Of a DNA stretch of 63,656 bases, positions 1-63,656 are shown piece after piece. This DNA is from Rhodospirillaceae bacterium. Lineage in GTDB: Bacteria > Pseudomonadota > Alphaproteobacteria > UBA6615. Below the pieces are notes generated by a model. It made no database searches and was not told where the DNA came from. It worked only from the letters and a program-made list of their open reading frames with translations. The stretch is taken from the NCBI GenBank assembly GCA_002713365.1, contig PASR01000001.1:2405-66060 (forward strand), given 5' to 3'. How positions within the stretch are numbered: position 1 is the first letter of the stretch; every line of letters starts with the position of its first letter. The translations under genes were made by a program, and so were the position numbers.

Positions 1-108
1 TGCAAAGAGATAGACACTCCACCATTATACGAACCGGTTTCCTTTCAAGAATTTCATACTTCCTATATGAATCGTGTTTACAAACATTTCGAAGATTTTA
101 ATAATTAG
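1..108 (+). CDS. C-terminal end of an unidentified protein (partial)
   Basis: An open frame enters from the left edge and ends at TAG 106-108, leaving 35 residues. The segment contains PPLYEPVSFQEF followed by an aromatic/basic helix (YMNRVYKHF). This faintly resembles the C-terminal tail of isopenicillin-N-synthase-like 2-oxoglutarate/Fe(II) oxygenases, where a P-x-Y-x-P-V-T segment precedes a Y/L-rich helix. That is only a guess, because the catalytic core lies outside the window. It ends 23 bases before the next + strand gene, so the two are probably co-transcribed with the cupin gene further on. Confidence 0.6.
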   Translation, partial: CKEIDTPPLYEPVSFQEFHTSYMNRVYKHFEDFNN

Positions 109-131
109 AATAAGCAGCAAGGAAGAACAAC

Positions 132-830
132 ATGCAACTTTACGGCAAAGGTTTATTAATGACGTTTACCGAAGTGCCTTCCTTAATTGAGCACGACTTT
201 AACGAATGGTATAATAATGAGCATCTAGATGAACGCATTAATATACCTGGTTTTCGTCGAGCGCGCCGTTATGAGGCGATCAAAGCCAATATTAAATACT
301 TAACAACCTACGAAGCACTTGATTCAAATAATATAGCGTCTAAAGACTATCTAGATGTACTTAAAAGTCCATCAGATTTGAGCCAAATTATTATGCCGCA
401 ATTTACAAAGTGGTATCGCATGACATGTAACGTATTAATTGACCAAACTCATGGAATGGGTTCTGCTCTAACTCTTATTAGATTTTTTCCTGATCCGAAT
501 AAAGTAGTGATGTTATTGGATTGGCTAAAAAACAGTGTCCTAGAGGAGCTTAATAGATCGCCAGGAATAACAGGTTCATGTGTCGCTTCAGTTGATCTTG
601 AAGCTGACAAAAGGCTAGCAAATGCATTTAGCCAAATTTCTGACCCTGAACAAAATATCGAATGGGCAATCTTAGTTGAAGGCACTAACACGAACATCAC
701 GGAAACAACTTCTCGTAATCATCTATCAGACTATCTAGATACTGTTATTATTAATAAAACTAAAGTTATTTTTGAACAATATAGATTTATGTATGGCAAT
801 CTAAGAAGCAATGACGACGTTATTGCATAA
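132..830 (+). CDS. Tandem dimeric alpha/beta-barrel (EthD/DUF4286-like) protein
   Basis: The 232-residue protein opens with a stretch typical of dimeric alpha/beta-barrel (ferredoxin-like) proteins: a short strand, then FNEWYNNEHLDERINIPGF and RARRYEA near residues 23-48. A second, more divergent copy seems to start near residue 110 (GSALTLIRFF...), so it may be two fused barrel units. Proteins of this type often sit in aromatic or xenobiotic catabolic clusters, but their reactions are mostly unknown. The gene follows the partial upstream frame by 23 bases and precedes a cupin dioxygenase-like gene by 18 bases, suggesting one + strand operon. No signal peptide is seen. The precise role is unassigned. 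Confidence 0.75.
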   Translation: MQLYGKGLLMTFTEVPSLIEHDFNEWYNNEHLDERINIPGFRRARRYEAIKANIKYLTTYEALDSNNIASKDYLDVLKSPSDLSQIIMPQFTKWYRMTCNVLIDQTHGMGSALTLIRFFPDPNKVVMLLDWLKNSVLEELNRSPGITGSCVASVDLEADKRLANAFSQISDPEQNIEWAILVEGTNTNITETTSRNHLSDYLDTVIINKTKVIFEQYRFMYGNLRSNDDVIA

Positions 831-848
831 TTATTGAGTTGATGAATT

Positions 849-1343
849 ATGAAAAATTTAACTAGTAATACAACGCATCAAAACGCCGCAAAAGAAATTA
901 TAGCTATAGCAGAACCAGAAGATGAAAGAGTTTGGGTACCACAATCAGATAATGTTTGGTTTCGCCCGCTCATGCTGGACACAAGGTCTGGCAGTTTTAC
1001 AGACCTTTTAAGAGTTAGACGAGAAGGAATGCTAAGTCGTCATCATCATCCAGCTCCTGTACATGGGTATGTTATAAAAGGAAGTTGGAGATATCTTGAA
1101 CACACCTGGACTGCAACGGTTGGCTCTTATGTATATGAACCTCCTGGTGAGACACATACCTTAATAATAGATAGCGATGATGAGATGATAACCTTTTTCA
1201 ATAATGCAGGTCCCGTAATCTATATTGATGAAGTCGGCAAACAAGTTGGCTATGACGATGTTTTTACTAAGATCGATCTTTGCAGGTCATGGTATGAAAA
1301 ATCTGGATTAGGTACTGAATATATTGATCAATTTATCCGTTAA
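849..1343 (+). CDS. Cupin protein, 2,4'-dihydroxyacetophenone dioxygenase-like
   Basis: This 164-residue single-domain cupin has a metal-binding motif SRHHHPAPVHGYVIKG near residues 59-75 and the second cupin motif with PPGETHTL near residues 98-106. Together these supply the His/Glu ligands of a mononuclear metal site. Length and motif layout fit the 2,4'-dihydroxyacetophenone dioxygenase family, which cleaves a C-C bond in a hydroxylated aryl ketone using Fe. Family membership is well supported; the actual substrate is not known. The start ATG overlaps no neighbour. The gene lies 18 bases after the dimeric-barrel gene and ends facing the UxaA-family gene on the other strand. Confidence 0.78.
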   Translation: MKNLTSNTTHQNAAKEIIAIAEPEDERVWVPQSDNVWFRPLMLDTRSGSFTDLLRVRREGMLSRHHHPAPVHGYVIKGSWRYLEHTWTATVGSYVYEPPGETHTLIIDSDDEMITFFNNAGPVIYIDEVGKQVGYDDVFTKIDLCRSWYEKSGLGTEYIDQFIR

Positions 1344-1399
1344 TAATTTATGACACTTAAAATCAACAGACTATAAATCAGAAGAAAATAATCTAACTT

Positions 1400-2932
1400 T
1401 TACATAACCGCACCAATTTGCCATGGTATAAACTCATTATCCCCAAAACCTAAAGATTCAGATTTGGATTTTTGACCGCTAGCAATCTCGAGAAAATAAT
1501 TAAAAATTTTCTCCCCTACTTCTTGAACTGTTGCTTCTCCATCTACAATAACTCCACAATTTATATCCATGTCATCAGACATCCGCTCATACATTGCTGT
1601 ATTAGTTGATAATTTTATTGAAGGAGAAGGCTTACAACCGTATACCGAACCTCGCCCAGTCGTAAAACATACCAGATTAGCTCCTGAAGCCACCTGACCA
1701 GTTATAGAAGCCGGATCAAAACCTGGGCTATCCATAAAAACAAACCCCTTGGTATCAACAGGTTCAGCATATTTGTAAACCCCAGCCAAATTAGTCGTAC
1801 CACCCTTTGCCGCAGCTCCAAGAGATTTCTCTAATATAGTAGTTAAGCCCCCAGCCTTATTTCCTGGCGATGGATTATTATCCATAGATCCATGATTACG
1901 TTCCGTATAATCTTCCCACCAACGAATACGCTCAATTAATTTTTCGCCAACGCTATGATCAACAGCCCTTCGCGTTAACAAATGCTCAGCACCATATATC
2001 TCAGGAGTTTCAGATAAAATTCCTGTACCGCCATTTTCAACTAATCTATCAACAGCATTACCTAATGCAGGATTTGCGGTAATTCCAGAATAAGCATCCG
2101 AACCACCGCACTGCAACGCAACTGTAAGCTCACTAGCAGATACTGTTTCTCTACAAACATTATTTGCCGCAGGGAGCATACTAGTAATTCTTTCAACAGC
2201 TTCTTCAACAGTTTTACGGGTGCCGCCAGATTCTTGTATCGTCATAGTCTGAAATGTATCGTTTAATTCAAGCCCGTATGCATCAAGTAAGAATGGTATC
2301 TGATTAACTTCGCAACCTAACCCTACAATCAATACACCAGCAAAATTTGGATGTTGTGCATACCCCCAAAGAGTGCGTTGTAAGTTCTCATAGCCCTCGC
2401 CAGAATCAGCCATGCCACACCCAGTAGCGTGTACAAAAGCTGAAACTCCATCAATATTAGAGAATTCATTTAGTCTATCAGTTTTATTGAATGTATCAGC
2501 AATATAACGAGCAACAGTAGCCGAACAATTAACTGACGTTAGAATTCCAATATGGTTTCTAGTTCCCACTTTTCCATTTTTCCGTTTATATCCCTGGAAT
2601 GTCCGCCGCTTACTTTCAGGTAAATACAGCGTCTCACGTAATTCAGTTGAATACGCATAATCACGATCAAACATTCTAAATTCACAGTTATGAGTATGTA
2701 CGTGATCACCTGGCAAAATATTTTCCATAGCAAAACCAATAATCTGGTCATATTTTCTAATCAAGTCTCCTTTAGTAATAGGAACTGATGCAATCTTATG
2801 ACCACGTGGTATAGGGAGATTAGTTGTTACATTTTCTCCCATAATGAAAGTATTAGGAAGAATCTCAGTGCGAGCCACAACCACATTATCATTTGCATTC
2901 AATCTAATCGTCAGTTGCGCGTTATTAGTCAT
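1400..2932 (-). CDS. UxaA-family (altronate/galactarate) dehydratase
   Basis: The 510-residue protein combines an N-terminal SAF-like domain (residues 1-95, with HVHTHN near 76-81) and the large UxaA/GarD catalytic region starting at GYKRKNGKVGTRNH near 114. Conserved patches include HATGCGMA, LGCEVNQ, LQCGGSDAYSG and a C-terminal FTTGRGS. Relatives are Fe-dependent altronate or galactarate dehydratases acting on sugar acids in the cytoplasm, but many full-length homologs in marine bacteria have unknown hydroxy-acid substrates. It lies 64 bases downstream of an acyl-CoA synthetase gene on the same strand, an unusual partner for sugar-acid metabolism. This suggests a different acid substrate. 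The ATG start is clear. Confidence 0.85.
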   Translation of the reverse strand: MTNNAQLTIRLNANDNVVVARTEILPNTFIMGENVTTNLPIPRGHKIASVPITKGDLIRKYDQIIGFAMENILPGDHVHTHNCEFRMFDRDYAYSTELRETLYLPESKRRTFQGYKRKNGKVGTRNHIGILTSVNCSATVARYIADTFNKTDRLNEFSNIDGVSAFVHATGCGMADSGEGYENLQRTLWGYAQHPNFAGVLIVGLGCEVNQIPFLLDAYGLELNDTFQTMTIQESGGTRKTVEEAVERITSMLPAANNVCRETVSASELTVALQCGGSDAYSGITANPALGNAVDRLVENGGTGILSETPEIYGAEHLLTRRAVDHSVGEKLIERIRWWEDYTERNHGSMDNNPSPGNKAGGLTTILEKSLGAAAKGGTTNLAGVYKYAEPVDTKGFVFMDSPGFDPASITGQVASGANLVCFTTGRGSVYGCKPSPSIKLSTNTAMYERMSDDMDINCGVIVDGEATVQEVGEKIFNYFLEIASGQKSKSESLGFGDNEFIPWQIGAVM

Positions 2933-2996
2933 AATAATCTCATAAAATTAAGGTTAATTTCTTTTAAAATTTATAATTCCAAAAAGCAATATTGAT

Positions 2997-4640
2997 CTAT
3001 TTCTTAGTCTCTTCTTGCTCCCGCAGTTCAACTCTTCGAATTTTTCCTGAAACAGTTTTAGGCAAAGATTCACGAAATTCTATTGATCTAGGATATTTGT
3101 ATGGGGCTGTATGCGCTTTTACAAAATCTTGTATGTCCTTTTCCAATTCAGTAGAAGCTTTATATCCTTCAGCAAGTATCACAAAGGCTTTTACAATCGA
3201 TCCTCGTATTTTATCAGACTTTCCTATTACAGCCGACTCTGCTACCGCTGGATGCTCTTGTAAGGCGCTTTCAACCTCAAAGGGACTTATTCGATAGCTA
3301 GCTGAAGATATTATATCATCGGACCTACCAACGAACCAGATATAACCCTCTTTGTCTCTTGTCGCGGTATCCCCAGAAAAATAATAACCATCATGAAAAC
3401 ACTCAGCATTAGCTACTTCATCATCATAATAGCCTCTAAAGAGTCCCGGTGGATAAGGACTAGTAATTTTCACTCCTATATGTCCCACTTCTCCATCAAG
3501 GACCACATTTCCTTTATCATCAATTATATCAACTTCTACTCCAGGCACAGGACGCCCCATTGAACCAGGACGCACCTCCACACCTGGAATATTAGCTACA
3601 ATATTTATAGTTTCAGTTTGCCCGTATCCATCATAAACATCAGTGCCAGTCATATCTTTCCATACACGCATAACCTCAGGATTTAGAGGTTCACCTGCAC
3701 TAATAGAGTGACGGATAGAGCTTAAGTCATAATTAGATAGATCAGTCTGTGCAAAGACTCTATAAACCGTTGGCGGAGCACAAAATGTAGTAACGGACAA
3801 TTTTTTTATTAATTGTAAATGTTTTTCTGCATCAAAACGAAGGTCTCCATCATAAAGAACTATAGTAGCTCCAATTAACCATGGTGGAAATAGCATCCCC
3901 CAAGCAGCCTTGGCCCAACCAGTATCTGAAAGAGTCCAGTGGATATCGTCTTTTTTCAAATCCATCCAATAATCACCAGTTATGGAATGTGCCATTGCAT
4001 AACCATAGTCTCTTGGGACCATCTTAGGAAAGGCAGTAGTGCCTGAAGTAAAATAAGCAAGCATAGTATCATCAGCACGAGTTTTTGAAACATCTTCTCG
4101 TAGTAATTGTGTTGAAGATTCTGCGCATACTTTGTCATAATTAATCCAGCCTTTACGATCCCCTCCAATAACTATCAAACACTCTATGCTTGGACAATTA
4201 GATACAATATCATCAATTTTTTCAGCAGATTCTGAAGTAACAATAGCTAACTTAGCGCGCGATTTATTGATACGGTATTCTATATCTTTAGATGTAAGCA
4301 GATTAGTTCCAGGCATTGCTATTACCCCGGTTTTTATGCAACCAATCATAACCTGATACCAGGCTGGTATTCGGGGTATCATTACAAAAGCAAAGTCACC
4401 TTTTTTTATTCCAAGTTGACATAAAACATTAGCAAATCTGTTAGAGTCATTATTCAAATCAGAAAATTTATGATTCTCAATTTTACTGCCATCTCTAGAA
4501 ACATATATAAAAGCAGTTTTATCGTCCTCTAGGGCTCTTTTTTCAATTACATCAAAACCAAAATTATAAAACTCTGGAATTTCAAGATTATAAGAATCAC
4601 GGATCTTTTTATAATTCCCAAACGAATTCTGCTTGTTCAT
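2997..4640 (-). CDS. AMP-forming acyl-CoA synthetase (MACS/AcsM-like)
   Basis: This is an ANL-superfamily adenylate-forming ligase. It has the P-loop-like motif YFTSGTTAFPKM near residues 195-206, the DGYGQTE motif (A5), YFSGDTATRD (A7) and a C-terminal PKTVSGKIRR containing the catalytic lysine. Overall similarity is to medium-chain acyl-CoA synthetases, which activate medium-chain or aryl carboxylates to CoA thioesters. I chose the ATG at 4640, not the ATG at 4655, because GGGAGAG lies 7 bases upstream of the former and would fall inside the coding region of the longer form. The UxaA-family gene follows on the same strand. The substrate is not predictable from sequence. Confidence 0.88.
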   Translation of the reverse strand: MNKQNSFGNYKKIRDSYNLEIPEFYNFGFDVIEKRALEDDKTAFIYVSRDGSKIENHKFSDLNNDSNRFANVLCQLGIKKGDFAFVMIPRIPAWYQVMIGCIKTGVIAMPGTNLLTSKDIEYRINKSRAKLAIVTSESAEKIDDIVSNCPSIECLIVIGGDRKGWINYDKVCAESSTQLLREDVSKTRADDTMLAYFTSGTTAFPKMVPRDYGYAMAHSITGDYWMDLKKDDIHWTLSDTGWAKAAWGMLFPPWLIGATIVLYDGDLRFDAEKHLQLIKKLSVTTFCAPPTVYRVFAQTDLSNYDLSSIRHSISAGEPLNPEVMRVWKDMTGTDVYDGYGQTETINIVANIPGVEVRPGSMGRPVPGVEVDIIDDKGNVVLDGEVGHIGVKITSPYPPGLFRGYYDDEVANAECFHDGYYFSGDTATRDKEGYIWFVGRSDDIISSASYRISPFEVESALQEHPAVAESAVIGKSDKIRGSIVKAFVILAEGYKASTELEKDIQDFVKAHTAPYKYPRSIEFRESLPKTVSGKIRRVELREQEETKK

Positions 4641-4655
4641 ATAGAACTCTCCCAA

Positions 4656-4927
4656 TGGAATTAAAATTACTAAGTAAACTTATAAATTACTTCTTAAACA
4701 TTTAAAAATATAGCAACCTAAGTATTCTTCTTTGGTTTTAGTGCATAAACTTATTAAGAATATTAAACCAACACTAATATATAAACAGCTAAATATACGC
4801 TGATTAATAATTAAAGGAATATTTTTAGAACTGTATTCTAATAATTTTAGATGATATTAAAATTAGATCATCAATTCATTATATGAACAATTATATTAGT
4901 GAAGTTTCTTTTAGTTTAGCAGTGATT
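4656..4927. other. AT-rich intergenic region
   Basis: About 270 bases between the acyl-CoA synthetase start and tRNA-Met. The stretch is very A+T-rich and must hold the promoter for the minus-strand synthetase operon. I do not see a convincing -35/-10 pair, hairpin terminator or short gene here. Confidence 0.5.
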
Positions 4928-5004
4928 TGGTAGCGGAGGAGGGACTTGAACCCCCGACACGAGGATTATGATTCCCCTGCTCTAACCACCTGAGCTACTC
5001 CGCC
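4928..5004 (-). tRNA. tRNA-Met (anticodon CAT, elongator type)
   Basis: On the minus strand a 77-base cloverleaf can be drawn. It has a 7-bp acceptor stem starting GGCGGAG with a G-U first pair, a D arm GCTC/GAGC, an anticodon loop ATCATAA with anticodon CAT, and a T arm with TTCAAGT. CCA is encoded at the 3' end. The body matches alphaproteobacterial elongator tRNA-Met. The initiator C1-A72 mismatch is absent, and the variable and T arms (GTGTC, GGGGG) fit Met better than the lysidine-modified tRNA-Ile2, which also has a CAT anticodon. Confidence 0.93.
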
Positions 5005-5022
5005 ATAAATTTACGAAAACCG

Positions 5023-5051
5023 GATATAGTTAGCCCCCCTAAAAGTGTCAA
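5023..5051 (-). promoter_or_regulatory. Sigma-70-type promoter of tRNA-Met
   Basis: On the minus strand a perfect -35 TTGACA (5046-5051) is followed after exactly 17 bases by TATATC (5023-5028). Transcription would begin roughly 7 bases later and reach the tRNA 5' end at 5004 after a short leader. A 15-base palindrome abuts the -35 upstream. Confidence 0.75.
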
Positions 5052-5066
5052 GCAGTGACTCACTGC
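5052..5066. repeat. 15-base interrupted palindrome next to the tRNA-Met promoter
   Basis: GCAGTGA, one base, TCACTGC forms a perfect 7-bp inverted repeat directly upstream of the -35 hexamer of the tRNA-Met promoter and 72 bases past the end of the EamA transporter gene. It could be a protein-binding operator or a weak transcript-end hairpin for the upstream operon. No T-tract follows it on the minus strand, which argues against an intrinsic terminator. Confidence 0.6.
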
Positions 5067-5138
5067 AATAGAACAAACTATAGCATATTTTTATACTTAA
5101 TTATACTTTTCTAAAGTGAATTAAAACCATTAATAGTT

Positions 5139-6065
5139 TTATAAATAATTTTTATGTCGTTTTTGGCGGCCCATAAGAAAAATTCCTGTAAACACAAGTA
5201 AAAAAGCCACTGCATGAAATGGCTGCAGGTTTTCACCCAGAACTAAAATTGCTAATACAGTGGTAAATACTGCACGAAAATAATTAGACATACTTGCCTT
5301 ATTTGGACCCAATGAAAGTACTGCTGAGTTTGTAAAACCCACAGCAAACACTCCTACAACTACACCTATCCATATAATAGTGCTTAAAGCTTCGACAGTA
5401 TATGGTATCGGTTTATAGACAATCATTTCCACTACATATATTGGAAATATTACTAAGGCTCCAAACAGTTGTACGCCAAGTAAAATAACTGGTCCGCTTA
5501 AACCCTTTGGCAAACGTCTTAAAAGAACATTATGCACTGCAAAGCCAAACATAGCGGCAAGCATAATAACGTCGCCTATATTTGGTTTAAAAGACAACAA
5601 AACATCAATACTACCAGCCGACAAAATTACAAGAACACCCGTAGCAGCTATTACAATACCTATTGCCTGAACCTTATTAACTAACTCAGAAAGCAGAAAA
5701 TATGATAGAACTACTGTTGCCATTGGTTGGACAGTAGCCACAATTCCACCATTTATGGCACTAGTAAAATTATAAGCTAGATAAACTGCAGCATTACCAA
5801 ATGGAGCTAACGCAGCACCCATTATTAGGAAGAGTTTCCAATGGCTGCGAATAATAGGCCAAGATTTAATAAATGGTTTCCAATAAAAAGGTAGTAAAAC
5901 AGTTGAGGCTACTATTATACGCCAAAAACCAAGCCCCATAGGTGGGAGAGAACCTTGTACTGTCCGACCAACAATATGGTTTGTTGCTAAAATAAAAGAT
6001 GCCGCAATAAGTAGCACGTAAGGCCAAGCGCCCGATTTAAAGCGGCTCTCTGTAGTGTCATACAT
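5139..6065 (-). CDS. EamA/DMT-family transporter
   Basis: The 308-residue protein has about ten hydrophobic membrane-spanning segments arranged as two EamA repeats of the drug/metabolite transporter superfamily. The first begins near residue 14 (WPYVLLIAASFILATNHIVG) and the second near 160. Members export or import small metabolites across the inner membrane; the substrate is not predictable. The C-terminal GRQKRHKN is basic, as expected for a cytoplasmic tail. It is the last gene of a minus-strand run after mnmA, a hydrolase and RidA, so it may be co-transcribed and handle a small metabolite made by them. Confidence 0.85.
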   Translation of the reverse strand: MYDTTESRFKSGAWPYVLLIAASFILATNHIVGRTVQGSLPPMGLGFWRIIVASTVLLPFYWKPFIKSWPIIRSHWKLFLIMGAALAPFGNAAVYLAYNFTSAINGGIVATVQPMATVVLSYFLLSELVNKVQAIGIVIAATGVLVILSAGSIDVLLSFKPNIGDVIMLAAMFGFAVHNVLLRRLPKGLSGPVILLGVQLFGALVIFPIYVVEMIVYKPIPYTVEALSTIIWIGVVVGVFAVGFTNSAVLSLGPNKASMSNYFRAVFTTVLAILVLGENLQPFHAVAFLLVFTGIFLMGRQKRHKNYL

Positions 6066-6104
6066 TCTTTATTAATATATAAACTAAATCTGTTTTAAAC
6101 TAGC

Positions 6105-6497
6105 CTAATCTACTTTAGCCGCAATAGTCTCCATTTCGACAACTAATTTAGGGTTAGCTAACTGACTTATTACCAACCATGTAGAACCAGGTGTATGATC
6201 AGGTTTAAGGTATTTTTTACGGTGTTCCATAACATGTGGTAGACCTGCTGGCTCAGTAGAAAAAACATTTATCCTCACGATATCTTCTACACCAAACCCT
6301 GCATCATTTAAGATTGCTATAGTATTTTGCCAAATCTGATCATGCTGAGCTTCAAAACCTTCAGGAATAGTGCCATCCGGTGCTACACCAACCTGGCCTG
6401 CTGTTAATAGCCAACGAGCGTTAGCAGGAACCTCAACAGAATGGCTATACAACCCTCCTGGAGGGGCTACATTCGATGGATTACGTGTCTTCAACAT
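6105..6497 (-). CDS. RidA/YjgF-family protein, catalytic Arg not conserved
   Basis: This 130-residue protein has the RidA (YjgF/YER057c/UK114) fold signature: an N-terminal ...GLYSHSVEV segment, LLTAGQVG near residue 31, and a C-terminal VEMETIAAKVD. Classical RidA hydrolyses reactive enamine/imine intermediates using an arginine in a P-x-R-S/T motif. Here the matching position reads TPGSTWLVI near residues 104-112, with Ser in place of Arg. The protein therefore probably belongs to one of the Rid subfamilies not expected to have the same deaminase activity. It sits between an alpha/beta hydrolase gene and an EamA transporter gene on the same strand. Confidence 0.87.
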   Translation of the reverse strand: MLKTRNPSNVAPPGGLYSHSVEVPANARWLLTAGQVGVAPDGTIPEGFEAQHDQIWQNTIAILNDAGFGVEDIVRINVFSTEPAGLPHVMEHRKKYLKPDHTPGSTWLVISQLANPKLVVEMETIAAKVD

Positions 6498-6526
6498 GCT
6501 TAATCTCCTTTTTATAAAAAAATTAA

Positions 6527-7246
6527 TTAACTTAATGACAGCAAGTGAACAGCAAGTTCATTAGGTGCAGAAAAAAAAGGTGAATGCGAAGTATTCAGAG
6601 ATAATACTCTCTCACAAGGCATATCAGCAATCATACGACGTTGCATTTGCAACGGGATAGCTTCATCCATATGACATTCGATAAATACCCTAGGAACAGT
6701 TCCATAGCTCTTATTTGATAAATTAACTTTAGTGTGTAGAATTTGCGTAGCCTGAGGAACTAAGTTTTTTTTAGCAAAAGAAATATCTTCTTCTAGGCAG
6801 TCTCCATAGAACAGAGGTTTTATGCTATCATCTCTAATGATTGAAGCCTCCCCTCCCATAATGGAAACCCTTGCTTCTGCAACCTTTGGAATTTCATTTA
6901 CACGCGCAGAAATATCCATACGTGATTCACCATTTTTTGGCATCATAGCAGTTAAGTAGACTAAATATTTTATCTTATTTGATCTGTTTTCCGCAGTCTG
7001 GCTGATTGTAACTCCACCTAAACTATGGCCAACTAAGATAACGGGGTCAGATTGCAAGTCAATTATCTCGCAAACGTGTTTAACGTAATTAGACAATGTA
7101 ATCTGATGAATAGGCCTAGGGTTATTGCCATGACCTGGTAAATCCAGTGCTATAACTGCATGTCCCGCATCCTTCAAAAAAGGCACTAATTTTGAATAGC
7201 ACCATGCTCCATGATAAGCACCATGCACTAGAATGAAAGTGCTCAT
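6527..7246 (-). CDS. Alpha/beta-fold hydrolase (esterase / hydroxynitrile-lyase-like)
   Basis: The 239-residue protein begins with FILVHGAYHGAWCY (oxyanion region), carries the nucleophile elbow GHSLGG near residues 93-98, and ends with a candidate catalytic His in NTSHSPFF near 221. The acid is probably Asp in the ECHMDEAIP segment. This is the pattern of the small plant-esterase/hydroxynitrile-lyase-like branch of alpha/beta hydrolases, acting in the cytoplasm on small esters or related substrates. Its start overlaps the stop of mnmA by 4 bases, implying translational coupling. The substrate is unknown. Confidence 0.85.
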   Translation of the reverse strand: MSTFILVHGAYHGAWCYSKLVPFLKDAGHAVIALDLPGHGNNPRPIHQITLSNYVKHVCEIIDLQSDPVILVGHSLGGVTISQTAENRSNKIKYLVYLTAMMPKNGESRMDISARVNEIPKVAEARVSIMGGEASIIRDDSIKPLFYGDCLEEDISFAKKNLVPQATQILHTKVNLSNKSYGTVPRVFIECHMDEAIPLQMQRRMIADMPCERVLSLNTSHSPFFSAPNELAVHLLSLS

Positions 7247-8406
7247 ACTCTTTCCTTTGAAAGACTCTCACTTTTTATTATCCATCCTCCACCAAGAAGC
7301 CTAGTATTATCATAGAAAACTGCCGCTTGTCCTGGAGCAATTCCAAATTCTGGTTCTAATAACTCAATTTTTCCATGACCATTCAAACCTCCGTAAAGTG
7401 TTGCTGGAACCGGATCTTGTGTGGACCGTACTTTAACTAAAATGTCTATTCCATTAGTAGGAGGCGTCTCACCAAAACCAAGCCAATTAATTTCTTTTAC
7501 GAACACCGTGTTTAAAGATAAATCAGATTTATTTCCAACTACTATTCGGCAGGTATCTGCTTCTATGCTTGTTACATATAATATAGAATCCTTATCCGAT
7601 ATACCTGAACGCCCACCAATACCCAAACCTCGGCGCTGACCAATTGTATAGTGAATTATACCCTTATGGCGGCCCAAAATGTTTCCATATTTATCCACTA
7701 TGTCTCCAGGTTCACCAGATTCTGGCCGCAATTTCTGGACAATATCACCATAATTACCATTAGGTACAAAGCATATATCCTGACTATCAGGTTTCTCAGA
7801 AGTTAATAAATCATAACGACGCGCCAAATCACGCACCTCAGATTTAGTATAACTTCCAAGTGGAAATCGAAGAAAATCAATTTGTTCAGGTGTAGTCGAA
7901 AACAAAAAATAACTTTGGTCACGAGAGTGATCAACTGCTCTGTGCAACTGCTGCACTCCATCATTATCCACTCTACGAATGTAATGTCCTGTAGCGAGGA
8001 GATCAGAATCTATTTCCCGGGCAGTTTTAACTAAGTCACGGAATTTAACTGTCTGGTTACATAATACACAAGGTATTGGAGTTTCACCCTCCACATATGA
8101 ACTAGCAAATTTTTCAATTACGTCGCTTTTAAATTTATCCTCATAATCAAGTACATAATGAGGAATATTAAGACGGTCAGCTACTCTGCCTGCATCATAA
8201 ATATCTTGCCCTGCACAACAAGCTTTAGATTTACTAATGGCAGCACCATGATCATACAGTTGCAGCGATATACCAACTACATCATATCCTTGTTCATGAA
8301 GAAGCGCTGCCGTGACAGAACTATCTACTCCCCCGGACATAGCAACAACCACTCTTGTTTCTTTTGGTTTTTTAGCTAAACCGAGACTATTTATTGTTTG
8401 GACCAT
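7243..8406 (-). CDS. mnmA: tRNA-specific 2-thiouridylase MnmA
   Basis: MnmA thiolates U34 of tRNA-Lys, -Glu and -Gln using ATP and a sulfur relay. The PP-loop SGGVDSS occurs near residue 24, the two catalytic cysteines are in CVLCNQ (about 116) and SQDICFVPNG (about 210), and the C-terminal beta-barrel ends in GQAAVFYD and GGGWI. The longest frame starts at TTG 8415, but the ATG at 8406 is a better start and gives 387 residues, near the usual size. The stop overlaps the next hydrolase gene by 4 bases. It depends on cysteine desulfurase sulfur, and the large suf cluster with three desulfurases lies close by. Confidence 0.95.
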   Translation of the reverse strand: MVQTINSLGLAKKPKETRVVVAMSGGVDSSVTAALLHEQGYDVVGISLQLYDHGAAISKSKACCAGQDIYDAGRVADRLNIPHYVLDYEDKFKSDVIEKFASSYVEGETPIPCVLCNQTVKFRDLVKTAREIDSDLLATGHYIRRVDNDGVQQLHRAVDHSRDQSYFLFSTTPEQIDFLRFPLGSYTKSEVRDLARRYDLLTSEKPDSQDICFVPNGNYGDIVQKLRPESGEPGDIVDKYGNILGRHKGIIHYTIGQRRGLGIGGRSGISDKDSILYVTSIEADTCRIVVGNKSDLSLNTVFVKEINWLGFGETPPTNGIDILVKVRSTQDPVPATLYGGLNGHGKIELLEPEFGIAPGQAAVFYDNTRLLGGGWIIKSESLSKERV

Positions 8407-8488
8407 ATAGAGCAATATAGGCTTTATATCGTGGATATCAAATAGTAGAATTTTATTTTAAAAAAAATTAACTCTTAACGTCTATAAA

Positions 8489-8516
8489 TTGAGAACTCAT
8501 TTAATAAATGTATAAT
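8489..8516 (+). promoter_or_regulatory. Sigma-70-type promoter of the secreted hypothetical gene
   Basis: TTGAGA (8489-8494), a 16-base spacer and a perfect TATAAT (8511-8516) lie 26 bases before the ATG at 8543, leaving a short leader with GGGGAA as ribosome binding site. Confidence 0.65.
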
Positions 8517-8542
8517 AACTTAGTTAATTACGGGGAATATTA

Positions 8543-9127
8543 ATGCGTATCTACATAGTTATAGCATCTGTAGCCGTTGTGATTTCTTTTACTTCAATAC
8601 CATGCTTCGCAAATATTAGTCAGAAAATTATCTTATGCAAATTGGTCAATAACAAGATTGAACGGCTTACTTGCTATGACAAATTAGCAAAATCAGAAAG
8701 TAGAAAACTTCAAAATATTAGCTTAAAGCAACATAACGCTATAAAAAGAGAGTTTAGATTCGATTCAGATTTGTTAATAAGACCCCTAACTTTTCGCCTA
8801 AATGTAAGTGGTGATTTGAAAATTAGCCGTTCTACAATGGCGTCCCGTGAAGTAGAAAAGTTAATATTAAGAATAAGTAGAGCGCTGAATGGGAGCAGTA
8901 ATTGGAAATTGAAGATAACTGTTCACGGAGCCAAAACAGCTCTAAGCAGGGGTAATCCATATACAGGAAAGGAATTATTTGATCAGACAAAAACTGGTTT
9001 AAAACTTTCTAAATTTCCTCCTGAACGGTATAGCTTGAAACAAGGGCCAGAAGCCATGCCAATATTATGGGATGATGGGCGTATCCGCAGTATCAATGAA
9101 CATATAATTTTTGAAATACTTAATTAG
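8543..9127 (+). CDS. Secreted/periplasmic hypothetical protein
   Basis: The 194-residue protein has a clear signal peptide: MRIY, a hydrophobic core, and a likely cleavage after CFA near residue 23. The start of the mature chain has the pattern IILCKLVNNKIERLTCYDKL, a Cys-x13-14-Cys-Tyr-Asp motif found at the start of several small secreted proteobacterial proteins of unknown function. The spacing allows a disulfide. The rest contains a mixed alpha/beta region with no motif I recognise. It has its own promoter, is divergent from mnmA and convergent with tenA, and looks like a single-gene unit. I assign no function. Confidence 0.7.
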   Translation: MRIYIVIASVAVVISFTSIPCFANISQKIILCKLVNNKIERLTCYDKLAKSESRKLQNISLKQHNAIKREFRFDSDLLIRPLTFRLNVSGDLKISRSTMASREVEKLILRISRALNGSSNWKLKITVHGAKTALSRGNPYTGKELFDQTKTGLKLSKFPPERYSLKQGPEAMPILWDDGRIRSINEHIIFEILN

Positions 9128-9170
9128 AGTTAAAGACAGTAACTTAAAGATAAATTTAATTAATATATAT

Positions 9171-9860
9171 TTAACTACCTGCATCTAAACCCATCTGCCA
9201 GAAATCAACTTCGAGCTGCACTGCCTGACTAAAATTATTATTTATCTGGTTTAGTCTTTTTTCACCTGCACGTTGGTTCCATAACATATCCATCATTACT
9301 GAATGGGTCTGCGCAACTGACTGATAATCAGCACTTGAATATAGTTCGATCCATGAAAGGTATGGATTACCCCTTAGTGTTGTTAAGGGATCATTAGCTA
9401 TACGGGCACCTATTTCACTATATCCAATTATACAAGGAGATAGAGCTACATATAGATCCAATAAATCACCCTGCATCCCTTTATCCAGCACATAGCGACT
9501 GTAAGCTATAGTTGCTAAAGCTTCTTTGGTCGCTAATATATCCTTTTCATCCAGACCCCAGTTAGCACAGTAATCTATGTGCAACTGTATTTCGGAATCA
9601 ATAATTGCAGACATACCTGAAGCACAAGACCTTATCTCGTCTAAGTTGTCACTTTTATAAGCTGCCAAAGCATAGGCACGCGCCAACTGAATAAGAAATA
9701 AATAATCCTGGGCTAAATAATATTTAAAGCAGGAGATAGATAACGTACCAGCTGCTAATTCTCCAACAAACGGGTGAGTGACATATTCTTTCCAAAGGTC
9801 TTTGTTTGCCTCCCGCAGTTTAGTATGTAGCTTATAATTAGATTTAGTTTCTTTAGTCAT
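9171..9860 (-). CDS. tenA: TenA-family aminopyrimidine aminohydrolase / thiaminase II
   Basis: The all-helical 229-residue protein contains the TenA active-site features: YYLAQDYLF near residues 47-55 and ALSPCIIGYSEIG with the candidate nucleophile Cys143. TenA hydrolyses degraded thiamine products to the hydroxymethylpyrimidine precursor for salvage. Length fits the family. It lies 3 bases after the ferredoxin gene at the end of the suf operon, so it is probably co-transcribed with Fe-S biogenesis. This may reflect the Fe-S dependence of thiamine synthesis (ThiC), though that link is inference. Confidence 0.87.
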   Translation of the reverse strand: MTKETKSNYKLHTKLREANKDLWKEYVTHPFVGELAAGTLSISCFKYYLAQDYLFLIQLARAYALAAYKSDNLDEIRSCASGMSAIIDSEIQLHIDYCANWGLDEKDILATKEALATIAYSRYVLDKGMQGDLLDLYVALSPCIIGYSEIGARIANDPLTTLRGNPYLSWIELYSSADYQSVAQTHSVMMDMLWNQRAGEKRLNQINNNFSQAVQLEVDFWQMGLDAGS

Positions 9861-9863
9861 GCC

Positions 9864-10196
9864 CTACTCTAACAAAATATTTCGTGTGTCAGATGGTATC
9901 ATCACAGTCAAACCATCTAGCTTTTCAGTAATAATAATTTGACATCCTAGACGCGATGTTACTTTAAGTCCAAAGACGAGGTCTAGCATATCTTCTTCGT
10001 CTTCAGTAGGCACTTCAAGTAAATCAAACCACTTACGCTCAACCACCACATGACATGTTGAGCAAGCCATAGCTCCTTCGCATGCGCCTTCTATATCAAT
10101 ATTATTATCCAAAGCTATTTGTAGAACTGAATGCCCTAAAGGAGCCTCGAATTCATGACTCTCTCCATTAGGTAGAACAAAAGTCATTGTCGCCAT
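9864..10196 (-). CDS. fdx: Adrenodoxin-type 2Fe-2S ferredoxin
   Basis: The 110-residue protein has the vertebrate-type ferredoxin pattern: Cys39, Cys45, Cys48 (ACEGAMACSTCH) and Cys85 (RLGCQ). This is the C-x5-C-x2-C...C arrangement of Isc Fdx and adrenodoxin, which holds a [2Fe-2S] cluster. Such ferredoxins donate electrons during cluster assembly. Its position between the A-type carrier and tenA genes in the suf operon supports that role. An acidic stretch (EVPTEDEEDMLD) resembles the partner-binding surface of the family. Genes for HscA/HscB, which accompany fdx in isc operons, are not in the window. Confidence 0.93.
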   Translation of the reverse strand: MATMTFVLPNGESHEFEAPLGHSVLQIALDNNIDIEGACEGAMACSTCHVVVERKWFDLLEVPTEDEEDMLDLVFGLKVTSRLGCQIIITEKLDGLTVMIPSDTRNILLE

Positions 10197-10242
10197 AAAA
10201 ATATAGCCTTAAAATTATTTTTGAATATTACCGTAATTAACA

Positions 10243-10578
10243 CTATACGTGGAATGATTCACCACAGCCGCAAGTGCCTTTTGCATTGGGGTTATTGAAG
10301 GTAAATCCTGTTTGGAACTGTCCTTCCTGGTAATCCATCTCAGATCCAATTAGAAACATGCTTGCTGCAGGATCAATAAAAACAGAAAAACCCTCGTATT
10401 CTATTACTTCTTCAAATTGACGGCGATCACTTGCATACTCAACTACATATGATAAACCGGAACAACCGCGAGAATTGATTCCAACCCTTAATCCTATTAT
10501 TTCAGAATCTGCAGCCGACATTAATAATCTCGCTCGTGCAGTCGCCGCTTCAGTCATAGTTATTATAGGGTTAGTCAT
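10243..10578 (-). CDS. sufA: A-type Fe-S carrier (SufA/ErpA/IscA family)
   Basis: This is a HesB/IscA-domain protein with the three conserved cysteines, Cys39 (SRGCSGLSY), Cys103 and Cys105 (GTCGCGESF). It carries [2Fe-2S] or [4Fe-4S] clusters from the SufBCD scaffold to targets. The longest open frame begins at a TTG overlapping the upstream gene, but the ATG at 10578 gives a normal 111-residue protein starting MTNPI and is preceded by AAGGA. I use that start. It lies between sufT and fdx. SufA versus ErpA cannot be separated by eye; the context favours SufA. Confidence 0.9.
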   Translation of the reverse strand: MTNPIITMTEAATARARLLMSAADSEIIGLRVGINSRGCSGLSYVVEYASDRRQFEEVIEYEGFSVFIDPAASMFLIGSEMDYQEGQFQTGFTFNNPNAKGTCGCGESFHV

Positions 10579-10616
10579 ATATCTATAATCCTTGTTCCTA
10601 CTTAGTCTTAGATATT

Positions 10617-11033
10617 TCAAAACATGTCAAGTACAAGTTTTGCTTCATCGGTCATGAGATCCATGGTCCATTTTGGTTCCCAGACCAAATAGACCTCAAC
10701 TTCTCCACAGCCTTTAAGATCACCCACTGCTTGCGCCACCCAAATTGGTAATTCACCAGCTACTGGACAGGCTGGAGCTGTAAGAGTCATATTAATATTT
10801 ACAGATCCATTAGTTTTTATTTCTATATCGTATATAAGACCAAGATCATATATATTAACTGGAATTTCGGGATCATGAACCGTTCGCAAAGCTTGAATAA
10901 CCTCTGATCTATCAGCAACTTTCACTCCGGGATCCAAAGGCGAACCTCTTCTCGCTACAACTGGTTCTCCAGGTTCTGGGGCATTTGGCATAAAGTCAGC
11001 AAGGCTAGGTCCTCCAAATTCATTCATTACCAT
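10617..11033 (-). CDS. sufT: SufT / MIP18 (DUF59) Fe-S assembly factor
   Basis: The DUF59 domain occupies residues 40-138: ALRTVHDPEIPVNIYDLGLIYDIEI followed by LTAPACPVAGELP with the conserved cysteine, matching the DPE and C motifs of MIP18 proteins. SufT helps mature Fe-S proteins, particularly when demand is high. The first 40 residues are a Pro/Gly-rich extension also seen in alphaproteobacterial homologs. It starts 3 bases after the sufU stop, within the suf operon. Confidence 0.9.
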   Translation of the reverse strand: MVMNEFGGPSLADFMPNAPEPGEPVVARRGSPLDPGVKVADRSEVIQALRTVHDPEIPVNIYDLGLIYDIEIKTNGSVNINMTLTAPACPVAGELPIWVAQAVGDLKGCGEVEVYLVWEPKWTMDLMTDEAKLVLDMF

Positions 11034-11036
11034 TAC

Positions 11037-11489
11037 CTACTCTGTTGTTACTTCAATATCTCCGGATAGTGCTGCTATAAGCGTATGCCACGAAAGGGTT
11101 GCACATTTAACCCGAGTTGGGAACTCCCTCACTCCTGACAGCACCTGCAATTTCTCTAGTTCTTCATCTAATTCGATAGAATTACCAGAACCTATACACA
11201 TTTCATGAAATGCAGTGAATATTTCATTCATCCTAGATTCTGTTTTTCCTATAGCTAACTCCGTCAACATAGAAGCAGAAGCCATTGAAATAGCGCAACC
11301 CCGGCCTGTAAATGCTATATCCTGTATCAACCCATCATCACTCAGTTTTATATAAATGGTCAGTTGGTCTCCGCATAGAGGATTATTCCCATGTGCTTTA
11401 GAGGTTGCATCTTCTATAGACTTAAAATTTCGGGGATGCTTTCCATGATCAAGAATTACTTCTTGATATAGTTCTCTAAGTTCATCCAT
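11037..11489 (-). CDS. sufU: SufU (NifU/IscU-like zinc-dependent sulfur acceptor)
   Basis: This is an IscU-fold protein of 150 residues with Cys39 and Asp41 (NNPLCGDQ), Cys65 (GRGCAIS) and Cys129 (RVKCATLSW). The insert near residues 88-110 between the second and third Cys is the mark of SufU. SufU accepts persulfide from SufS on a zinc-bound cysteine and passes it to SufBCD, doing the job SufE does elsewhere. No sufE is present in this operon. The start overlaps the sufS stop by one base. Confidence 0.93.
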   Translation of the reverse strand: MDELRELYQEVILDHGKHPRNFKSIEDATSKAHGNNPLCGDQLTIYIKLSDDGLIQDIAFTGRGCAISMASASMLTELAIGKTESRMNEIFTAFHEMCIGSGNSIELDEELEKLQVLSGVREFPTRVKCATLSWHTLIAALSGDIEVTTE

Positions 11490-12742
11490 TAGTTAAAAAT
11501 CTCATGTACTACGTTTATTGCCTCTATTAGTGAGTCTATATCATTATAGTCATTATACATACCAATCGAAGCCCGAACCGTTGCTGGAATATCCATACGT
11601 TCCATGAGCGGTTGCGCGCAGTGATGTCCTGCTCTTACAGCCACTCCGGAGCGATCGATAATGGTAGCTATATCATGGGGGTGAGCAAAATCCAGTGTGA
11701 ATGACAAAACACTGGCCTTATTAATCGATTTTCCAATTAAACGCAGTCCATCAATATTAAGTAGTTTCGGCGTCGCATATTCTAATAGATTATTTTCGTG
11801 GATACTAATCTGTTTAAGACCAATCGAATTTATATATTCAATAGCGGCCCCAAGACCTATAACTTGAACTATGGCTGGCGTACCAGCTTCAAATTTATGA
11901 GGGAAATTAGCCCAGGTCGATTTTTCAAATGTTACTGATGAGATCATATCTCCGCCACCCATGTATGGCGGCATTTTTTCTAGTAGATCCTCACGCCCAT
12001 ACAAAACACCTACCCCACTAGGACCATATAACTTATGACCAGAAAAAACAAAAAAATCACAGCCAATTTCTTTTACATCTACAGGAATATGGGTTACCGA
12101 CTGACAGCCGTCAATTAGTACTTTTGCTCCAACCGAATGGGCCATTTTTGTGATTTCAACAACCGGTAATACAGTCCCCAAAACGTTAGACATATGAGAC
12201 ACTGCGACTAGTTTAGTGCGTGGTCCAAGAATTTTTTCAAATTCAGACATAATAACGTCTCCAATATCATTGATCGGAGCAACTTTAATAACTATTCCTT
12301 TTTCTTCTCGAAGCAATTGCCAAGGAACAATATTAGCATGATGTTCTAACTCGGTGATGACAATTTCATCGCCTTTTTTTAAAAAAGAACGACCAAAACT
12401 ATTAGCAATTAAATTAATTGATTCTGTTGCATTTCTCGTAAAAATTATTTCATGACTATTTGCTGCATTAATATAATTACAAATTATATCCCTAACACCC
12501 TCATATCGGTGCGTTAGTAATTCACTTATTTTGTATAAGCCTCTATGCACATTGGCATATTCGTTTTCATAGACTTCTCGAATCGTATCAATCACCTGCT
12601 GAGGTTTCTGAGCAGAAGCGGCACTATCAAGAAATACTAATGGAGACCCGTTCATAGACTGCCTAAAAATAGGGAAATCTTCTCTAATTTTATTAAAGTC
12701 TAAAGGTTCAGTGTTCTCTTTAATATCAGAGACTGATTGCAT
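11489..12742 (-). CDS. sufS: Cysteine desulfurase SufS (group II)
   Basis: This PLP-dependent class V aminotransferase-fold enzyme removes sulfur from L-cysteine as persulfide. The Schiff-base lysine is Lys237 (SGHKLYGPSG), the PLP-stacking His is in ELEHHANIVPW, and the catalytic Cys375 lies in the short RAGHHCAQP loop. The short loop is diagnostic for group II (SufS/CsdA) and is consistent with needing SufU as acceptor. The 417-residue length is normal. It is located between sufD and sufU. Confidence 0.96.
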   Translation of the reverse strand: MQSVSDIKENTEPLDFNKIREDFPIFRQSMNGSPLVFLDSAASAQKPQQVIDTIREVYENEYANVHRGLYKISELLTHRYEGVRDIICNYINAANSHEIIFTRNATESINLIANSFGRSFLKKGDEIVITELEHHANIVPWQLLREEKGIVIKVAPINDIGDVIMSEFEKILGPRTKLVAVSHMSNVLGTVLPVVEITKMAHSVGAKVLIDGCQSVTHIPVDVKEIGCDFFVFSGHKLYGPSGVGVLYGREDLLEKMPPYMGGGDMISSVTFEKSTWANFPHKFEAGTPAIVQVIGLGAAIEYINSIGLKQISIHENNLLEYATPKLLNIDGLRLIGKSINKASVLSFTLDFAHPHDIATIIDRSGVAVRAGHHCAQPLMERMDIPATVRASIGMYNDYNDIDSLIEAINVVHEIFN

Positions 12743-12753
12743 ATCCGAAGCCT

Positions 12754-14094
12754 TTATTCTAATTCTGTAAAGTTAATATTAGTCTGAAGCCAATTGCGAA
12801 CATGAGCAGAGAAGTCTTCTGCTACTTGTTCGAGACGTATTTCAGATAATGCTTCACTTACAAAAGCTTCTATCAAAATACGACGAGCCTCTTCAAAAGA
12901 AATACCACGGCTCATTAAATAAAATAATGACTCTGAATCTAGTTCACCGGCCGAAGCTCCATGACTGCACTTAACATTATCTGCATAAATTTCTAATTCT
13001 GGCTTAGCGTCAAGTTCAGCTCTATTTGAGAGCAATAAAGCCCTACTAAGTTGATGCCCATCAGTTTTCTGTGCTCCAGGACATACATGAATTTTACCTT
13101 GGAAGACACCTCTAGAATTTTTATCCAGGACGCCCTTATATACTTGGCGGGAGCGACAGTCTGGGGCAGCGTGTTCAACATAAGTAGTTGTATCTAATAA
13201 TTGACTGTTAGTTCCTAAATATATTCCATCGAGACGACACTCTGCATCTATACCATTTAATACAGCACGTGTTTCAACCCGACCAACTAGCCCCCCACTT
13301 TGAAGTAGAAAACCATCGTAACTTGATTTAGCTCCCAATTTTAATGCTGAGCCAGCTATATGAACTGCTGAAGCGTTCTCCTCTTGGAATGTATAATGGT
13401 TAAGTTGTGCTCCATCTCCTAATGTGTGTTCACTAACAATATTATTAAAGTAACCAACCCCAGGATTTCCTATATGACTTTCGATTAGCGTTGCCTTGGA
13501 TCCAGATCCAAGAACAACCAAATTACGTGGTTGAATCATCATAGGTGAATCATCAGGTGCAATTATAGATAGTAAGTGAACTGGCTTATCTAACACCACA
13601 TTTGAAGCAACAGATAAAAATAGACCATCGCGAATAAATGCTGTGTTTAACGCCGCCATAGGCATATCTATAAAATTAATGTTTTTGCCTAAATATGGTT
13701 CTAATCTTTCAGGGGCCGCAGCAATCATGTCACCCAGACCAGAGATTAATACTCCATCCGGCATATCATCTAAAACACACAGGTCAGGTCGCAGACACCC
13801 ATTAACAAAAACTATACGATAACTAGCTAATTCGGCTACAGCCCTATGCGGTAAACTCGGCACATCAATTAAACGACCAGGATTTTTAAGTTTATAATCG
13901 TATTTATTAAGGCTATTTAAGTTAGTGTAGCGCCAATACTCATCTTTACGACTAGGCAAGCCGTGATCTGCATACACACTGGCCCCCATTGCACGCAGAT
14001 CTCCCAACCATGCAACATTTTCACCGGGGATGATATTGTCACCATTGATTGCTTGTTCAAGAAAGGGTTGCATATATCCAGTACCGTCCGGCAA
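12754..14094 (-). CDS. sufD: SufD scaffold subunit
   Basis: This is a SufBD-family right-handed beta-helix protein of 446 residues. It has the usual divergent N-terminus (SRKDEYWRYTNL near 44-55) and the conserved C-terminal core with VCPGAQKTDGHQLSR and KCSHGASAGELD near residue 375. The ISFEEARRILIEAF segment is also typical. SufD partners SufB and SufC in the SufBC2D complex that builds clusters and takes up iron. The gene starts 5 bases after the sufC stop. Confidence 0.95.
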   Translation of the reverse strand: MPDGTGYMQPFLEQAINGDNIIPGENVAWLGDLRAMGASVYADHGLPSRKDEYWRYTNLNSLNKYDYKLKNPGRLIDVPSLPHRAVAELASYRIVFVNGCLRPDLCVLDDMPDGVLISGLGDMIAAAPERLEPYLGKNINFIDMPMAALNTAFIRDGLFLSVASNVVLDKPVHLLSIIAPDDSPMMIQPRNLVVLGSGSKATLIESHIGNPGVGYFNNIVSEHTLGDGAQLNHYTFQEENASAVHIAGSALKLGAKSSYDGFLLQSGGLVGRVETRAVLNGIDAECRLDGIYLGTNSQLLDTTTYVEHAAPDCRSRQVYKGVLDKNSRGVFQGKIHVCPGAQKTDGHQLSRALLLSNRAELDAKPELEIYADNVKCSHGASAGELDSESLFYLMSRGISFEEARRILIEAFVSEALSEIRLEQVAEDFSAHVRNWLQTNINFTELE

Positions 14095-14099
14095 TCCTC

Positions 14100-14855
14100 T
14101 TACTCCACTACTTCAGAAAATTTGCTATAACCATATTCTTCTAACTCAAGCGCTAGGTTTTTATCTCCGCTTTGAACTATTCGTCCATTGGCTAGCACGT
14201 GAACTTTATCTGGTATTATGTAATCTAAGAGCCTCTGATAATGAGTAATCAATAGTATGCTGCGCTTATCATTACGGAGATTATTAACACCGTCAGAAAC
14301 AACTTTCAGAGCGTCGATGTCTAGTCCAGAATCAGTTTCATCAAGAATTGCAAGGTAAGGTTCAAGTACTGCCATTTGAAGAATTTCCATACGCTTTTTC
14401 TCGCCGCCCGAAAAACCTTCATTTACTGCTCGTTTTAGCATGCTATCACTAATATCAAGCGAACTAGCTTTGCTTCTAACAAATTTAAGAAAGTCCATAG
14501 CATCCAGTTCATCAATCCCTCGGTGAACTCTTATCGCATTAGCAGCTGTTTTGAGGAAAGTTAGACCTGCTACACCTGGTATTTCAACCGGATATTGAAA
14601 TGCTAAAAATATTCCTTGTCGTGCTCTCTCATCAGCTGCCATATCAAGTATATCTAATCCATTATAAATAATTTCTCCTTCTGTAATTTCGTAGCCTTCC
14701 CGACCGGAAAGAATATAAGATAGAGTACTTTTCCCGGAGCCATTAGGCCCCATAATGGCATGTACTTCACCAACATCAATTGTTAAATCAACACCATTAA
14801 GTATGGGTTTTTTATTAACTTTCGCATGCAGGTTTCGTATTTCTAATAAAGCCAT
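14100..14855 (-). CDS. sufC: SufC ATPase
   Basis: This is an ABC-type ATPase of the SufBCD scaffold. It has Walker A GPNGSGKST, signature FSGGEKKR, Walker B LAILDETDSGLD and the switch His in LLITHYQRLL. I place the start at ATG 14855 (251 residues, MALLEIRN) rather than 14891. AGGGA lies just upstream of the former, and the longer form would add an atypical N-terminus overlapping sufB. It drives conformational change of SufB/SufD during cluster assembly. Confidence 0.96.
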   Translation of the reverse strand: MALLEIRNLHAKVNKKPILNGVDLTIDVGEVHAIMGPNGSGKSTLSYILSGREGYEITEGEIIYNGLDILDMAADERARQGIFLAFQYPVEIPGVAGLTFLKTAANAIRVHRGIDELDAMDFLKFVRSKASSLDISDSMLKRAVNEGFSGGEKKRMEILQMAVLEPYLAILDETDSGLDIDALKVVSDGVNNLRNDKRSILLITHYQRLLDYIIPDKVHVLANGRIVQSGDKNLALELEEYGYSKFSEVVE

Positions 14856-14880
14856 TTTATTGTCCCTGTCTTGACGACTC

Positions 14881-16350
14881 CTAGCCGACACTTCCTTCTA
14901 GACTAATTCCAACTAACTTTTGGGCTTCAACAGCAAATTCCATCGGTAACGTTTGTAAAACTTCTCTACAAAATCCATTTACAATTAACGAAACTGATTC
15001 TTCTTCAGTTAAACCACGCTGTCGGCAGTAAAACATTTGATCATCACTTATTTTACTCGTCGTCGCTTCATGCTCTACTTGGGCACTAGGGTTCTGACTT
15101 TCAATATATGGTATCGTATGGGCACCACAATTATCACCAATTAATAAACTATCACATTGGGTGTAGTTACGGGCACCATTTGCACCTCTCTGCATACGAA
15201 CTAGGCCTCTGTATGTTTGATCGGCTCGACCAGCAGAAATACCTTTAGAAATTATTCTAGAGCTAGTATTCTTACCTATGTGTATCATCTTAGTACCCGT
15301 ATCGGCTTGTTGAGCATTATTTGTTATTGCTACCGAATAAAATTCTCCAACCGAGTTATCTCCCTGTAAAATACAGCTTGGATATTTCCAAGTAATAGCA
15401 GAACCAGTTTCTACCTGAGTCCATGAGATTTTTGAGTTATTTCCTCTGCAAGCGCCACGTTTAGTAACAAAATTATAAATACCGCCGACGCCTTCCTCAT
15501 CGCCAGGATACCAATTCTGTACTGTTGAATATTTTATTTCAGCATCATCTAAAGTTATCAGTTCAACTACCGCGGCATGTAACTGGTGTTCGTCACGCAT
15601 AGGTGCAGTACATCCCTCCAAGTAGCTAACCTTTGCGTCTTCATCAGCTATTATGAGTGTGCGTTCAAACTGACCAGTATTCTCCTGGTTAATACGGAAA
15701 TATGTTGACAATTCCATAGGGCAACTAACCCCTTTTGGAATATACACAAATGAACCGTCAGTAAATACCGCTGAATTTAGAGTTGCATAATAGTTATCAG
15801 TATAAGGAACTACTGATCCCAAGTATTTTCTGACTAATTCCGGATAGTTTTGTATAGCTTCTGATATTGAACAAAAAATAACCCCAATTTCTTCAAGCTT
15901 AGCTCTATAGGTTGTTGCAACAGAAACACTATCAAACACAGCATCTACAGCCACTTTGGGTGCACCCTCAACTCCAGCTAATACTTCTTGCTCTTTTAAT
16001 GGTATACCAAGCTTTTCATAAACTTCTAGCAGTTGAGGATCAACTTCATCTAGTGATTTTGGTTTATCACCGGATTTAGGCGCAGCGTAATAATATGCAT
16101 CTTGATAATCTATTGGTTTGAAGCTAGCCTTCTGCCATTCTGGAGGGGTCATTTCTAGCCATTTTTTATATGCTTTTAGACGCCAGTCAAGCATCCATTT
16201 AGGTTCAGATTTTTTTTCTGAAATTAGCTTAACTACATCCTCAGATAGTCCTTTAGGTGCTAAGTCAACTTCAATATCGGTAACAAAACCGTATTTATAG
16301 GGCTCACTAATTGATTTTGTCCGCTCAATAGCTTCTGTGTCTTTAGACAT
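14881..16350 (-). CDS. sufB: SufB scaffold subunit
   Basis: The 489-residue SufB has typical segments: YNNYATL-like [55 protein letters not shown] and [18 protein letters not shown]. The C-terminus carries [22 protein letters not shown]. SufB is the main cluster-assembly scaffold subunit of SufBC2D. The gene follows the second IscS-type desulfurase gene by 15 bases and precedes sufC by 25 bases. Confidence 0.97.
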
Positions 16351-16365
16351 TCTTATTCCTCGTAA

Positions 16366-17577
16366 TCATTCTGCTGCCACGTATTGGTTAGTTTTTAACT
16401 TTAAGGCCTGATTTGCTATGCTTCTTGCCGCGTAATCTACTTCAGATTGAGTAGTGAATCTGCCTAAACCGACCCTTATAGACCCTCTGGATATCGAAGG
16501 CGATAGACCTAGCGCATTTAATACATAAGAAGATTCTTTAGAAGTTGATGAGCATGCCGAACCAGTAGAAATTGCAACATCATTTAGGGATTTAACTAGT
16601 TCCATAGCATCAGTATTTGGAAAACTAATATTAAGGTTTCCTGGTATTCTCTCCTTCATACTCCCATTCACAACTAAGTCAGGTATTAAAATTTTAAGTT
16701 GTTCTAATAAAGAGGTTCTCAATTCAAAAAGACGTAATGACTCATTTTTTATTTCTTTATCGCCTATACTACAAGCTTCTCCCATTGCAACAATAAGCGG
16801 TACTGGTAACGTACCAGAACGCAATCCTCGTTCTTGTCCTCCACCAGTGATCTCTGGAAGCAAACGAACCCTCGGACGACGTCGAACATAAAGTGCACCA
16901 ATGCCTTTGGGTGCATAAAGTTTATGGCCGGAAACGCTCATCAAATCGACGAGCATATTATTCACATTAACTTCTATTTTACCAACAGCCTGGGCAGCAT
17001 CAGTATGAAATAATACTCCATTTTCTCGACATAATTGACCTATTTTTTTCAATGGTTGGATAACACCAATTTCATTATTAACGGCCATAATTGATACTAA
17101 TACGGTATCTTGTTGTATGGCATTGGCTAAGTTATCTAGATCAACTAAACCGTCTCCCCCAACCTTGAGTATTGTTGTATGGAAGCCCTCTTCTGACAAG
17201 GCAGCACATGACTCCAAAACACATTTGTGTTCTGTTTCAAGAACTACAATATGTTTACCTTTTTTATATCGACTTGCAAACCGTGAGGCACCCTTAATAG
17301 CTAGATTATTTGATTCTGTAGCTCCTGATGTAAAAATAATTTCACGACTTTCTGCACCAAGACTTTTAGCAATTTTATTACGAGCAACTTCTACAGCTTC
17401 GGCAGCCTCTAACCCAAAGGCATGTTGAGAAGAATGGGCATTTCCAAAATGTTCAGTAAACCATGGCAACATATAATCCATAACTCTTGGGTCTACAGGT
17501 GTAGTCGCCTGATAATCTAAATATACCTTCATTGCACTATCCGAACTAGCAGGTGTTTTAAGTTTAGTTTGGCTCAT
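16366..17577 (-). CDS. IscS/NifS-type cysteine desulfurase (second copy)
   Basis: This is a group I cysteine desulfurase of 403 residues. The PLP lysine is Lys219 (SVSGHKLYAPKG), the cofactor-binding EHKCVLES motif is near 117, and the catalytic Cys342 sits in the long loop STGSACSSTSKESS. It is closer to classical IscS (YLDYQATTPVDPRV) than its upstream neighbour. Two group I enzymes plus SufS in one operon suggests division of labour, such as tRNA thiolation (MnmA nearby) versus cluster assembly. That split is inference. The N-terminus has about 15 extra residues before the usual IscS start. Confidence 0.93.
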   Translation of the reverse strand: MSQTKLKTPASSDSAMKVYLDYQATTPVDPRVMDYMLPWFTEHFGNAHSSQHAFGLEAAEAVEVARNKIAKSLGAESREIIFTSGATESNNLAIKGASRFASRYKKGKHIVVLETEHKCVLESCAALSEEGFHTTILKVGGDGLVDLDNLANAIQQDTVLVSIMAVNNEIGVIQPLKKIGQLCRENGVLFHTDAAQAVGKIEVNVNNMLVDLMSVSGHKLYAPKGIGALYVRRRPRVRLLPEITGGGQERGLRSGTLPVPLIVAMGEACSIGDKEIKNESLRLFELRTSLLEQLKILIPDLVVNGSMKERIPGNLNISFPNTDAMELVKSLNDVAISTGSACSSTSKESSYVLNALGLSPSISRGSIRVGLGRFTTQSEVDYAARSIANQALKLKTNQYVAAE

Positions 17578-17588
17578 AAATCTCGCGC

Positions 17589-18710
17589 CTAGGCTACCGA
17601 TCTACATAAGTCATTAGAATTAAATATCCGTTTTACCATATCAGTCCAAACCGAGATGAATGTATTACAGTCATTTTCAGTAGTCTGCCAACCAAGAGAT
17701 ACCCTTATTGCACTAGATGCGGCATTATCATTAAATCCCATCGCCTTCAAAACATGGCTTGGTGTAATTTTACCACTGGAACATGCTGAACCAGCGCTAA
17801 CATAAACGCCAGCCAAATCTAATGCCATTATTTGGCTCTCATTACTCATATCTGGAAGGCCGATGCAGCTTGTGTTAGGTAAACGCGCCACTCCATGTCC
17901 ATAAACGGTTACTTCAGGAATTTTTTCCTTAACCTCAAATTCAATTTTATTACGCATGCTCTCCAAATTAGAGGCCTGTTTTAGAGTTGATTGCACTAGA
18001 GAAGCAGCAACTCCAAAACCACATATACCAGTTACGTTCTCGGTTCCTGCTCGACGATTTCTTTCTTGCCCTCCTCCTAAAAGCAATGGGGGCAAATCAA
18101 TACCCTCTTTGACTATCAAAGCTCCAACACCTTTGGGACCACCTATCTTATGAGCTGAAATAGACAACATATCTACACCAAGTTCAGAAAATGTAAACGG
18201 TATCTTGCCAAGTCCCTGGACAGCATCACAATGTATTATAGCTCCGAAACGTCGTGCTATATTAACTACTTGTTGTATTGGTTGTAACACTCCGGTTTCA
18301 TTATTAGCTAACATAACAGACACCATCGAAAGTCTATCAGCGGAACTCAACAATTCTTCCAAGTGCTCAAGATTAATTATTCCATTTACATCTACATTAA
18401 TTATTTTAGAATCTTCCCGAACTGCGTTAATTGAATCGTGTTCAGTTGCAGAAATAAAAACAGGTATATCTCTATTACTAAGTGCTAGGTTGTTAGATTC
18501 AGTTCCACCACTTGTAAATATAATTTCAGCCGGAGAAACTTCCACAACAGAGGCAATCCTCTCACGAGCTTCTTCGATAGCACTCTTAGCCTTACGCCCT
18601 GCACGATGGACTGAAGAGGAATTACCAAAAAGCTGGAATGTATTTTGCATTGCAGTTATAACTTCTGGCCGAAGTATGGCTGTAGCATTATAGTCTATGT
18701 AAACGTCCAT
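17589..18710 (-). CDS. IscS/NifS-type cysteine desulfurase (first copy)
   Basis: This group I cysteine desulfurase of 373 residues has Lys188 (SISAHKIGGPKG) as the PLP lysine, ATEHDSI as the cofactor-stacking His region and Cys310 in SAGSACSSGKITPS as the catalytic loop. It follows the Rrf2 regulator by 6 bases and precedes the second desulfurase by 11 bases. An extra class V aminotransferase between iscR and sufB is common in alphaproteobacteria; here there are two. It may supply sulfur for pathways other than SufBCD, but this cannot be read from the sequence. Confidence 0.93.
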   Translation of the reverse strand: MDVYIDYNATAILRPEVITAMQNTFQLFGNSSSVHRAGRKAKSAIEEARERIASVVEVSPAEIIFTSGGTESNNLALSNRDIPVFISATEHDSINAVREDSKIINVDVNGIINLEHLEELLSSADRLSMVSVMLANNETGVLQPIQQVVNIARRFGAIIHCDAVQGLGKIPFTFSELGVDMLSISAHKIGGPKGVGALIVKEGIDLPPLLLGGGQERNRRAGTENVTGICGFGVAASLVQSTLKQASNLESMRNKIEFEVKEKIPEVTVYGHGVARLPNTSCIGLPDMSNESQIMALDLAGVYVSAGSACSSGKITPSHVLKAMGFNDNAASSAIRVSLGWQTTENDCNTFISVWTDMVKRIFNSNDLCRSVA

Positions 18711-18716
18711 ATAAGC

Positions 18717-19193
18717 CTACTCCGCGGCTATTTCGGTAGTTGTTATTTTATCTATTTTCTCATATGCCAAAATACCACCGTTACACACGTCAGCTAAAGT
18801 TACAGAACTTAGGTAAATCATAATTTGACGACCTAATTGGTCCCATAAATCATGGGTAAGGCAGCGACTACTCTTACTCATACAGCTTATCAGGCCTCTT
18901 GTTTCGCACCTGGTTACTTTCACTGGTTCATCAACAGCACTAATAATATCAGAAATATAAATAGCTCGCGGATCCAAGGCTAATTTATAACCTCCACCAG
19001 GACCCCGTACACTAATAACAAGACCGGAACGACGTAATTTTAGAAATAATTGTTCTAAGTATCTTAGAGAAATTTCTTGTCGCTCTGATATTTTTCTCAA
19101 TGTAATCGGCTTATTGCTGTCATACATGGTTAAATCAACCATTGCCATAACTGCATATCTTCCTTTAGTTCCTAACTTCAAAATTATCTCCAC
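18717..19193 (-). CDS. iscR: Rrf2-family regulator, IscR-like
   Basis: The 158-residue Rrf2 protein has a winged helix (TKGRYAVMAMVDL at 9-21, RPGGGYKLA-like RGPGGGYKLA at 63-72). It also has three cysteines, Cys96, Cys104 and Cys111, followed by CLTHDLW with His114, the ligand set of IscR for a [2Fe-2S] cluster. Spacing is C-x7-C-x6-C, longer than the C-x5-C-x5-C of E. coli IscR. It heads the suf genes and probably senses cluster status to control them. The upstream 36-base gap to cysE holds a 7-bp inverted repeat. IscR is preferred over RirA because of the conserved CLTH. Confidence 0.88.
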   Translation of the reverse strand: MEIILKLGTKGRYAVMAMVDLTMYDSNKPITLRKISERQEISLRYLEQLFLKLRRSGLVISVRGPGGGYKLALDPRAIYISDIISAVDEPVKVTRCETRGLISCMSKSSRCLTHDLWDQLGRQIMIYLSSVTLADVCNGGILAYEKIDKITTTEIAAE

Positions 19194-19203
19194 ATTCTCT
19201 TGT

Positions 19204-19229
19204 CATGGAGAAGTCCTTTCAACTCCATG
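19204..19229. repeat. Inverted repeat between cysE and the iscR-like gene
   Basis: CATGGAG (19204-19210) and CTCCATG (19223-19229) form a perfect 7-bp inverted repeat with a 12-base loop. The repeat fills most of the 36-base gap between the cysE stop and the start of the iscR-like gene. It could be an operator for the regulator or an RNA hairpin that separates cysE from the suf genes. No T-tract follows it. Confidence 0.6.
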
Positions 19230-19967
19230 TTAGACATCAGCAATATTGTTTTCATTTTCTATATTTTTTGGAGCCTCATAATTTTCTCCAGAATCATTGT
19301 TTTCTAACTCATCTATCCTGCGTCGCAGTAAACTTACTTCACTAAGTAATTGCGCCACTAAGATTTCTTCCTTATCCGGCATATCTATTGTGGGAGTACC
19401 ATAGGCAGCAAAGTGATCTGCATCAGCTAACTCTTCTTGAACAGGTTTTGCCGGAATCCCAACAACAGTCATTCCATCAGGAACATCACTCACAACAACA
19501 GCATTTGCTCCAACCCTTGAGTTACGACCAACGATAAGTGGGCCTAATATCTGAGCTCCTGAACCAATTATAGCTCCGTCTCGTATTGTGGGGTGCCGCT
19601 TAACAAATTTTTGTCTTTCACTTTCTATTGAAGGTGTGATACCTCCCAGAGTAACTCCGTGATACAAAGTTACATCATTACCAATTTCTGCAGTTTCTCC
19701 TATAACAACGCCCATACCATGATCTATGACTAACCTCTCACCAATAACAACTGCAGGATGAATTTCTATACCTGTAAGAAATCGGCTAAAATTACCGACT
19801 AAACGAGCTAAAATAAATAAACGCAAACTCCATAACCAATGTGACATTCTATGCCAAATTATTGCATGCAGACCGGGATAGCTAACAAATACCATCAAGC
19901 GCGAATGGGCCGCTGGATCACGTTCCATATAAGCATCAATTTCTTTAATTAAGTCCTTGTAGAGCAT
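19230..19967 (-). CDS. cysE: Serine O-acetyltransferase CysE
   Basis: The 245-residue SAT has the N-terminal helical region (RDPAAHSRLMVFVSYPGLHAI) and a left-handed beta-helix of hexapeptide repeats containing DHGMGVVIGETAEIGN and LYHGVTLGG, with active-site His and Asp residues. It makes O-acetylserine, the direct precursor of cysteine, the sulfur source for the desulfurases downstream. The C-terminus extends past the usual family end with an Asn/Glu-rich tail (ENNDSGENYEAPKN). It is preceded by a good promoter, so the suf operon may start here. Confidence 0.94.
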   Translation of the reverse strand: MLYKDLIKEIDAYMERDPAAHSRLMVFVSYPGLHAIIWHRMSHWLWSLRLFILARLVGNFSRFLTGIEIHPAVVIGERLVIDHGMGVVIGETAEIGNDVTLYHGVTLGGITPSIESERQKFVKRHPTIRDGAIIGSGAQILGPLIVGRNSRVGANAVVVSDVPDGMTVVGIPAKPVQEELADADHFAAYGTPTIDMPDKEEILVAQLLSEVSLLRRRIDELENNDSGENYEAPKNIENENNIADV

Positions 19968-20039
19968 GGCTACCTTTATGATATACAGCTATTGAAAATT
20001 TTTATAATAAATACATTTAGAGCTGTTATCCCTAAAGGG

Positions 20040-20068
20040 CATATAGGTTACCTTACTACTGTGGTCAA
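20040..20068 (-). promoter_or_regulatory. Sigma-70-type promoter upstream of cysE and the suf operon
   Basis: On the minus strand TTGACC (20063-20068), a 17-base spacer and TATATG (20040-20045) lie about 75 bases before the cysE ATG. The inferred start near 20033 falls in CCCTAAAGGG (20030-20039). The leader is about 65 bases. It would serve cysE and possibly all downstream suf genes. Confidence 0.65.
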
Positions 20069-20160
20069 GTATTAGCTGCAAAGACTAAAGGACAGGAAAT
20101 GTAAAAGTTAGGTTTGTTTATTTATAAAACTATAAAACTAGTGTTGATGAAGAGGAAAAT

Positions 20161-20835
20161 ATGTCTGAAGTTATAATGAAGGGACCTGAAGGGCGCTTAG
20201 AGGGACAGTTTTATCCTGCTCAAAAGCCAAATTCTCCGTTAGCCATGATACTACATCCGCATCCTGAGCGCGGAGGCTCAATGAATAATAAAGTTGTTTA
20301 TCAGCTATACCAAACATTTGTTAATCGTGGGTTTGCCACGCTGCGCTTTAACTTTCGTGGTGTTGGACGCAGTCAGGGAGTTTATGATCGTGGTGAAGGT
20401 GAACTATCGGATGCCGCATCGGCACTTGACTGGCTTCAAACAATTCATACTGATGCTCCACAGTGCTGGGTTGCTGGTTTTTCTTTTGGTGCATGGATTG
20501 GTATGCAATTGCTTATGAGACGACCAGAGATAAATGGATTTATTTCTATAGCCCCCCCAGCAAATATGTACGATTTTTCATTTTTAGCCCCCTGTCCGGC
20601 TTCAGGCCTCGTTATACACGGAGATCAAGACGATATTGTTCCACCAGATTCTATTGATGAAATGATAGCAAAAGTGGCTAAACAGCGTGATGTCGTTATA
20701 GAAAGTGAGCTAATTGAAGGTGCAAATCATTTTTTTGGAAATGAGCTAGAAAAAGTAGAAACTCATGTAACCGCATATCTAGATCGACGCATGCCAGAAA
20801 TAGCAAAAAAACTATCTAATCCTGATGATGATTAG
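20161..20835 (+). CDS. Alpha/beta hydrolase, COG2945 type
   Basis: The 224-residue hydrolase has HPHPERGGSMNNKVV near residues 33-47, RFNFRGVGRSQG near 61-72, the nucleophile motif GFSFGAWIG near 102-110, and catalytic Asp (HGDQDDIVPP) and His (EGANHFF) toward the end. This layout is that of the COG2945 dienelactone-hydrolase-like family. It is frequently found beside iscR/suf genes in alphaproteobacteria, as here, divergent from cysE. The substrate is unknown. AGAGGA precedes the ATG. Its stop codon overlaps that of the convergent anmK by two bases. Confidence 0.88.
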   Translation: MSEVIMKGPEGRLEGQFYPAQKPNSPLAMILHPHPERGGSMNNKVVYQLYQTFVNRGFATLRFNFRGVGRSQGVYDRGEGELSDAASALDWLQTIHTDAPQCWVAGFSFGAWIGMQLLMRRPEINGFISIAPPANMYDFSFLAPCPASGLVIHGDQDDIVPPDSIDEMIAKVAKQRDVVIESELIEGANHFFGNELEKVETHVTAYLDRRMPEIAKKLSNPDDD

Positions 20836-21938
20836 TAGGCATTATAAAATTTTCCACCGGTAATTGGGCTTACTACGCCTGTGGTGGTAGGCCCACTTAG
20901 AGGAAGTTTACGTAAACTACGTACACCTAAATAAGCAAAAGCTTGGGCCTCCATGGAATCGCCATTCAAGCCAACCTTCTCAGCCCTAAAGACGTTAGCA
21001 TTTAACTTACTCTTCAATAACTTCATAAGAAATTTATTATGGCGTCCTCCTCCCGTAACAATCCACTTTATTGGATTATCTGGAAGAAAATACTCAGCTT
21101 TTTTAATAGCATTAGCTGAAAATTCTGTAAGAGTTGCAGCTCCATCTGCAGGCGATAAAGCACTAATACAACTAACGTCAAAATCATCGCGACCTAATGA
21201 CTTAGGAGGATTTTTTTTGAAATACATATTAGACATTAAAATGTCCAGACATTCCCTATTAACAAAACCACTGGCTGCAATACTTCCATCGCAATCAAAG
21301 GGCTTTCCATAATGAGATAAAATCCAATCATCAATTAGTGCATTCCCTGGACCAGTATCAAAAGCTAGTAAATTACTAAATTCATTTAGCATCTCATTAG
21401 AGTTTTTTTTACCAATCCAAGTAATATTAGCTACCCCTCCTATATTAACTAAACATAAAGGCCTTTCTTTAGCGGGTGCAATAGCAGCGTGAAATATTGG
21501 AGCTAAAGGAGCCCCCTGGCCACCGGCAGAAACATCATTAGAACGAAAATCAGCAACAACGTTTATTTTACTAAGAGATGCCAATAATTTAGCATCACCT
21601 ATCTGCCAAGTTCTTCTTTCTTTTGGGAGATGTAATATAGTATGTCCATGAAAACCGATTAAACTGATATTTTTTGCTTCTAAGTTTGTTTTTTCTAATA
21701 AAATTTCAACAGCCTTAGCGTGATAATTTGTGAGTTTCTGTTCTATTCTATCAACTGCTCCATAACCAGCTTGTATACTAGATAGTTCAAGTCGAAATTT
21801 TGAAGGGTATGGAATAGTTAAACTCGAGATTGGTTCTACAAAACTGAGACCATCAGTATTAATTATTGCACAATCCACGCCATCCATAGATGTACCGCTC
21901 ATTAGTCCGATAGCTAGAATTGGTTGTTCAAAGGGCAT
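20832..21938 (-). CDS. anmK: Anhydro-N-acetylmuramic acid kinase AnmK
   Basis: The 368-residue protein has the N-terminal ATP-binding motif GLMSGTSMDGVDCA, a mid-protein LVNIGGVANITWIG, FDTGPGNALIDDW and the C-terminal WIVTGGGRHN. These are hallmarks of AnmK, which cleaves the anhydro ring of anhMurNAc and phosphorylates it in peptidoglycan recycling. Length is typical. It is divergent from tyrS, an association that recurs in alphaproteobacteria, and convergent with the COG2945 hydrolase with overlapping stops. Confidence 0.95.
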   Translation of the reverse strand: MPFEQPILAIGLMSGTSMDGVDCAIINTDGLSFVEPISSLTIPYPSKFRLELSSIQAGYGAVDRIEQKLTNYHAKAVEILLEKTNLEAKNISLIGFHGHTILHLPKERRTWQIGDAKLLASLSKINVVADFRSNDVSAGGQGAPLAPIFHAAIAPAKERPLCLVNIGGVANITWIGKKNSNEMLNEFSNLLAFDTGPGNALIDDWILSHYGKPFDCDGSIAASGFVNRECLDILMSNMYFKKNPPKSLGRDDFDVSCISALSPADGAATLTEFSANAIKKAEYFLPDNPIKWIVTGGGRHNKFLMKLLKSKLNANVFRAEKVGLNGDSMEAQAFAYLGVRSLRKLPLSGPTTTGVVSPITGGKFYNAY

Positions 21939-22061
21939 TAATCAATCCCATAAATTAATTAAAAAAGAAACAGACGCTTTACATGTATTGTGTTCAGATG
22001 TGATATGAGCCTAGATAGCATATTAATAGCTCTAAATTTAATTACATATACGATTTATATC

Positions 22062-23315
22062 ATGCCTAATATAAAATCAGAATTCCTAAAAACTATAAGT
22101 GAACGTGGTTTCATTCATCAATGTACTGATATGGATGTACTCGACAGTAATGCTAATACTCAGATGCTAACAGCCTATGTTGGTTATGATGCTACTGCTG
22201 ATAGCTTACATATAGGTAATTTAGTATCAATAATGATGCTATATTGGATGCAAAAAACCGGTCACCAACCAATTGTTTTAATGGGTGGAGGAACTACTAA
22301 GGTTGGAGATCCTTCTGGTCGGGATGAGACCCGCCGCTTACTTAGTGATAATCAGATAAATGAAAATATCACCCAGATTAAAAAAACATTTGATAATTTT
22401 CTTGATTTTGGCTCTTTAAATAATAAAGCTCTATTAGTTAATAACTCTGATTGGCTTGATGAGCTAAAATATATTCAATTTCTTCGAGATGTTGGACAAC
22501 ATTTTACAATCAACCGAATGCTTTCTTTCGATTCAGTAAAATTACGTCTGGGCCGAGAACAGCCATTAACATTTCTAGAATTTAATTATATGATTTTGCA
22601 AGCGTATGATTTTCTTGAACTGGCGAAACGTTACAATTGTTCTTTACAAATGGGCGGTTCTGATCAATGGGGAAATATTATAAATGGTGTTGAACTCGGT
22701 AGACGATTCTCTAATCGCTCTTTGTATGGCCTGACATCTCCGCTTATAACAACTTCTTCAGGAGCAAAAATGGGTAAAACAGCCTCTGGAGCTGTTTGGC
22801 TTAACTCTGAGCGTTTTAGCCCATATGATTATTGGCAATTTTGGCGAAATACCGAAGACGGAGATGTCGCACGTTTTCTAAAGCTATTTACTACATTACC
22901 TATGAATGAGATAAAAAAATTAGAGGTTTTGGAGGGTGCCGAAATAAATGAAGCCAAGAAAATATTAGCAACTCAGGCCACCCAATTGATTCACGGAGTA
23001 GAGGCCGCCAACGCAGCCGCTCAAACAGCTCACGAAACATTTGAATTGGATAATAGCGCAGTTAGTCTGCCTACAATCGACATTTCTTTAGAGGACCTTT
23101 CAAGTGGGATACCCGTCTTCTCTCTATTAACGACATCTGGATTAACCCAATCTAATAGCGAATCAAGGCGACTAATTAAAGGAGGTGGCTGCCGCATAAA
23201 TGATAGTTCCATAAAAGATGAAATGACTATAATTGGAACTGAAAAACTTGATAAAAATGGTTTTATTAAAATATCTGCCGGAAAAAAAAGACATATACTT
23301 ATCAGACCAGTGTAA
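22062..23315 (+). CDS. tyrS: Tyrosyl-tRNA synthetase
   Basis: This class I synthetase charges tRNA-Tyr. It has the HIGH-type motif LHIGNLV, the tyrosine-binding stretch [10 protein letters not shown], the KMSKS-type motif AKMGKT, and a C-terminal S4-like RNA-binding domain ([14 protein letters not shown]). The open frame extends upstream to 21990, but the ATG at 22062 (MPNIKSEFL) gives the standard length of 417 residues. The extra 24 residues upstream are hydrophobic and unlike the family. Confidence 0.96.
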
Positions 23316-23349
23316 ACTAAATCAGTTAAGTAAAGAGTGATCCTTGCAC

Positions 23350-26300
23350 TTAATCCGGAGACGGATTTAGTTTTATTATGTTTTTATTATTAAAACCGGT
23401 AAAAGCTTTCCTAAACACACCAGGAGCAAATACTGTTAGAGGGTTAACTGATATATCGGGACTATTAATTGGCCCTTTCACCGAAAAAGCTAGAGCTATT
23501 ATGCCATCACCTATAATCTGACCTAGAACAGGTATATTACCTAAAATAGAGTTTATTAAATAGGCGGGAGCAATTTCTCCATTAAGCTCTAACTGGTTTG
23601 AATTACGGTTAATTACACCATCAGCTATCACTCCTACACCGGCTCCTTGTGCCTTTGATGTCAATATTTTTATTGAATCGTCAGTCATTTCAAATGGCAT
23701 AACAGCTTTACGCATTGATATTCCCTTTCCCGTAATAGCGTCAGAAATACCACTAAATGAAGCAAGCGATAAGACTCTCACACCTATTGAGCTTTCCAAT
23801 AATTTGAAATCTTCTATAGATACTTCACCAGAGAATATATTATCATTTTTTTCATCAATATACTTCCCGTTCAAATATAAACTTCCCCCTTCAATGGTGT
23901 TAATCCAGTCAAGAGCACTTAACAAACCACCAGCATCAATAGTGTTTACCCGTAAACTCCTAGTCCCCTTTAGTGTTTGCATCTTAAGCTCAATTGGACC
24001 TCCATTTGATAGAACTCCAGTCATATTAATATTCGTCCATTTTTTGCCATCATGCACTAAGTATCCCTCTGGTTTTAGAAGAATTGTTTCTTTACCTAAT
24101 ATAATTTTTTTTAAATCTTTTTTCTTACTTATGTTTAATTGAAAAGGTGTTTGTTTTTTATTATTATCCTTCAAAACATCTTTTATAAACGATCTTAGGT
24201 CCAAAGTTTCGCCACTAATAAATATACTTGGTACTCCCGACTTATCGTAAACCCCTTGTAACGAAAAATTAGATTTATTAATGTTAAAATTATTAATATC
24301 AACATTATATATCTGAATGTTTTTAGGGCTGATAGCAGCTAGCGCCTGTCCCTGAGCTAATAAACCTGGTGCATTTATTTTAAATTTAATACTTTTTTTA
24401 TCCAATCCTTCTTTACCAAAAATTTGTACCTTTGCATGACCAGGTCTTCCAGCTGACTTATACCAACCAAAACTTTCTAAAGAGAGGTTTGATGGGTTTA
24501 GATCAAAGTTTATCAATCCGCTAACATGACCGGATTTTGAAACTTCATAATTTACTAACGTTGATATAGGACCAGAAATAAACGATAGATGATTCAAACC
24601 AATCCTCTGCTGAGCTATTTCATCAAGCACAACTTCTGCTTGATAACGAGACCTTAATGCAGAGTGATCAGTTATATTTTCAGTCCATCTAAGCTTCATA
24701 GGCACGCCCAGCAAAGAACCCTTACCAGCTACGGCCAAACTGTCATTATCGAGATCTAAATGAAGGTCTCCATTTGTAAAATTTGAATTAAGACTAGCTA
24801 TGTATGTATTAAAGTTTTTAAGTTTGGCTTTAGCAGAAACATCAACCATATCGATTTTAAGGTCTTGTATTAGAGGAAAATCGAAAACTACACTAACATC
24901 CTGTTCTCCACTTGACCTATATGGGTCGATTCCTAATGGTGAAATAAAATTTAAAGGGTTCCTATCTAGAAGAAGTAAGGCATCTCTGGTAGGTCCATTG
25001 ATAGTTGCCTCTATATGAGCTAAATCATTTACCTTACTAATAGAAGACTTCTTTATAGAGAGTTTGCCTTTAGTCAGATTAAGTTTTCCTATCGAACCTT
25101 TTTCAACATGGATTACTATTCCAGTATTATTAAACTCACCTTCACCATAAACATTTGATAAAGGCACCATAGGCTTTAAGTAACGAACACTCGTGTTATG
25201 TATATCAAAGGTACCAAATACATCTTTAAAATAAATCTCAGAAAGATCACCTGCATCAGTAACACCACTTATCAACATGTACGTACTTTCTAAATATCCA
25301 CCTTTAATATTATTAGTGATCCAATTACGAGCATTAGTTAAGATATTAGAAGGCCATATTTTTGAAATATTATTTACTGAAAATTTTGAGAAATCAGTTT
25401 GAATTTTAAAACTAATTTCATCATCTCTCTTTATAATATCACCCAAAAGTTTTATGCTAACAATTCCAGCATCGATAAATACTTCATTCAGTTTTATCTC
25501 ATTAAAAGTTGAATCAGATCTGCCCTCAACACTCAAGCTATTTACGGGCAAAGGCTTTTTATATAATTCAGGAATAATAATAGTGCCCTCATCACCCTCA
25601 ATATTAAAAGCTATTTCCTCTATTATGAATTTAGGTGAAAATGTAAATCCTATTAAACCAGATAATGGAAGGTTATATCTTTTAAGAAAGTCTAACCTCT
25701 GATCAATATTAATTAGAGTGGTTGGTGACAACTTTTCAAAAACGATACCCAATTGAATTTGATGATCTAAATAACTCTGAAACCCTGTAAAATCGAATCT
25801 ACTTGGTTTATTCTCGGTTTTAAGGACAAAAGACCCCTTGGTTCTAATATTTTTTTCATCACGTTCAAGTTTAACATCAGTTTTTTCAAACTGAAAAGCT
25901 CGCATATTCTTATTATCTAAAACTTTAATTTCTCCATCCGAGATTATTATCCGTTTTATGGATGCAGCTAATGGATAGCTTTCTATATTTTTAAATAATT
26001 CTGAGATCACCTCGATATTATTAAGACTAGAAATATTATTCGTAGTCACTTCATCCATGCCGAAAAATATTTTTCCTAATGAAGTTCTAACTACCTTAAA
26101 ACTTGGAGAAATAAGTTCCAATTCCGTTGGAGCAAATACACCACTTAGCATAGCCCTTAAACTTAACTTGACCGATAACTCTGGAAAATTAGCAGTGGCT
26201 TTATTTTCACCATCCAGAATAACTAATCCTATTATACGTAAATCAAGTGTTCTTTTCTGACTATTCCAGAAAACATAGGTCTCTTCTAAATTAACACTAA

Positions 26301-26466
26301 AGCCATTTTCCTTAGTACTAAGAGAATCTTCTATATAAGGAGAGAGAAAACTTAGTTTTATTGGTCCCCTATTCAATTGCCAAGCAGCAACAATTGTTAA
26401 CATAGTTATTCCAAGCAATATGGCAGCTATTAATACCAATAAAATTTTAGAACTTCTGATAATCAC
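23350..26466 (-). CDS. AsmA/YhdP-like membrane-anchored protein
   Basis: This 1038-residue protein has an N-terminal transmembrane anchor (residues 8-30), a DUF3971-like mid region and an AsmA-like C-terminal region with many beta-strand repeats, such as YLNGKYIDEKND and the closing ISVNPLTVFAPG. YhdP/AsmA-family proteins form long hydrophobic-groove bridges and take part in lipid transport or homeostasis between inner and outer membrane. The start is GTG at 26466, with AGGA 9 bases upstream. Homologs around this size are standard. It is convergent with tyrS and divergent from bcp. The role here is inferred from the family. Confidence 0.85.
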   Translation of the reverse strand: MIIRSSKILLVLIAAILLGITMLTIVAAWQLNRGPIKLSFLSPYIEDSLSTKENGFSVNLEETYVFWNSQKRTLDLRIIGLVILDGENKATANFPELSVKLSLRAMLSGVFAPTELELISPSFKVVRTSLGKIFFGMDEVTTNNISSLNNIEVISELFKNIESYPLAASIKRIIISDGEIKVLDNKNMRAFQFEKTDVKLERDEKNIRTKGSFVLKTENKPSRFDFTGFQSYLDHQIQLGIVFEKLSPTTLINIDQRLDFLKRYNLPLSGLIGFTFSPKFIIEEIAFNIEGDEGTIIIPELYKKPLPVNSLSVEGRSDSTFNEIKLNEVFIDAGIVSIKLLGDIIKRDDEISFKIQTDFSKFSVNNISKIWPSNILTNARNWITNNIKGGYLESTYMLISGVTDAGDLSEIYFKDVFGTFDIHNTSVRYLKPMVPLSNVYGEGEFNNTGIVIHVEKGSIGKLNLTKGKLSIKKSSISKVNDLAHIEATINGPTRDALLLLDRNPLNFISPLGIDPYRSSGEQDVSVVFDFPLIQDLKIDMVDVSAKAKLKNFNTYIASLNSNFTNGDLHLDLDNDSLAVAGKGSLLGVPMKLRWTENITDHSALRSRYQAEVVLDEIAQQRIGLNHLSFISGPISTLVNYEVSKSGHVSGLINFDLNPSNLSLESFGWYKSAGRPGHAKVQIFGKEGLDKKSIKFKINAPGLLAQGQALAAISPKNIQIYNVDINNFNINKSNFSLQGVYDKSGVPSIFISGETLDLRSFIKDVLKDNNKKQTPFQLNISKKKDLKKIILGKETILLKPEGYLVHDGKKWTNINMTGVLSNGGPIELKMQTLKGTRSLRVNTIDAGGLLSALDWINTIEGGSLYLNGKYIDEKNDNIFSGEVSIEDFKLLESSIGVRVLSLASFSGISDAITGKGISMRKAVMPFEMTDDSIKILTSKAQGAGVGVIADGVINRNSNQLELNGEIAPAYLINSILGNIPVLGQIIGDGIIALAFSVKGPINSPDISVNPLTVFAPGVFRKAFTGFNNKNIIKLNPSPD

Positions 26467-26666
26467 CCAGAATAATCCTGTGTAATGTTTAATTTACCTG
26501 CCTAATCATTACACCAAGCCCTGTGCAATAAACTCTGCAATGTTAAGCCACCACCTGACTGTACATCTTTAATAAAAACTATATCTAGATCAGCTAATAT
26601 TTTACTAGATAAGTTATTTATAATATGAAATAGCTTTCTTTTAAATATAGAAAAGGAGAATAATTT

Positions 26667-27131
26667 ATGAGTGTTAGTGAAGGTAAAAAAGCACCTGCAT
26701 TTACATTAAAGGGAGACGGTGAATGTATTGTTGATCTAAAAGACCTTAGGGGTAAACCGGTGGTACTTTACTTTTACCCCAAAGACTCAACGCCTGGATG
26801 TACTAAACAAGCATGCGATTTTCGTGATCATATTCAGAGTTTTTCAGAAAAAAATATTACAATTATCGGTATTTCTAAAGATAGTGTTAAGCGACACGAT
26901 AACTTCAAGGCCAAATACGAGTTACCATTCACATTAGCCAGCGATACAAATGATAAAGTTTGTGAGACTTATGGTACATGGGTGGAAAAATCAATGTATG
27001 GTAAAAAATATATGGGTATAGAGCGATCGACTTTCTTAATTGATTCACAAGGAGTAATTCGTAAGATTTGGCGTAAGGTAAAAGTTTCGGGACATGTTGA
27101 AGATATTCTAAAAGTCGTGGAAACACTTTGA
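26667..27131 (+). CDS. bcp: Peroxiredoxin Bcp/PrxQ
   Basis: The 154-residue thiol peroxidase has the peroxidatic Cys in PKDSTPGCTKQACDFRD and the resolving Cys five residues later, the classic PrxQ/Bcp arrangement. It reduces H2O2 and organic peroxides in the cytoplasm with thioredoxin. A strong ribosome binding site AAAGGAG lies 8 bases before the ATG. Its stop overlaps the TTG start of the DUF455 gene, indicating translational coupling of an oxidative-stress pair. Confidence 0.95.
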   Translation: MSVSEGKKAPAFTLKGDGECIVDLKDLRGKPVVLYFYPKDSTPGCTKQACDFRDHIQSFSEKNITIIGISKDSVKRHDNFKAKYELPFTLASDTNDKVCETYGTWVEKSMYGKKYMGIERSTFLIDSQGVIRKIWRKVKVSGHVEDILKVVETL

Positions 27132-27952
27132 TTTATAATAATAAAAATATATTTAAATGCTCTCTTACATCAGCAGCTATCGAAGTTTTAAACACACCAG
27201 ATCCAGATGAGAAGGTAAAGTTATCATTTTTAATATCCCAAAATTGGGATAATGGTAGTCTCTTAAAGATAGATAATGTTATTCCCCCTGCTTACCCAGC
27301 TCGCCCATCATACCCTCAACTAATAGACCCTAAGAAAGTTGCGCGGCGAAGAATTAATACTGCAGTTCCAGGTAGAGTAGCCCTTTTACATGCATTGGCT
27401 CATATAGAATTGAATGCTATTGATCTAGCCTGGGATATCATAGCTCGTTTCTCATCCCAAGAACTTCCTATACAATTCTTCACAGATTGGATTAAGGTTG
27501 CAGCAGATGAAGCTAAACATTTTTCAATTCTTTCAAACCGTCTCTATGAATTTGATAAAAAATATGGTGACCTTGAGGCCCATGATGGCTTATGGGATTC
27601 TGCCTGGGCCACTCGACATGATTTAGCAGCCAGACTAGCAATAGTTCCTTTAGTTTTAGAAGCTCGAGGTTTAGACGTAACTCCTAAGATGATGACCAAA
27701 CTAAGGAATGCTGGAGACATAGAGTCTGCAGATATTTTAGAAATTATATACAACGATGAAATACAGCATGTTAAAACTGGTAAGGTATGGTTTGATTTTA
27801 TCTGTGCCTCGCGGGGAGTTTTACCTGAAAAAACATGGCAAAACTATGTATCAGAATTCTTTAAAGGAAACCTCAAACCACCATTTAATAAAATTGCTAG
27901 AGATTCCGCTGGCATACCTGTTTCATGGTATAATAGTAAAATAAATTCATAG
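27128..27952 (+). CDS. DUF455 ferritin-like domain protein
   Basis: The 274-residue protein shows the ferritin-like di-iron helix-bundle motifs of DUF455: HALAHIELNAIDLAWD near 97-112, VAADEAKHFSIL near 127-138 and IIYNDEIQHVKTG near 201-213, each with Glu and His that could bind metal. Members are found widely in proteobacteria; their reaction is not established. The start is TTG at 27128 overlapping the bcp stop as TTGA, since no better in-frame ATG exists before the conserved region. Pairing with Bcp hints at a role in redox or metal handling, which is inference. Confidence 0.85.
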   Translation: MIYNNKNIFKCSLTSAAIEVLNTPDPDEKVKLSFLISQNWDNGSLLKIDNVIPPAYPARPSYPQLIDPKKVARRRINTAVPGRVALLHALAHIELNAIDLAWDIIARFSSQELPIQFFTDWIKVAADEAKHFSILSNRLYEFDKKYGDLEAHDGLWDSAWATRHDLAARLAIVPLVLEARGLDVTPKMMTKLRNAGDIESADILEIIYNDEIQHVKTGKVWFDFICASRGVLPEKTWQNYVSEFFKGNLKPPFNKIARDSAGIPVSWYNSKINS

Positions 27953-27984
27953 TAAAGATTAATGCTAAACTATAATATAAGGTA

Positions 27985-29089
27985 TTATTTTTTTGATACG
28001 TGGCTAGCCAAAGAAGCTTCCAGAAAACTGTCAAGATCACCATCCAATACTGCTTGCGTATTTCCGGTTTCGAGTTCTGTTCGCAGATCTTTAACCATTT
28101 GATATGGATGTAATACATAAGAACGAATTTGATGCCCCCAACCAATTTCTGTTTTTGCATCTTGTTCCACCTGGGCTTCGGCTTCTCTTTTCTGTAATTC
28201 ATGCTCGTACAAACGAGCTCGCATCATATCCATAGCTGTAGCTCGGTTACGGTGCTGTGAACGATCGTTTTGACACTGAACTACAATACCTGTCGGCAAA
28301 TGTGTTAGTCTAACTGCACTATCAGTTTTGTTAACATGCTGACCTCCAGCACCTGATGCACGGTATGTATCAACTCTTAGGTCTTTATCAGCAATTTCCA
28401 CTTCTATTGAATCATCAATTACTGGATAAACCCATACCGAAGCAAAACTTGTATGACGACGTGACTGACTATCAAATGGCGAGATGCGCACTAGTCTATG
28501 CACCCCAGCCTCAGTTTTAAGCCATCCATAGGAATTAATACCTTCAACCTTAAAAGTTGATGACTTTATTCCTGTTTCTTCACCTGAACTCTCTTCTATC
28601 CACTCAACTTTACAATCATGACTATCAGCCCAGCGCACATACATGCGCACTAACATTTGCGCCCAATCTTGAGATTCAGTTCCCCCAGCACCTGCATTAA
28701 TTTCTATATAACAATCATTCCTATCAGCCTCTCCAGACAACAAACTTTCCAAACCCATTTTGTTGGCCACTGATCCCAATGCTAGTATAACTTTTTCAGC
28801 ATCGTTTACTATAACTGAATCGTGTTCAGATTCACCTAGCTCAATAAGCTCTATTGATTCTGCTAATTCATTTTCAATTTCGAAAACCTGATTTAATGAC
28901 TTTTCCAATTGTGTGCGCTCACGAAGTAGTTTTTGAGCACGCTCCTGGTTCTCCCATAATTTAGGATCTTCAGCTAAATGGTTTAATTCATCTAAACGTT
29001 CAATTGATTGGTCCCAGTCAAAGATGCCTCCGCATCAAATCTATAGACTGTCTTATACTTTCTATTACTTGATTAATCTCTGCGCGCAT
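27985..29089 (-). CDS. prfB: Peptide chain release factor 2 with programmed +1 frameshift
   Basis: RF2 recognises UGA and UAA stop codons and triggers peptide release. The gene reads from ATG 29089 for 23 codons (MRAEINQV...MRRHL) to an in-frame TGA at 29018-29020, then continues in the +1 frame from GAC at 29019 to the stop at 27985, giving about 367 residues. The main frame contains the GGQ motif (SGAGGQHVNKTD). A reader who relies on the open frame 27985-28908 alone would miss the N-terminal 60 or so residues. It lies upstream of the DUF455 gene in convergent orientation and downstream of the PBP1A region. Confidence 0.96.
29017..29031 (-). promoter_or_regulatory. prfB: prfB programmed frameshift site
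   Basis: On the minus strand GGAGG (29027-29031) precedes CTT TGA C with the same spacing as in E. coli prfB (internal Shine-Dalgarno, slippery CTT, stop TGA). Ribosomes slip +1 at CTT when RF2 is scarce, so the gene autoregulates. This is direct sequence evidence combined with a well-established mechanism. Confidence 0.95.
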
Positions 29090-29177
29090 TATTTAAACCC
29101 ATATCTTACTAAACTTTAAGATTATAAAAACATTTATGAACCATTTAATAATTATAAACCTATAATTAATGATATAT

Positions 29178-31622
29178 TTAATATATTCCCCGGATAGAGT
29201 TGGACCTTTGATCCATTGGATTATAACCACCATCGAGTACTGGACCGAGTTCTAGAGGTTCAGTACAAGGCTTAAAAGCTTCCAAAATAGAACTTTTGTC
29301 ACCTCGTTTTGCTACTACACCAGTAGCTGCATTTACTCTTACCAAACGTATTCCTGGAGGAACTCTAAATGGAATGGCTGAGCTACGTTCTAAAGCATTT
29401 TTCATGAAGTCGTGGAATATAGGTGCAGAGACTGATGAACCTGTTTCACCATAGCCCATTGGCTTTGGGTTATCAAAGCCAACAAACACACCTACAGCAA
29501 GATCAGGAGAAAACCCTATAAACCAAGTGTCCATAGAATCATTAGTCGTGCCAGTTTTTCCAGCTAGCGGTTTTCCAACAGCTTTAACACGCACTCCTGT
29601 TCCACGTTCGACCACCCCTTGAAGCATAGATACCATTTGGTATGCTGTTGCGGGATTTAATATTTTAGCACGCGTGTCCAGTAAATTTGGAGGTTCTTTA
29701 TTTTCTGACCAAATTATATTCTGACATTTATCACATAATCTTCCATCATGTCGAAATATAGTTTTTCCATGCCTGTCTTGAATACGATCAATAAGTGAAG
29801 GTGTTATTTTTTTTCCACCGTTTACAATTATCGAATAAGCAGTAACCAAACGCAACAAAGTAGTCTCTCCAGCTCCAATAGATATACTTAGCTGCCTAGG
29901 TGTTTTATCCATAACTCCTAAGTCTTCAGCATATCTAATAACTTTTTCTATACCCACTGTTTGAGCTAACCTTACAGTCATTAAATTGCGTGATTTTTCT
30001 ATTCCCAATCGCATTGGGCTAGGGCCATAAAATTTCTTCGAATAGTTAGCCGGCTTCCATTTGCGCATACCTGGTCCTTGGTCAATCACAAATGGGGCGT
30101 CAAGAACTAAGGTGGATGGAGTGAATCCACTATCTAAAGCCGCCAAATAAACAAATGGCTTAAAAGCAGAACCAGGTTGACGCCATGCTTGAGTTGCCCG
30201 GTTAAATTCACTGGTCTCGTATACTAGGCCTCCTGACATTGCCAAGACGCGTCCCGTATGTGGATCAATAGCAATAATAGCACCATTTACATCTGGTATT
30301 TGGCATAAACTCCACATATTGGAATAAGCTTGCCCCCTAACATCATTTTTTATTTTTTTTACTAAAACAATATCTAATAGTTCTAGAACTTGTGAGATCT
30401 TTCGTACTTTTGGGCCAAGTTTTTGTCCTTTTTTCCAAGCTCTAGCCCATTTTATTTCTGATAATGGCAAAGACCCCTTTTTGCCACTAGAAAAACCAAT
30501 TGTTGCCATGCCATTCTCATCATCAATATTTAATATTACAGCAGGGGACCAGTCTATAAAACTTCTCGGTAAATTAATTTTACCAAGATTCATAGCCCAT
30601 CCATCCATAGTCGTTAGTTTGCTATAAGGCCCTCTCCAACCATGTCGCTTATCATAAGCGACTAGCCCATCCCATAACGCATTTTTAGCAATTCTTTGTA
30701 AACGAGGGTCAAGTGTTGTTCTAACAGATAACCCTCCCTGATATAGTGTTTTATCTCCGTAGCGATTGGCCAGGTCCCTTCTAACTGTTTCAGCAAAATA
30801 GGGAGCATCAATTATCGGAGACTTATTAGGTTGCACTATTTTTAGAGGCGTCTCTTTAGCAATAAGACCAGAATCTTTGTTAACATAACCATCTTCGATC
30901 ATCCGGCCTATAACATAATTACGCCTTCCAACAGCAGCTTTATAAAAATACCGAGGGTTATAATTATTGGGAGCTTTAGGTAAAGCTGCTAAAAAAGCGA
31001 CTTCCTCTAATATCAATTGATCAAGTGATTTTGCAAAATAATTATTAGCTGCTTCCGCAACTCCATAAGATCCAAATCCCAGATATATTTGATTTAAATA
31101 AAGCTCAAGAATTTCATCTTTAGAAAATACCCTTTCCATACGAAAAGAAATAATTGCCTCGCGAATTTTACGTTTTAGAGAAACTTCCTTTGTTAACAAA
31201 AAGTTTTGGGCTACCTGCTGCGTAATAGTGGATGCCCCAACCGGCCTCCTACCTTTACCATAATTACGTACATTAGTTAATAAGGCACGCAGTACTCCAA
31301 AAGCATCAATCCCAGGATGCTGATAGTAGTTTTTATCCTCAGCTGATAAAAAATCATGTATTAGCTGCTTTGGTATACTAGAAACTGGAACAAATGACCT
31401 TTTTTCTATAGCATACTCGGCTAATAAACTACCATCTCCTGCATGTACTCTCGTCGTAACAGGTGGGCTATAATTAGAGAGCTGTCGATAATCAGGTAAA
31501 TCGCGACCGTATTGCCAGAATATCCAAATTGTCGTTACTGCAAGGATAAGCCCACCTATAAAAATTATACCAACTAAATAGGCTAACCAAGGCAATAATT
31601 TATTATGAGAGATTTTAAACAT
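29178..31622 (-). CDS. mrcA: Bifunctional penicillin-binding protein 1A
   Basis: The 814-residue class A PBP has an N-terminal membrane anchor (residues 12-34), a GT51 glycosyltransferase domain (EDKNYYQHPGID, GASTITQQVAQNF, ELYLNQIYLG) and a transpeptidase domain with PGSAFKPF (catalytic Ser/Lys), SRNLM and KTGTTND. It polymerises and cross-links peptidoglycan on the outer face of the inner membrane. Size and domain order match PBP1A. It lies downstream of the AMIN-amidase gene and upstream of prfB, a conserved alphaproteobacterial order. An insertion between the domains (KRHGWRGPYSK...) is usual for PBP1A. Confidence 0.95.
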   Translation of the reverse strand: MFKISHNKLLPWLAYLVGIIFIGGLILAVTTIWIFWQYGRDLPDYRQLSNYSPPVTTRVHAGDGSLLAEYAIEKRSFVPVSSIPKQLIHDFLSAEDKNYYQHPGIDAFGVLRALLTNVRNYGKGRRPVGASTITQQVAQNFLLTKEVSLKRKIREAIISFRMERVFSKDEILELYLNQIYLGFGSYGVAEAANNYFAKSLDQLILEEVAFLAALPKAPNNYNPRYFYKAAVGRRNYVIGRMIEDGYVNKDSGLIAKETPLKIVQPNKSPIIDAPYFAETVRRDLANRYGDKTLYQGGLSVRTTLDPRLQRIAKNALWDGLVAYDKRHGWRGPYSKLTTMDGWAMNLGKINLPRSFIDWSPAVILNIDDENGMATIGFSSGKKGSLPLSEIKWARAWKKGQKLGPKVRKISQVLELLDIVLVKKIKNDVRGQAYSNMWSLCQIPDVNGAIIAIDPHTGRVLAMSGGLVYETSEFNRATQAWRQPGSAFKPFVYLAALDSGFTPSTLVLDAPFVIDQGPGMRKWKPANYSKKFYGPSPMRLGIEKSRNLMTVRLAQTVGIEKVIRYAEDLGVMDKTPRQLSISIGAGETTLLRLVTAYSIIVNGGKKITPSLIDRIQDRHGKTIFRHDGRLCDKCQNIIWSENKEPPNLLDTRAKILNPATAYQMVSMLQGVVERGTGVRVKAVGKPLAGKTGTTNDSMDTWFIGFSPDLAVGVFVGFDNPKPMGYGETGSSVSAPIFHDFMKNALERSSAIPFRVPPGIRLVRVNAATGVVAKRGDKSSILEAFKPCTEPLELGPVLDGGYNPMDQRSNSIRGIY

Positions 31623-31736
31623 TGATATGTTATTATTTTCAATTTTCTATGATAGCTCTTATCTAGTAATACCCTTAAAATATTAAAATTATGGCAAATT
31701 TATGGATTTTAATAAAACCAGTGATAATTATTTACA

Positions 31737-32972
31737 TTAATTATTTTTTAAGTACTTCAACAAAGATCGGGCAATGGCACTACTAAGGTTTTTTCGATAA
31801 TTCTGGTTTTGCAACTGCCCTTCCTCTTTTTTATTAGTAAGGTATCCTAATTCAATTAAGGCCGATGGTATATCCGGCGCTTTTAAAACAGCAAAGCCTG
31901 CTGAACGCCAAGGTCTATTTAGTAATTTTACTGAAAATGATGCTTCAGAAATCAAATTATCTCGTGCTAAAATAACCGAAAGCTCATTTGTTTTAGCCTG
32001 CGTAAAATCAATCAAAATATTTTGTACATCATTGCTATATGCACCTAGGTCTAAGCCACCTATAACATCTGACTTATTTTCTTTAGCGGCTAATGCCTGA
32101 GCCTCAGCATCAGATGCATTCTCTGATAATGTATAGACTGAAAAACCATTTGTTTTAGAATTCTTATGACTATTAGCGTGCAAGGATATAAACAAATCAG
32201 CATCAACGCTTCGGGCGAATTTAACTCTATCTCGTAAGGGTATAAATACATCTTTATCACGAGTGAGATACACCTTTATACCACCTTTATTTTCCAACTG
32301 TCGTTTTATTTCTTTCGCGTATGATAAAACAATATCTTTTTCATGCACTCCAGATATCCCAATTGCTCCAGGATCTACACCTCCATGACCAGCATCAATA
32401 ACTATAGTTGGTAGATCAAAGGGTTTTGGCACTGTAGGTAAAGGCTTCTTTGGTACTAATTGGGATTCTTTAATAGTTGGTTTTGGTCTCATTGTTGATA
32501 CAAATTCTTCATGATCAGTAGGTGATAAATCTATTACTAATCTCCAATTATTATTTAAATTAGGCGATAATATAAATTTTCTTGATACCTTCGCCGGTGT
32601 CTTTAAATCAAGTACTAGCCTACTTGATTCAGGTCTAAAAGCTCCATAACGTAAACGATCTATAACCCCTCCTCTAATACTAAACCTTTGATTTGGAAGA
32701 ACAAAATTTACTTTAGGTAAATCTATAACTATCCTATAAGGATTCGCTAAACCAAATACGTACGGACTAATTTTCTGATCCACTTCTATCACTAATCTTG
32801 TTGTAGAGTTTTTTAGACCTATACGTAAATCTTCAACTTTAGCTGACATAGCATCTGAAGTACTAGTTCCAACACTCAATAATAAAAATGTGATAACTAT
32901 TAAGATAGCAAGTTTAGAAAAGATAATTCCCGGTAGGATTCTAAGCCGAGTGCAACAAGATGCGATCATCAT
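31737..32972 (-). CDS. amiC: N-acetylmuramoyl-L-alanine amidase with AMIN domain
   Basis: The 411-residue periplasmic amidase has a signal or anchor segment (residues 17-41), an AMIN domain (about 45-150) that targets the septum, a Pro/Lys-rich linker, and an Amidase_3 domain. Zinc-site residues are in VIDAGHGGVDPGA, the Glu of HEKDIVL, and ISLHANSH, and the catalytic Glu is in PSALIELGYLTN. It cleaves septal peptidoglycan during division. It is divergent from rne and directly precedes PBP1A. AmiC versus AmiB naming cannot be decided by eye. Confidence 0.92.
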   Translation of the reverse strand: MMIASCCTRLRILPGIIFSKLAILIVITFLLLSVGTSTSDAMSAKVEDLRIGLKNSTTRLVIEVDQKISPYVFGLANPYRIVIDLPKVNFVLPNQRFSIRGGVIDRLRYGAFRPESSRLVLDLKTPAKVSRKFILSPNLNNNWRLVIDLSPTDHEEFVSTMRPKPTIKESQLVPKKPLPTVPKPFDLPTIVIDAGHGGVDPGAIGISGVHEKDIVLSYAKEIKRQLENKGGIKVYLTRDKDVFIPLRDRVKFARSVDADLFISLHANSHKNSKTNGFSVYTLSENASDAEAQALAAKENKSDVIGGLDLGAYSNDVQNILIDFTQAKTNELSVILARDNLISEASFSVKLLNRPWRSAGFAVLKAPDIPSALIELGYLTNKKEEGQLQNQNYRKNLSSAIARSLLKYLKNN

Positions 32973-33405
32973 TTTTTAGGTATATCCCAGCATACATGTG
33001 TATCGCAATAAGCTTAATTATATTAGATTACATTAATAGCATTGTCGTAGCCAACGGACATCGCTATCTTATTAATGAAAAATAGCTTAAAAACGTTTTG
33101 TGTAGTGCCTACTTTAAGCGACCTATATATGCTAAAATGCTATAACTGTTATGGCTCTAGCTGAGTAAAACCGGAAAGTCGCCTTGTAATTCTGCACAAT
33201 AGTAATTTAATATTGTTGTAACATCGAAGTTTGCCGAAGAAAATCACACTCTTCTGGCTAGGTGGTAGAAATAATTCTCGCCGTACTGGTGTAAATTTTA
33301 CACCGTTCTACGGCTGGAGAGAATCCACCAAACTTCGCATAGAACGGTAAATACTTTGTTCAGAAATGGCATGAACATAGGTATCAATTCCGTGGAGCGA
33401 GTAAA
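32973..33405. other. 433-base divergent promoter and rne leader region
   Basis: Gene-free stretch between amiC (-) and rne (+). The right half holds a structured RNA leader (33196-33337) described separately. The left 180 bases are AT-rich and should contain both promoters, but I could not identify a confident -35/-10 pair. Confidence 0.6.
33196..33337 (+). promoter_or_regulatory. Structured 5' leader of rne with three-way junction
   Basis: A short hairpin (ACAATA 33196-33201 with TATTGT 33211-33216) precedes a nested fold. P1 is 8 bp (33225-33232 with 33330-33337). It encloses P2, 8 bp with one bulge (33233-33240 with 33250-33258), and a long P3. P3 stacks GGTGG/CCACC (33261-33265, 33325-33329), ATTCTC/GAGAAT (33274-33279, 33319-33324), GCCGTA/TACGGC (33280-33285, 33309-33314) and GGTGTAAA/TTTACACC (33288-33295, 33297-33304). 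The fold ends 68 bases before the rne ATG. By analogy with E. coli rne, such a leader could be the target for RNase E self-cleavage and autoregulation. The fold is read from the sequence; the function is inference. Confidence 0.75.
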
Positions 33406-35781
33406 ATGACGAAAAGAATGCTTATTGATGGTACCCATGCCGAAGAAACGAGAGTTGTAGTTGCAGATGACACTGTACTTCTCGAGTTTGACTTCGAAAC
33501 TACTACCAAAAGTCAGCTTAAGGGTAATATATACCTAGCTAAAGTAACAAGAGTAGAGCCTTCACTCCAGGCAGCATTTATAGATTTTGGAGGAAATCGC
33601 CACGGTTTTTTAGCTTTCAGCGAGATCCATCCAGATTACTATCGCATCCCCGTTGAAGATAAGGAGGCGTTAATAGCTAAATCGGACGTTTCTGATGAAA
33701 TAGATGAAATAGATATAGATGAATTCAAAAATGAAGATATCAATGATAATGATGAAAGTGATGATAATCCGGTAGAGGTGATAGGAGATAATGCAGAAGA
33801 CGATATTGCTGAACTCGGCGATGCTCATCGAAAAAGGCTAAGACAACTAACAAGAATGTATAAAATACAAGAAGTTATTAAAAGACGCCAAATTCTGCTA
33901 GTACAAGTAGTTAAAGAAGAGCGCGGAAATAAAGGTGCAGCCTTAACTACCTATCTATCATTACCAGGCCGTTACTGCGTATTAATGCCAAACACTTCCC
34001 GTGGTGGCGGAATTAGTAGAAAAATATCTAATCCTGCGCATAGAAAACGCATGAAAACTATAATGGCCGACCTAGTAATTCCAGAGGGTATGGCAGTTAT
34101 AATGCGTACCGCCGGGGTAGAAAGAAATAAGGCTGAAGTTCGCAGAGACTATGAATATCTTCGACGTTCATGGGATCAAATTCGTGAACAAACATTGCAG
34201 TCTTCTGCACCTGCAATAATCTATGAAGAAGGGGACCTTATAAAACGCTCCTTAAGAGACGTATACAATCGCGAAATTGAAGAAGTAATTGTTGATGGAG
34301 AACCTGCTTATAAAACAGCGCGGTCACTTATGCGTACTATGATGCCTTCTCATGCTAAACGAGTAAAAAAACATACAGATATTAATACCCCGCTTTTCAA
34401 TCTGCATAAGATCGAATCTCAGCTCGATGAAATATATGATCCAATTGTAAGACTAAGATCTGGTGGATACATTGTTATAAATCCAACTGAAGCTTTAGTA
34501 GCAATAGATGTTAACTCAGGGCGCGCTACACGAGAAAGAAATGTGGAGCAAACAGCCCGAAGAACAAATCTTGAAGCTGCTGATGAAGTTGCCCGTCAAC
34601 TACGTTTACGAGACCTTGCAGGCTTAGTTGTTATTGATTTCATTGACATGGAAGAGAGTCGAAATATAACAGCAGTCGAAAGACGAATGAAAGAGGCTAT
34701 GAAAATAGATAGGGCGCGCATACAGATAGGTCGCATTTCAATATTAGGTTTACTTGAACTATCTCGACAGCGTTTAAGGCCAAGCATCCACGAAGCAAGT
34801 GCACAAATCTGTGTTAGGTGCGGAGGTAGTGGTTATGTAAGATCAACTGAATCGACTGCACTAAGAGTTATACGCGCAATCGAAGAAGAAGGAGCTAAAA
34901 ACCGCTCAAAATCAGTTAATGTAAAAGTTCCAGCTGATGTTGCTTTGTATATATTAAACAACAAAAGAGACATGATAGTTTCTATTGAACAACGACATAA
35001 TTTAAAAGTACTTATAACAGTAGACAGTGAGCTTACACCTCCAGATTATATTATGGATCGGTTAAATTCTAATGCAGCCATAGATGAAATAATATCTGAA
35101 ACTATAGACAGCAGAAACGTTGAAATAACATCTAAAGAAGAAGAGGATCGTACACGTAGACGCAAAACTCCACGACGCATAAAAAATGATGATGAGCAAA
35201 AAGATGCACATGAAACAAATGAAAGCTCAAAAAGTACTGATGAGAGTCCCGAAACCCTAGAACAAGAAAACAAAGATACCCCCCGACCAACAACCAGACG
35301 ACGCGGAAGAAGAGGCGGGAGAAGAAGAAGAAAACCAGATGATATTCCGTCAATTAATAATATTGATACCGCGACAAATGATGAAATAAATACTTCAAAT
35401 GAAACTGCAGAAAATATTGTTAATAGCGATACAGAAAGTACAAAAGATAATATTAGCAACACCCAATCTACAAAAGCGAAAGTTACTTCTAAGGATAAAT
35501 TAGGCGATGGTGATAGTGATTCTAAGCCTAAAAAACGTCGAACTCGCCGTCGTCGAACTAAAAGTTCTGATAATGATTTAAGTAAAACTGTAAAAAAAGT
35601 AAAAACAACAGATTCTTCTTCAGAAAAACTAAAAAATTCTGAAACAGCTAATATAAAAGATCAAATTGCAAATGATAGTAATGATACAGCTAATAAAGAA
35701 AGCCAAGCTGATAAAAAGGTTTCCACAGAAGAAGAGGTGACACGACCACGTCGTTCAGGTTGGTGGAGCCGTACAACATAG
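33406..35781 (+). CDS. rne: Ribonuclease E
   Basis: This is the endoribonuclease central to mRNA decay and rRNA/tRNA processing. The 791-residue protein has an S1 domain (residues 35-200) interrupted by an acidic insert (about 88-140, rich in Asp/Glu), the DNase I-like catalytic core with AIDVNSG and VVIDFIDM supplying metal-binding Asp, and a Zn-link CVRCGGSG near residue 470. The C-terminal 230 residues are low-complexity, alternating Arg-rich blocks (TRRRGRRGGRRRRK) with acidic and Ser/Thr-rich stretches, as expected for an RNA-binding degradosome scaffold. The acidic S1 insert is typical of alphaproteobacteria. The start ATG has GGAG 11 bases upstream. Confidence 0.95.
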   Translation: MTKRMLIDGTHAEETRVVVADDTVLLEFDFETTTKSQLKGNIYLAKVTRVEPSLQAAFIDFGGNRHGFLAFSEIHPDYYRIPVEDKEALIAKSDVSDEIDEIDIDEFKNEDINDNDESDDNPVEVIGDNAEDDIAELGDAHRKRLRQLTRMYKIQEVIKRRQILLVQVVKEERGNKGAALTTYLSLPGRYCVLMPNTSRGGGISRKISNPAHRKRMKTIMADLVIPEGMAVIMRTAGVERNKAEVRRDYEYLRRSWDQIREQTLQSSAPAIIYEEGDLIKRSLRDVYNREIEEVIVDGEPAYKTARSLMRTMMPSHAKRVKKHTDINTPLFNLHKIESQLDEIYDPIVRLRSGGYIVINPTEALVAIDVNSGRATRERNVEQTARRTNLEAADEVARQLRLRDLAGLVVIDFIDMEESRNITAVERRMKEAMKIDRARIQIGRISILGLLELSRQRLRPSIHEASAQICVRCGGSGYVRSTESTALRVIRAIEEEGAKNRSKSVNVKVPADVALYILNNKRDMIVSIEQRHNLKVLITVDSELTPPDYIMDRLNSNAAIDEIISETIDSRNVEITSKEEEDRTRRRKTPRRIKNDDEQKDAHETNESSKSTDESPETLEQENKDTPRPTTRRRGRRGGRRRRKPDDIPSINNIDTATNDEINTSNETAENIVNSDTESTKDNISNTQSTKAKVTSKDKLGDGDSDSKPKKRRTRRRRTKSSDNDLSKTVKKVKTTDSSSEKLKNSETANIKDQIANDSNDTANKESQADKKVSTEEEVTRPRRSGWWSRTT

Positions 35782-35816
35782 TAAAAATAAAATTACTAAT
35801 AAGTAGGTAATATCTT

Positions 35817-36962
35817 CTATTGTTTCCAGTTAGTTAAACGTTCACAGGCTGTTATCATATCTGATTCAGAACCAGAAAAAGAAAACCTTATATATCTCTT
35901 ACCATTGAACGGATCAAAGTCTACTCCGGGCGTAGTGGCAACTAAAGCTTCAGATAGCATCCTACGACAAAATTCTTCGCTGTCATCAGAAATACTTTCT
36001 ATATTAGCGTACAGATAGAAAGCTCCATCAGCAGGGGCTATGTCACTAAATCCAGCAGAAGGTAAATACTTTAACAATATTTCACGATTTTTTGTATATC
36101 TTTTTATATTAGCTAGAAGTTCTTCGGAACTATTGAAAGCTTCTACTCCAGCATGCTGAGAAAGTGTTGGGGGCGAAATAAATATATTTTGACAAAGGCA
36201 TTCTATCGACCTCATCAATTCATCCGGAACTATAATCCATCCTAATCGCCAACCTGTCATCGAAAAGTATTTGGAAAAACTATTAATAATAATAGCGTTT
36301 TCATCTAGATCAGCCACAGTCTCAGATTTAGTTCCATAAGTAATACCATGGTATATCTCATCGGAAATTAGTCTTACGCCCGCAATGCTGCACCAATTTA
36401 CTAACTGCTTCATTTCCTCTCTGGAAATCATAGTCCCTGTTGGATTTGATGGACTAGCTAGTATTAATCCATCAAGTTTACCACTATTTTTTAATAACTC
36501 TATAGTTGGTTGAAATTTATCTGCAGCGGTAGTTTCTATAATCACCGGTTCCACACCTAAAGCAGTTAATATATTCCTATAAGCAGGATAACCTGGGGCT
36601 ACTAAAGCAACTCTATCACCTGGTTCAAATGCAGAAAGAAATGCTAATAAAAACCCCCCTGATGATCCCGTAGTTACCACCACACGTGATGGATTCAATG
36701 AAACCCCATAGAAAGTTGAATAGTACTCAGCAATACGTTCTCGTAGAAAAGGCAGGCCAAGTGAATCGGTATAACCCAGAACCTCTTTATTTAAAGCCTC
36801 TTGCGCTGCCTCAATAACTCTTAATGGTGCAGGCGTACTTGGTTGTCCGACTTCTAGGTGTATTACATCTTCCCCTAGTTCTTCTAGTTTATTAGCAGAT
36901 CTCATTACATCCATAACTATGAACGGATTTATCATACCGCGATTTGATACTTTTAATGACAT
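35817..36962 (-). CDS. Class I/II aminotransferase
   Basis: The 381-residue PLP enzyme has HLEVGQPSTPAP near the N-terminus, the pocket Asn in ASPSNPTGTM, the ISDEIYHGI motif and the Schiff-base lysine in NSFSKYFSMTGWRLG near residue 229. The C-terminal Arg that binds the substrate carboxylate is in RYIRFSFSGS. It belongs to the aspartate/alanine aminotransferase-like branch; the amino donor is not predictable. It is convergent with rne and divergent from the M48 protease gene. Confidence 0.88.
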   Translation of the reverse strand: MSLKVSNRGMINPFIVMDVMRSANKLEELGEDVIHLEVGQPSTPAPLRVIEAAQEALNKEVLGYTDSLGLPFLRERIAEYYSTFYGVSLNPSRVVVTTGSSGGFLLAFLSAFEPGDRVALVAPGYPAYRNILTALGVEPVIIETTAADKFQPTIELLKNSGKLDGLILASPSNPTGTMISREEMKQLVNWCSIAGVRLISDEIYHGITYGTKSETVADLDENAIIINSFSKYFSMTGWRLGWIIVPDELMRSIECLCQNIFISPPTLSQHAGVEAFNSSEELLANIKRYTKNREILLKYLPSAGFSDIAPADGAFYLYANIESISDDSEEFCRRMLSEALVATTPGVDFDPFNGKRYIRFSFSGSESDMITACERLTNWKQ

Positions 36963-37126
36963 GTATTTATCTACAAATATTAAAGGGTTTAACCACTAGT
37001 GAAGCCTACATAAATATTAATTAACATATAACAAATAAAATATAAGTATAATCAAAAGCATATAATAGTCTAATTGACCAAGTAATATCACGGAATTAAG
37101 TTATTGACATATATGTGGAGTTAAAC

Positions 37127-38482
37127 ATGCATGGGCCCGTAAAAACATTATCATTAATTGTTATGATAATTTTTGTTTTTGCTAAAACACAACAATGCCA
37201 TAGCAATCAGTTTAATATTGTCCGTGATGCAGAAATTGAGAATATTATTGAAGGCTATGCAAGACCCATTTTCAATTCTGCTGGGCTAACTGCGGATAAT
37301 ATTCAAATCCGGATGCTTAATAACTTACAAGTAAATGCCTTTGTCCTTGGAGGACAACGTATATTTATTAATACAGGATTAATAATAAAAGCTTCAAATC
37401 CGAATGAAGTAATTGGGGTGCTAGCACATGAAACCGGACATATATCAGGTGGGCATCACGCGCGCATTCATCAGGATCTGGACAGAACCAACAATATAGA
37501 TGTTTTATCCATGTTTTTAGGTGCAGCACTTGGATATGCAACTCGCGATGTTTCCGCTGGTTTTGCTGTTAGCAAAGCGGGAAAAGGGTTAGCAATCGCA
37601 GAAAGGCTTAAATATAGCCGCATGCAAGAAGCATCAGCAGACAGTGCGGCACTTAAATATCTTGATATAACAGGTCAATCAGCAAAAGGTATGAAAACAT
37701 TTTTTGAAAAAATTAATAATAATCAACTATTGATGGTAGGGCAAAAAAACCCCTACTTATCAAGCCATCCAGTTACAACTGACCGCATAATCTTAGTTGA
37801 AAATCATCTTCATTTGTCTCGCTATACTGATGTGAAAAGTAAAAATTCTGAGATTACAGACTTTGAAATGATGCGAGCTAAAATTATAGGATTCACATTA
37901 CCCTACAAAAAAGTGCATAAAATTTATCCAGTAGAAACTGATAATTCACAGCCAGCTATTTACGCTCGTTCGATTTCTAACTATTTACGAGGGGATTTGA
38001 TAAAAGCTTTACCAATAATTGAAAAACTCATAAAAAGACAACCTAAAAACCCATTCCTTTACGAACTAAAAGGTCAGATGCTGTTCGAAAACGGTAAAAT
38101 AAAAGAGTCTCTATTGCCTTATAAAACATCCGTGAAACTGGCACCAAACGAACCATTACTTCGTATAAACTTAGCAAAAGCACAAATTGAGTTGAATACA
38201 GATATACTTATGCAAAAGGCTAAATCACATCTTAATTTAGCAGCAACTCAAGAACCGGCAATATTAGAAATATGGAGACTTCTTAGTATAGTTTATGGAC
38301 GACTAGGTATGATGGGAGAAATGGTGCTTTCTCAAGCTGAATTTCAATTATTATCTGGCAACTACCAAAGTGCCAAAGTTTTATCAGACCGTGCTACTAA
38401 AAAACTAAATGTTGGTTCTCCTCAATGGCTAAGATCGCAAGACATAAAAGCCGAATCGCTAAAGTTTCTTACGTTAAAATAA
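37127..38482 (+). CDS. M48 zinc metalloprotease with TPR-like tail (BepA-like)
   Basis: The protein has a signal peptide (residues 1-25), an M48 peptidase domain with HETGH (His101, Glu102, His105) and the third zinc ligand Glu168 in QEASADSAAL, and a helical C-terminal half resembling TPR repeats (EKLIKRQPKNPFLYELKGQM). This is the BepA/YfgC architecture, a periplasmic protease/chaperone that monitors outer-membrane protein assembly. The longer form starts at GTG 37115, but ATG 37127 has GGAG 7 bases upstream and I prefer it. It is divergent from the aminotransferase gene. Confidence 0.9.
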   Translation: MHGPVKTLSLIVMIIFVFAKTQQCHSNQFNIVRDAEIENIIEGYARPIFNSAGLTADNIQIRMLNNLQVNAFVLGGQRIFINTGLIIKASNPNEVIGVLAHETGHISGGHHARIHQDLDRTNNIDVLSMFLGAALGYATRDVSAGFAVSKAGKGLAIAERLKYSRMQEASADSAALKYLDITGQSAKGMKTFFEKINNNQLLMVGQKNPYLSSHPVTTDRIILVENHLHLSRYTDVKSKNSEITDFEMMRAKIIGFTLPYKKVHKIYPVETDNSQPAIYARSISNYLRGDLIKALPIIEKLIKRQPKNPFLYELKGQMLFENGKIKESLLPYKTSVKLAPNEPLLRINLAKAQIELNTDILMQKAKSHLNLAATQEPAILEIWRLLSIVYGRLGMMGEMVLSQAEFQLLSGNYQSAKVLSDRATKKLNVGSPQWLRSQDIKAESLKFLTLK

Positions 38483-38511
38483 TACTAAAGAACATATTTA
38501 AGGACTAACTA

Positions 38512-39159
38512 TTATGAAGCGTCTGGTTGGTTTTCTGGCAGTGCCTGCTCAAAATATGATAAATTCATACAAACGTCATTTATTCTCATTACTGTTTTGT
38601 AACTGGTCAAGTCACAACTAAAACGCTTGGCATTATATACTTGTGGAACCAAACAGCAATCGGCCATTGTCAAATTATCTCCAAAACAGAACTCCCCTGT
38701 CAACGAACTAGAGTTAAGCGTAGATTCTAAGCTTTTCATGCCCTCAGCTATCCAATGTTTGTACCAGATATCATTTCTAGTATCATTATCAACATCAAAT
38801 TCCTTTCCAATATGTCTTAAAACCCGTAAATTATTTAAAGGATGTATATCGCAGGCGATTATTTCTGATAAAGCCCTCACCCAAGCACGATCTTTTACCG
38901 TATCAGGAATTAGTCTAGGTCTATCCGGACGTGTTTCATCGAGATATTCAATAATTGCCATTGATTGGGTAACTACTGTTCCGTCATCATCAACTAAAGT
39001 GGGAACCAGCCCTTGTGGATTTAATAATAAATAATCTTTTGACCTTTGCTCTAAATCAATCAAACTAATAAACTCTCGAACTGGCATTAAGCCTTTAATA
39101 TTCAGAGCTATACGAACTCGAAAAGCTGCCGATGATCGATAATAATCATATAGTTTCAT
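38512..39159 (-). CDS. maiA: Maleylacetoacetate isomerase (zeta-class GST)
   Basis: The 215-residue GST-fold protein has the zeta-class signature YYRSSAAFRVRIALN at residues 6-20, with the serine that activates glutathione. PQGLVPTLVDDDG and TQSMAIIEYLDETRP complete the GSH site. It isomerises maleylacetoacetate to fumarylacetoacetate in tyrosine/homogentisate breakdown, or maleylpyruvate in gentisate breakdown. No other gene of those pathways is in the window, so the pathway is unresolved. It is convergent with the M48 protease gene. Confidence 0.9.
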   Translation of the reverse strand: MKLYDYYRSSAAFRVRIALNIKGLMPVREFISLIDLEQRSKDYLLLNPQGLVPTLVDDDGTVVTQSMAIIEYLDETRPDRPRLIPDTVKDRAWVRALSEIIACDIHPLNNLRVLRHIGKEFDVDNDTRNDIWYKHWIAEGMKSLESTLNSSSLTGEFCFGDNLTMADCCLVPQVYNAKRFSCDLTSYKTVMRINDVCMNLSYFEQALPENQPDAS

Positions 39160-39210
39160 AGGTTATTTACTCCTTTAATACCTTTGTAAGCAGTCTTCTT
39201 TAATAAAATA

Positions 39211-41133
39211 CTAATAATTATATATTTTAAGATCTTCTAGAATGTTATCAGGTTCAAAATTAAAAATTCGTCCGTAAAATGTAAGCTCGGCTATCAGTGC
39301 TTTTTCTATATTTATATCCTTACGAAACCCATGCCCTTCACCTTCAAAAGACAAATATGAGACTGGTACGCCATTTGACTTAAGAGCATCAACCATAGTC
39401 TCTGCTTGGTTAGGAGGAACAACTTTATCTTCAGTTCCTTGTAAAAATATAACTGGACACTTTAACTGATTGGCATGGTTTATTGGAGACCGTTCAAAAT
39501 ATCGGTTTTTGTTTTTCGATAATTTCCCAATAATTGTTTCTAAATAATAGCTTTCAAATTTATGGGTGTCTTGAGATAGGGAAATTAAATCTCCTATACC
39601 ATAATGGCTAGCACCTGCAGAAAATATATTACGAAATGTTAAGGCAGCTAAAGCCGTATACCCTCCTGCACTTCCACCACGAATAATTAATCTTTTTCGA
39701 TCAACCTCCTTTTTCTCAACTAGATTTAATGCTCCATTAACCATATCATCTACGTCACTAACCCCCCATTTTCCTTCAAGTAATTTACGGTATTTACGAC
39801 CAAATCCACTACTACCCCGATAATTAACATCAAGCACCGCAAATCCTCGACTAGTCCAAAACTGGATAGGAAGATTTAATGAATTTGATGAAAACCCTGT
39901 TGGACCCCCATGACCCCGAACAATTAAAGGAGGTAATTCATTATTAGATGAGACATATTTTAGATTTTTAGGCCTATAATAAAAACCAAAAGCAACCATC
40001 GCCTCACTAGTGCAAAACTCTAATTGTTCTGCTTCTGAAATATAACCCGGATCAATAACAACTGTGCTAGAAAGTCTTATAACCTCATATTTCCCTGAAT
40101 TAATATCTAAACTAACAAGTTGTGAAACCGCAATAGAAGACGAACCTAAAAACATTACCTTATTTTTTTCGACGCAAATATTAGTAAATTCTGTAAATGG
40201 CAAATCAAATAATTCAAAATTAGAATTACGTATAATACCTAGCTGACATAAGCCTCCTTGATTGCGGGTTGCAATTATATAATTATCTTCAGTGATACCA
40301 TAGGTTGACATGCCAAATGCCCATTGTGGCAAACCGTATTCTGCATCATCTAAATAAATAGGAAATGTTTTTTGATCAGTGTACATATATAAATTCCACC
40401 AATTACTGCGATCTGAAATATATATAAGTTTTCTGGCATCAAACCACTCTGGCTGAAAAATAGATTCTTCTGAACTACCAGCAACTATTTTTTTCTTTTT
40501 TAAAAAACCTCCATTTGAAAATTCAGATATCCATAAGGTATTATTATCCCAAGGCATATTTGGATGATCCCACGTAAGCCATGCTAAATTATTACAGTTA
40601 TTGTCTATACGAGGACTAGAAACAAAATCATGTTCATCATCTAAAATATCTATAAATCCACTCTCAAGGTTTATAGCAATTAACTTGTTGAGTGGTTCAC
40701 TATCGTTATTGTGTTCTTCCTGTACGCAAATAATACGGTTACGAATGGAGTCAAACTGCATATCAGCAAAACGGGAATTAATACTTTTAGTTATAGCATA
40801 AGGATGTTTATCTGGTTTTTGACAAAAAATTTGCTGTGAATCATAGTCCACAAAATAAATCACTCCGTTAGTTATAAGGACTGCACCTCCTCCATATTCA
40901 TGTACTCGACTTCTAACATTAAAGCCTACCGGAGTCATAATTTCGGTCTTGCCTTCTGATCGACGCATAACAACCAGTCTTCCAGATTCAGTCGGACGAC
41001 TTTCTAGCCAATAAAAGCTGTTATTTTCAATTTTTAGGGGATTAAGGGATACGGTTTTACCAGCAATTAAATTCGCTGTAATAGGTGATTCCCATGTACC
41101 GTATGGTTGACTTATATGTTTTTGTTTTATCAT
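39211..41133 (-). CDS. S9 family prolyl-oligopeptidase-like peptidase
   Basis: The 640-residue protein has an N-terminal beta-propeller-like region (about 1-370) with recurring strands, and a C-terminal alpha/beta hydrolase domain. The nucleophile is in RGGSAGGYTAL near residue 488, with catalytic Asp in QGTEDKVVPP and His in GEGHGFR. It resembles the dipeptidyl-peptidase/acylaminoacyl-peptidase branch of family S9, which acts on short peptides. No signal peptide is visible, so it is probably cytoplasmic. It follows lipB in divergent orientation. Confidence 0.9.
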   Translation of the reverse strand: MIKQKHISQPYGTWESPITANLIAGKTVSLNPLKIENNSFYWLESRPTESGRLVVMRRSEGKTEIMTPVGFNVRSRVHEYGGGAVLITNGVIYFVDYDSQQIFCQKPDKHPYAITKSINSRFADMQFDSIRNRIICVQEEHNNDSEPLNKLIAINLESGFIDILDDEHDFVSSPRIDNNCNNLAWLTWDHPNMPWDNNTLWISEFSNGGFLKKKKIVAGSSEESIFQPEWFDARKLIYISDRSNWWNLYMYTDQKTFPIYLDDAEYGLPQWAFGMSTYGITEDNYIIATRNQGGLCQLGIIRNSNFELFDLPFTEFTNICVEKNKVMFLGSSSIAVSQLVSLDINSGKYEVIRLSSTVVIDPGYISEAEQLEFCTSEAMVAFGFYYRPKNLKYVSSNNELPPLIVRGHGGPTGFSSNSLNLPIQFWTSRGFAVLDVNYRGSSGFGRKYRKLLEGKWGVSDVDDMVNGALNLVEKKEVDRKRLIIRGGSAGGYTALAALTFRNIFSAGASHYGIGDLISLSQDTHKFESYYLETIIGKLSKNKNRYFERSPINHANQLKCPVIFLQGTEDKVVPPNQAETMVDALKSNGVPVSYLSFEGEGHGFRKDINIEKALIAELTFYGRIFNFEPDNILEDLKIYNY

Positions 41134-41351
41134 TTTATAAGTACTTATATTTAATTCTTAGATAATTATTACTTAAAAAGTAGATTTACTTTATTTAACT
41201 ACACATAATAAATACTAACTAACTTACTAATTGCCCTTTAGAAAATAATTTATTAATAGTTCTAACGAAGTAAGTCATAGATTTGATATTTAGTAATCTA
41301 ATTTTTCGTTTAAATAAGTATAACCAGTTCAGTTTAGGAAGAGTCTAGTAA

Positions 41352-42029
41352 ATGGTTATAGCACCATCATTACCTGTAATAGTTAATAGCAGAGAAGAAC
41401 CTGAATGGAAAAGTGAACAAAACCTATCATCATATGTTTATTCAGTTAAAGAAATGGAAAAACGAGTTTCAGCAATAAGAATGGAAAGAGCTCCTGAGCT
41501 GATATGGCTATTAGAACACCCTGCTGTATATACAGCAGGAACTAGCGCTAAAGATGTAGATTTAATAAACACCAGTCACTTGCCCGTATACCACACAGGT
41601 CGTGGAGGGCAGTATACCTATCATGGCCCAGGTCAATTAGTGGTCTATGTCATGCTTGATTTAAATAAATATGGTCGAGATTTACGTTCTTATGTATCTA
41701 ATTTAGAGCTTTGGATAATATCCGCTCTTTCGGAATTTGGGGTTGTGGGAGAACAGATTAAAGACAAAGTAGGAATCTGGGTCAATCGTGAAAACGGTCG
41801 AAAAGACAAAATCGCTGCGATAGGCGTTCGTGTTAGACGCTGGGTGACCTATCACGGTTTTTCTATAAATATTTCTCCTGATTTAAGTCACTACGATGGC
41901 ATTATACCATGCGGAATTTCAGACCCATCCCTGGGTATAACTAGTCTTGAGGACCTAGGTTTAAACGTTTCAAAAAAAGATATGGAGGACATCCTTCATA
42001 AAACATTTAAAGCATCCTTTGTTATATAA
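41352..42029 (+). CDS. lipB: Lipoate-protein ligase B (octanoyltransferase)
   Basis: This 225-residue enzyme moves the octanoyl group from acyl carrier protein to lipoyl domains. Conserved motifs are HTGRGGQYTYHGPGQLVVY near 76-94, KIAAIGVRVRRWVTYHG with the catalytic Lys, and the acyl-accepting Cys in IIPCGI near 184. GGAAGAG precedes the ATG. It is not paired with lipA here. The gene is flanked by convergent pccA and divergent S9 peptidase genes. Confidence 0.95.
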   Translation: MVIAPSLPVIVNSREEPEWKSEQNLSSYVYSVKEMEKRVSAIRMERAPELIWLLEHPAVYTAGTSAKDVDLINTSHLPVYHTGRGGQYTYHGPGQLVVYVMLDLNKYGRDLRSYVSNLELWIISALSEFGVVGEQIKDKVGIWVNRENGRKDKIAAIGVRVRRWVTYHGFSINISPDLSHYDGIIPCGISDPSLGITSLEDLGLNVSKKDMEDILHKTFKASFVI

Positions 42030-42082
42030 ATTTAAATTCTGAAACATCCAAATAAATCCGTCTATAAAAATGATCAAATTTA

Positions 42083-44071
42083 CTATTCGAACTCAAGAAT
42101 TATCTCGTCTACAGCTAAGCTATCTCCAGATTTTGCTGATATGTTTTTAACTCTAGCATTTGTTTGTGCGTACAAAATATTTTCCATCTTCATAGCCTCA
42201 ACAACAGCTAGCTCCTCACCAACACTAACTTCATCACCAACTTTAACTGCTACTGAAACAAGTAATCCAGGCATGGGCGAGAGTAAGTATTTACTTTGAT
42301 CAGGTAAAACTTTTTCTGGCATAAATTTATATAAGTTTGCCTCAAGCAAAGATAATATTCTTATATCTAATCTAATACCTGAATGAGTTAATGTATAACC
42401 GCACAATTCCGTATCTACCTGAAAAACAAATGACTCTTCATTTAGATTTAAAACTAGAAGTGGTTGGCCTATTTCCCATTCAGCAGAAAAGCAATACTCC
42501 TCTTTATTAAACCTTATAGAGACTGTTTTAAGGTAATTTGTAATATCCAATTCATTAATATCTTTATCTAAAAGGACTACAATTCTATCAGTATCCTCAG
42601 TTTGAATTAGATATTTATTGTTGATAAATTGTTTATCTCTTTCTTTAAGTTTACGGTTAATCCAAGCGACAGCTGCAAGAAACTTAATTTTATCTTCTGC
42701 CATAGGATTATTAGGTAAATAGCCATTAGGATATTCATCAGTAATAAAGTCAGTATTTATTCGGCCCTCAATAAAGCGTGGGTTTGATAATATTGAAGAT
42801 AAAAATGTTGTATTTTGACCAACGCCTCTGATGTAATATGAATCCAAAGCATTTTGCATTAAATGGATAGCTTTAGTTCGGGTGTCGCTGTGTGTAATAA
42901 GCTTAGCTATCATTGGGTCATAATATATTGATATATCTGAGCCCTCCCCGACCCCAGCATCAACACGCACTTCATTTAATTTAGTTTTTGGAGGTCTATA
43001 GATAGAAAGCCTTCCTGTAACAGGTAAGAAGTTTCTTTCAGGATCTTCCGCGTATACACGGGACTCAATAGCCCAACCATCAGTTTTTACGTCCTTCTGG
43101 CATAAAGGTAACGGTTTACCAGAAGATATTTCAATCATAAGTTGTACTAAATCCAACCCTGTGACCATTTCTGTTACTGCATGCTCAACCTGTAAACGGG
43201 TATTCATTTCAAGAAAGTAAAAATTATTGTTACTGTCTAAGATAAATTCGACAGTTCCCGCAGAATGATAACCCACTGCCCGAGCTAAATCACATGCTTG
43301 CGCTCCCATTTTTTCTCTTGTTTCTGGATCTAGAGCTAGAGAAGGAGCCTCTTCAATTACCTTTTGATGACGTCTTTGAATTGAGCATTCCCGTTCGCCT
43401 AGATGTATAACATTACCATGTTTATCGGCTAGTATTTGTATTTCTATATGTCTCGGGCCCTCAATATATTTTTCTATAAATATTCTATCATCTCCAAAAC
43501 TAGATTTTGCTTCACTTTGAGCTAATCTAAAACCATCAATGATTTGACTCTCTTCATAAGCGATACGCATTCCCTTCCCACCGCCTCCAGAAGAAGCCTT
43601 AATCATAACAGGATAACCAATAGAGGCTGCAATCTCTGTAGCTATTGTATGATTTTCAATAACACCAACATGTCCTGGTACAGTATTTACCCCGGCCTTA
43701 TTTGCTAATTTTTTAGATGCAATTTTATCACCCATTACCGAGATAGCTTCAGGTGGCGGTCCAATAAAAGTAATGCCATTATCGTTAAGCAAAGTCGGGA
43801 ATGAAGCATTCTCAGATAAAAAACCATAGCCGGGGTGTACTGCTTCTGCCCCTGTTTCTTTTGCAGCCTTTAGAATTTTTTTAGTATCTAGATAACTTTC
43901 AATCGCCGGCGATGAACCTATATGTACTGCTTCATCAGCTTCTTCTACAGAGAGAGAATTTTGGTCAGCATCCGAATAGACCACAACTGTTGCGATTCCC
44001 ATCCGTTTAGCAGTTTTTATTACCCGACAGGCAATTTCACCCCGGTTAGCGATTAGTATTTTTTTAAACAT
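42083..44071 (-). CDS. pccA: Propionyl-CoA (acyl-CoA) carboxylase biotin-carrying alpha subunit
   Basis: The 662-residue protein has a biotin carboxylase part (KILIANRGEIACRV, HPGYGFLSENA, KASSGGGGKGMR, ECSIQRRHQKVIEE, EMNTRLQVEH) and a C-terminal biotinyl domain with the AMKM motif at residues 626-629 (Lys628). The intermediate BT domain is short, as in PccA. With PccB it carboxylates propionyl-CoA to methylmalonyl-CoA in propionate or odd-chain use. Substrate preference cannot be fixed by eye, but pairing with a PccB-like gene supports propionyl-CoA. It lies 212 bases after pccB on the same strand. Confidence 0.92.
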   Translation of the reverse strand: MFKKILIANRGEIACRVIKTAKRMGIATVVVYSDADQNSLSVEEADEAVHIGSSPAIESYLDTKKILKAAKETGAEAVHPGYGFLSENASFPTLLNDNGITFIGPPPEAISVMGDKIASKKLANKAGVNTVPGHVGVIENHTIATEIAASIGYPVMIKASSGGGGKGMRIAYEESQIIDGFRLAQSEAKSSFGDDRIFIEKYIEGPRHIEIQILADKHGNVIHLGERECSIQRRHQKVIEEAPSLALDPETREKMGAQACDLARAVGYHSAGTVEFILDSNNNFYFLEMNTRLQVEHAVTEMVTGLDLVQLMIEISSGKPLPLCQKDVKTDGWAIESRVYAEDPERNFLPVTGRLSIYRPPKTKLNEVRVDAGVGEGSDISIYYDPMIAKLITHSDTRTKAIHLMQNALDSYYIRGVGQNTTFLSSILSNPRFIEGRINTDFITDEYPNGYLPNNPMAEDKIKFLAAVAWINRKLKERDKQFINNKYLIQTEDTDRIVVLLDKDINELDITNYLKTVSIRFNKEEYCFSAEWEIGQPLLVLNLNEESFVFQVDTELCGYTLTHSGIRLDIRILSLLEANLYKFMPEKVLPDQSKYLLSPMPGLLVSVAVKVGDEVSVGEELAVVEAMKMENILYAQTNARVKNISAKSGDSLAVDEIILEFE

Positions 44072-44283
44072 ATATCAATAAACTAATAAATAATCCAAAA
44101 ACTTACAAAAACATTAACGTTAAAACATTTATTCATAAAAATAATAAAGTTAAACTGAATTAAAGGTAATATATACTGTCCTGCTAAATACTATTAATAG
44201 AACGATCGAACGACATTATGTAATTATATTGATAATATAAGCAAAAAAGTACAAATTAAATATATTATAGTTCAATAAAGCAC
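44072..44283. other. pccB-pccA intergenic spacer
   Basis: 212 AT-rich bases between the two carboxylase subunit genes. Apart from a small AT hairpin (TTATATT/AATATAA near 44224-44240) I see no gene, terminator or strong promoter. Confidence 0.4.
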
Positions 44284-45816
44284 CTACAGAGGAATATTGT
44301 CATGCTTCTTCCATGGGTTTTCTAGCTTTTTATTCTTAAGTAGACGAAGTGATCGACAAAGCCTTCTACGCGTATTTCGAGGGAATATAACGTCATCAAT
44401 AAACCCTTTCTGGGCTGCCACAAAAGGATTAGCAAACTTATCCCGATATTCTTCAGTTCTTGATTCTATTTTTGCAGGGTCATCTCTATCTTCCCGGTAA
44501 ATGATTTCTACTGCACCCTTAGGCCCCATAACTGCTATCTCAGCAGTGGGCCAAGCATAGTTTAAATCTCCACGAATATGTTTAGATGACATAACATCAT
44601 AGGCCCCACCATATGCTTTTCGGGTTATAACCGTTATTTTTGGCACGGTTGCCTCAGCATAAGCAAATAATAGTTTTGCACCATGTTTAATGATGCCCCC
44701 ATATTCTTGTGCAGTCCCAGGTAAAAAACCTGGTACATCCACAAAAGTTATTATAGGTATGTTAAAACAATCACAGAAACGAACAAACCTAGCTGCTTTT
44801 TTTGATGAATCAATATCCAAACAACCTGCTAAAACTAATGGCTGGTTAGCGACTACACCTACTGTTTGCCCCTCTAAACGAGCCAATCCAATAACTATAT
44901 TTGCAGCATAATCTGCCTGTATTTCAAAGAAATCTGAGTCATCTACGATTTTGTTTATTAGTTCTTTAATATCATAGGGTTTAGCTGAATCTAAAGGCAC
45001 TAATGAATCAAGTGAGGGCTCAGCTCTATCAAAGGGGTCGTTTGTAGGCCAAGTAGGTGGGCTTTCTCTATTATTGGATGGTAAAAAGTCAAAAAGTCGA
45101 CGCAATTGTTTCAAAGTATCAATATCGTTTTCAAAAGAACCATCAGCAACTCCAGATCTAGTATTATGGGTTGCAGCACCCCCGAGTTCCTCGTGAGTTA
45201 CTTCTTCATGAGTAACTGTTTTTACAACATCTGGTCCAGTAACAAACATATATGAAGTGTCACGCACCATAAAAATAAAATCAGTCATGGCAGGAGAATA
45301 TACTGCCCCTCCAGCACACGGCCCCATGATAGCTGATATTTGTGGAATCACACCAGACGCATTTACATTACGTTGAAAAACTTCTGCGTAACCAGCAAGT
45401 GATCCGACGCCTTCTTGAATTCTGGCACCACCTGAATCATTGAGCCCTATTACTGGCGCCCCTACGATCATTGCTTTGTCCATAATTTTGCATATTTTAC
45501 CAGCATGTGACTCTGAGAGTGAACCACCAAAGACTGTAAAATCTTGTGAAAAAATAAATACAGTACGGCCGTTAATTGTTCCCCAACCTGTAACCACACC
45601 ATCAGCAGGTATAGGTTTAATATCTCTAGTCAACTCATTAGGTTCTTGCTCAACAAACATATCCCATTCTTCAAAAGATCCATTATCAACTAATAACTCA
45701 ATACGTTCACGAGCTGTTAATTTACCTTTTGAATGCTGGGCTTCAATACGTTTTTCACCACCACCAAGGCGCGCCCTAGCTCGCCTGGCCTCTAGTTCAT
45801 CAAGAATGTTTTGCAT
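44284..45816 (-). CDS. pccB: Propionyl-CoA carboxylase beta subunit
   Basis: The 510-residue carboxyltransferase has the N-terminal arginine-rich helix ([13 protein letters not shown]), the acyl-CoA binding motif [19 protein letters not shown] and the carboxybiotin-binding [24 protein letters not shown]. Family length and motif order match PccB. It transfers CO2 from carboxybiotin to propionyl-CoA. The 212-base gap before pccA is wide for co-subunits, so pccA may also have its own promoter. Confidence 0.94.
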
Positions 45817-45886
45817 AATAATTTGTCCAAATATGGAATTTTACTAAATAAGAAATAACAGTAAGTAATAGATTCATGCTAGTAAT

Positions 45887-46591
45887 TTAAGTTTTTTGAT
45901 ATAACTCTATAAATATATAAGCTGCTTCTAAATCCTTATATACATTCTGCTGACGCCTTTCTGTCTCTTCATCATAACCCCATTTTTCATTTTGCCATAT
46001 CTCATCAAGAAAACTTGCCTCAAAAGCTGACTTTACATTTATTTTTCCCCTACATAGAGCTAGCGCAATAACTAATGACCCACTAGCCATAGTGGCCGAG
46101 CCCAAACTTGCTAATTCAAATGCACTATATTTAATTAATAAGTTATGAAGTCCCTCAAGAGTTTCTAAAGGTTGCAACACAGGCGATATGCTGACCGTCA
46201 CAGATAAAGGTAAAGAATACTCTTCTGCAAGCCAGTCAATCAATGGTTGCCAGAGCATTGATTGCTTTGAAACCAAAGAATTAGGGCCGGAGGATCTATA
46301 ACAAACTAGATCTGTGTTCCCGTACGCAGCTATTTCATTAACATAAACATTAATATCCGGTTGCACTAAGTCTATAGCCCTAACTGCTAATTGGGTTAAA
46401 GGCATATCATTCAAAACAATCTTATCAGTCTGATCAAGCCATTCTTTTAATATAGCTTCTGCCATATATATATTTGGGACCTCTACCAATCTGCCTTTAG
46501 GGGTTTTTAGACGATTTCTATCTAATAAAATATAATACCTGGGTTCCAATTCAGATTTCAGTATGGTTGCATTTTTATAAAACTTTTTCAT
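45887..46591 (-). CDS. ATP12-family F1-ATPase assembly chaperone
   Basis: The 234-residue protein matches the ATP12 family: an N-terminal FYKNATI...YYILLDRNRLKTPKG, a central LVCYRSSGPNSLVSKQ...WQPLIDW, and a C-terminal SATMASGSLVIALAL followed by an acidic/aromatic DEIWQNEKWGYDEETE. In mitochondria Atp12p chaperones the alpha subunit of F1-ATPase, and alphaproteobacteria are the bacterial group that keeps the family. It follows rluC by 14 bases in the same direction. The HAD hydrolase gene often found between them is missing. Confidence 0.93.
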   Translation of the reverse strand: MKKFYKNATILKSELEPRYYILLDRNRLKTPKGRLVEVPNIYMAEAILKEWLDQTDKIVLNDMPLTQLAVRAIDLVQPDINVYVNEIAAYGNTDLVCYRSSGPNSLVSKQSMLWQPLIDWLAEEYSLPLSVTVSISPVLQPLETLEGLHNLLIKYSAFELASLGSATMASGSLVIALALCRGKINVKSAFEASFLDEIWQNEKWGYDEETERRQQNVYKDLEAAYIFIELYQKT

Positions 46592-46605
46592 AATTATTTT
46601 TTAAA

Positions 46606-47595
46606 TCAGTCTATAGTTTCATCGAAATCAAGTATTTTCCAACTCTCAGAACACTGATTTATAAGCGGAGCAAAAATTTCTACTCGTTTACCAGTAATTG
46701 GATGAAAAAAGGTAATAGACCTTGCGTGAAGGTGAAGTTTTTTGGGCAACCCTTCTACATATGATGCTTTACCTCCATATTTTCCATCTCCTACAATTGG
46801 TGTGCCAAGTGCATTACAATGAGCGCGAAGCTGATGTGTTCTGCCTGTCCTTGGAGTTAACTTAAGCCAAGAAATTCTTTGGCCTGCATTTGCGAGTGTA
46901 GAATAATGAGTGGTAGCATTTTTTCCTAATTCAGGAGAGAGGCGCATTTTTTCACCTCCCTGCCCTGGTAATTTTAGTAATGGAATTTCTATAATTCCAG
47001 AACTAGGAAACGGCACTCCAGCCACTAATGCCCAATAATTTTTAGTTATTGATTGTTGTCTAAATTGTTTAATTAGATTGCTCGCTACTTTACTGCTTCT
47101 AGCCAACAATAATACACCACTAGTGTCCTTATCTAGGCGATGAACGAGGCGGGGGCGTTCCAAGGCGCTAAATTGAAGGACATCAAGCATACCATCTAGG
47201 TGCCTTAAAGTTTTACTACCGCCCTGTACGGCCAGTCCACTGGGCTTGTTAATTGCTATTATCGAATTATCACGAAACAATATCATATCTCGCAAGCTTT
47301 TTGCATCGACAGCACTTGTTTTATAAATGTTATTATTGTTTGAGGAATCAAAATCTGATGATTGTAGCCTAATAGGCGGTAACCGCACCGACTGACCCTG
47401 GATTAGGCGTTGCCCTAGTTTGGCACGATGCCCATCTACCCTTATTTGGCCTGTACGCAACCATTTAGCTAATTGACCATATTTAATATTAGGTAATCTA
47501 CGACGCAACCATCTATCTAAACGTATGTCTTCATCATCTTTATCTATTTCAATAAAGCTAACAATTGGTTTATCTTCCTCTTTAGATTTACTCAC
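46606..47595 (-). CDS. rluC: RluC-type 23S rRNA pseudouridine synthase
   Basis: The 329-residue enzyme has an N-terminal S4 RNA-binding domain (DIRLDRWLRRRLPN near 22-35) and a pseudouridine synthase domain with the catalytic Asp in VHRLDKDTSGVLLLA. The HQLRAHCNALGTPIVGD motif follows. RluC modifies U955, U2504 and U2580 of 23S rRNA. The start is GTG at 47595, which overlaps the stop of the crcB remnant as GTGA, a sign of past translational coupling. RluC is preferred over RluD because of the gene neighbourhood. Confidence 0.93.
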   Translation of the reverse strand: MSKSKEEDKPIVSFIEIDKDDEDIRLDRWLRRRLPNIKYGQLAKWLRTGQIRVDGHRAKLGQRLIQGQSVRLPPIRLQSSDFDSSNNNNIYKTSAVDAKSLRDMILFRDNSIIAINKPSGLAVQGGSKTLRHLDGMLDVLQFSALERPRLVHRLDKDTSGVLLLARSSKVASNLIKQFRQQSITKNYWALVAGVPFPSSGIIEIPLLKLPGQGGEKMRLSPELGKNATTHYSTLANAGQRISWLKLTPRTGRTHQLRAHCNALGTPIVGDGKYGGKASYVEGLPKKLHLHARSITFFHPITGKRVEIFAPLINQCSESWKILDFDETID

Positions 47596-47950
47596 GATAA
47601 TATTAACCGGCCGAATCGTATTCCTACTAGTAATGCTAATATAGAGACAAAAACAGAGCTAACTTTATACGCTGACATAAATAATTGTCCTCCACGCTCA
47701 TACAGTTCAATTGAATATAAAGAGCATGCTGAGAAAGTAGTAGATACCCCAAGATAAGCCAATATAAAAAACGCTTTCATTTCAGTAGCAAGTAACCAGG
47801 TTTTGATAAAGATTCCATTGGAAGACAAAGTTCAAAAAAACCTATAGCAATAATAAATCCCATTATAATATTTATAAGTAATGTAGAGAAGTCTCTATTA
47901 AGAGTACTATTAGAGCAGACTAGAGCTATAGCATTAAATGTTTTATAAAA
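47592..47950 (-). pseudogene. crcB: Decayed crcB (fluoride channel) remnant
   Basis: Two pieces of a CrcB/Fluc fluoride channel lie in different frames. The upstream piece (about 47950-47780) reads FSTLLINIIMGFIIAIGFF, matching the TLLVN...GSFLLG helix, then hits TGA at 47777-47779. The downstream piece (to 47592) reads GVSTTFSACSLYSIELYE and a last membrane helix, matching the channel's TTFS motif. Moving between them needs a shift near 47785-47800. The usual N-terminal GGxxGAxxRY motif is absent and no start codon fits. The position between rarA and rluC is the ancestral alphaproteobacterial place for crcB. A single sequencing error could explain the shift but not the lost N-terminus. Confidence 0.8.
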
Positions 47951-47967
47951 AATTGAGTAATAATTAA

Positions 47968-49299
47968 TTAGTCATCTCTATTTTTTAGTGAGTTAACACT
48001 TTTATTTCTGAGATTTTGCCAAAAAGAGAGGCGTTTACTTATCTCACTTTCAAATCCCCGATCTGTCGGCTTATAAAAATTCTGACGCTCCAGGCTATCT
48101 GGAAAATAGTTTTGTCCAGAAAAACCATCTTTTGTCGAATGGTCATAAGAATATTCTTCACCATAACCCAAATCTTTCATAAATTGTGTAGGTGCATTTA
48201 GAATGTGCTTTGGTGGCATCAATGAACCACTACTTTTAGCTGCCTCCAAAGAAGAACCGAAAGCTCTATAAACCGAATTAGACTTAGGAGATGTTGCAAG
48301 ATAAACAACACAATATGCTATTACTAATTCACCCTCCGGGGCTCCCAAACGTTCATAAGATTGCCAAGAAGATATAGCTTGGAGAAGAGCTTGAGGATCA
48401 GCCATTCCAATATCTTCAACTGCTGTTCGAATTAAACGTCGGCAAATAAAGTACGGATCCTCTCCACCTGCTAGCATTCGTGCTAGCCAGTAAAGTGCTG
48501 CATCTACATCCGATCCCCTTATAGATTTATGTAATGCACTTATCAGATTATAATGAGCCTCTCCAGTTTTATCATATATTGATGACCTGCTTTGTACTTT
48601 TTCAAGCATACTAGAAACATCAAGTATCGGATTTTCAGGCAATGTAAATAATTCTTCTACTAAATTTAGAACATACCTTCCATCACCATCGACTATATTA
48701 ATAAGTGTTTCACGTGCAAAATTATTAATAGGTAATTTTCTTCCCTGTATAGTTTCCGCCCTAGAAATTAACTTCTCAAGACCACTTTCATCAATACGAT
48801 TTAAAATAAGTACCTGACAACGTGATAATAGTGCAGCATTAATATGAAAAGATGGGTTTTCAGTAGTAGCTCCAACGAGAGTAACTGTACCATCCTCTAC
48901 ATATGATAAAAAGCTATCCTGTTGAGCTCGATTAAAACGGTGTATTTCATCTACGAATAATAGTGTTCGAAGTCCATCTTGTTGTCGTGATTTTGCACGG
49001 TCAAATACTTTGCGTAAATCTCCTACACCTGAGAGAACCGCAGATAAAGGTTCATATACAAAACCAGTTAGACCTGAAAGTAATTTAGCTATCGTTGTCT
49101 TACCACAACCTGGGGGTCCCCATAAAATCATACTGATTAAACGATTCTGGGCAACCATACGGCGTATAAGTCCATCGTTACCGATTAGATGTTCTTGTCC
49201 AACAATGTCAGAAAATACTTTTGGCCGCATACGATCAGCCAGAGGGCTATTTATCTTGAAATTAAACAACCCTTCCTGATTATCATTTACTTTCTTCAT
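47968..49299 (-). CDS. rarA: Replication-associated recombination protein RarA (MgsA)
   Basis: The 443-residue AAA+ ATPase of the clamp-loader-like RarA/MgsA/WRNIP1 family has Walker A WGPPGCGKTT near residues 60-69, Walker B LLFVDEIHRFN, sensor 1 GATTENPSF and the C-terminal tetramerisation region (KSIRGSDVDAALYWLARML). It acts at stalled replication forks. Its start overlaps the degP stop by 4 bases (ATGA). The crcB remnant follows. Confidence 0.95.
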   Translation of the reverse strand: MKKVNDNQEGLFNFKINSPLADRMRPKVFSDIVGQEHLIGNDGLIRRMVAQNRLISMILWGPPGCGKTTIAKLLSGLTGFVYEPLSAVLSGVGDLRKVFDRAKSRQQDGLRTLLFVDEIHRFNRAQQDSFLSYVEDGTVTLVGATTENPSFHINAALLSRCQVLILNRIDESGLEKLISRAETIQGRKLPINNFARETLINIVDGDGRYVLNLVEELFTLPENPILDVSSMLEKVQSRSSIYDKTGEAHYNLISALHKSIRGSDVDAALYWLARMLAGGEDPYFICRRLIRTAVEDIGMADPQALLQAISSWQSYERLGAPEGELVIAYCVVYLATSPKSNSVYRAFGSSLEAAKSSGSLMPPKHILNAPTQFMKDLGYGEEYSYDHSTKDGFSGQNYFPDSLERQNFYKPTDRGFESEISKRLSFWQNLRNKSVNSLKNRDD

Positions 49300-50729
49300 C
49301 CAGGTAACATCATAGTTAATCGTTGACCATTACGATTAATAATCAAATGCCACGATGTGGGGTTATATCTAGTAGATTTAATTAAATCCAAGACAGATAC
49401 AATACGTGTTTTATTTATTTGTAAGACAATGTCTCCGGGACGGAAACCTATCCTAGCTGCTGGGCTACCTTTTTCTATACCTATAATTATTACTCCCGTT
49501 AATAATTGGTTTAACCCACGCTCTTCAGCCACGGCAGGTGATAAATTAACAACCGTTGCTCCAGAAACCGGTTGAGCACCTTTTAGCAGTGTTTTTTGGC
49601 GGGCAGGCACCTCGGGAGGCGTTTCTAAATGAAAGATAACTGGTACAATAACACTTCCCCTAACAACTGATAGATTGGCTTTCTCACCCACCTTGCTTGT
49701 AGCTATCCTAAATAAAAGACTTTCAGTATCATATATTTTATGACCATCAATCTGCGTAATAACATCTCCTACAACTAGCCCGCTACGATTAGCAGGGCCG
49801 TTAGGGTGTAATTCAGTAATCAGCGCTCCAACCGGTCTATCTAAACCTATAGCTTGAGCTATTTCTTGCGTAACAGATTGTATATTAGCACCCAACCATG
49901 GTCTTTGAAGTTTACCCGCTCTCTCTGCACCAAATACAACGGTTCGCACCATGTTTCCCGGAACAGCGAAACCTATTCCTTGACTTCCCCCACTTCTACT
50001 AAATATAGCAGTATTAACACCAGCTAGTTTTCCATCCATGCTTAATAAAGCACCACCAGAGTTACCCGGGTTAATCGCAGCATCTGTTTGAATAAAAAAA
50101 TTAAAATCAGATATACCTACCTTTGTTCTAGCTAAAGCAGAAACGATCCCACTTGTAACTGTCTGGCCGACACCGAATGGATTTCCGATTGCGATAACTA
50201 GGTCACCAACCTCAACATCATCACTATTACCAATTTCAATATATGGAAATTCATTTCCATGTGGTTCAATTTTAAGAACAGCTAAATCTGAACGTTCGTC
50301 TTGTCTGATTACTGCTGCAGAAAATTCTCTACGATCGTTTAAAACTACCTTGATTGCATCAGCCCCTGCAATAACATGATAATTCGTAACGATATATCCA
50401 TCAGGTTTAACTATGACCCCAGAGCCAAGAGACCTTTCAATACGTTCACGATTCATATTTGGAAATGATTTACCAAAAAAGTTTCGAAAAAAAGGATCTA
50501 CAAATAATGGTGGAATTTGTCTTTTAACTGCCTTACTAGTAAATATATTTACTACTGCTGGAGCCGCCTGTTTAACGAGAGGTGCGAACGAATAAGCGAT
50601 ATTGTTTAGATTATCTGGAACAATCTTTTTATCAATGTTACTTAACAAATCACTAGGGCATGAAAACACTAATAAACTAACTAATGGCAATACCTTCAAT
50701 ATATTTTTAATTAAATTATAATCAGACAT
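49296..50729 (-). CDS. degP: DegP/DegQ-type periplasmic serine protease (HtrA)
   Basis: The protein (477 residues from ATG 50729) has a signal peptide (1-23), a trypsin-like domain with His118 (TNYHVIAGAD), Asp148 (RSDLAVLKI) and Ser224 (NPGNSGGALL), and two PDZ domains (about 290-380 and 395-477). It degrades or refolds damaged periplasmic proteins. I start at 50729 because the frame upstream of it, to 50798, adds 23 residues that would displace the signal peptide. The gene follows the rplQ terminator by about 80 bases and overlaps rarA by 4 bases. Confidence 0.94.
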   Translation of the reverse strand: MSDYNLIKNILKVLPLVSLLVFSCPSDLLSNIDKKIVPDNLNNIAYSFAPLVKQAAPAVVNIFTSKAVKRQIPPLFVDPFFRNFFGKSFPNMNRERIERSLGSGVIVKPDGYIVTNYHVIAGADAIKVVLNDRREFSAAVIRQDERSDLAVLKIEPHGNEFPYIEIGNSDDVEVGDLVIAIGNPFGVGQTVTSGIVSALARTKVGISDFNFFIQTDAAINPGNSGGALLSMDGKLAGVNTAIFSRSGGSQGIGFAVPGNMVRTVVFGAERAGKLQRPWLGANIQSVTQEIAQAIGLDRPVGALITELHPNGPANRSGLVVGDVITQIDGHKIYDTESLLFRIATSKVGEKANLSVVRGSVIVPVIFHLETPPEVPARQKTLLKGAQPVSGATVVNLSPAVAEERGLNQLLTGVIIIGIEKGSPAARIGFRPGDIVLQINKTRIVSVLDLIKSTRYNPTSWHLIINRNGQRLTMMLPG

Positions 50730-50800
50730 AAATTTATAATAACACGTAGTTACATATAAATAAGTATATTCATTATTAACAATCTTCAGAATAACCAATT

Positions 50801-50830
50801 AATAAAATAGGGCTACAAATTTGTAGCCCT
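50801..50830 (-). terminator. Intrinsic terminator after rplQ
   Basis: On the minus strand a perfect 22-base palindrome (50809-50830, AGGGCTACAAAT/TTGTAGCCCT halves) is followed by ATTTTATT. It lies 29 bases past the rplQ stop and likely ends the ribosomal operon before degP. Confidence 0.82.
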
Positions 50831-50859
50831 GTGTTTTAATTATTTAGTGTAATATTTTT

Positions 50860-51285
50860 TTAAGCAGCTTCTATTTCTATATCTTCTTCAATTTGCAAAG
50901 GACCAGAGTCCAGGCCCTTAGCATCCTCATCACGATCAACTAACTCAATAATTCCATTTGGTGCTGAATCTCCATACCTATATCCAGCTTTCATGACACG
51001 CGTATAACCGCCGGCTCTATCAGCATAACGATCTGATAAAGAAGTAAATAATTTATCTACAAGACCTTTGTCATGAAGTATTGCCATGGCCCGTCTTCGT
51101 GAATGTAGATCTCCTTTTTTTCCCATAGTAATAAGACGGTCTACAACACCTCTTAACTCTTTTGCTTTAGGTAAAGTTGTTGTTATTTGTTCATGCTTTA
51201 TCAATGCTGCAGCCATATTAGAAAACATAGCTTTGCGATGACTTGAGGTCCTATTAAGTTTTCGTCCACTAATACGATGACGCAT
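50860..51285 (-). CDS. rplQ: 50S ribosomal protein L17
   Basis: The 141-residue L17 begins [20 protein letters not shown], the family signature, and contains [16 protein letters not shown] and [15 protein letters not shown]17 sits near the exit tunnel of the large subunit. The C-terminus is extended by about 20 acidic residues ([18 protein letters not shown]), usual in alphaproteobacteria. It is the last gene of the operon, 28 bases after rpoA and ahead of a good terminator. Confidence 0.97.
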
Positions 51286-51313
51286 TATAATATACTCCTA
51301 ACGCAAATAGTCA

Positions 51314-52333
51314 TTAAAAAGGTTCTTCAAGCCGTTTTGCCATATCTTCGATATTTTCAGGAGGCCAGCTTGAGATCTCCATGCCGAGATAAAGACTCAT
51401 TTGTGTAAGTACTTCCTTTATTTCGTTTAAAGACTTACGGCCAAAATTTGGTGTTCTAAGCATTTCCGCTTCCGTCTTTTGCACTAAATCTCCAATATAA
51501 ATGATATTATCATTTTTTAAACAATTTGCTGATCTAACAGACAACTCTAACTCATCCACTTTGCGTAGTAAATTTCTATTAAACTCAAGTTCTTCTTGTA
51601 CAACTTCAATCTGTTGTACTGGTTGTGGTTCCTCAAAATTCACAAATAGTTGCAGTTGATCTTGCAAAATACGCGCAGCTAAAGCAATAGTGTCTTCTGC
51701 GTTTACAGCTCCATTAGTTTCAATATCCATCGTTAAACTGTCTAAATCAGTACGCTCACCTATTCTTGCATTACCCACCTGATACGAAACTTTTTTCACC
51801 GGAGAGAATAGGGCATCTACTGGGATTAAACCGATTGGTGCATCAGCTACTCGGTTTTGAACGGCTGGTACATATCCTGCTCCTGTTTCTACCGTCATCT
51901 CCATAACAACCCTTGCTCCTTGATCAAGAGTTAATAGCACATGATCTGGATCCATTATTTCAATATCTGGACCAGTTTCTATTTGGCTAGCCGTTACCAC
52001 TCCCGGTCCCATAGCTGTCAATGTCATTCTTTTAGGTCCCTCGCTATGCATACGCAAAGCCATACCTTTAACATTTAATACAACATCTGTTATATCTTCT
52101 AGTACACCAGGTATTGATGAGAATTCATGTAATACACCTTCAATTTGAATAGCTGTAACAGCTGCTCCTTGCAGTGAAGATAGAAGGACACGACGCATAG
52201 AGTTACCTAAAGTAAGTCCAAATCCTCGTTCTAAAGGTTCAGCTACTATGGTTGCCTGTCTAGCCGGGTTTAAACCTGGCTCGACTTTTAATGCCTCTGG
52301 CTTGATTAATTCATTCCAATTTTTTTGTAGCAT
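51314..52333 (-). CDS. rpoA: RNA polymerase alpha subunit
   Basis: The 339-residue RpoA has the N-terminal dimerisation domain ([21 protein letters not shown]) and the C-terminal domain with [15 protein letters not shown] and [18 protein letters not shown], which contacts UP elements and activators. It nucleates RNA polymerase assembly. A 135-base gap separates it from rpsK and contains a terminator-like hairpin, suggesting separate control of rpoA output. Confidence 0.98.
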
Positions 52334-52376
52334 TTATTGCCCACCTTAAATATCGACTAGATTTAACTATCGATCC

Positions 52377-52410
52377 AAAAAAATACACACGTGTAAATTT
52401 AACAAGTGTG
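52377..52410 (-). terminator. Terminator-like hairpin between rpsK and rpoA
   Basis: On the minus strand CACAC-T-TGT pairs with ACA-C-GTGTG around a 7-base loop (52386-52410), followed by TATTTTTTT (T-tract 52377-52383). This has the form of an intrinsic terminator or attenuator, with one mismatch in the stem. It lies inside the alpha operon, 43 bases before the rpoA start. Confidence 0.55.
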
Positions 52411-52468
52411 ACTAAAACTAATACCTGGATGATATAACAATTATAACCACCCCACGTTTCGTGATATT

Positions 52469-52864
52469 TCAGACGCGTCGACGCTTTCTTGGACGACATC
52501 CATTATGAGGAACTGGAGTTACATCTCGTATAGAGGTAATTTCGAAGCCAGCTGCCTGTAACGCACGAAGTGCCGACTCACGACCAGAACCTGGACCACG
52601 AACTTGAACTGAAAGAGTTTTCATTCCGTGTTCTTGAGCTTTTTTACCTGCATCTTCTGCAGCCATCTGTGCTGCATATGGTGTAGATTTACGTGACCCT
52701 TTAAACCCTTGATTACCAGCCGATGACCACGCAATAGTATTTCCTTGTGCATCGGTGATAGTCACATGTGTATTATTAAATGTCGCACTAACATGTGCCA
52801 CGCCCGAAGTTATATTCTTACGTTCACGCTTTCTTACACGTGTTGTTGTTGCCGCTCTTGCCAT
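52469..52864 (-). CDS. rpsK: 30S ribosomal protein S11
   Basis: The 131-residue S11 contains [18 protein letters not shown], the [12 protein letters not shown] segment and the C-terminal [15 protein letters not shown], all invariant in the family. S11 forms part of the platform around the 3' end of 16S rRNA. It starts 26 bases after rpsM. A 135-base gap follows before rpoA. Confidence 0.98.
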
Positions 52865-52890
52865 TATGTTCTAATCCAATAGCTAGTTAA

Positions 52891-53262
52891 TTAAGCTTTT
52901 TTCTTACCAGTAATCGGCCGCGCCTTACCCTTTCGAGTTCTCGCATTTGTGTGAGTCCGCTGACCGTGAACTGGTAAACCCTTACGGTGTCGTACTCCCC
53001 GATAACAACCAAGATCCATGTAACGTTTAATATTCATTGCTACTTCACGTCTTAGATCACCCTCAACCTGGTAATCTTGATCTATTGATTCACGAACACG
53101 AATTACTTCGTCATCAGTCATTTCGTGAACTCTACGCTCCAATGGGACCCCACACTTCTGACAAATTTCTTCTGCCTTAGTGCGTCCAATCCCATGTATA
53201 TAAGTCAACGCAACGGGAAGCCGTTTTTGCGTTGGAATATTGACACCTGCAATACGCGCCAC
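52891..53262 (-). CDS. rpsM: 30S ribosomal protein S13
   Basis: The 123-residue S13 starts [26 protein letters not shown] and ends with the basic [19 protein letters not shown] tail that reaches between tRNAs at the subunit interface. Length is typical. It is separated by 97 bases from adk, where an internal promoter could lie. Confidence 0.98.
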
Positions 53263-53359
53263 TTTCCGAACTCCTTAAGTTACGGTTTTAAAAGACAATG
53301 CAAATTTCGGGTAACCGAAGTTCGCGGATTATATGTTTTTTCTCCGTTTGGTCAATAGT

Positions 53360-53938
53360 TTAGACAGTTGTTACTATTTGTTTTATCTTATTCGAAACCT
53401 CCGTAATTGACATCATACCATCAACCTGATTTAGCATTCCCCTTTCCCTATAAAAAGGCAGAATTGGGGCAGTTTGTTCATGATATATACCAAGCCTTTT
53501 ACGAAGGGTCTCAACATTATCATCACTACGCCTGTCTTCTTGTGACATTTCTTCAACCCTACTTTTAATCCTATCCACAAGAATCTCATCGTCAACTACA
53601 ATTTCAATTACAAAATCCAATACTTTATCACTACTTTCAAGCATATCTTCTAAAGCTAGCGCTTGTTCGGTAGTACGCGGAAACCCATCTAAGATAAATC
53701 CATTTATACAATCAGTCTGTTCAATTCTCTGTGATATAATCTGTGTCATTATATCATCAGGCATCAAATTTCCAGAATCCATAACAGCCTTTGCTTGTTG
53801 ACCTAATTTGCTTCCCGAAGCAACAGAAGATCTTAACATATCTCCAGTAGAAAGCTGAATAATACCATAAGCCTTCTGCAAAATCTTAGCTTGTGTTCCC
53901 TTACCAGCTCCCGGAGGGCCGAGCAATATAATATTCAT
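53360..53938 (-). CDS. adk: Adenylate kinase
   Basis: The 192-residue enzyme has P-loop GPPGAGKGTQ at the N-terminus, the AMP-binding QLSTGDMLR and the FILDGFPRT motif. The LID is the short form, without the zinc-finger domain, as usual in alphaproteobacteria. It interconverts ATP + AMP and 2 ADP. It follows secY by 23 bases in the spc operon. Confidence 0.97.
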   Translation of the reverse strand: MNIILLGPPGAGKGTQAKILQKAYGIIQLSTGDMLRSSVASGSKLGQQAKAVMDSGNLMPDDIMTQIISQRIEQTDCINGFILDGFPRTTEQALALEDMLESSDKVLDFVIEIVVDDEILVDRIKSRVEEMSQEDRRSDDNVETLRKRLGIYHEQTAPILPFYRERGMLNQVDGMMSITEVSNKIKQIVTTV

Positions 53939-53961
53939 GAATTCTAACTTTTAAAACGGCG

Positions 53962-55305
53962 CTAACCTCGCCGACCTTTCAATTTTGCTTTCCTAATTAG
54001 CCCTTCATATTGATGTGCCAATAAATGACTTTGTATTTGTGCTACTGTATCCATGGCAACTACAACCACAATAAGCAAACTTGTACCACCAAAGAAAAAT
54101 GGTAAAGAAAAGCGTGAAATTAATATTTCAGGAAGTAACGCGACAGCTACCAAATATATAGCACCTACCACGGTTAACCGAGACAAAACATAATCAAAAT
54201 ATGTAGCGGTATTGGTGCCAGGTCGTATTCCTGGAACAAAGCCACCGTTACTTTTTAGGTTTTCAGCAGTATCAGATGGGTTAAATACAATCGCGGTGTA
54301 AAAGAATGCAAAGAAAGCAATTAGCAAAGCAAACACTATTAGAAATAATGGCTGACCTCGACCAAGATAGGCTGTTATCCAGCCTAATATATCTCCTCCA
54401 CCTCCGCTGGAAAATCCAGCAATAGATACAGGAGTAAGTAAGATGGATGTCGCAAATATAATTGGAATAACCCCCGATGTATTTAGCTTTAAGGGTATAT
54501 GTGAAGCTTCTCCACCAAACATGCGTTTACCAACTTGGCGTTTAGGGTATTGTACAATTATTCGTCTTTGTGCCCTTTCAAAATAAACAATTATAGCAAT
54601 AACTCCAACAGCCATAACAAGAAAGGCTGCAATAGCTAATACAGGTAAAGCACCTGTTCGTCCAAGCTCTAAAGTAGATGCTAATGCTGTTGGTAAATTA
54701 GCTACAATACCTGAAAAAATAATTAATGATATTCCATTTCCAACACCACGCGCAGTTATTTGTTCGCCTAACCACATCAAAAACATAGTGCCGCCTACGA
54801 TGGTGATGACGGTACTAGCGCGAAAAAACATTCCAGGATTATCAACCGCAGCACCTTGAGATGAGTTGAGTCCTTCTAGACCAACCGATAAACCATATGC
54901 TTGAACCATCGCCAGTAAGACTGTTAAGTATCTCGTATATTGATTAATTCTTTTTTGACCGCTTGCCCCTTCTTTCTTCATGGCTTCAAACTTTGGGGAT
55001 ATAGCAGTCATTAACTGCATAATAATAGCAGCTGATATATAAGGAATAACATTTAAAGCAAATATGCTCATACGTGAAAGAGCACCTCCAGCAAAGGCAT
55101 CAAAAACACCTAAAATACCGTCCGACTGCTGTGCGAATAAGTCTCCTATGACTGCGGGATCTATACCGGGAATTGGAATAAAGGTACCCAGTCTATAGAC
55201 AATCAGAGCCCCTAAAGTAAATAAAAGCCTTTGTTTAAGCTCCTTGGCTTTTCCAAAAGCACCAAAATTCACACTAGAGGCAAGTGTATCAGATTTAGTT
55301 GCCAT
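53962..55305 (-). CDS. secY: Preprotein translocase subunit SecY
   Basis: The 447-residue inner-membrane protein has about ten transmembrane helices and family motifs such as RLGTFIPIPGIDP, INQYTRYLTVLLA, RRIIVQYPKRQVG and ENLKSNGGFVPGIRPG. It forms the Sec protein-conducting channel with SecE and SecG. A 101-base leader with a 19-base AT hairpin separates it from rplO. Confidence 0.98.
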   Translation of the reverse strand: MATKSDTLASSVNFGAFGKAKELKQRLLFTLGALIVYRLGTFIPIPGIDPAVIGDLFAQQSDGILGVFDAFAGGALSRMSIFALNVIPYISAAIIMQLMTAISPKFEAMKKEGASGQKRINQYTRYLTVLLAMVQAYGLSVGLEGLNSSQGAAVDNPGMFFRASTVITIVGGTMFLMWLGEQITARGVGNGISLIIFSGIVANLPTALASTLELGRTGALPVLAIAAFLVMAVGVIAIIVYFERAQRRIIVQYPKRQVGKRMFGGEASHIPLKLNTSGVIPIIFATSILLTPVSIAGFSSGGGGDILGWITAYLGRGQPLFLIVFALLIAFFAFFYTAIVFNPSDTAENLKSNGGFVPGIRPGTNTATYFDYVLSRLTVVGAIYLVAVALLPEILISRFSLPFFFGGTSLLIVVVVAMDTVAQIQSHLLAHQYEGLIRKAKLKGRRG

Positions 55306-55371
55306 AAATTAATCCGTCCCAGATTTTTGGAAAACCTAATTAATAAGCTTGAGTGCTTTGAAACTCAGATT

Positions 55372-55390
55372 TTCTATAAAATTTATAGAA
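55372..55390. repeat. 19-base AT palindrome in the rplO-secY gap
   Basis: TTCTATAAA and TTTATAGAA (one base between) form a 9-bp perfect inverted repeat just after rplO. A second weak hairpin (TGAGT/ACTCA) follows toward secY. The stem is A/U-rich with no clean T-tract, so it could be an mRNA processing or stability element rather than a terminator. Confidence 0.45.
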
Positions 55391-55406
55391 GTCCGTGATA
55401 TAAGGG

Positions 55407-55922
55407 TTAATCATTATCATCATCAACCGTATTTTTATTCTTCTCAGAGTCTTTAGAAGAAGATTTCTGACTGAGAGCAATAGTTCCTCCAGCCTTTACT
55501 ACAGAGTCATATGCAGATTTAGTCGCGCTAGTTACGCTGATTTGTATTTTAGATTTTAATTGATGATTACCTATCAATCGAACTCCATCCCGTATTCTTC
55601 TTACTACCCCAGAATCTTTTAATATTTCTTCTGTTATCTCATTATTTGAATCAATTTTACCATTATCAATAGCCGTCTGCAGTCTCAATATAGTTAATTC
55701 TTGATACTTAGGCCTATTAGGTTGATGAAATCCGCGTTTAGGTAATCTGCGGTAAAGTGGCATTTGACCACCCTCAAAACCTAATAAAGAAACACCACTG
55801 CGGGATTTTTGTCCCTTCATTCCGCGTCCCGCTGTTTTACCGAGACCTGAACCTATCCCACGCCCTACGCGTTTACGTTTTTTGCGCGCTCCAGGATTAT
55901 CAGATAATTCATTTAAATTCAT
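55407..55922 (-). CDS. rplO: 50S ribosomal protein L15
   Basis: L15 with the glycine-rich N-terminus KRVGRGIGSGLGKTAGRGMK and FEGGQMPLYRRLPKRGF. I start at ATG 55922 (MNLNELSDN, 171 residues), because GGAAAG lies upstream; the longer frame to 55979 would overlap rpmD. The last 20 residues form an unusual Ser/Lys/Asp-rich tail (SSSKDSEKNKNTVDDDND) beyond the usual end. Confidence 0.96.
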   Translation of the reverse strand: MNLNELSDNPGARKKRKRVGRGIGSGLGKTAGRGMKGQKSRSGVSLLGFEGGQMPLYRRLPKRGFHQPNRPKYQELTILRLQTAIDNGKIDSNNEITEEILKDSGVVRRIRDGVRLIGNHQLKSKIQISVTSATKSAYDSVVKAGGTIALSQKSSSKDSEKNKNTVDDDND

Positions 55923-55962
55923 AGTTCTTATCTTTCCATATACCAATAAAGCATCTCGCGAA

Positions 55963-56160
55963 CTAACTAATTTTCTCAACTTTAACTAAATGACTAATCT
56001 TAGATGTCATACCCCTTATAGCAGGCGTATCTTCTAATTCTCGCACACGATTCATCTTATTTAGTCCTAGCCCAACTAACGTCTTACGCTGGTCAGAACG
56101 CCTACCGATAGGACTGCCAATTTGGGTTACCCTTATGCGGCTTATTGCTTTATCAGCCAT
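55963..56160 (-). CDS. rpmD: 50S ribosomal protein L30
   Basis: The 65-residue L30 has the strand-turn [20 protein letters not shown] and the [19 protein letters not shown] segment of the bacterial family. It overlaps the 3' end of rpsE by 8 bases, so translation is likely coupled. Confidence 0.96.
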
Positions 56161-56728
56161 TTGCAGATTCCCTTGATGCGGTATCTTCTGAATTTGCTCG
56201 TTGTGCAGTAATTTGTGATACCTTTACACCGCGCCGAGATGCGACACCGCGTGGAGACGAGGTTTTTGTCAATGCATCAAATGCTGCCTTTATCATATTG
56301 TGGGGGTTTGAACTTCCTACTGATTTTGAAACTACATCTTGAACACCCAGACATTCAAATATAGCTCTTAAAGGGCCTCCAGCAATAACTCCCGTTCCAG
56401 CGGGCGCAGCTCTTAAAATCACTCTCCCAGCACCAAACCTACCGCGCATGTCGTGATGCAGAGTTCTACCTTCTCTTAAGGGGATTCGCACCATAGTTGT
56501 CTTCGCTTGGTCGGTGGCCTTGCGTATTGCTTCAGGTACTTCACGTGCCTTTCCTGATCCATGACCTACCCGACCATTACCGTCTCCTACTACTACAATA
56601 GCTGCAAAACCAAATCTGCGACCACCTTTTACTACCTTTGCAACTCGGTTTATACTTACCAGTCGTTCTAAAAGATCACTTTCTTCCCTAGAATCGCGTC
56701 TTCCTCTCCTTGCCGGTGCTTGTGCCAT
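56153..56728 (-). CDS. rpsE: 30S ribosomal protein S5
   Basis: The 191-residue S5 contains the RNA-binding core [20 protein letters not shown] and the [13 protein letters not shown] helix, with the [19 protein letters not shown] loop involved in decoding accuracy. The C-terminal 20 residues are a variable tail. It overlaps rpmD by 8 bases. Confidence 0.97.
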
Positions 56729-56740
56729 ATTAAAAATTCC

Positions 56741-57100
56741 TTAAAAGTTCAAACCGCCCTCTCGGGCAGATTCAGCAAGGGCCTTTACACGCCCGTGAAA
56801 TATATAACTACCTCGATCAAAAACTACGCTTTTTATACCTATTGCCGTTGCCCGTTCAGCAACTAGCTTTCCTACTTCAGATGCAGCCTCAACATTTGAG
56901 CCTGTAGACCCTTTAAATGCTTTATCTTTGCTAGAAGCTTGGGTCAAAGTGCAACCAGCAGTATCATCAATAACCTGCACGTAAATATGCCGGCTTGATC
57001 TATAAACAGAAAGCCTTGGACGAAGTTTTGATACTTTTAATAGCCTAGCACGAGTACGTTTTCGCCGTCGTTCAGCCAACTGTGACGCACTGATACTCAT
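56741..57100 (-). CDS. rplR: 50S ribosomal protein L18
   Basis: The 119-residue L18 binds 5S rRNA. It has [20 protein letters not shown] and the closing [26 protein letters not shown] region, typical of the family. Its start overlaps the rplF stop by 4 bases. Confidence 0.97.
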
Positions 57101-57630
57101 TTTTTCTTACCTTCCTTACGCAGTATTTGTTCATCACGATATCTTATGCCTTTTCCTTTATACGGCTCAGGCTTACGAAAACCACGAATCTCTGCGGCAA
57201 CTTGACCAACCTCCTGTTTATTAGGACCGGAGACTTGAATAGTTGTTTGAGATTCACATTTTATATCTATACCGTCAGGAATTGGGTAATTAATGTCATG
57301 ACTAAAACCGAGTTGTAAATTTAAAATCTTTCCTTGAACTGATGCACGATATCCTACACCAGTAATATCGAGTGTTTTAGAATAACCCTGCGAAACGCCA
57401 GCAACCAAATTGGACACAATTGCCTGAGACGTACCCCACATAGCATTTGCCCGTTTACTATCTTCACGTGGCTTTAACCAAATAAGATTACCCTCTTGGC
57501 TTATTGCAACCTCGCGAGGCAAAGTAACTGTAAGTTCGCCTACTTTACCTTTAGCGCTAACAAGCTGGTCTACTATTTGAATTTCAGTTCCTTCAGGAAC
57601 TGTAACAGGATTTTTACCAACACGAGACAT
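57097..57630 (-). CDS. rplF: 50S ribosomal protein L6
   Basis: The 177-residue L6 has its two related domains: N-terminal [14 protein letters not shown] and the C-terminal [20 protein letters not shown] plus [13 protein letters not shown]. It sits near the factor-binding site of the large subunit. It follows rpsH by 27 bases and overlaps rplR by 4. Confidence 0.98.
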
Positions 57631-57657
57631 CTTATTTTACTCCATAACCGGTCGAAT

Positions 57658-58056
57658 TTAGAACACTCGACACAGAACCTCACCACCAACATTTTGCGTA
57701 CGTGCATCATGATCAGATAAAACGCCTTTTGGTGTAGAGAGTATGGCAACCCCTAGACCATCATAAACTTTTCCAAGATCATTTATTTTCGAATAAACTC
57801 TTTGCCCAGGACGCGAAACCCTATGAATTTCACGAATAACAGGCTCACCATCATAATATTTTAATTCAATTGTTAATTCACTAATACCATTACGTATCTC
57901 AGCATGACTGTATCCACGTATGTAACCTTCACTTTGCAAAACATCCAGGACATTAGCACGTAGCTTTGATGCAGGAGAAATTATTGAAGACATACCTGCA
58001 CGCTGTCCATTACGTATTCTAGTTAGCATATCACCAAGGGGATCGCTCATTGACAT
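57658..58056 (-). CDS. rpsH: 30S ribosomal protein S8
   Basis: The 132-residue S8 begins [18 protein letters not shown] and ends with the conserved [20 protein letters not shown]. It binds the central domain of 16S rRNA and, in many bacteria, represses the spc operon. Whether it does so here is not shown. Confidence 0.97.
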
Positions 58057-58068
58057 TACGTTATCTCC

Positions 58069-58374
58069 TTACCAGCTCGATTTTATCATACCGGGGATTC
58101 GACCCATAGAAGCGAGGTCGCGTAATGCAATTCTTGACATCCTGAATTTACGATAAACACCTCTAGGACGCCCAGTTAATTCACAACGATTTCTAATACG
58201 CACCTTCGAAGAATTACGAGGTAACTTGGCTAGCTTCATGTGTGCAGCGAAACGTTCTTCGGGTCCACGCCCCATATCTCCAGCAATTCCTTTTAATTCT
58301 GCTCGTTTATTTGCAAAACGTGCAGACATCGCCCGCCGTTTTTTGTTTCGTTCTATAGAACTTTTTTTTGCCAT
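58069..58374 (-). CDS. rpsN: 30S ribosomal protein S14 (zinc-free form)
   Basis: The 101-residue S14 is the long C-minus form: it lacks the CxxC pairs of the zinc-binding type and has only one Cys, in [15 protein letters not shown]. It ends with the usual [11 protein letters not shown]. It lies between rplE and rpsH. Confidence 0.97.
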
Positions 58375-58395
58375 TCGTCTTAGCCTCTTTTCAGC

Positions 58396-58941
58396 CTAAT
58401 TGTTAATAGGCATTTCAAAGCCACGCAGTAACTCACGAGCTTCATCATCTGTTTTTGCAGTAGTACAAATAACTACATCCATACCTCGAATATCATCAAT
58501 ATCATCATAGTTAATTTCAGGGAATACTATCTGCTCTCTAAGCCCTAGCGCATAATTTCCACTACCATCAAAACTTCTCGGACTAAGTCCACGAAAATCA
58601 CGGACCCTCGGTAAAGCAATAGTAATTAGACGATCAAGGAACTCATACATCCGTTCTCCTCTAAGTGTCACTTTACAACCTATTGGCATACCCTCTCGTA
58701 ACTTAAAGTTTGCTACCGACCTTCGTGACCTACAAAGAACTGGTTTCTGACCACTTATTAGTGTCATTTCATTCACAGCTGTCGCTATTTTTTTAGAGTC
58801 TTGAGCAGCTTCTCCAATACCCATATTCAATACAATTTTTTCTAAACGAGGTACTTGGTGATCATTGCTATATCCAAGCTCTTCTTTAAGCTTAGACTTT
58901 AAGACAGTATCGTAATGTTCATTTAAACGTGTAGCCATCAT
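58396..58941 (-). CDS. rplE: 50S ribosomal protein L5
   Basis: The 181-residue L5 contains [32 protein letters not shown] and the [17 protein letters not shown] loop. It binds 5S rRNA and contacts P-site tRNA. Translation may start at either of two adjacent Met codons. Confidence 0.97.
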
Positions 58942-58946
58942 GTTAC

Positions 58947-59288
58947 CTATTGGTCTAAGACTTCACCGGATCTAATGGCTACGCGTACTTTGCTACCATC
59001 ATCCAGATTTTTGAACCCAATCCTTGTAGGCTTGGATGTTTTCGGATCTATAAGTGCTACGTTGGATACGTGAAGCAAAGCCTCAAACTCATTTATTCCA
59101 CCTGGTGCTGTTTGTGTGGGTCGCTGATGACGTTTTACCATGTTAACACCTTGTACTAAAACACGGTTACGTTCTCGATCAACTCTGAGGACTTCTCCAG
59201 TTTTACCTTTATCTCGGCCAGAAATAACAATTACGCTATCACCCCTACGTATTTTCAACTTAATATTTTTTGTATTTACATTGGTCAT
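58947..59288 (-). CDS. rplX: 50S ribosomal protein L24
   Basis: The 113-residue L24 has the KOW motif in [22 protein letters not shown] and [13 protein letters not shown]. It initiates large-subunit assembly. It abuts rplN with no gap and carries a short N-terminal extension (MTNVNTKNI). Confidence 0.97.
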
Positions 59289-59657
59289 CTATAAGACCTC
59301 CGGAGCAAGAGATACAATTTTCATATATCGCTTCGCTCTTAATTCTCGAGTTACAGGACCAAATATACGTGTGCCGATCGGTTCACCCTGCGGATCCAGC
59401 AGTACGGCTGCGTTACGGTCAAATCGAATAATACTTCCATCCTCACGTTGAATATCACTTTTAGTCCGTACGATCAGTGCCCTATGTATCTCACCTTTCT
59501 TTACACGCCCTCGAGGGATAGCTTCTTTAACAGTAACAACAATCACATCTCCGACACCAGCCGTCATATGCTTGGAACCTCCAAGCACCTTGATGCATTG
59601 CACCCGCCGAGCGCCGCTGTTATCGGCCACCGATAGGTTAGTTTGCATCTGAATCAT
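59289..59657 (-). CDS. rplN: 50S ribosomal protein L14
   Basis: The 122-residue L14 starts [20 protein letters not shown] and contains [17 protein letters not shown], the universal signature. It sits at the subunit interface. It abuts rplX directly. Confidence 0.98.
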
Positions 59658-59683
59658 GTCTATATTCCTCTTAGATATGCTAG

Positions 59684-59923
59684 CTATGCGCCAACTTTTT
59701 CAATTACTTCAAACCGTTTTATCCGAGAAATTGGACGGCACTCTCTTATGCGAACCGTATCACCAACTGTAAGATTATCAGTTTCATCGTGAGCTGCATA
59801 TTTTTTTGACCTTGTAATGATCTTTTTATAGAGAGGATGCATGACACGTCGGTCTATACGAACAACTACTGTCTTTTCCATCTTATCGCTGACCACTTTG
59901 CCGGTTAAAACTCGTCGAGGCAT
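59684..59923 (-). CDS. rpsQ: 30S ribosomal protein S17
   Basis: The 79-residue S17 is an OB-fold protein with [20 protein letters not shown] and [18 protein letters not shown]. It is a primary 16S rRNA binder. It lies 17 bases after rpmC. Confidence 0.97.
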
Positions 59924-59940
59924 GTCTACAAACTCCTAAT

Positions 59941-60138
59941 TTATTGCTTTGCAGAAAGACGTTCTAATAGAACCGTCTTCACTCGAGCAATATCTCTACG
60001 AACCTGACGCTCGCGTGCTGTATTTTCTAACTGGCCGCTAGCTTTTTGAAAGCGCAAATTAAAAGCTTCTTTCTTTAAGTCACCGACCTTTTCTTGCAAC
60101 TCATCATCACTACTGGCACGAAATTCACTAATTTTCAC
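59941..60138 (-). CDS. rpmC: 50S ribosomal protein L29
   Basis: The 65-residue L29 is two helices with [18 protein letters not shown] and [13 protein letters not shown]. It lies near the exit tunnel and helps form the docking site for trigger factor. It is 7 bases after rplP. Confidence 0.96.
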
Positions 60139-60145
60139 AGTCCAC

Positions 60146-60559
60146 CTACCCTGCCACTCTACTTACTATACGTGTCTGTATTGGAAGCTTTGCTGAAGCC
60201 AATCGAAAGGCTTCTTCAGCTATATCTTGAGATACTCCGTCAAGTTCAAACATAACCCTACCTGGTTTAACTCGAACCATCCAATACTCTGGAGAACCCT
60301 TACCTTTTCCCATCCTGACCTCAGCTGGCTTACTACTCACTGGAACGTCTGGAAAAACCCTTATCCAAACTCGACCAGCCCTTTTCATATGTCTTGTCAT
60401 TGCTCGCCTGGCAGCCTCAATTTGACGTGCAGTTACACGTCCAGGTGTTACAGCCTTTAGGCCATACGAGCCAAAGTTCAGGCTTGTTCCGGACATCGCT
60501 ATACCGTGCAGACGACCCTTGTGTTGTTTACGAAACTTAGTTCGTTTAGGACTTAACAT
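60146..60559 (-). CDS. rplP: 50S ribosomal protein L16
   Basis: L16 with [19 protein letters not shown] at the start and [14 protein letters not shown] near the end. I use ATG 60559 (137 residues); the longer frame to 60619 adds 20 residues overlapping rpsC and is unlike the family. It contacts the A-site tRNA region. Confidence 0.97.
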
Positions 60560-60566
60560 AATTATA

Positions 60567-61274
60567 TTACCCTTTAGCCGCCTGACGTTGTGGACTACTA
60601 CCCGATTGCTGTTCACCAAAACGACGGTCTTCAGCCATAGGATCGTGTTCCATTATCTCCCCACGATAGACCCAAACTTTAACTCCACAAGCTCCATAAG
60701 TTGTCTGAGCCGTAGCAGTTCCATATTGAACATCCGCCCGCAGAGTGTGCAGAGGAACACTTCCTTCTAAATACTGTTCAGTCCTTGCAATTTCTGCTCC
60801 CCCCAAACGTCCTCCACACATTACTCGTACTCCACCTGCGCCTAATCGCATTGCATTCTGCACAGACCTTTTCATAGCTCGTCGAAAACCAACTCTGCGC
60901 TCGAGCTGCTGAGCAATATTTTCTGCAACGAGTACCGCATCAATTTCTGGTTTACGAACTTCCACTATATTTAGACTTACTTCTGCTCCAGTTCTCTCTG
61001 CTACATCTGAACGTAGCTTCTCTATATCTGCGCCTTTTTTGCCTATAACAACACCAGGGCGGGCTGTGTGTATAGTAATACGTGCTTTTTTTGCTGGTCT
61101 TTCAATAATAACTCTACTAATGCCTGCTGACTGTAATCGTTTATCCAAAAATTTTCTCAATTCAAGGTCTTCCAGCAGCAAACTGCCATAACCTATACCT
61201 TCAGCATACCAACGAGAATCCCAAGTCCTATTTATTCCTAATCTAAGTCCAATTGGATTTACCTTCTGCCCCAT
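60567..61274 (-). CDS. rpsC: 30S ribosomal protein S3
   Basis: The 235-residue S3 has [20 protein letters not shown], a KH domain with [15 protein letters not shown], and the C-terminal [13 protein letters not shown] region. It lines the mRNA entry channel. It follows rplV by 2 bases. Confidence 0.98.
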
Positions 61275-61276
61275 AA

Positions 61277-61654
61277 TTATGCCTCCTCTTGTTCACGTAC
61301 AACTAGCGTAATACTACTGAAAGGCTTTAATATACGAGCCATACGGCCACGTGCACGAGGTCGCCATCTTTTCATTACCATACCTTTACCAACTGTAGCC
61401 TCTGAAACCACTAATCTATCAACATCTAATTGATGATTGTTTTCGGCGTTAGCTATAGCTGATTCCAGCCCCACTTTAACTTGTTGAGAAATTCTACGTC
61501 TTGAGAATTCAAGATCGCGTAATGCTGTCTGCACATTCTTTCCTCGAATGGATTGTGCGACCAAATTCAACTTTTGAGGGCTAACTCGTAGCGAACGAAC
61601 AACAGCTTTCGCCTCATTGTCTGCCATCACCCTAGGCATTGATTTTTTTCCCAT
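61277..61654 (-). CDS. rplV: 50S ribosomal protein L22
   Basis: The 125-residue L22 contains [20 protein letters not shown] and the beta-hairpin [17 protein letters not shown], whose tip lines the exit tunnel and interacts with macrolides. It follows rpsS by 2 bases. Confidence 0.97.
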
Positions 61655-61656
61655 AA

Positions 61657-61935
61657 CTAACCTCGCCTCGCCTTACGATCAGCAATATGACCATAGTAAG
61701 TCCGCGTGGGAGAAAACTCACCAAATTTATGACCAACCATATTTTCAGTAACAGAAACAGGTATAAATTTTTGTCCATTGTGAACTCCAAAAGTGAGTCC
61801 AACAAACTGAGGTAAAATTGTTGATCTACGTGACCATGTTTTTATCACATCATTCCTTCCAGAATCACGAACAGTTTCTGCTTTCTTCAATAGATAACTA
61901 TCTATGAATGGTCCTTTCCAAATAGATCGTGCCAC
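61657..61935 (-). CDS. rpsS: 30S ribosomal protein S19
   Basis: The 92-residue S19 begins [20 protein letters not shown] and has [23 protein letters not shown] split over its core. It is in the head of the small subunit, next to S13. It follows rplB by 12 bases. Confidence 0.98.
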
Positions 61936-61947
61936 AATCGAACTCCT

Positions 61948-62772
61948 CTACTTAGCTCGCCGACGTAGAATAAGAGACTGAGTTCGTTTATTTGAACGCG
62001 TTCTCTTTCCTTTAGTCGGTTTTCCCCACGGCGTCACAGGATGTCGGCCGCCAGATGTTCTTCCCTCACCACCACCATGTGGATGATCAATTGGGTTCAT
62101 AGCAACACCACGGACGGAAGGACGTTTTCCCATCCATCGATTACGTCCTGCTTTACCTAATTTAATATTTGATTTATCGGCATTTGATACTGCCCCGATA
62201 GTTGCCATACACTCAGCACGCACCATCCGAACCTCGCCAGAGGTAAGTTTTAATAGGGCATATCCCTGATCCCGCCCCACTAATTGAACATATGTTCCAC
62301 CTGCTCTTGCAAGTTTACCTCCACCAGAAGCCTTTAACTCAACATTATGAATTATTGTACCTATAGGAATGGAACTAAGAGGCATGGCATTACCTGGTTT
62401 AATGTCAGCTCTATCTCCAGATATTACAGTATCACCAACACTCAAACGTTGCGGTGCAAGAATGTACCTGTGCTCTCCATCTTCATATTTAAGAAGCGCG
62501 ATAAAAGCACTGCGATTGGGATCATACTCAACTCTCTCCACGGTCGCTGAAATATCATTTTTATTTCTTCGAAAATCAATTTTTCGATACAAACGTTTGT
62601 GACCACCCCCACGACGTCGTGCAGTTATTCGCCCGGTATTATTTCGTCCACCCTTCTTTGTTAATCCCTCAGTGAGCTGCTTTAGTGGGTCGCCCTTCCA
62701 AAGGTTTGATCGATCAACTAGCACCAAGCCTCTTTGTCCAGGGGTATTTGGTTTGTATTGTTTTAATGCCAT
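61948..62772 (-). CDS. rplB: 50S ribosomal protein L2
   Basis: The 274-residue L2 starts [15 protein letters not shown] and has the conserved [20 protein letters not shown] near residue 225, important for peptidyl transfer and subunit joining. It follows rplW by 12 bases. Confidence 0.98.
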
Positions 62773-62784
62773 CGTCTATTCTCC

Positions 62785-63114
62785 CTAAACGCCCGACGAT
62801 ACATCAATTGATTCACCGTCTGCGAGGCGAACCAAAGCTTTTTTAAAATCAGAAGTGCGTCCCATAACCCCACGCCATCTCTTAGTTTTTCCTACCTGGC
62901 GTATAGTATTAACTCCATCTACTTTAACACCAAATATCCCTTCTACAGCTGCTCTTATTTCTGCTTTAGTAGCATCCAGAGGAACACGAAAAATAACTTG
63001 GTTATATTCAGCGACTAAAGTTGCTTTCTCTGTAATAATTGGAAAACGAACAATATCATACATTCTCTCCTGAGAGAGTTTAATACGACCCCGGGGTTTG
63101 CGTGACGTGCTCAT
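62785..63114 (-). CDS. rplW: 50S ribosomal protein L23
   Basis: The 109-residue L23 contains [19 protein letters not shown] and the [15 protein letters not shown] motif. It docks trigger factor and SRP at the tunnel exit. Its start overlaps the rplD stop by 4 bases. Confidence 0.97.
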
Positions 63115-63656
63115 CTAAGGCGCTCCTGCAACTGTTGAACTGCTTCACGAGTTAATACAAGAGTATCTCGGCGCAATATATCAAATACATTCGCCCCCTT
63201 CTGAGATAGAAAATCTATTTCAGGAATATTACGAGTAGCCAAAACAAAATTATTATCGAGATCATTACTATCAACTATTAGAGCCGACTTTAACCCCATA
63301 GTCATAAACGTTTTTGCAAGCGGTTTAGTTTTAGAATCACCTATTTTAGCTTGATCAACAATAATTAGCTTTCCCTCTGCATATTTTGCAGACAGTGCTG
63401 ACTTTAAAGCCAAACGCCTAACTTTCTTAGGCATGTCATGTTCATGACTACGTGGGGTTGGTCCAAATGTTGTTTGACCTCCACGCATTTGAGCGGAGCG
63501 ATTACTACCGCGCCTCGCTCTACCTGTACCCTTTTGCTTAAATGGTTTTGCACCTGTACCAGATATTTCACCAACTGTCTTAGTTTTATGAGTCCCCTGT
63601 CGGCGCTTAGCCAGTTGATAATTTACCATACGATTCAGAAGATCTTTACGTAATGG
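63111..63656 (-). CDS. rplD: 50S ribosomal protein L4 (5' end outside the window)
   Basis: The frame runs off the right edge. The window reads PLRKDLLNR just upstream of [16 protein letters not shown], which are internal L4 residues, so the Met at 63629 is not the start. The [18 protein letters not shown] loop that enters the exit tunnel is present. About 20-25 N-terminal residues are missing. In many bacteria L4 also represses the S10 operon; nothing about that can be read here. Confidence 0.96.

Follow-up and report, generated by a model that had tools for sequence, protein, structure and literature searches.

The window, by which we mean the whole 63,656 nt stretch of Rhodospirillaceae DNA that was analysed, carries an rne gene whose product matches PF10150 at 3.4e-96. 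This gene is separated from an upstream amidase gene by an intergenic stretch of 433 nt (32973–33405). Because the amidase gene is divergent, rne needs its own promoter within these 433 nt. A promoter for rne was sought in the sequence upstream, and none was identified. The segment at 33178–33189 (GTCGCCTTGTAA), located 5′ of the RNA element described below, is almost identical in the leaders L001 to L004 and is possibly a promoter or the start of the leader. The features of the locus are as follows.

31737–32972, minus strand: divergent N-acetylmuramoyl-L-alanine amidase gene (gene list and domain search)
33225–33337, plus strand: three-way-junction RNA element in the rne leader (MFE fold and covariance-model match)
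33225–33232, plus strand: 5′ strand of P1, paired with 33330–33337 (8 bp); P1 pairs covary
33233–33258, plus strand: P2 hairpin, 8 bp (33233–33240/33250–33258) with bulged U33255; sequence and register differ among families
33261–33329, plus strand: P3 arm, four stacked helices, with an A-rich unpaired stretch (33266–33273) on the 5′ side
33261–33265/33325–33329, 33274–33279/33319–33324, 33280–33285/33309–33314 and 33287–33294/33298–33305, plus strand: P3 helices of 5, 6, 6 and 8 bp (MFE fold)
33280–33314, plus strand: P3 core, comprising helix 33280–33285/33309–33314, the internal loop C33286 versus UUC33306–33308, the U33287–G33305 pair and the tip
33330–33337, plus strand: 3′ strand of P1 (fold)
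33344–33393, plus strand: P4 hairpin, ACGG (33344–33347) with CCGU (33390–33393), adjoining the Shine-Dalgarno sequence; weak in the window
33394–33397, plus strand: probable Shine-Dalgarno sequence GGAG (from sequence), 8 nt before the ATG
33406–35781, plus strand: rne, encoding RNase E (791 aa; PF10150 and PF20833 matches, TIGR00757 above its cut-off)

The MFE fold contains every helix that an initial annotation of this DNA had proposed, namely a P1 of 8 bp, a P2 of 8 bp with one bulge and a P3 of four stacked helices. The expectation of unusually extensive structure was borne out as well. Specifically, the segment 33196–33337 folds with an energy of −48.9 kcal/mol, compared with −26.2 ± 3.7 for 200 dinucleotide shuffles (z −6.1), none of which is as stable. 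In three longer fold contexts the listed junction pairs have mean probabilities of 0.78–0.90, with individual pairs as low as 0.16. The junction ends at 33337, leaving the previously noted gap of 68 nt before the rne ATG at 33406. The extent of the structure had been given as 33196–33337; the junction within it stands, but its true span is 33225–33337, and a hairpin at 33196–33219 falls outside the conserved unit because, as judged by eye, its sequence is not conserved in the leaders of relatives. In two related loci (L011 and L017), the fold of a longer leader includes a GUUGC...GCAAC hairpin that occupies bases beside the 5′ strand of P1. The covariance model R1 matches the window at 33220–33340 with 62.2 bits, and a second model, R2, also matches (the window element, as L001, was in the training set).

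Distribution of the element among rne leaders

The family that includes the window is termed f1, the order of G074 (Azospirillum-like) is termed f52, a third family is f67 and the order of G209 is f68. A search of 60 genomes for the RNase E protein included 24 from f1, of which 23 show the rne N-terminus and one (G013) was unmatched. The element is present in all 23 of these f1 leaders (20 among the main fetched loci and three fetched separately), and R2 scores each of them at E ≤ 5.2e-5. Nineteen of the 23 had been used to train R2, and the held-out members L007, L133, L134 and L135 were found at E values of 9e-5 or better. R1, which was built from 16 sequences, recovered the held-out leaders L009, L018 and L020, plus L021 from another family, and did not find L007, a true f1 member.

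Across 385 alphaproteobacterial genomes, R1 yielded seven matches at E ≤ 0.1, all of them 5′ of rne (five in f1, one in f52 and one in f67). The same genomes gave 20 R2 matches at E ≤ 1, under strict filters by which weak members can be lost. All 15 R2 matches at E ≤ 0.05 lie before rne, and they come from f1, f2, f52, f61, f67, f68 and f98. Among the other five, those in the f15 genomes G037 and G169 fall in rne leaders and cover no more than the P3 core, and those in G273, G403 and G039 have no rne within the 3–3.5 kb fetched. In the f15 loci L136 and L137, R2 recognizes nothing beyond the hairpin of the P3 core, some 140 nt 5′ of rne, and P1 and P2 are lacking. Six weak extra matches were rejected as carriers, each overlapping a long open frame with no rne within the 3–4 kb fetched; the best extra match away from rne (E 0.0076, in an order scan) lies inside a long open frame.

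Matches occur in 30 of the 41 genomes of the f52 order, and 29 of these genomes have rne downstream of the match. The match in G414 (E 0.46) is not beside rne and was discarded as an rne-leader element. Of the remaining 12 leaders in this order, nine contain the core by motif scan, and a degenerate form is visible in the other three by eye only. The order appears to include Azospirillum, judging from leaders that are near-identical to that of a named locus, L056 (Azospirillum sp. 412522). In f67, 36 of 39 genomes match, and rne is 3′ of the element in all 30 of these whose loci were inspected. Five of 15 f68 genomes have a match before rne, and one of these (G484) has a second match without rne. 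Elsewhere in the class the element is present in single or few genomes of further families.

Leader matches among 80 named rne loci amount to four that are clear or moderate and two that are weak. R1 or R2 matches the leaders of L053 (apparently the same contig as f1 L017), L056, L127 (Rhodospirillales bog_933) and L055. L054 (Marivibrio) is matched by R1 at E 0.011 and not by R2, and L059, whose weak R2 match (1295–1433, E 0.66) is spaced from rne as in other carriers, is possibly a divergent member. In L057 (Kiloniellaceae), positions 1286–1325, about 215 nt before rne, read GCGAAGC ... GCTTCGCACA, as if P1 alone remained without P2 and P3. No leader match was obtained for the named loci of Rhizobiales, Rhodobacterales, Sphingomonadales and Caulobacterales (at least one of these, L101, begins within rne and contains no leader), and the leaders of Tistrella (L182) and Paracoccus (L183) gave no R2 match.

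A scan with a strict-core motif was positive in 76 of 198 leaders (some loci being duplicates), compared with 2 reversed and 2.4 shuffled leaders. Its positives among the named loci are L053 and L056 only, and it missed many true carriers, such as f67 leaders with U in place of C in the loop. The element is characteristic of several families and not of Alphaproteobacteria as a class, and most sampled rne leaders are without it. Since most named rne loci do not carry the element, control of RNase E across the class cannot generally depend on it.

Conserved structure and covariation

The architecture of the junction is shared among relatives. P1 is frequently of the form GAAGC/GCUUC or GAGG/CCUC, and the P2 hairpin has no fixed sequence. 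In order, P3 comprises an outer helix, unpaired bases on its 5′ side, an inner and then a core helix, a small internal loop, UGG/CCG and a variable tip. The core helix is CCGUC/GACGG in many relatives, and its compensated variants include CUGUC/GACAG in L007 and GCGUC/GACGC, CAUC/GAUG and CCCCG/CGGGG in f52. The internal loop is almost constant and the helices on both sides of it vary. We ruled out an invariant C/UUC loop, as the complete form is present in only 49 of 85 distinct elements. The base opposite the UU is C in 61 of the 85 and U in 22, and at the third loop position 72 have C and 10 have U. On account of the 61/85 and 49/85 counts, we limit the claim of invariance to the UU and the closing U–G pair, which are kept in all 85 distinct elements (all chosen by model). 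In three f68 loci (L144, L145 and L214) the element measures about 182 nt rather than about 112 nt owing to an insert in the P3 tip, and the core is unchanged.

Covariation was assessed with our own script in the manner of R-scape, not with R-scape itself, by using a G statistic with average-product correction and a GTR+G simulation along the tree. Two structure-fitted alignments were used: A5, with 64 rows (55 distinct after dropping L174, which has no rne beside it), and A6, with 94 rows (85 distinct). Identical sequences were collapsed before the covariation and folding counts. When only annotated pairs were tested, 18 of 39 in A5 covary beyond the tree-simulated null; across all 6105 column pairs of this alignment, the only significant ones are three annotated pairs. 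In A6, 86.6% of the cells pair, 679 cells are double-changed compared with 255 ± 14 after shuffling, and the score is 0.490 compared with at most 0.093 when the partners are slid. The all-column test of A6 again returned three significant pairs, all annotated, and no unannotated pair.

The proposal that the rne leader contains a conserved structured RNA is upheld: relatives show compensatory changes, albeit with a single significant pair in each structure-blind alignment. Covarying pairs in P1–P3 had been named as support for the fold; the structure-fitted alignment A6 shows them (20 of 39 annotated pairs significant in our R-scape-like test), and structure-blind MAFFT alignments show far fewer. 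Whether these contained 63 rows (55 distinct) or 16 family members, one of 39 pairs was significant, in each case a P1 pair. The strong covariation thus rests on structure-fitted alignments. We attribute the weak structure-blind signal to insertions and deletions in P2, P3 and the tip, and it counts against our reading.

Because the alignments were fitted to the structure and the blind ones are weak, a check of folding that depends little on alignment is important. Unconstrained MFE folds of the distinct elements, which were trimmed to the element ends in a manner that favours P1, form a P1-closed, two-branch junction with the core helix in the second branch in 84 of 85 cases (23/23 in f1, 23/23 in f52, 29/29 in f67, 4/5 in f68 and 5/5 others). 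When judged by an exact-pair rule, 50 of 55 distinct elements show the junction. The same rule is satisfied by 8 of 31 distinct elements in a later set (f67, f68 and L219), as their P2 departs from the register of the model; the topological test supports these elements.

These data bear on whether the structure arose by chance or was selected at the level of DNA only. Such an origin would suit the weak structure-blind covariation, but it is hard to reconcile with structure models that recovered held-out relatives, with the junction in nearly all unconstrained folds, with the covariation in the fitted alignments and with matches linked to rne, and we regard it as extremely improbable. Furthermore, covariation of RNA pairs suggests transcription of the element and so speaks against an rne start site downstream of 33337.

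Spacing to the start codon and the ribosome-binding site

An rne gene lies downstream of the element in 63 of 64 aligned loci. In these 63 loci the distance from the end of the element to the ATG ranges from 58 to 102 nt (median 67), and all except one fall within 58–85 nt. An intrinsic terminator was considered and rejected on the strength of a consensus scan, in which the pattern had a single weak match, within P3, compared with 0.4 ± 0.7 in shuffles. It is very unlikely that the leader gives rise, by processing or as an additional product, to an independent small RNA acting in trans. At about 113 nt, and being compact and stable, the element would suit as the body of such a molecule, but in the checked loci it is always tied to rne at this near-constant spacing, and the consensus scan offers no terminator. 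Likewise, the main text of a paper on Azospirillum brasilense small RNAs names neither rne nor RNase E (PMC7685610).

The spacer itself commonly holds another hairpin. By a simple rule, a P4 hairpin ending just before the ATG is present in 47 of 52 distinct spacers of relatives; the P4 of the window vanishes once more coding sequence enters the fold. The P4 loop (33344–33397 and relatives) is often GUUCGC or GUCGC and resembles the GUUCGAC of P3. Inspection by eye of the Shine-Dalgarno site for pairing with P1 or P3 revealed no conserved pairing. The site is often unpaired among the leader folds, and in many, including that of the window, it is mostly open.

This open site is what would be expected if the element were a passive structure that shields the 5′ part of the rne mRNA or holds the ribosome-binding site open, without feedback. 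The stability of the fold fits this explanation equally well (median z −3.3 among 55 distinct elements, 43 of which are below −2). Mere stability, however, needs no UU and U–G pair retained in every one of the model-selected elements, and we consider a passive role unlikely.

Known rne leaders and a candidate feedback function

The suspicion that the fold belongs to no described family agrees with a scan of Rfam 15, including rne5 and rne-II, in which the element drew no family match, either in the window or in 19 related loci. One sub-threshold match lies elsewhere in L021, off the element. The rne5 model (RF00040) finds nothing at gathering in the window, at E ≤ 10 in 32950–33500, or at E ≤ 0.5 in the 19 related loci, and it detects the E. 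coli leader, used as a control, at 260 bits. Conversely, the E. coli rne leader is matched by neither R1 nor R2. With no match in either direction, kinship with E. coli rne5 was ruled out.

The element and rne5 are nonetheless alike in being structured leaders of the same gene, here 68 nt before the ATG. In the Rfam alignment of rne5, one E. coli arm has an asymmetric internal loop with extra unpaired bases on the 3′ side, as does P3. We take this arm to be hp2. The two differ in scale, rne5 having 333 positions and several hairpins and the element being a three-way junction of 112 positions. The rne-II motif of Pseudomonadales (RF01756) is similarly a conserved, rne-associated RNA structure derived from comparative genomics (PMC2864571). 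It has 287 positions and does not match the window or the 19 related loci, so that the two are set apart by model search. A direct search of the window's genome with RF01756 returned nothing, and control genomes were equally silent.

Leader-based control of rne has precedents in distant bacteria. Autoregulation in E. coli is described as requiring that RNase E bind a hairpin of the rne 5′ UTR (PMC3997798). For Pseudomonas aeruginosa, 5′ rne fragments are reported, one of which is ascribed to cleavage at rne-II (PMC8545117). In Synechocystis, cleavage by RNase E in its own 5′ UTR and feedback have been reported; that cleavage occurs in a U run and premature termination is involved, whereas we found neither a U run nor a terminator in the element (PMC10989929). 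The open-access literature searched covers rne leader control in E. coli and its relatives, Pseudomonas and cyanobacteria and showed none for this element; an earlier description outside that literature is possible. As with RNase E leader elements, we find a conserved RNA secondary structure tied to rne across species, weak structure-blind alignments notwithstanding. The element is best read as a new rne-leader RNA family, analogous to rne5 and rne-II but a member of neither.

Its position, near-exclusive linkage to rne and near-constant spacing, coupled with the analogy to E. coli and Pseudomonas, suggest that this is probably a cis-acting leader element by which RNase E feeds back on rne. 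RNase E, alone or as the degradosome, would recognize the P3 loop. An excess of the enzyme might then lead to cleavage of the single-stranded linkers near the ribosome-binding site, or to the onset of mRNA decay, and less RNase E would be made. When RNase E is short or busy with other substrates, the leader would be spared and rne translated. The output of leader control could therefore be mRNA decay, translation or both.

A reader other than RNase E, either an RNA-binding protein or a small molecule acting in riboswitch-like fashion, might instead set the translation or stability of rne. A near-constant loop within covarying helices on a junction would suit any specific ligand, and a site beside the ribosome-binding site would suit translational control. 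Yet no Rfam riboswitch model, nor any other, matches the window or the 19 related loci, and at E ≤ 0.05 in the 385 genomes the element precedes rne and no other gene. For the latter reason a reader tied to RNase E itself is the simplest, and we judge a different reader to be rather unlikely.

The catalytic, 5′-sensor and zinc-link residues are kept in the RNase E of the window. A groove that binds structured RNA has been reported for the E. coli enzyme, and of the eight groove residues listed, three (R3, K433 and R488) are kept in the window protein and five differ (PMC9841416). Because five of eight differ, the E. coli binding mode is not simply transferable to this enzyme. Residues 333–335 of the window protein, in the same groove, are LHK, compared with HYQ in E. 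coli and RYQ in three relatives.

More tentatively, we propose that feedback by RNase E operates here through an independently evolved sensor, unrelated to rne5 or rne-II and confined to part of the Alphaproteobacteria. RNase E might read the UU internal loop presented on the junction and perhaps also the P4 loop of GUUCGC type, so that a single binding event could affect translation as well as decay.

Many bacteria have RNase E as their central RNA-cutting enzyme, and little is said to be known of how its level is controlled in species other than E. coli (PMC10989929). The covariance model marks rne leaders specifically in several families, and the element provides, in the tractable genus Azospirillum, a concrete candidate RNA for rne control. 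Should RNase E indeed read this element, unrelated RNA folds would have come to serve one and the same feedback loop on more than one occasion, and a comparison of them would reveal what RNase E recognizes in structured RNA.
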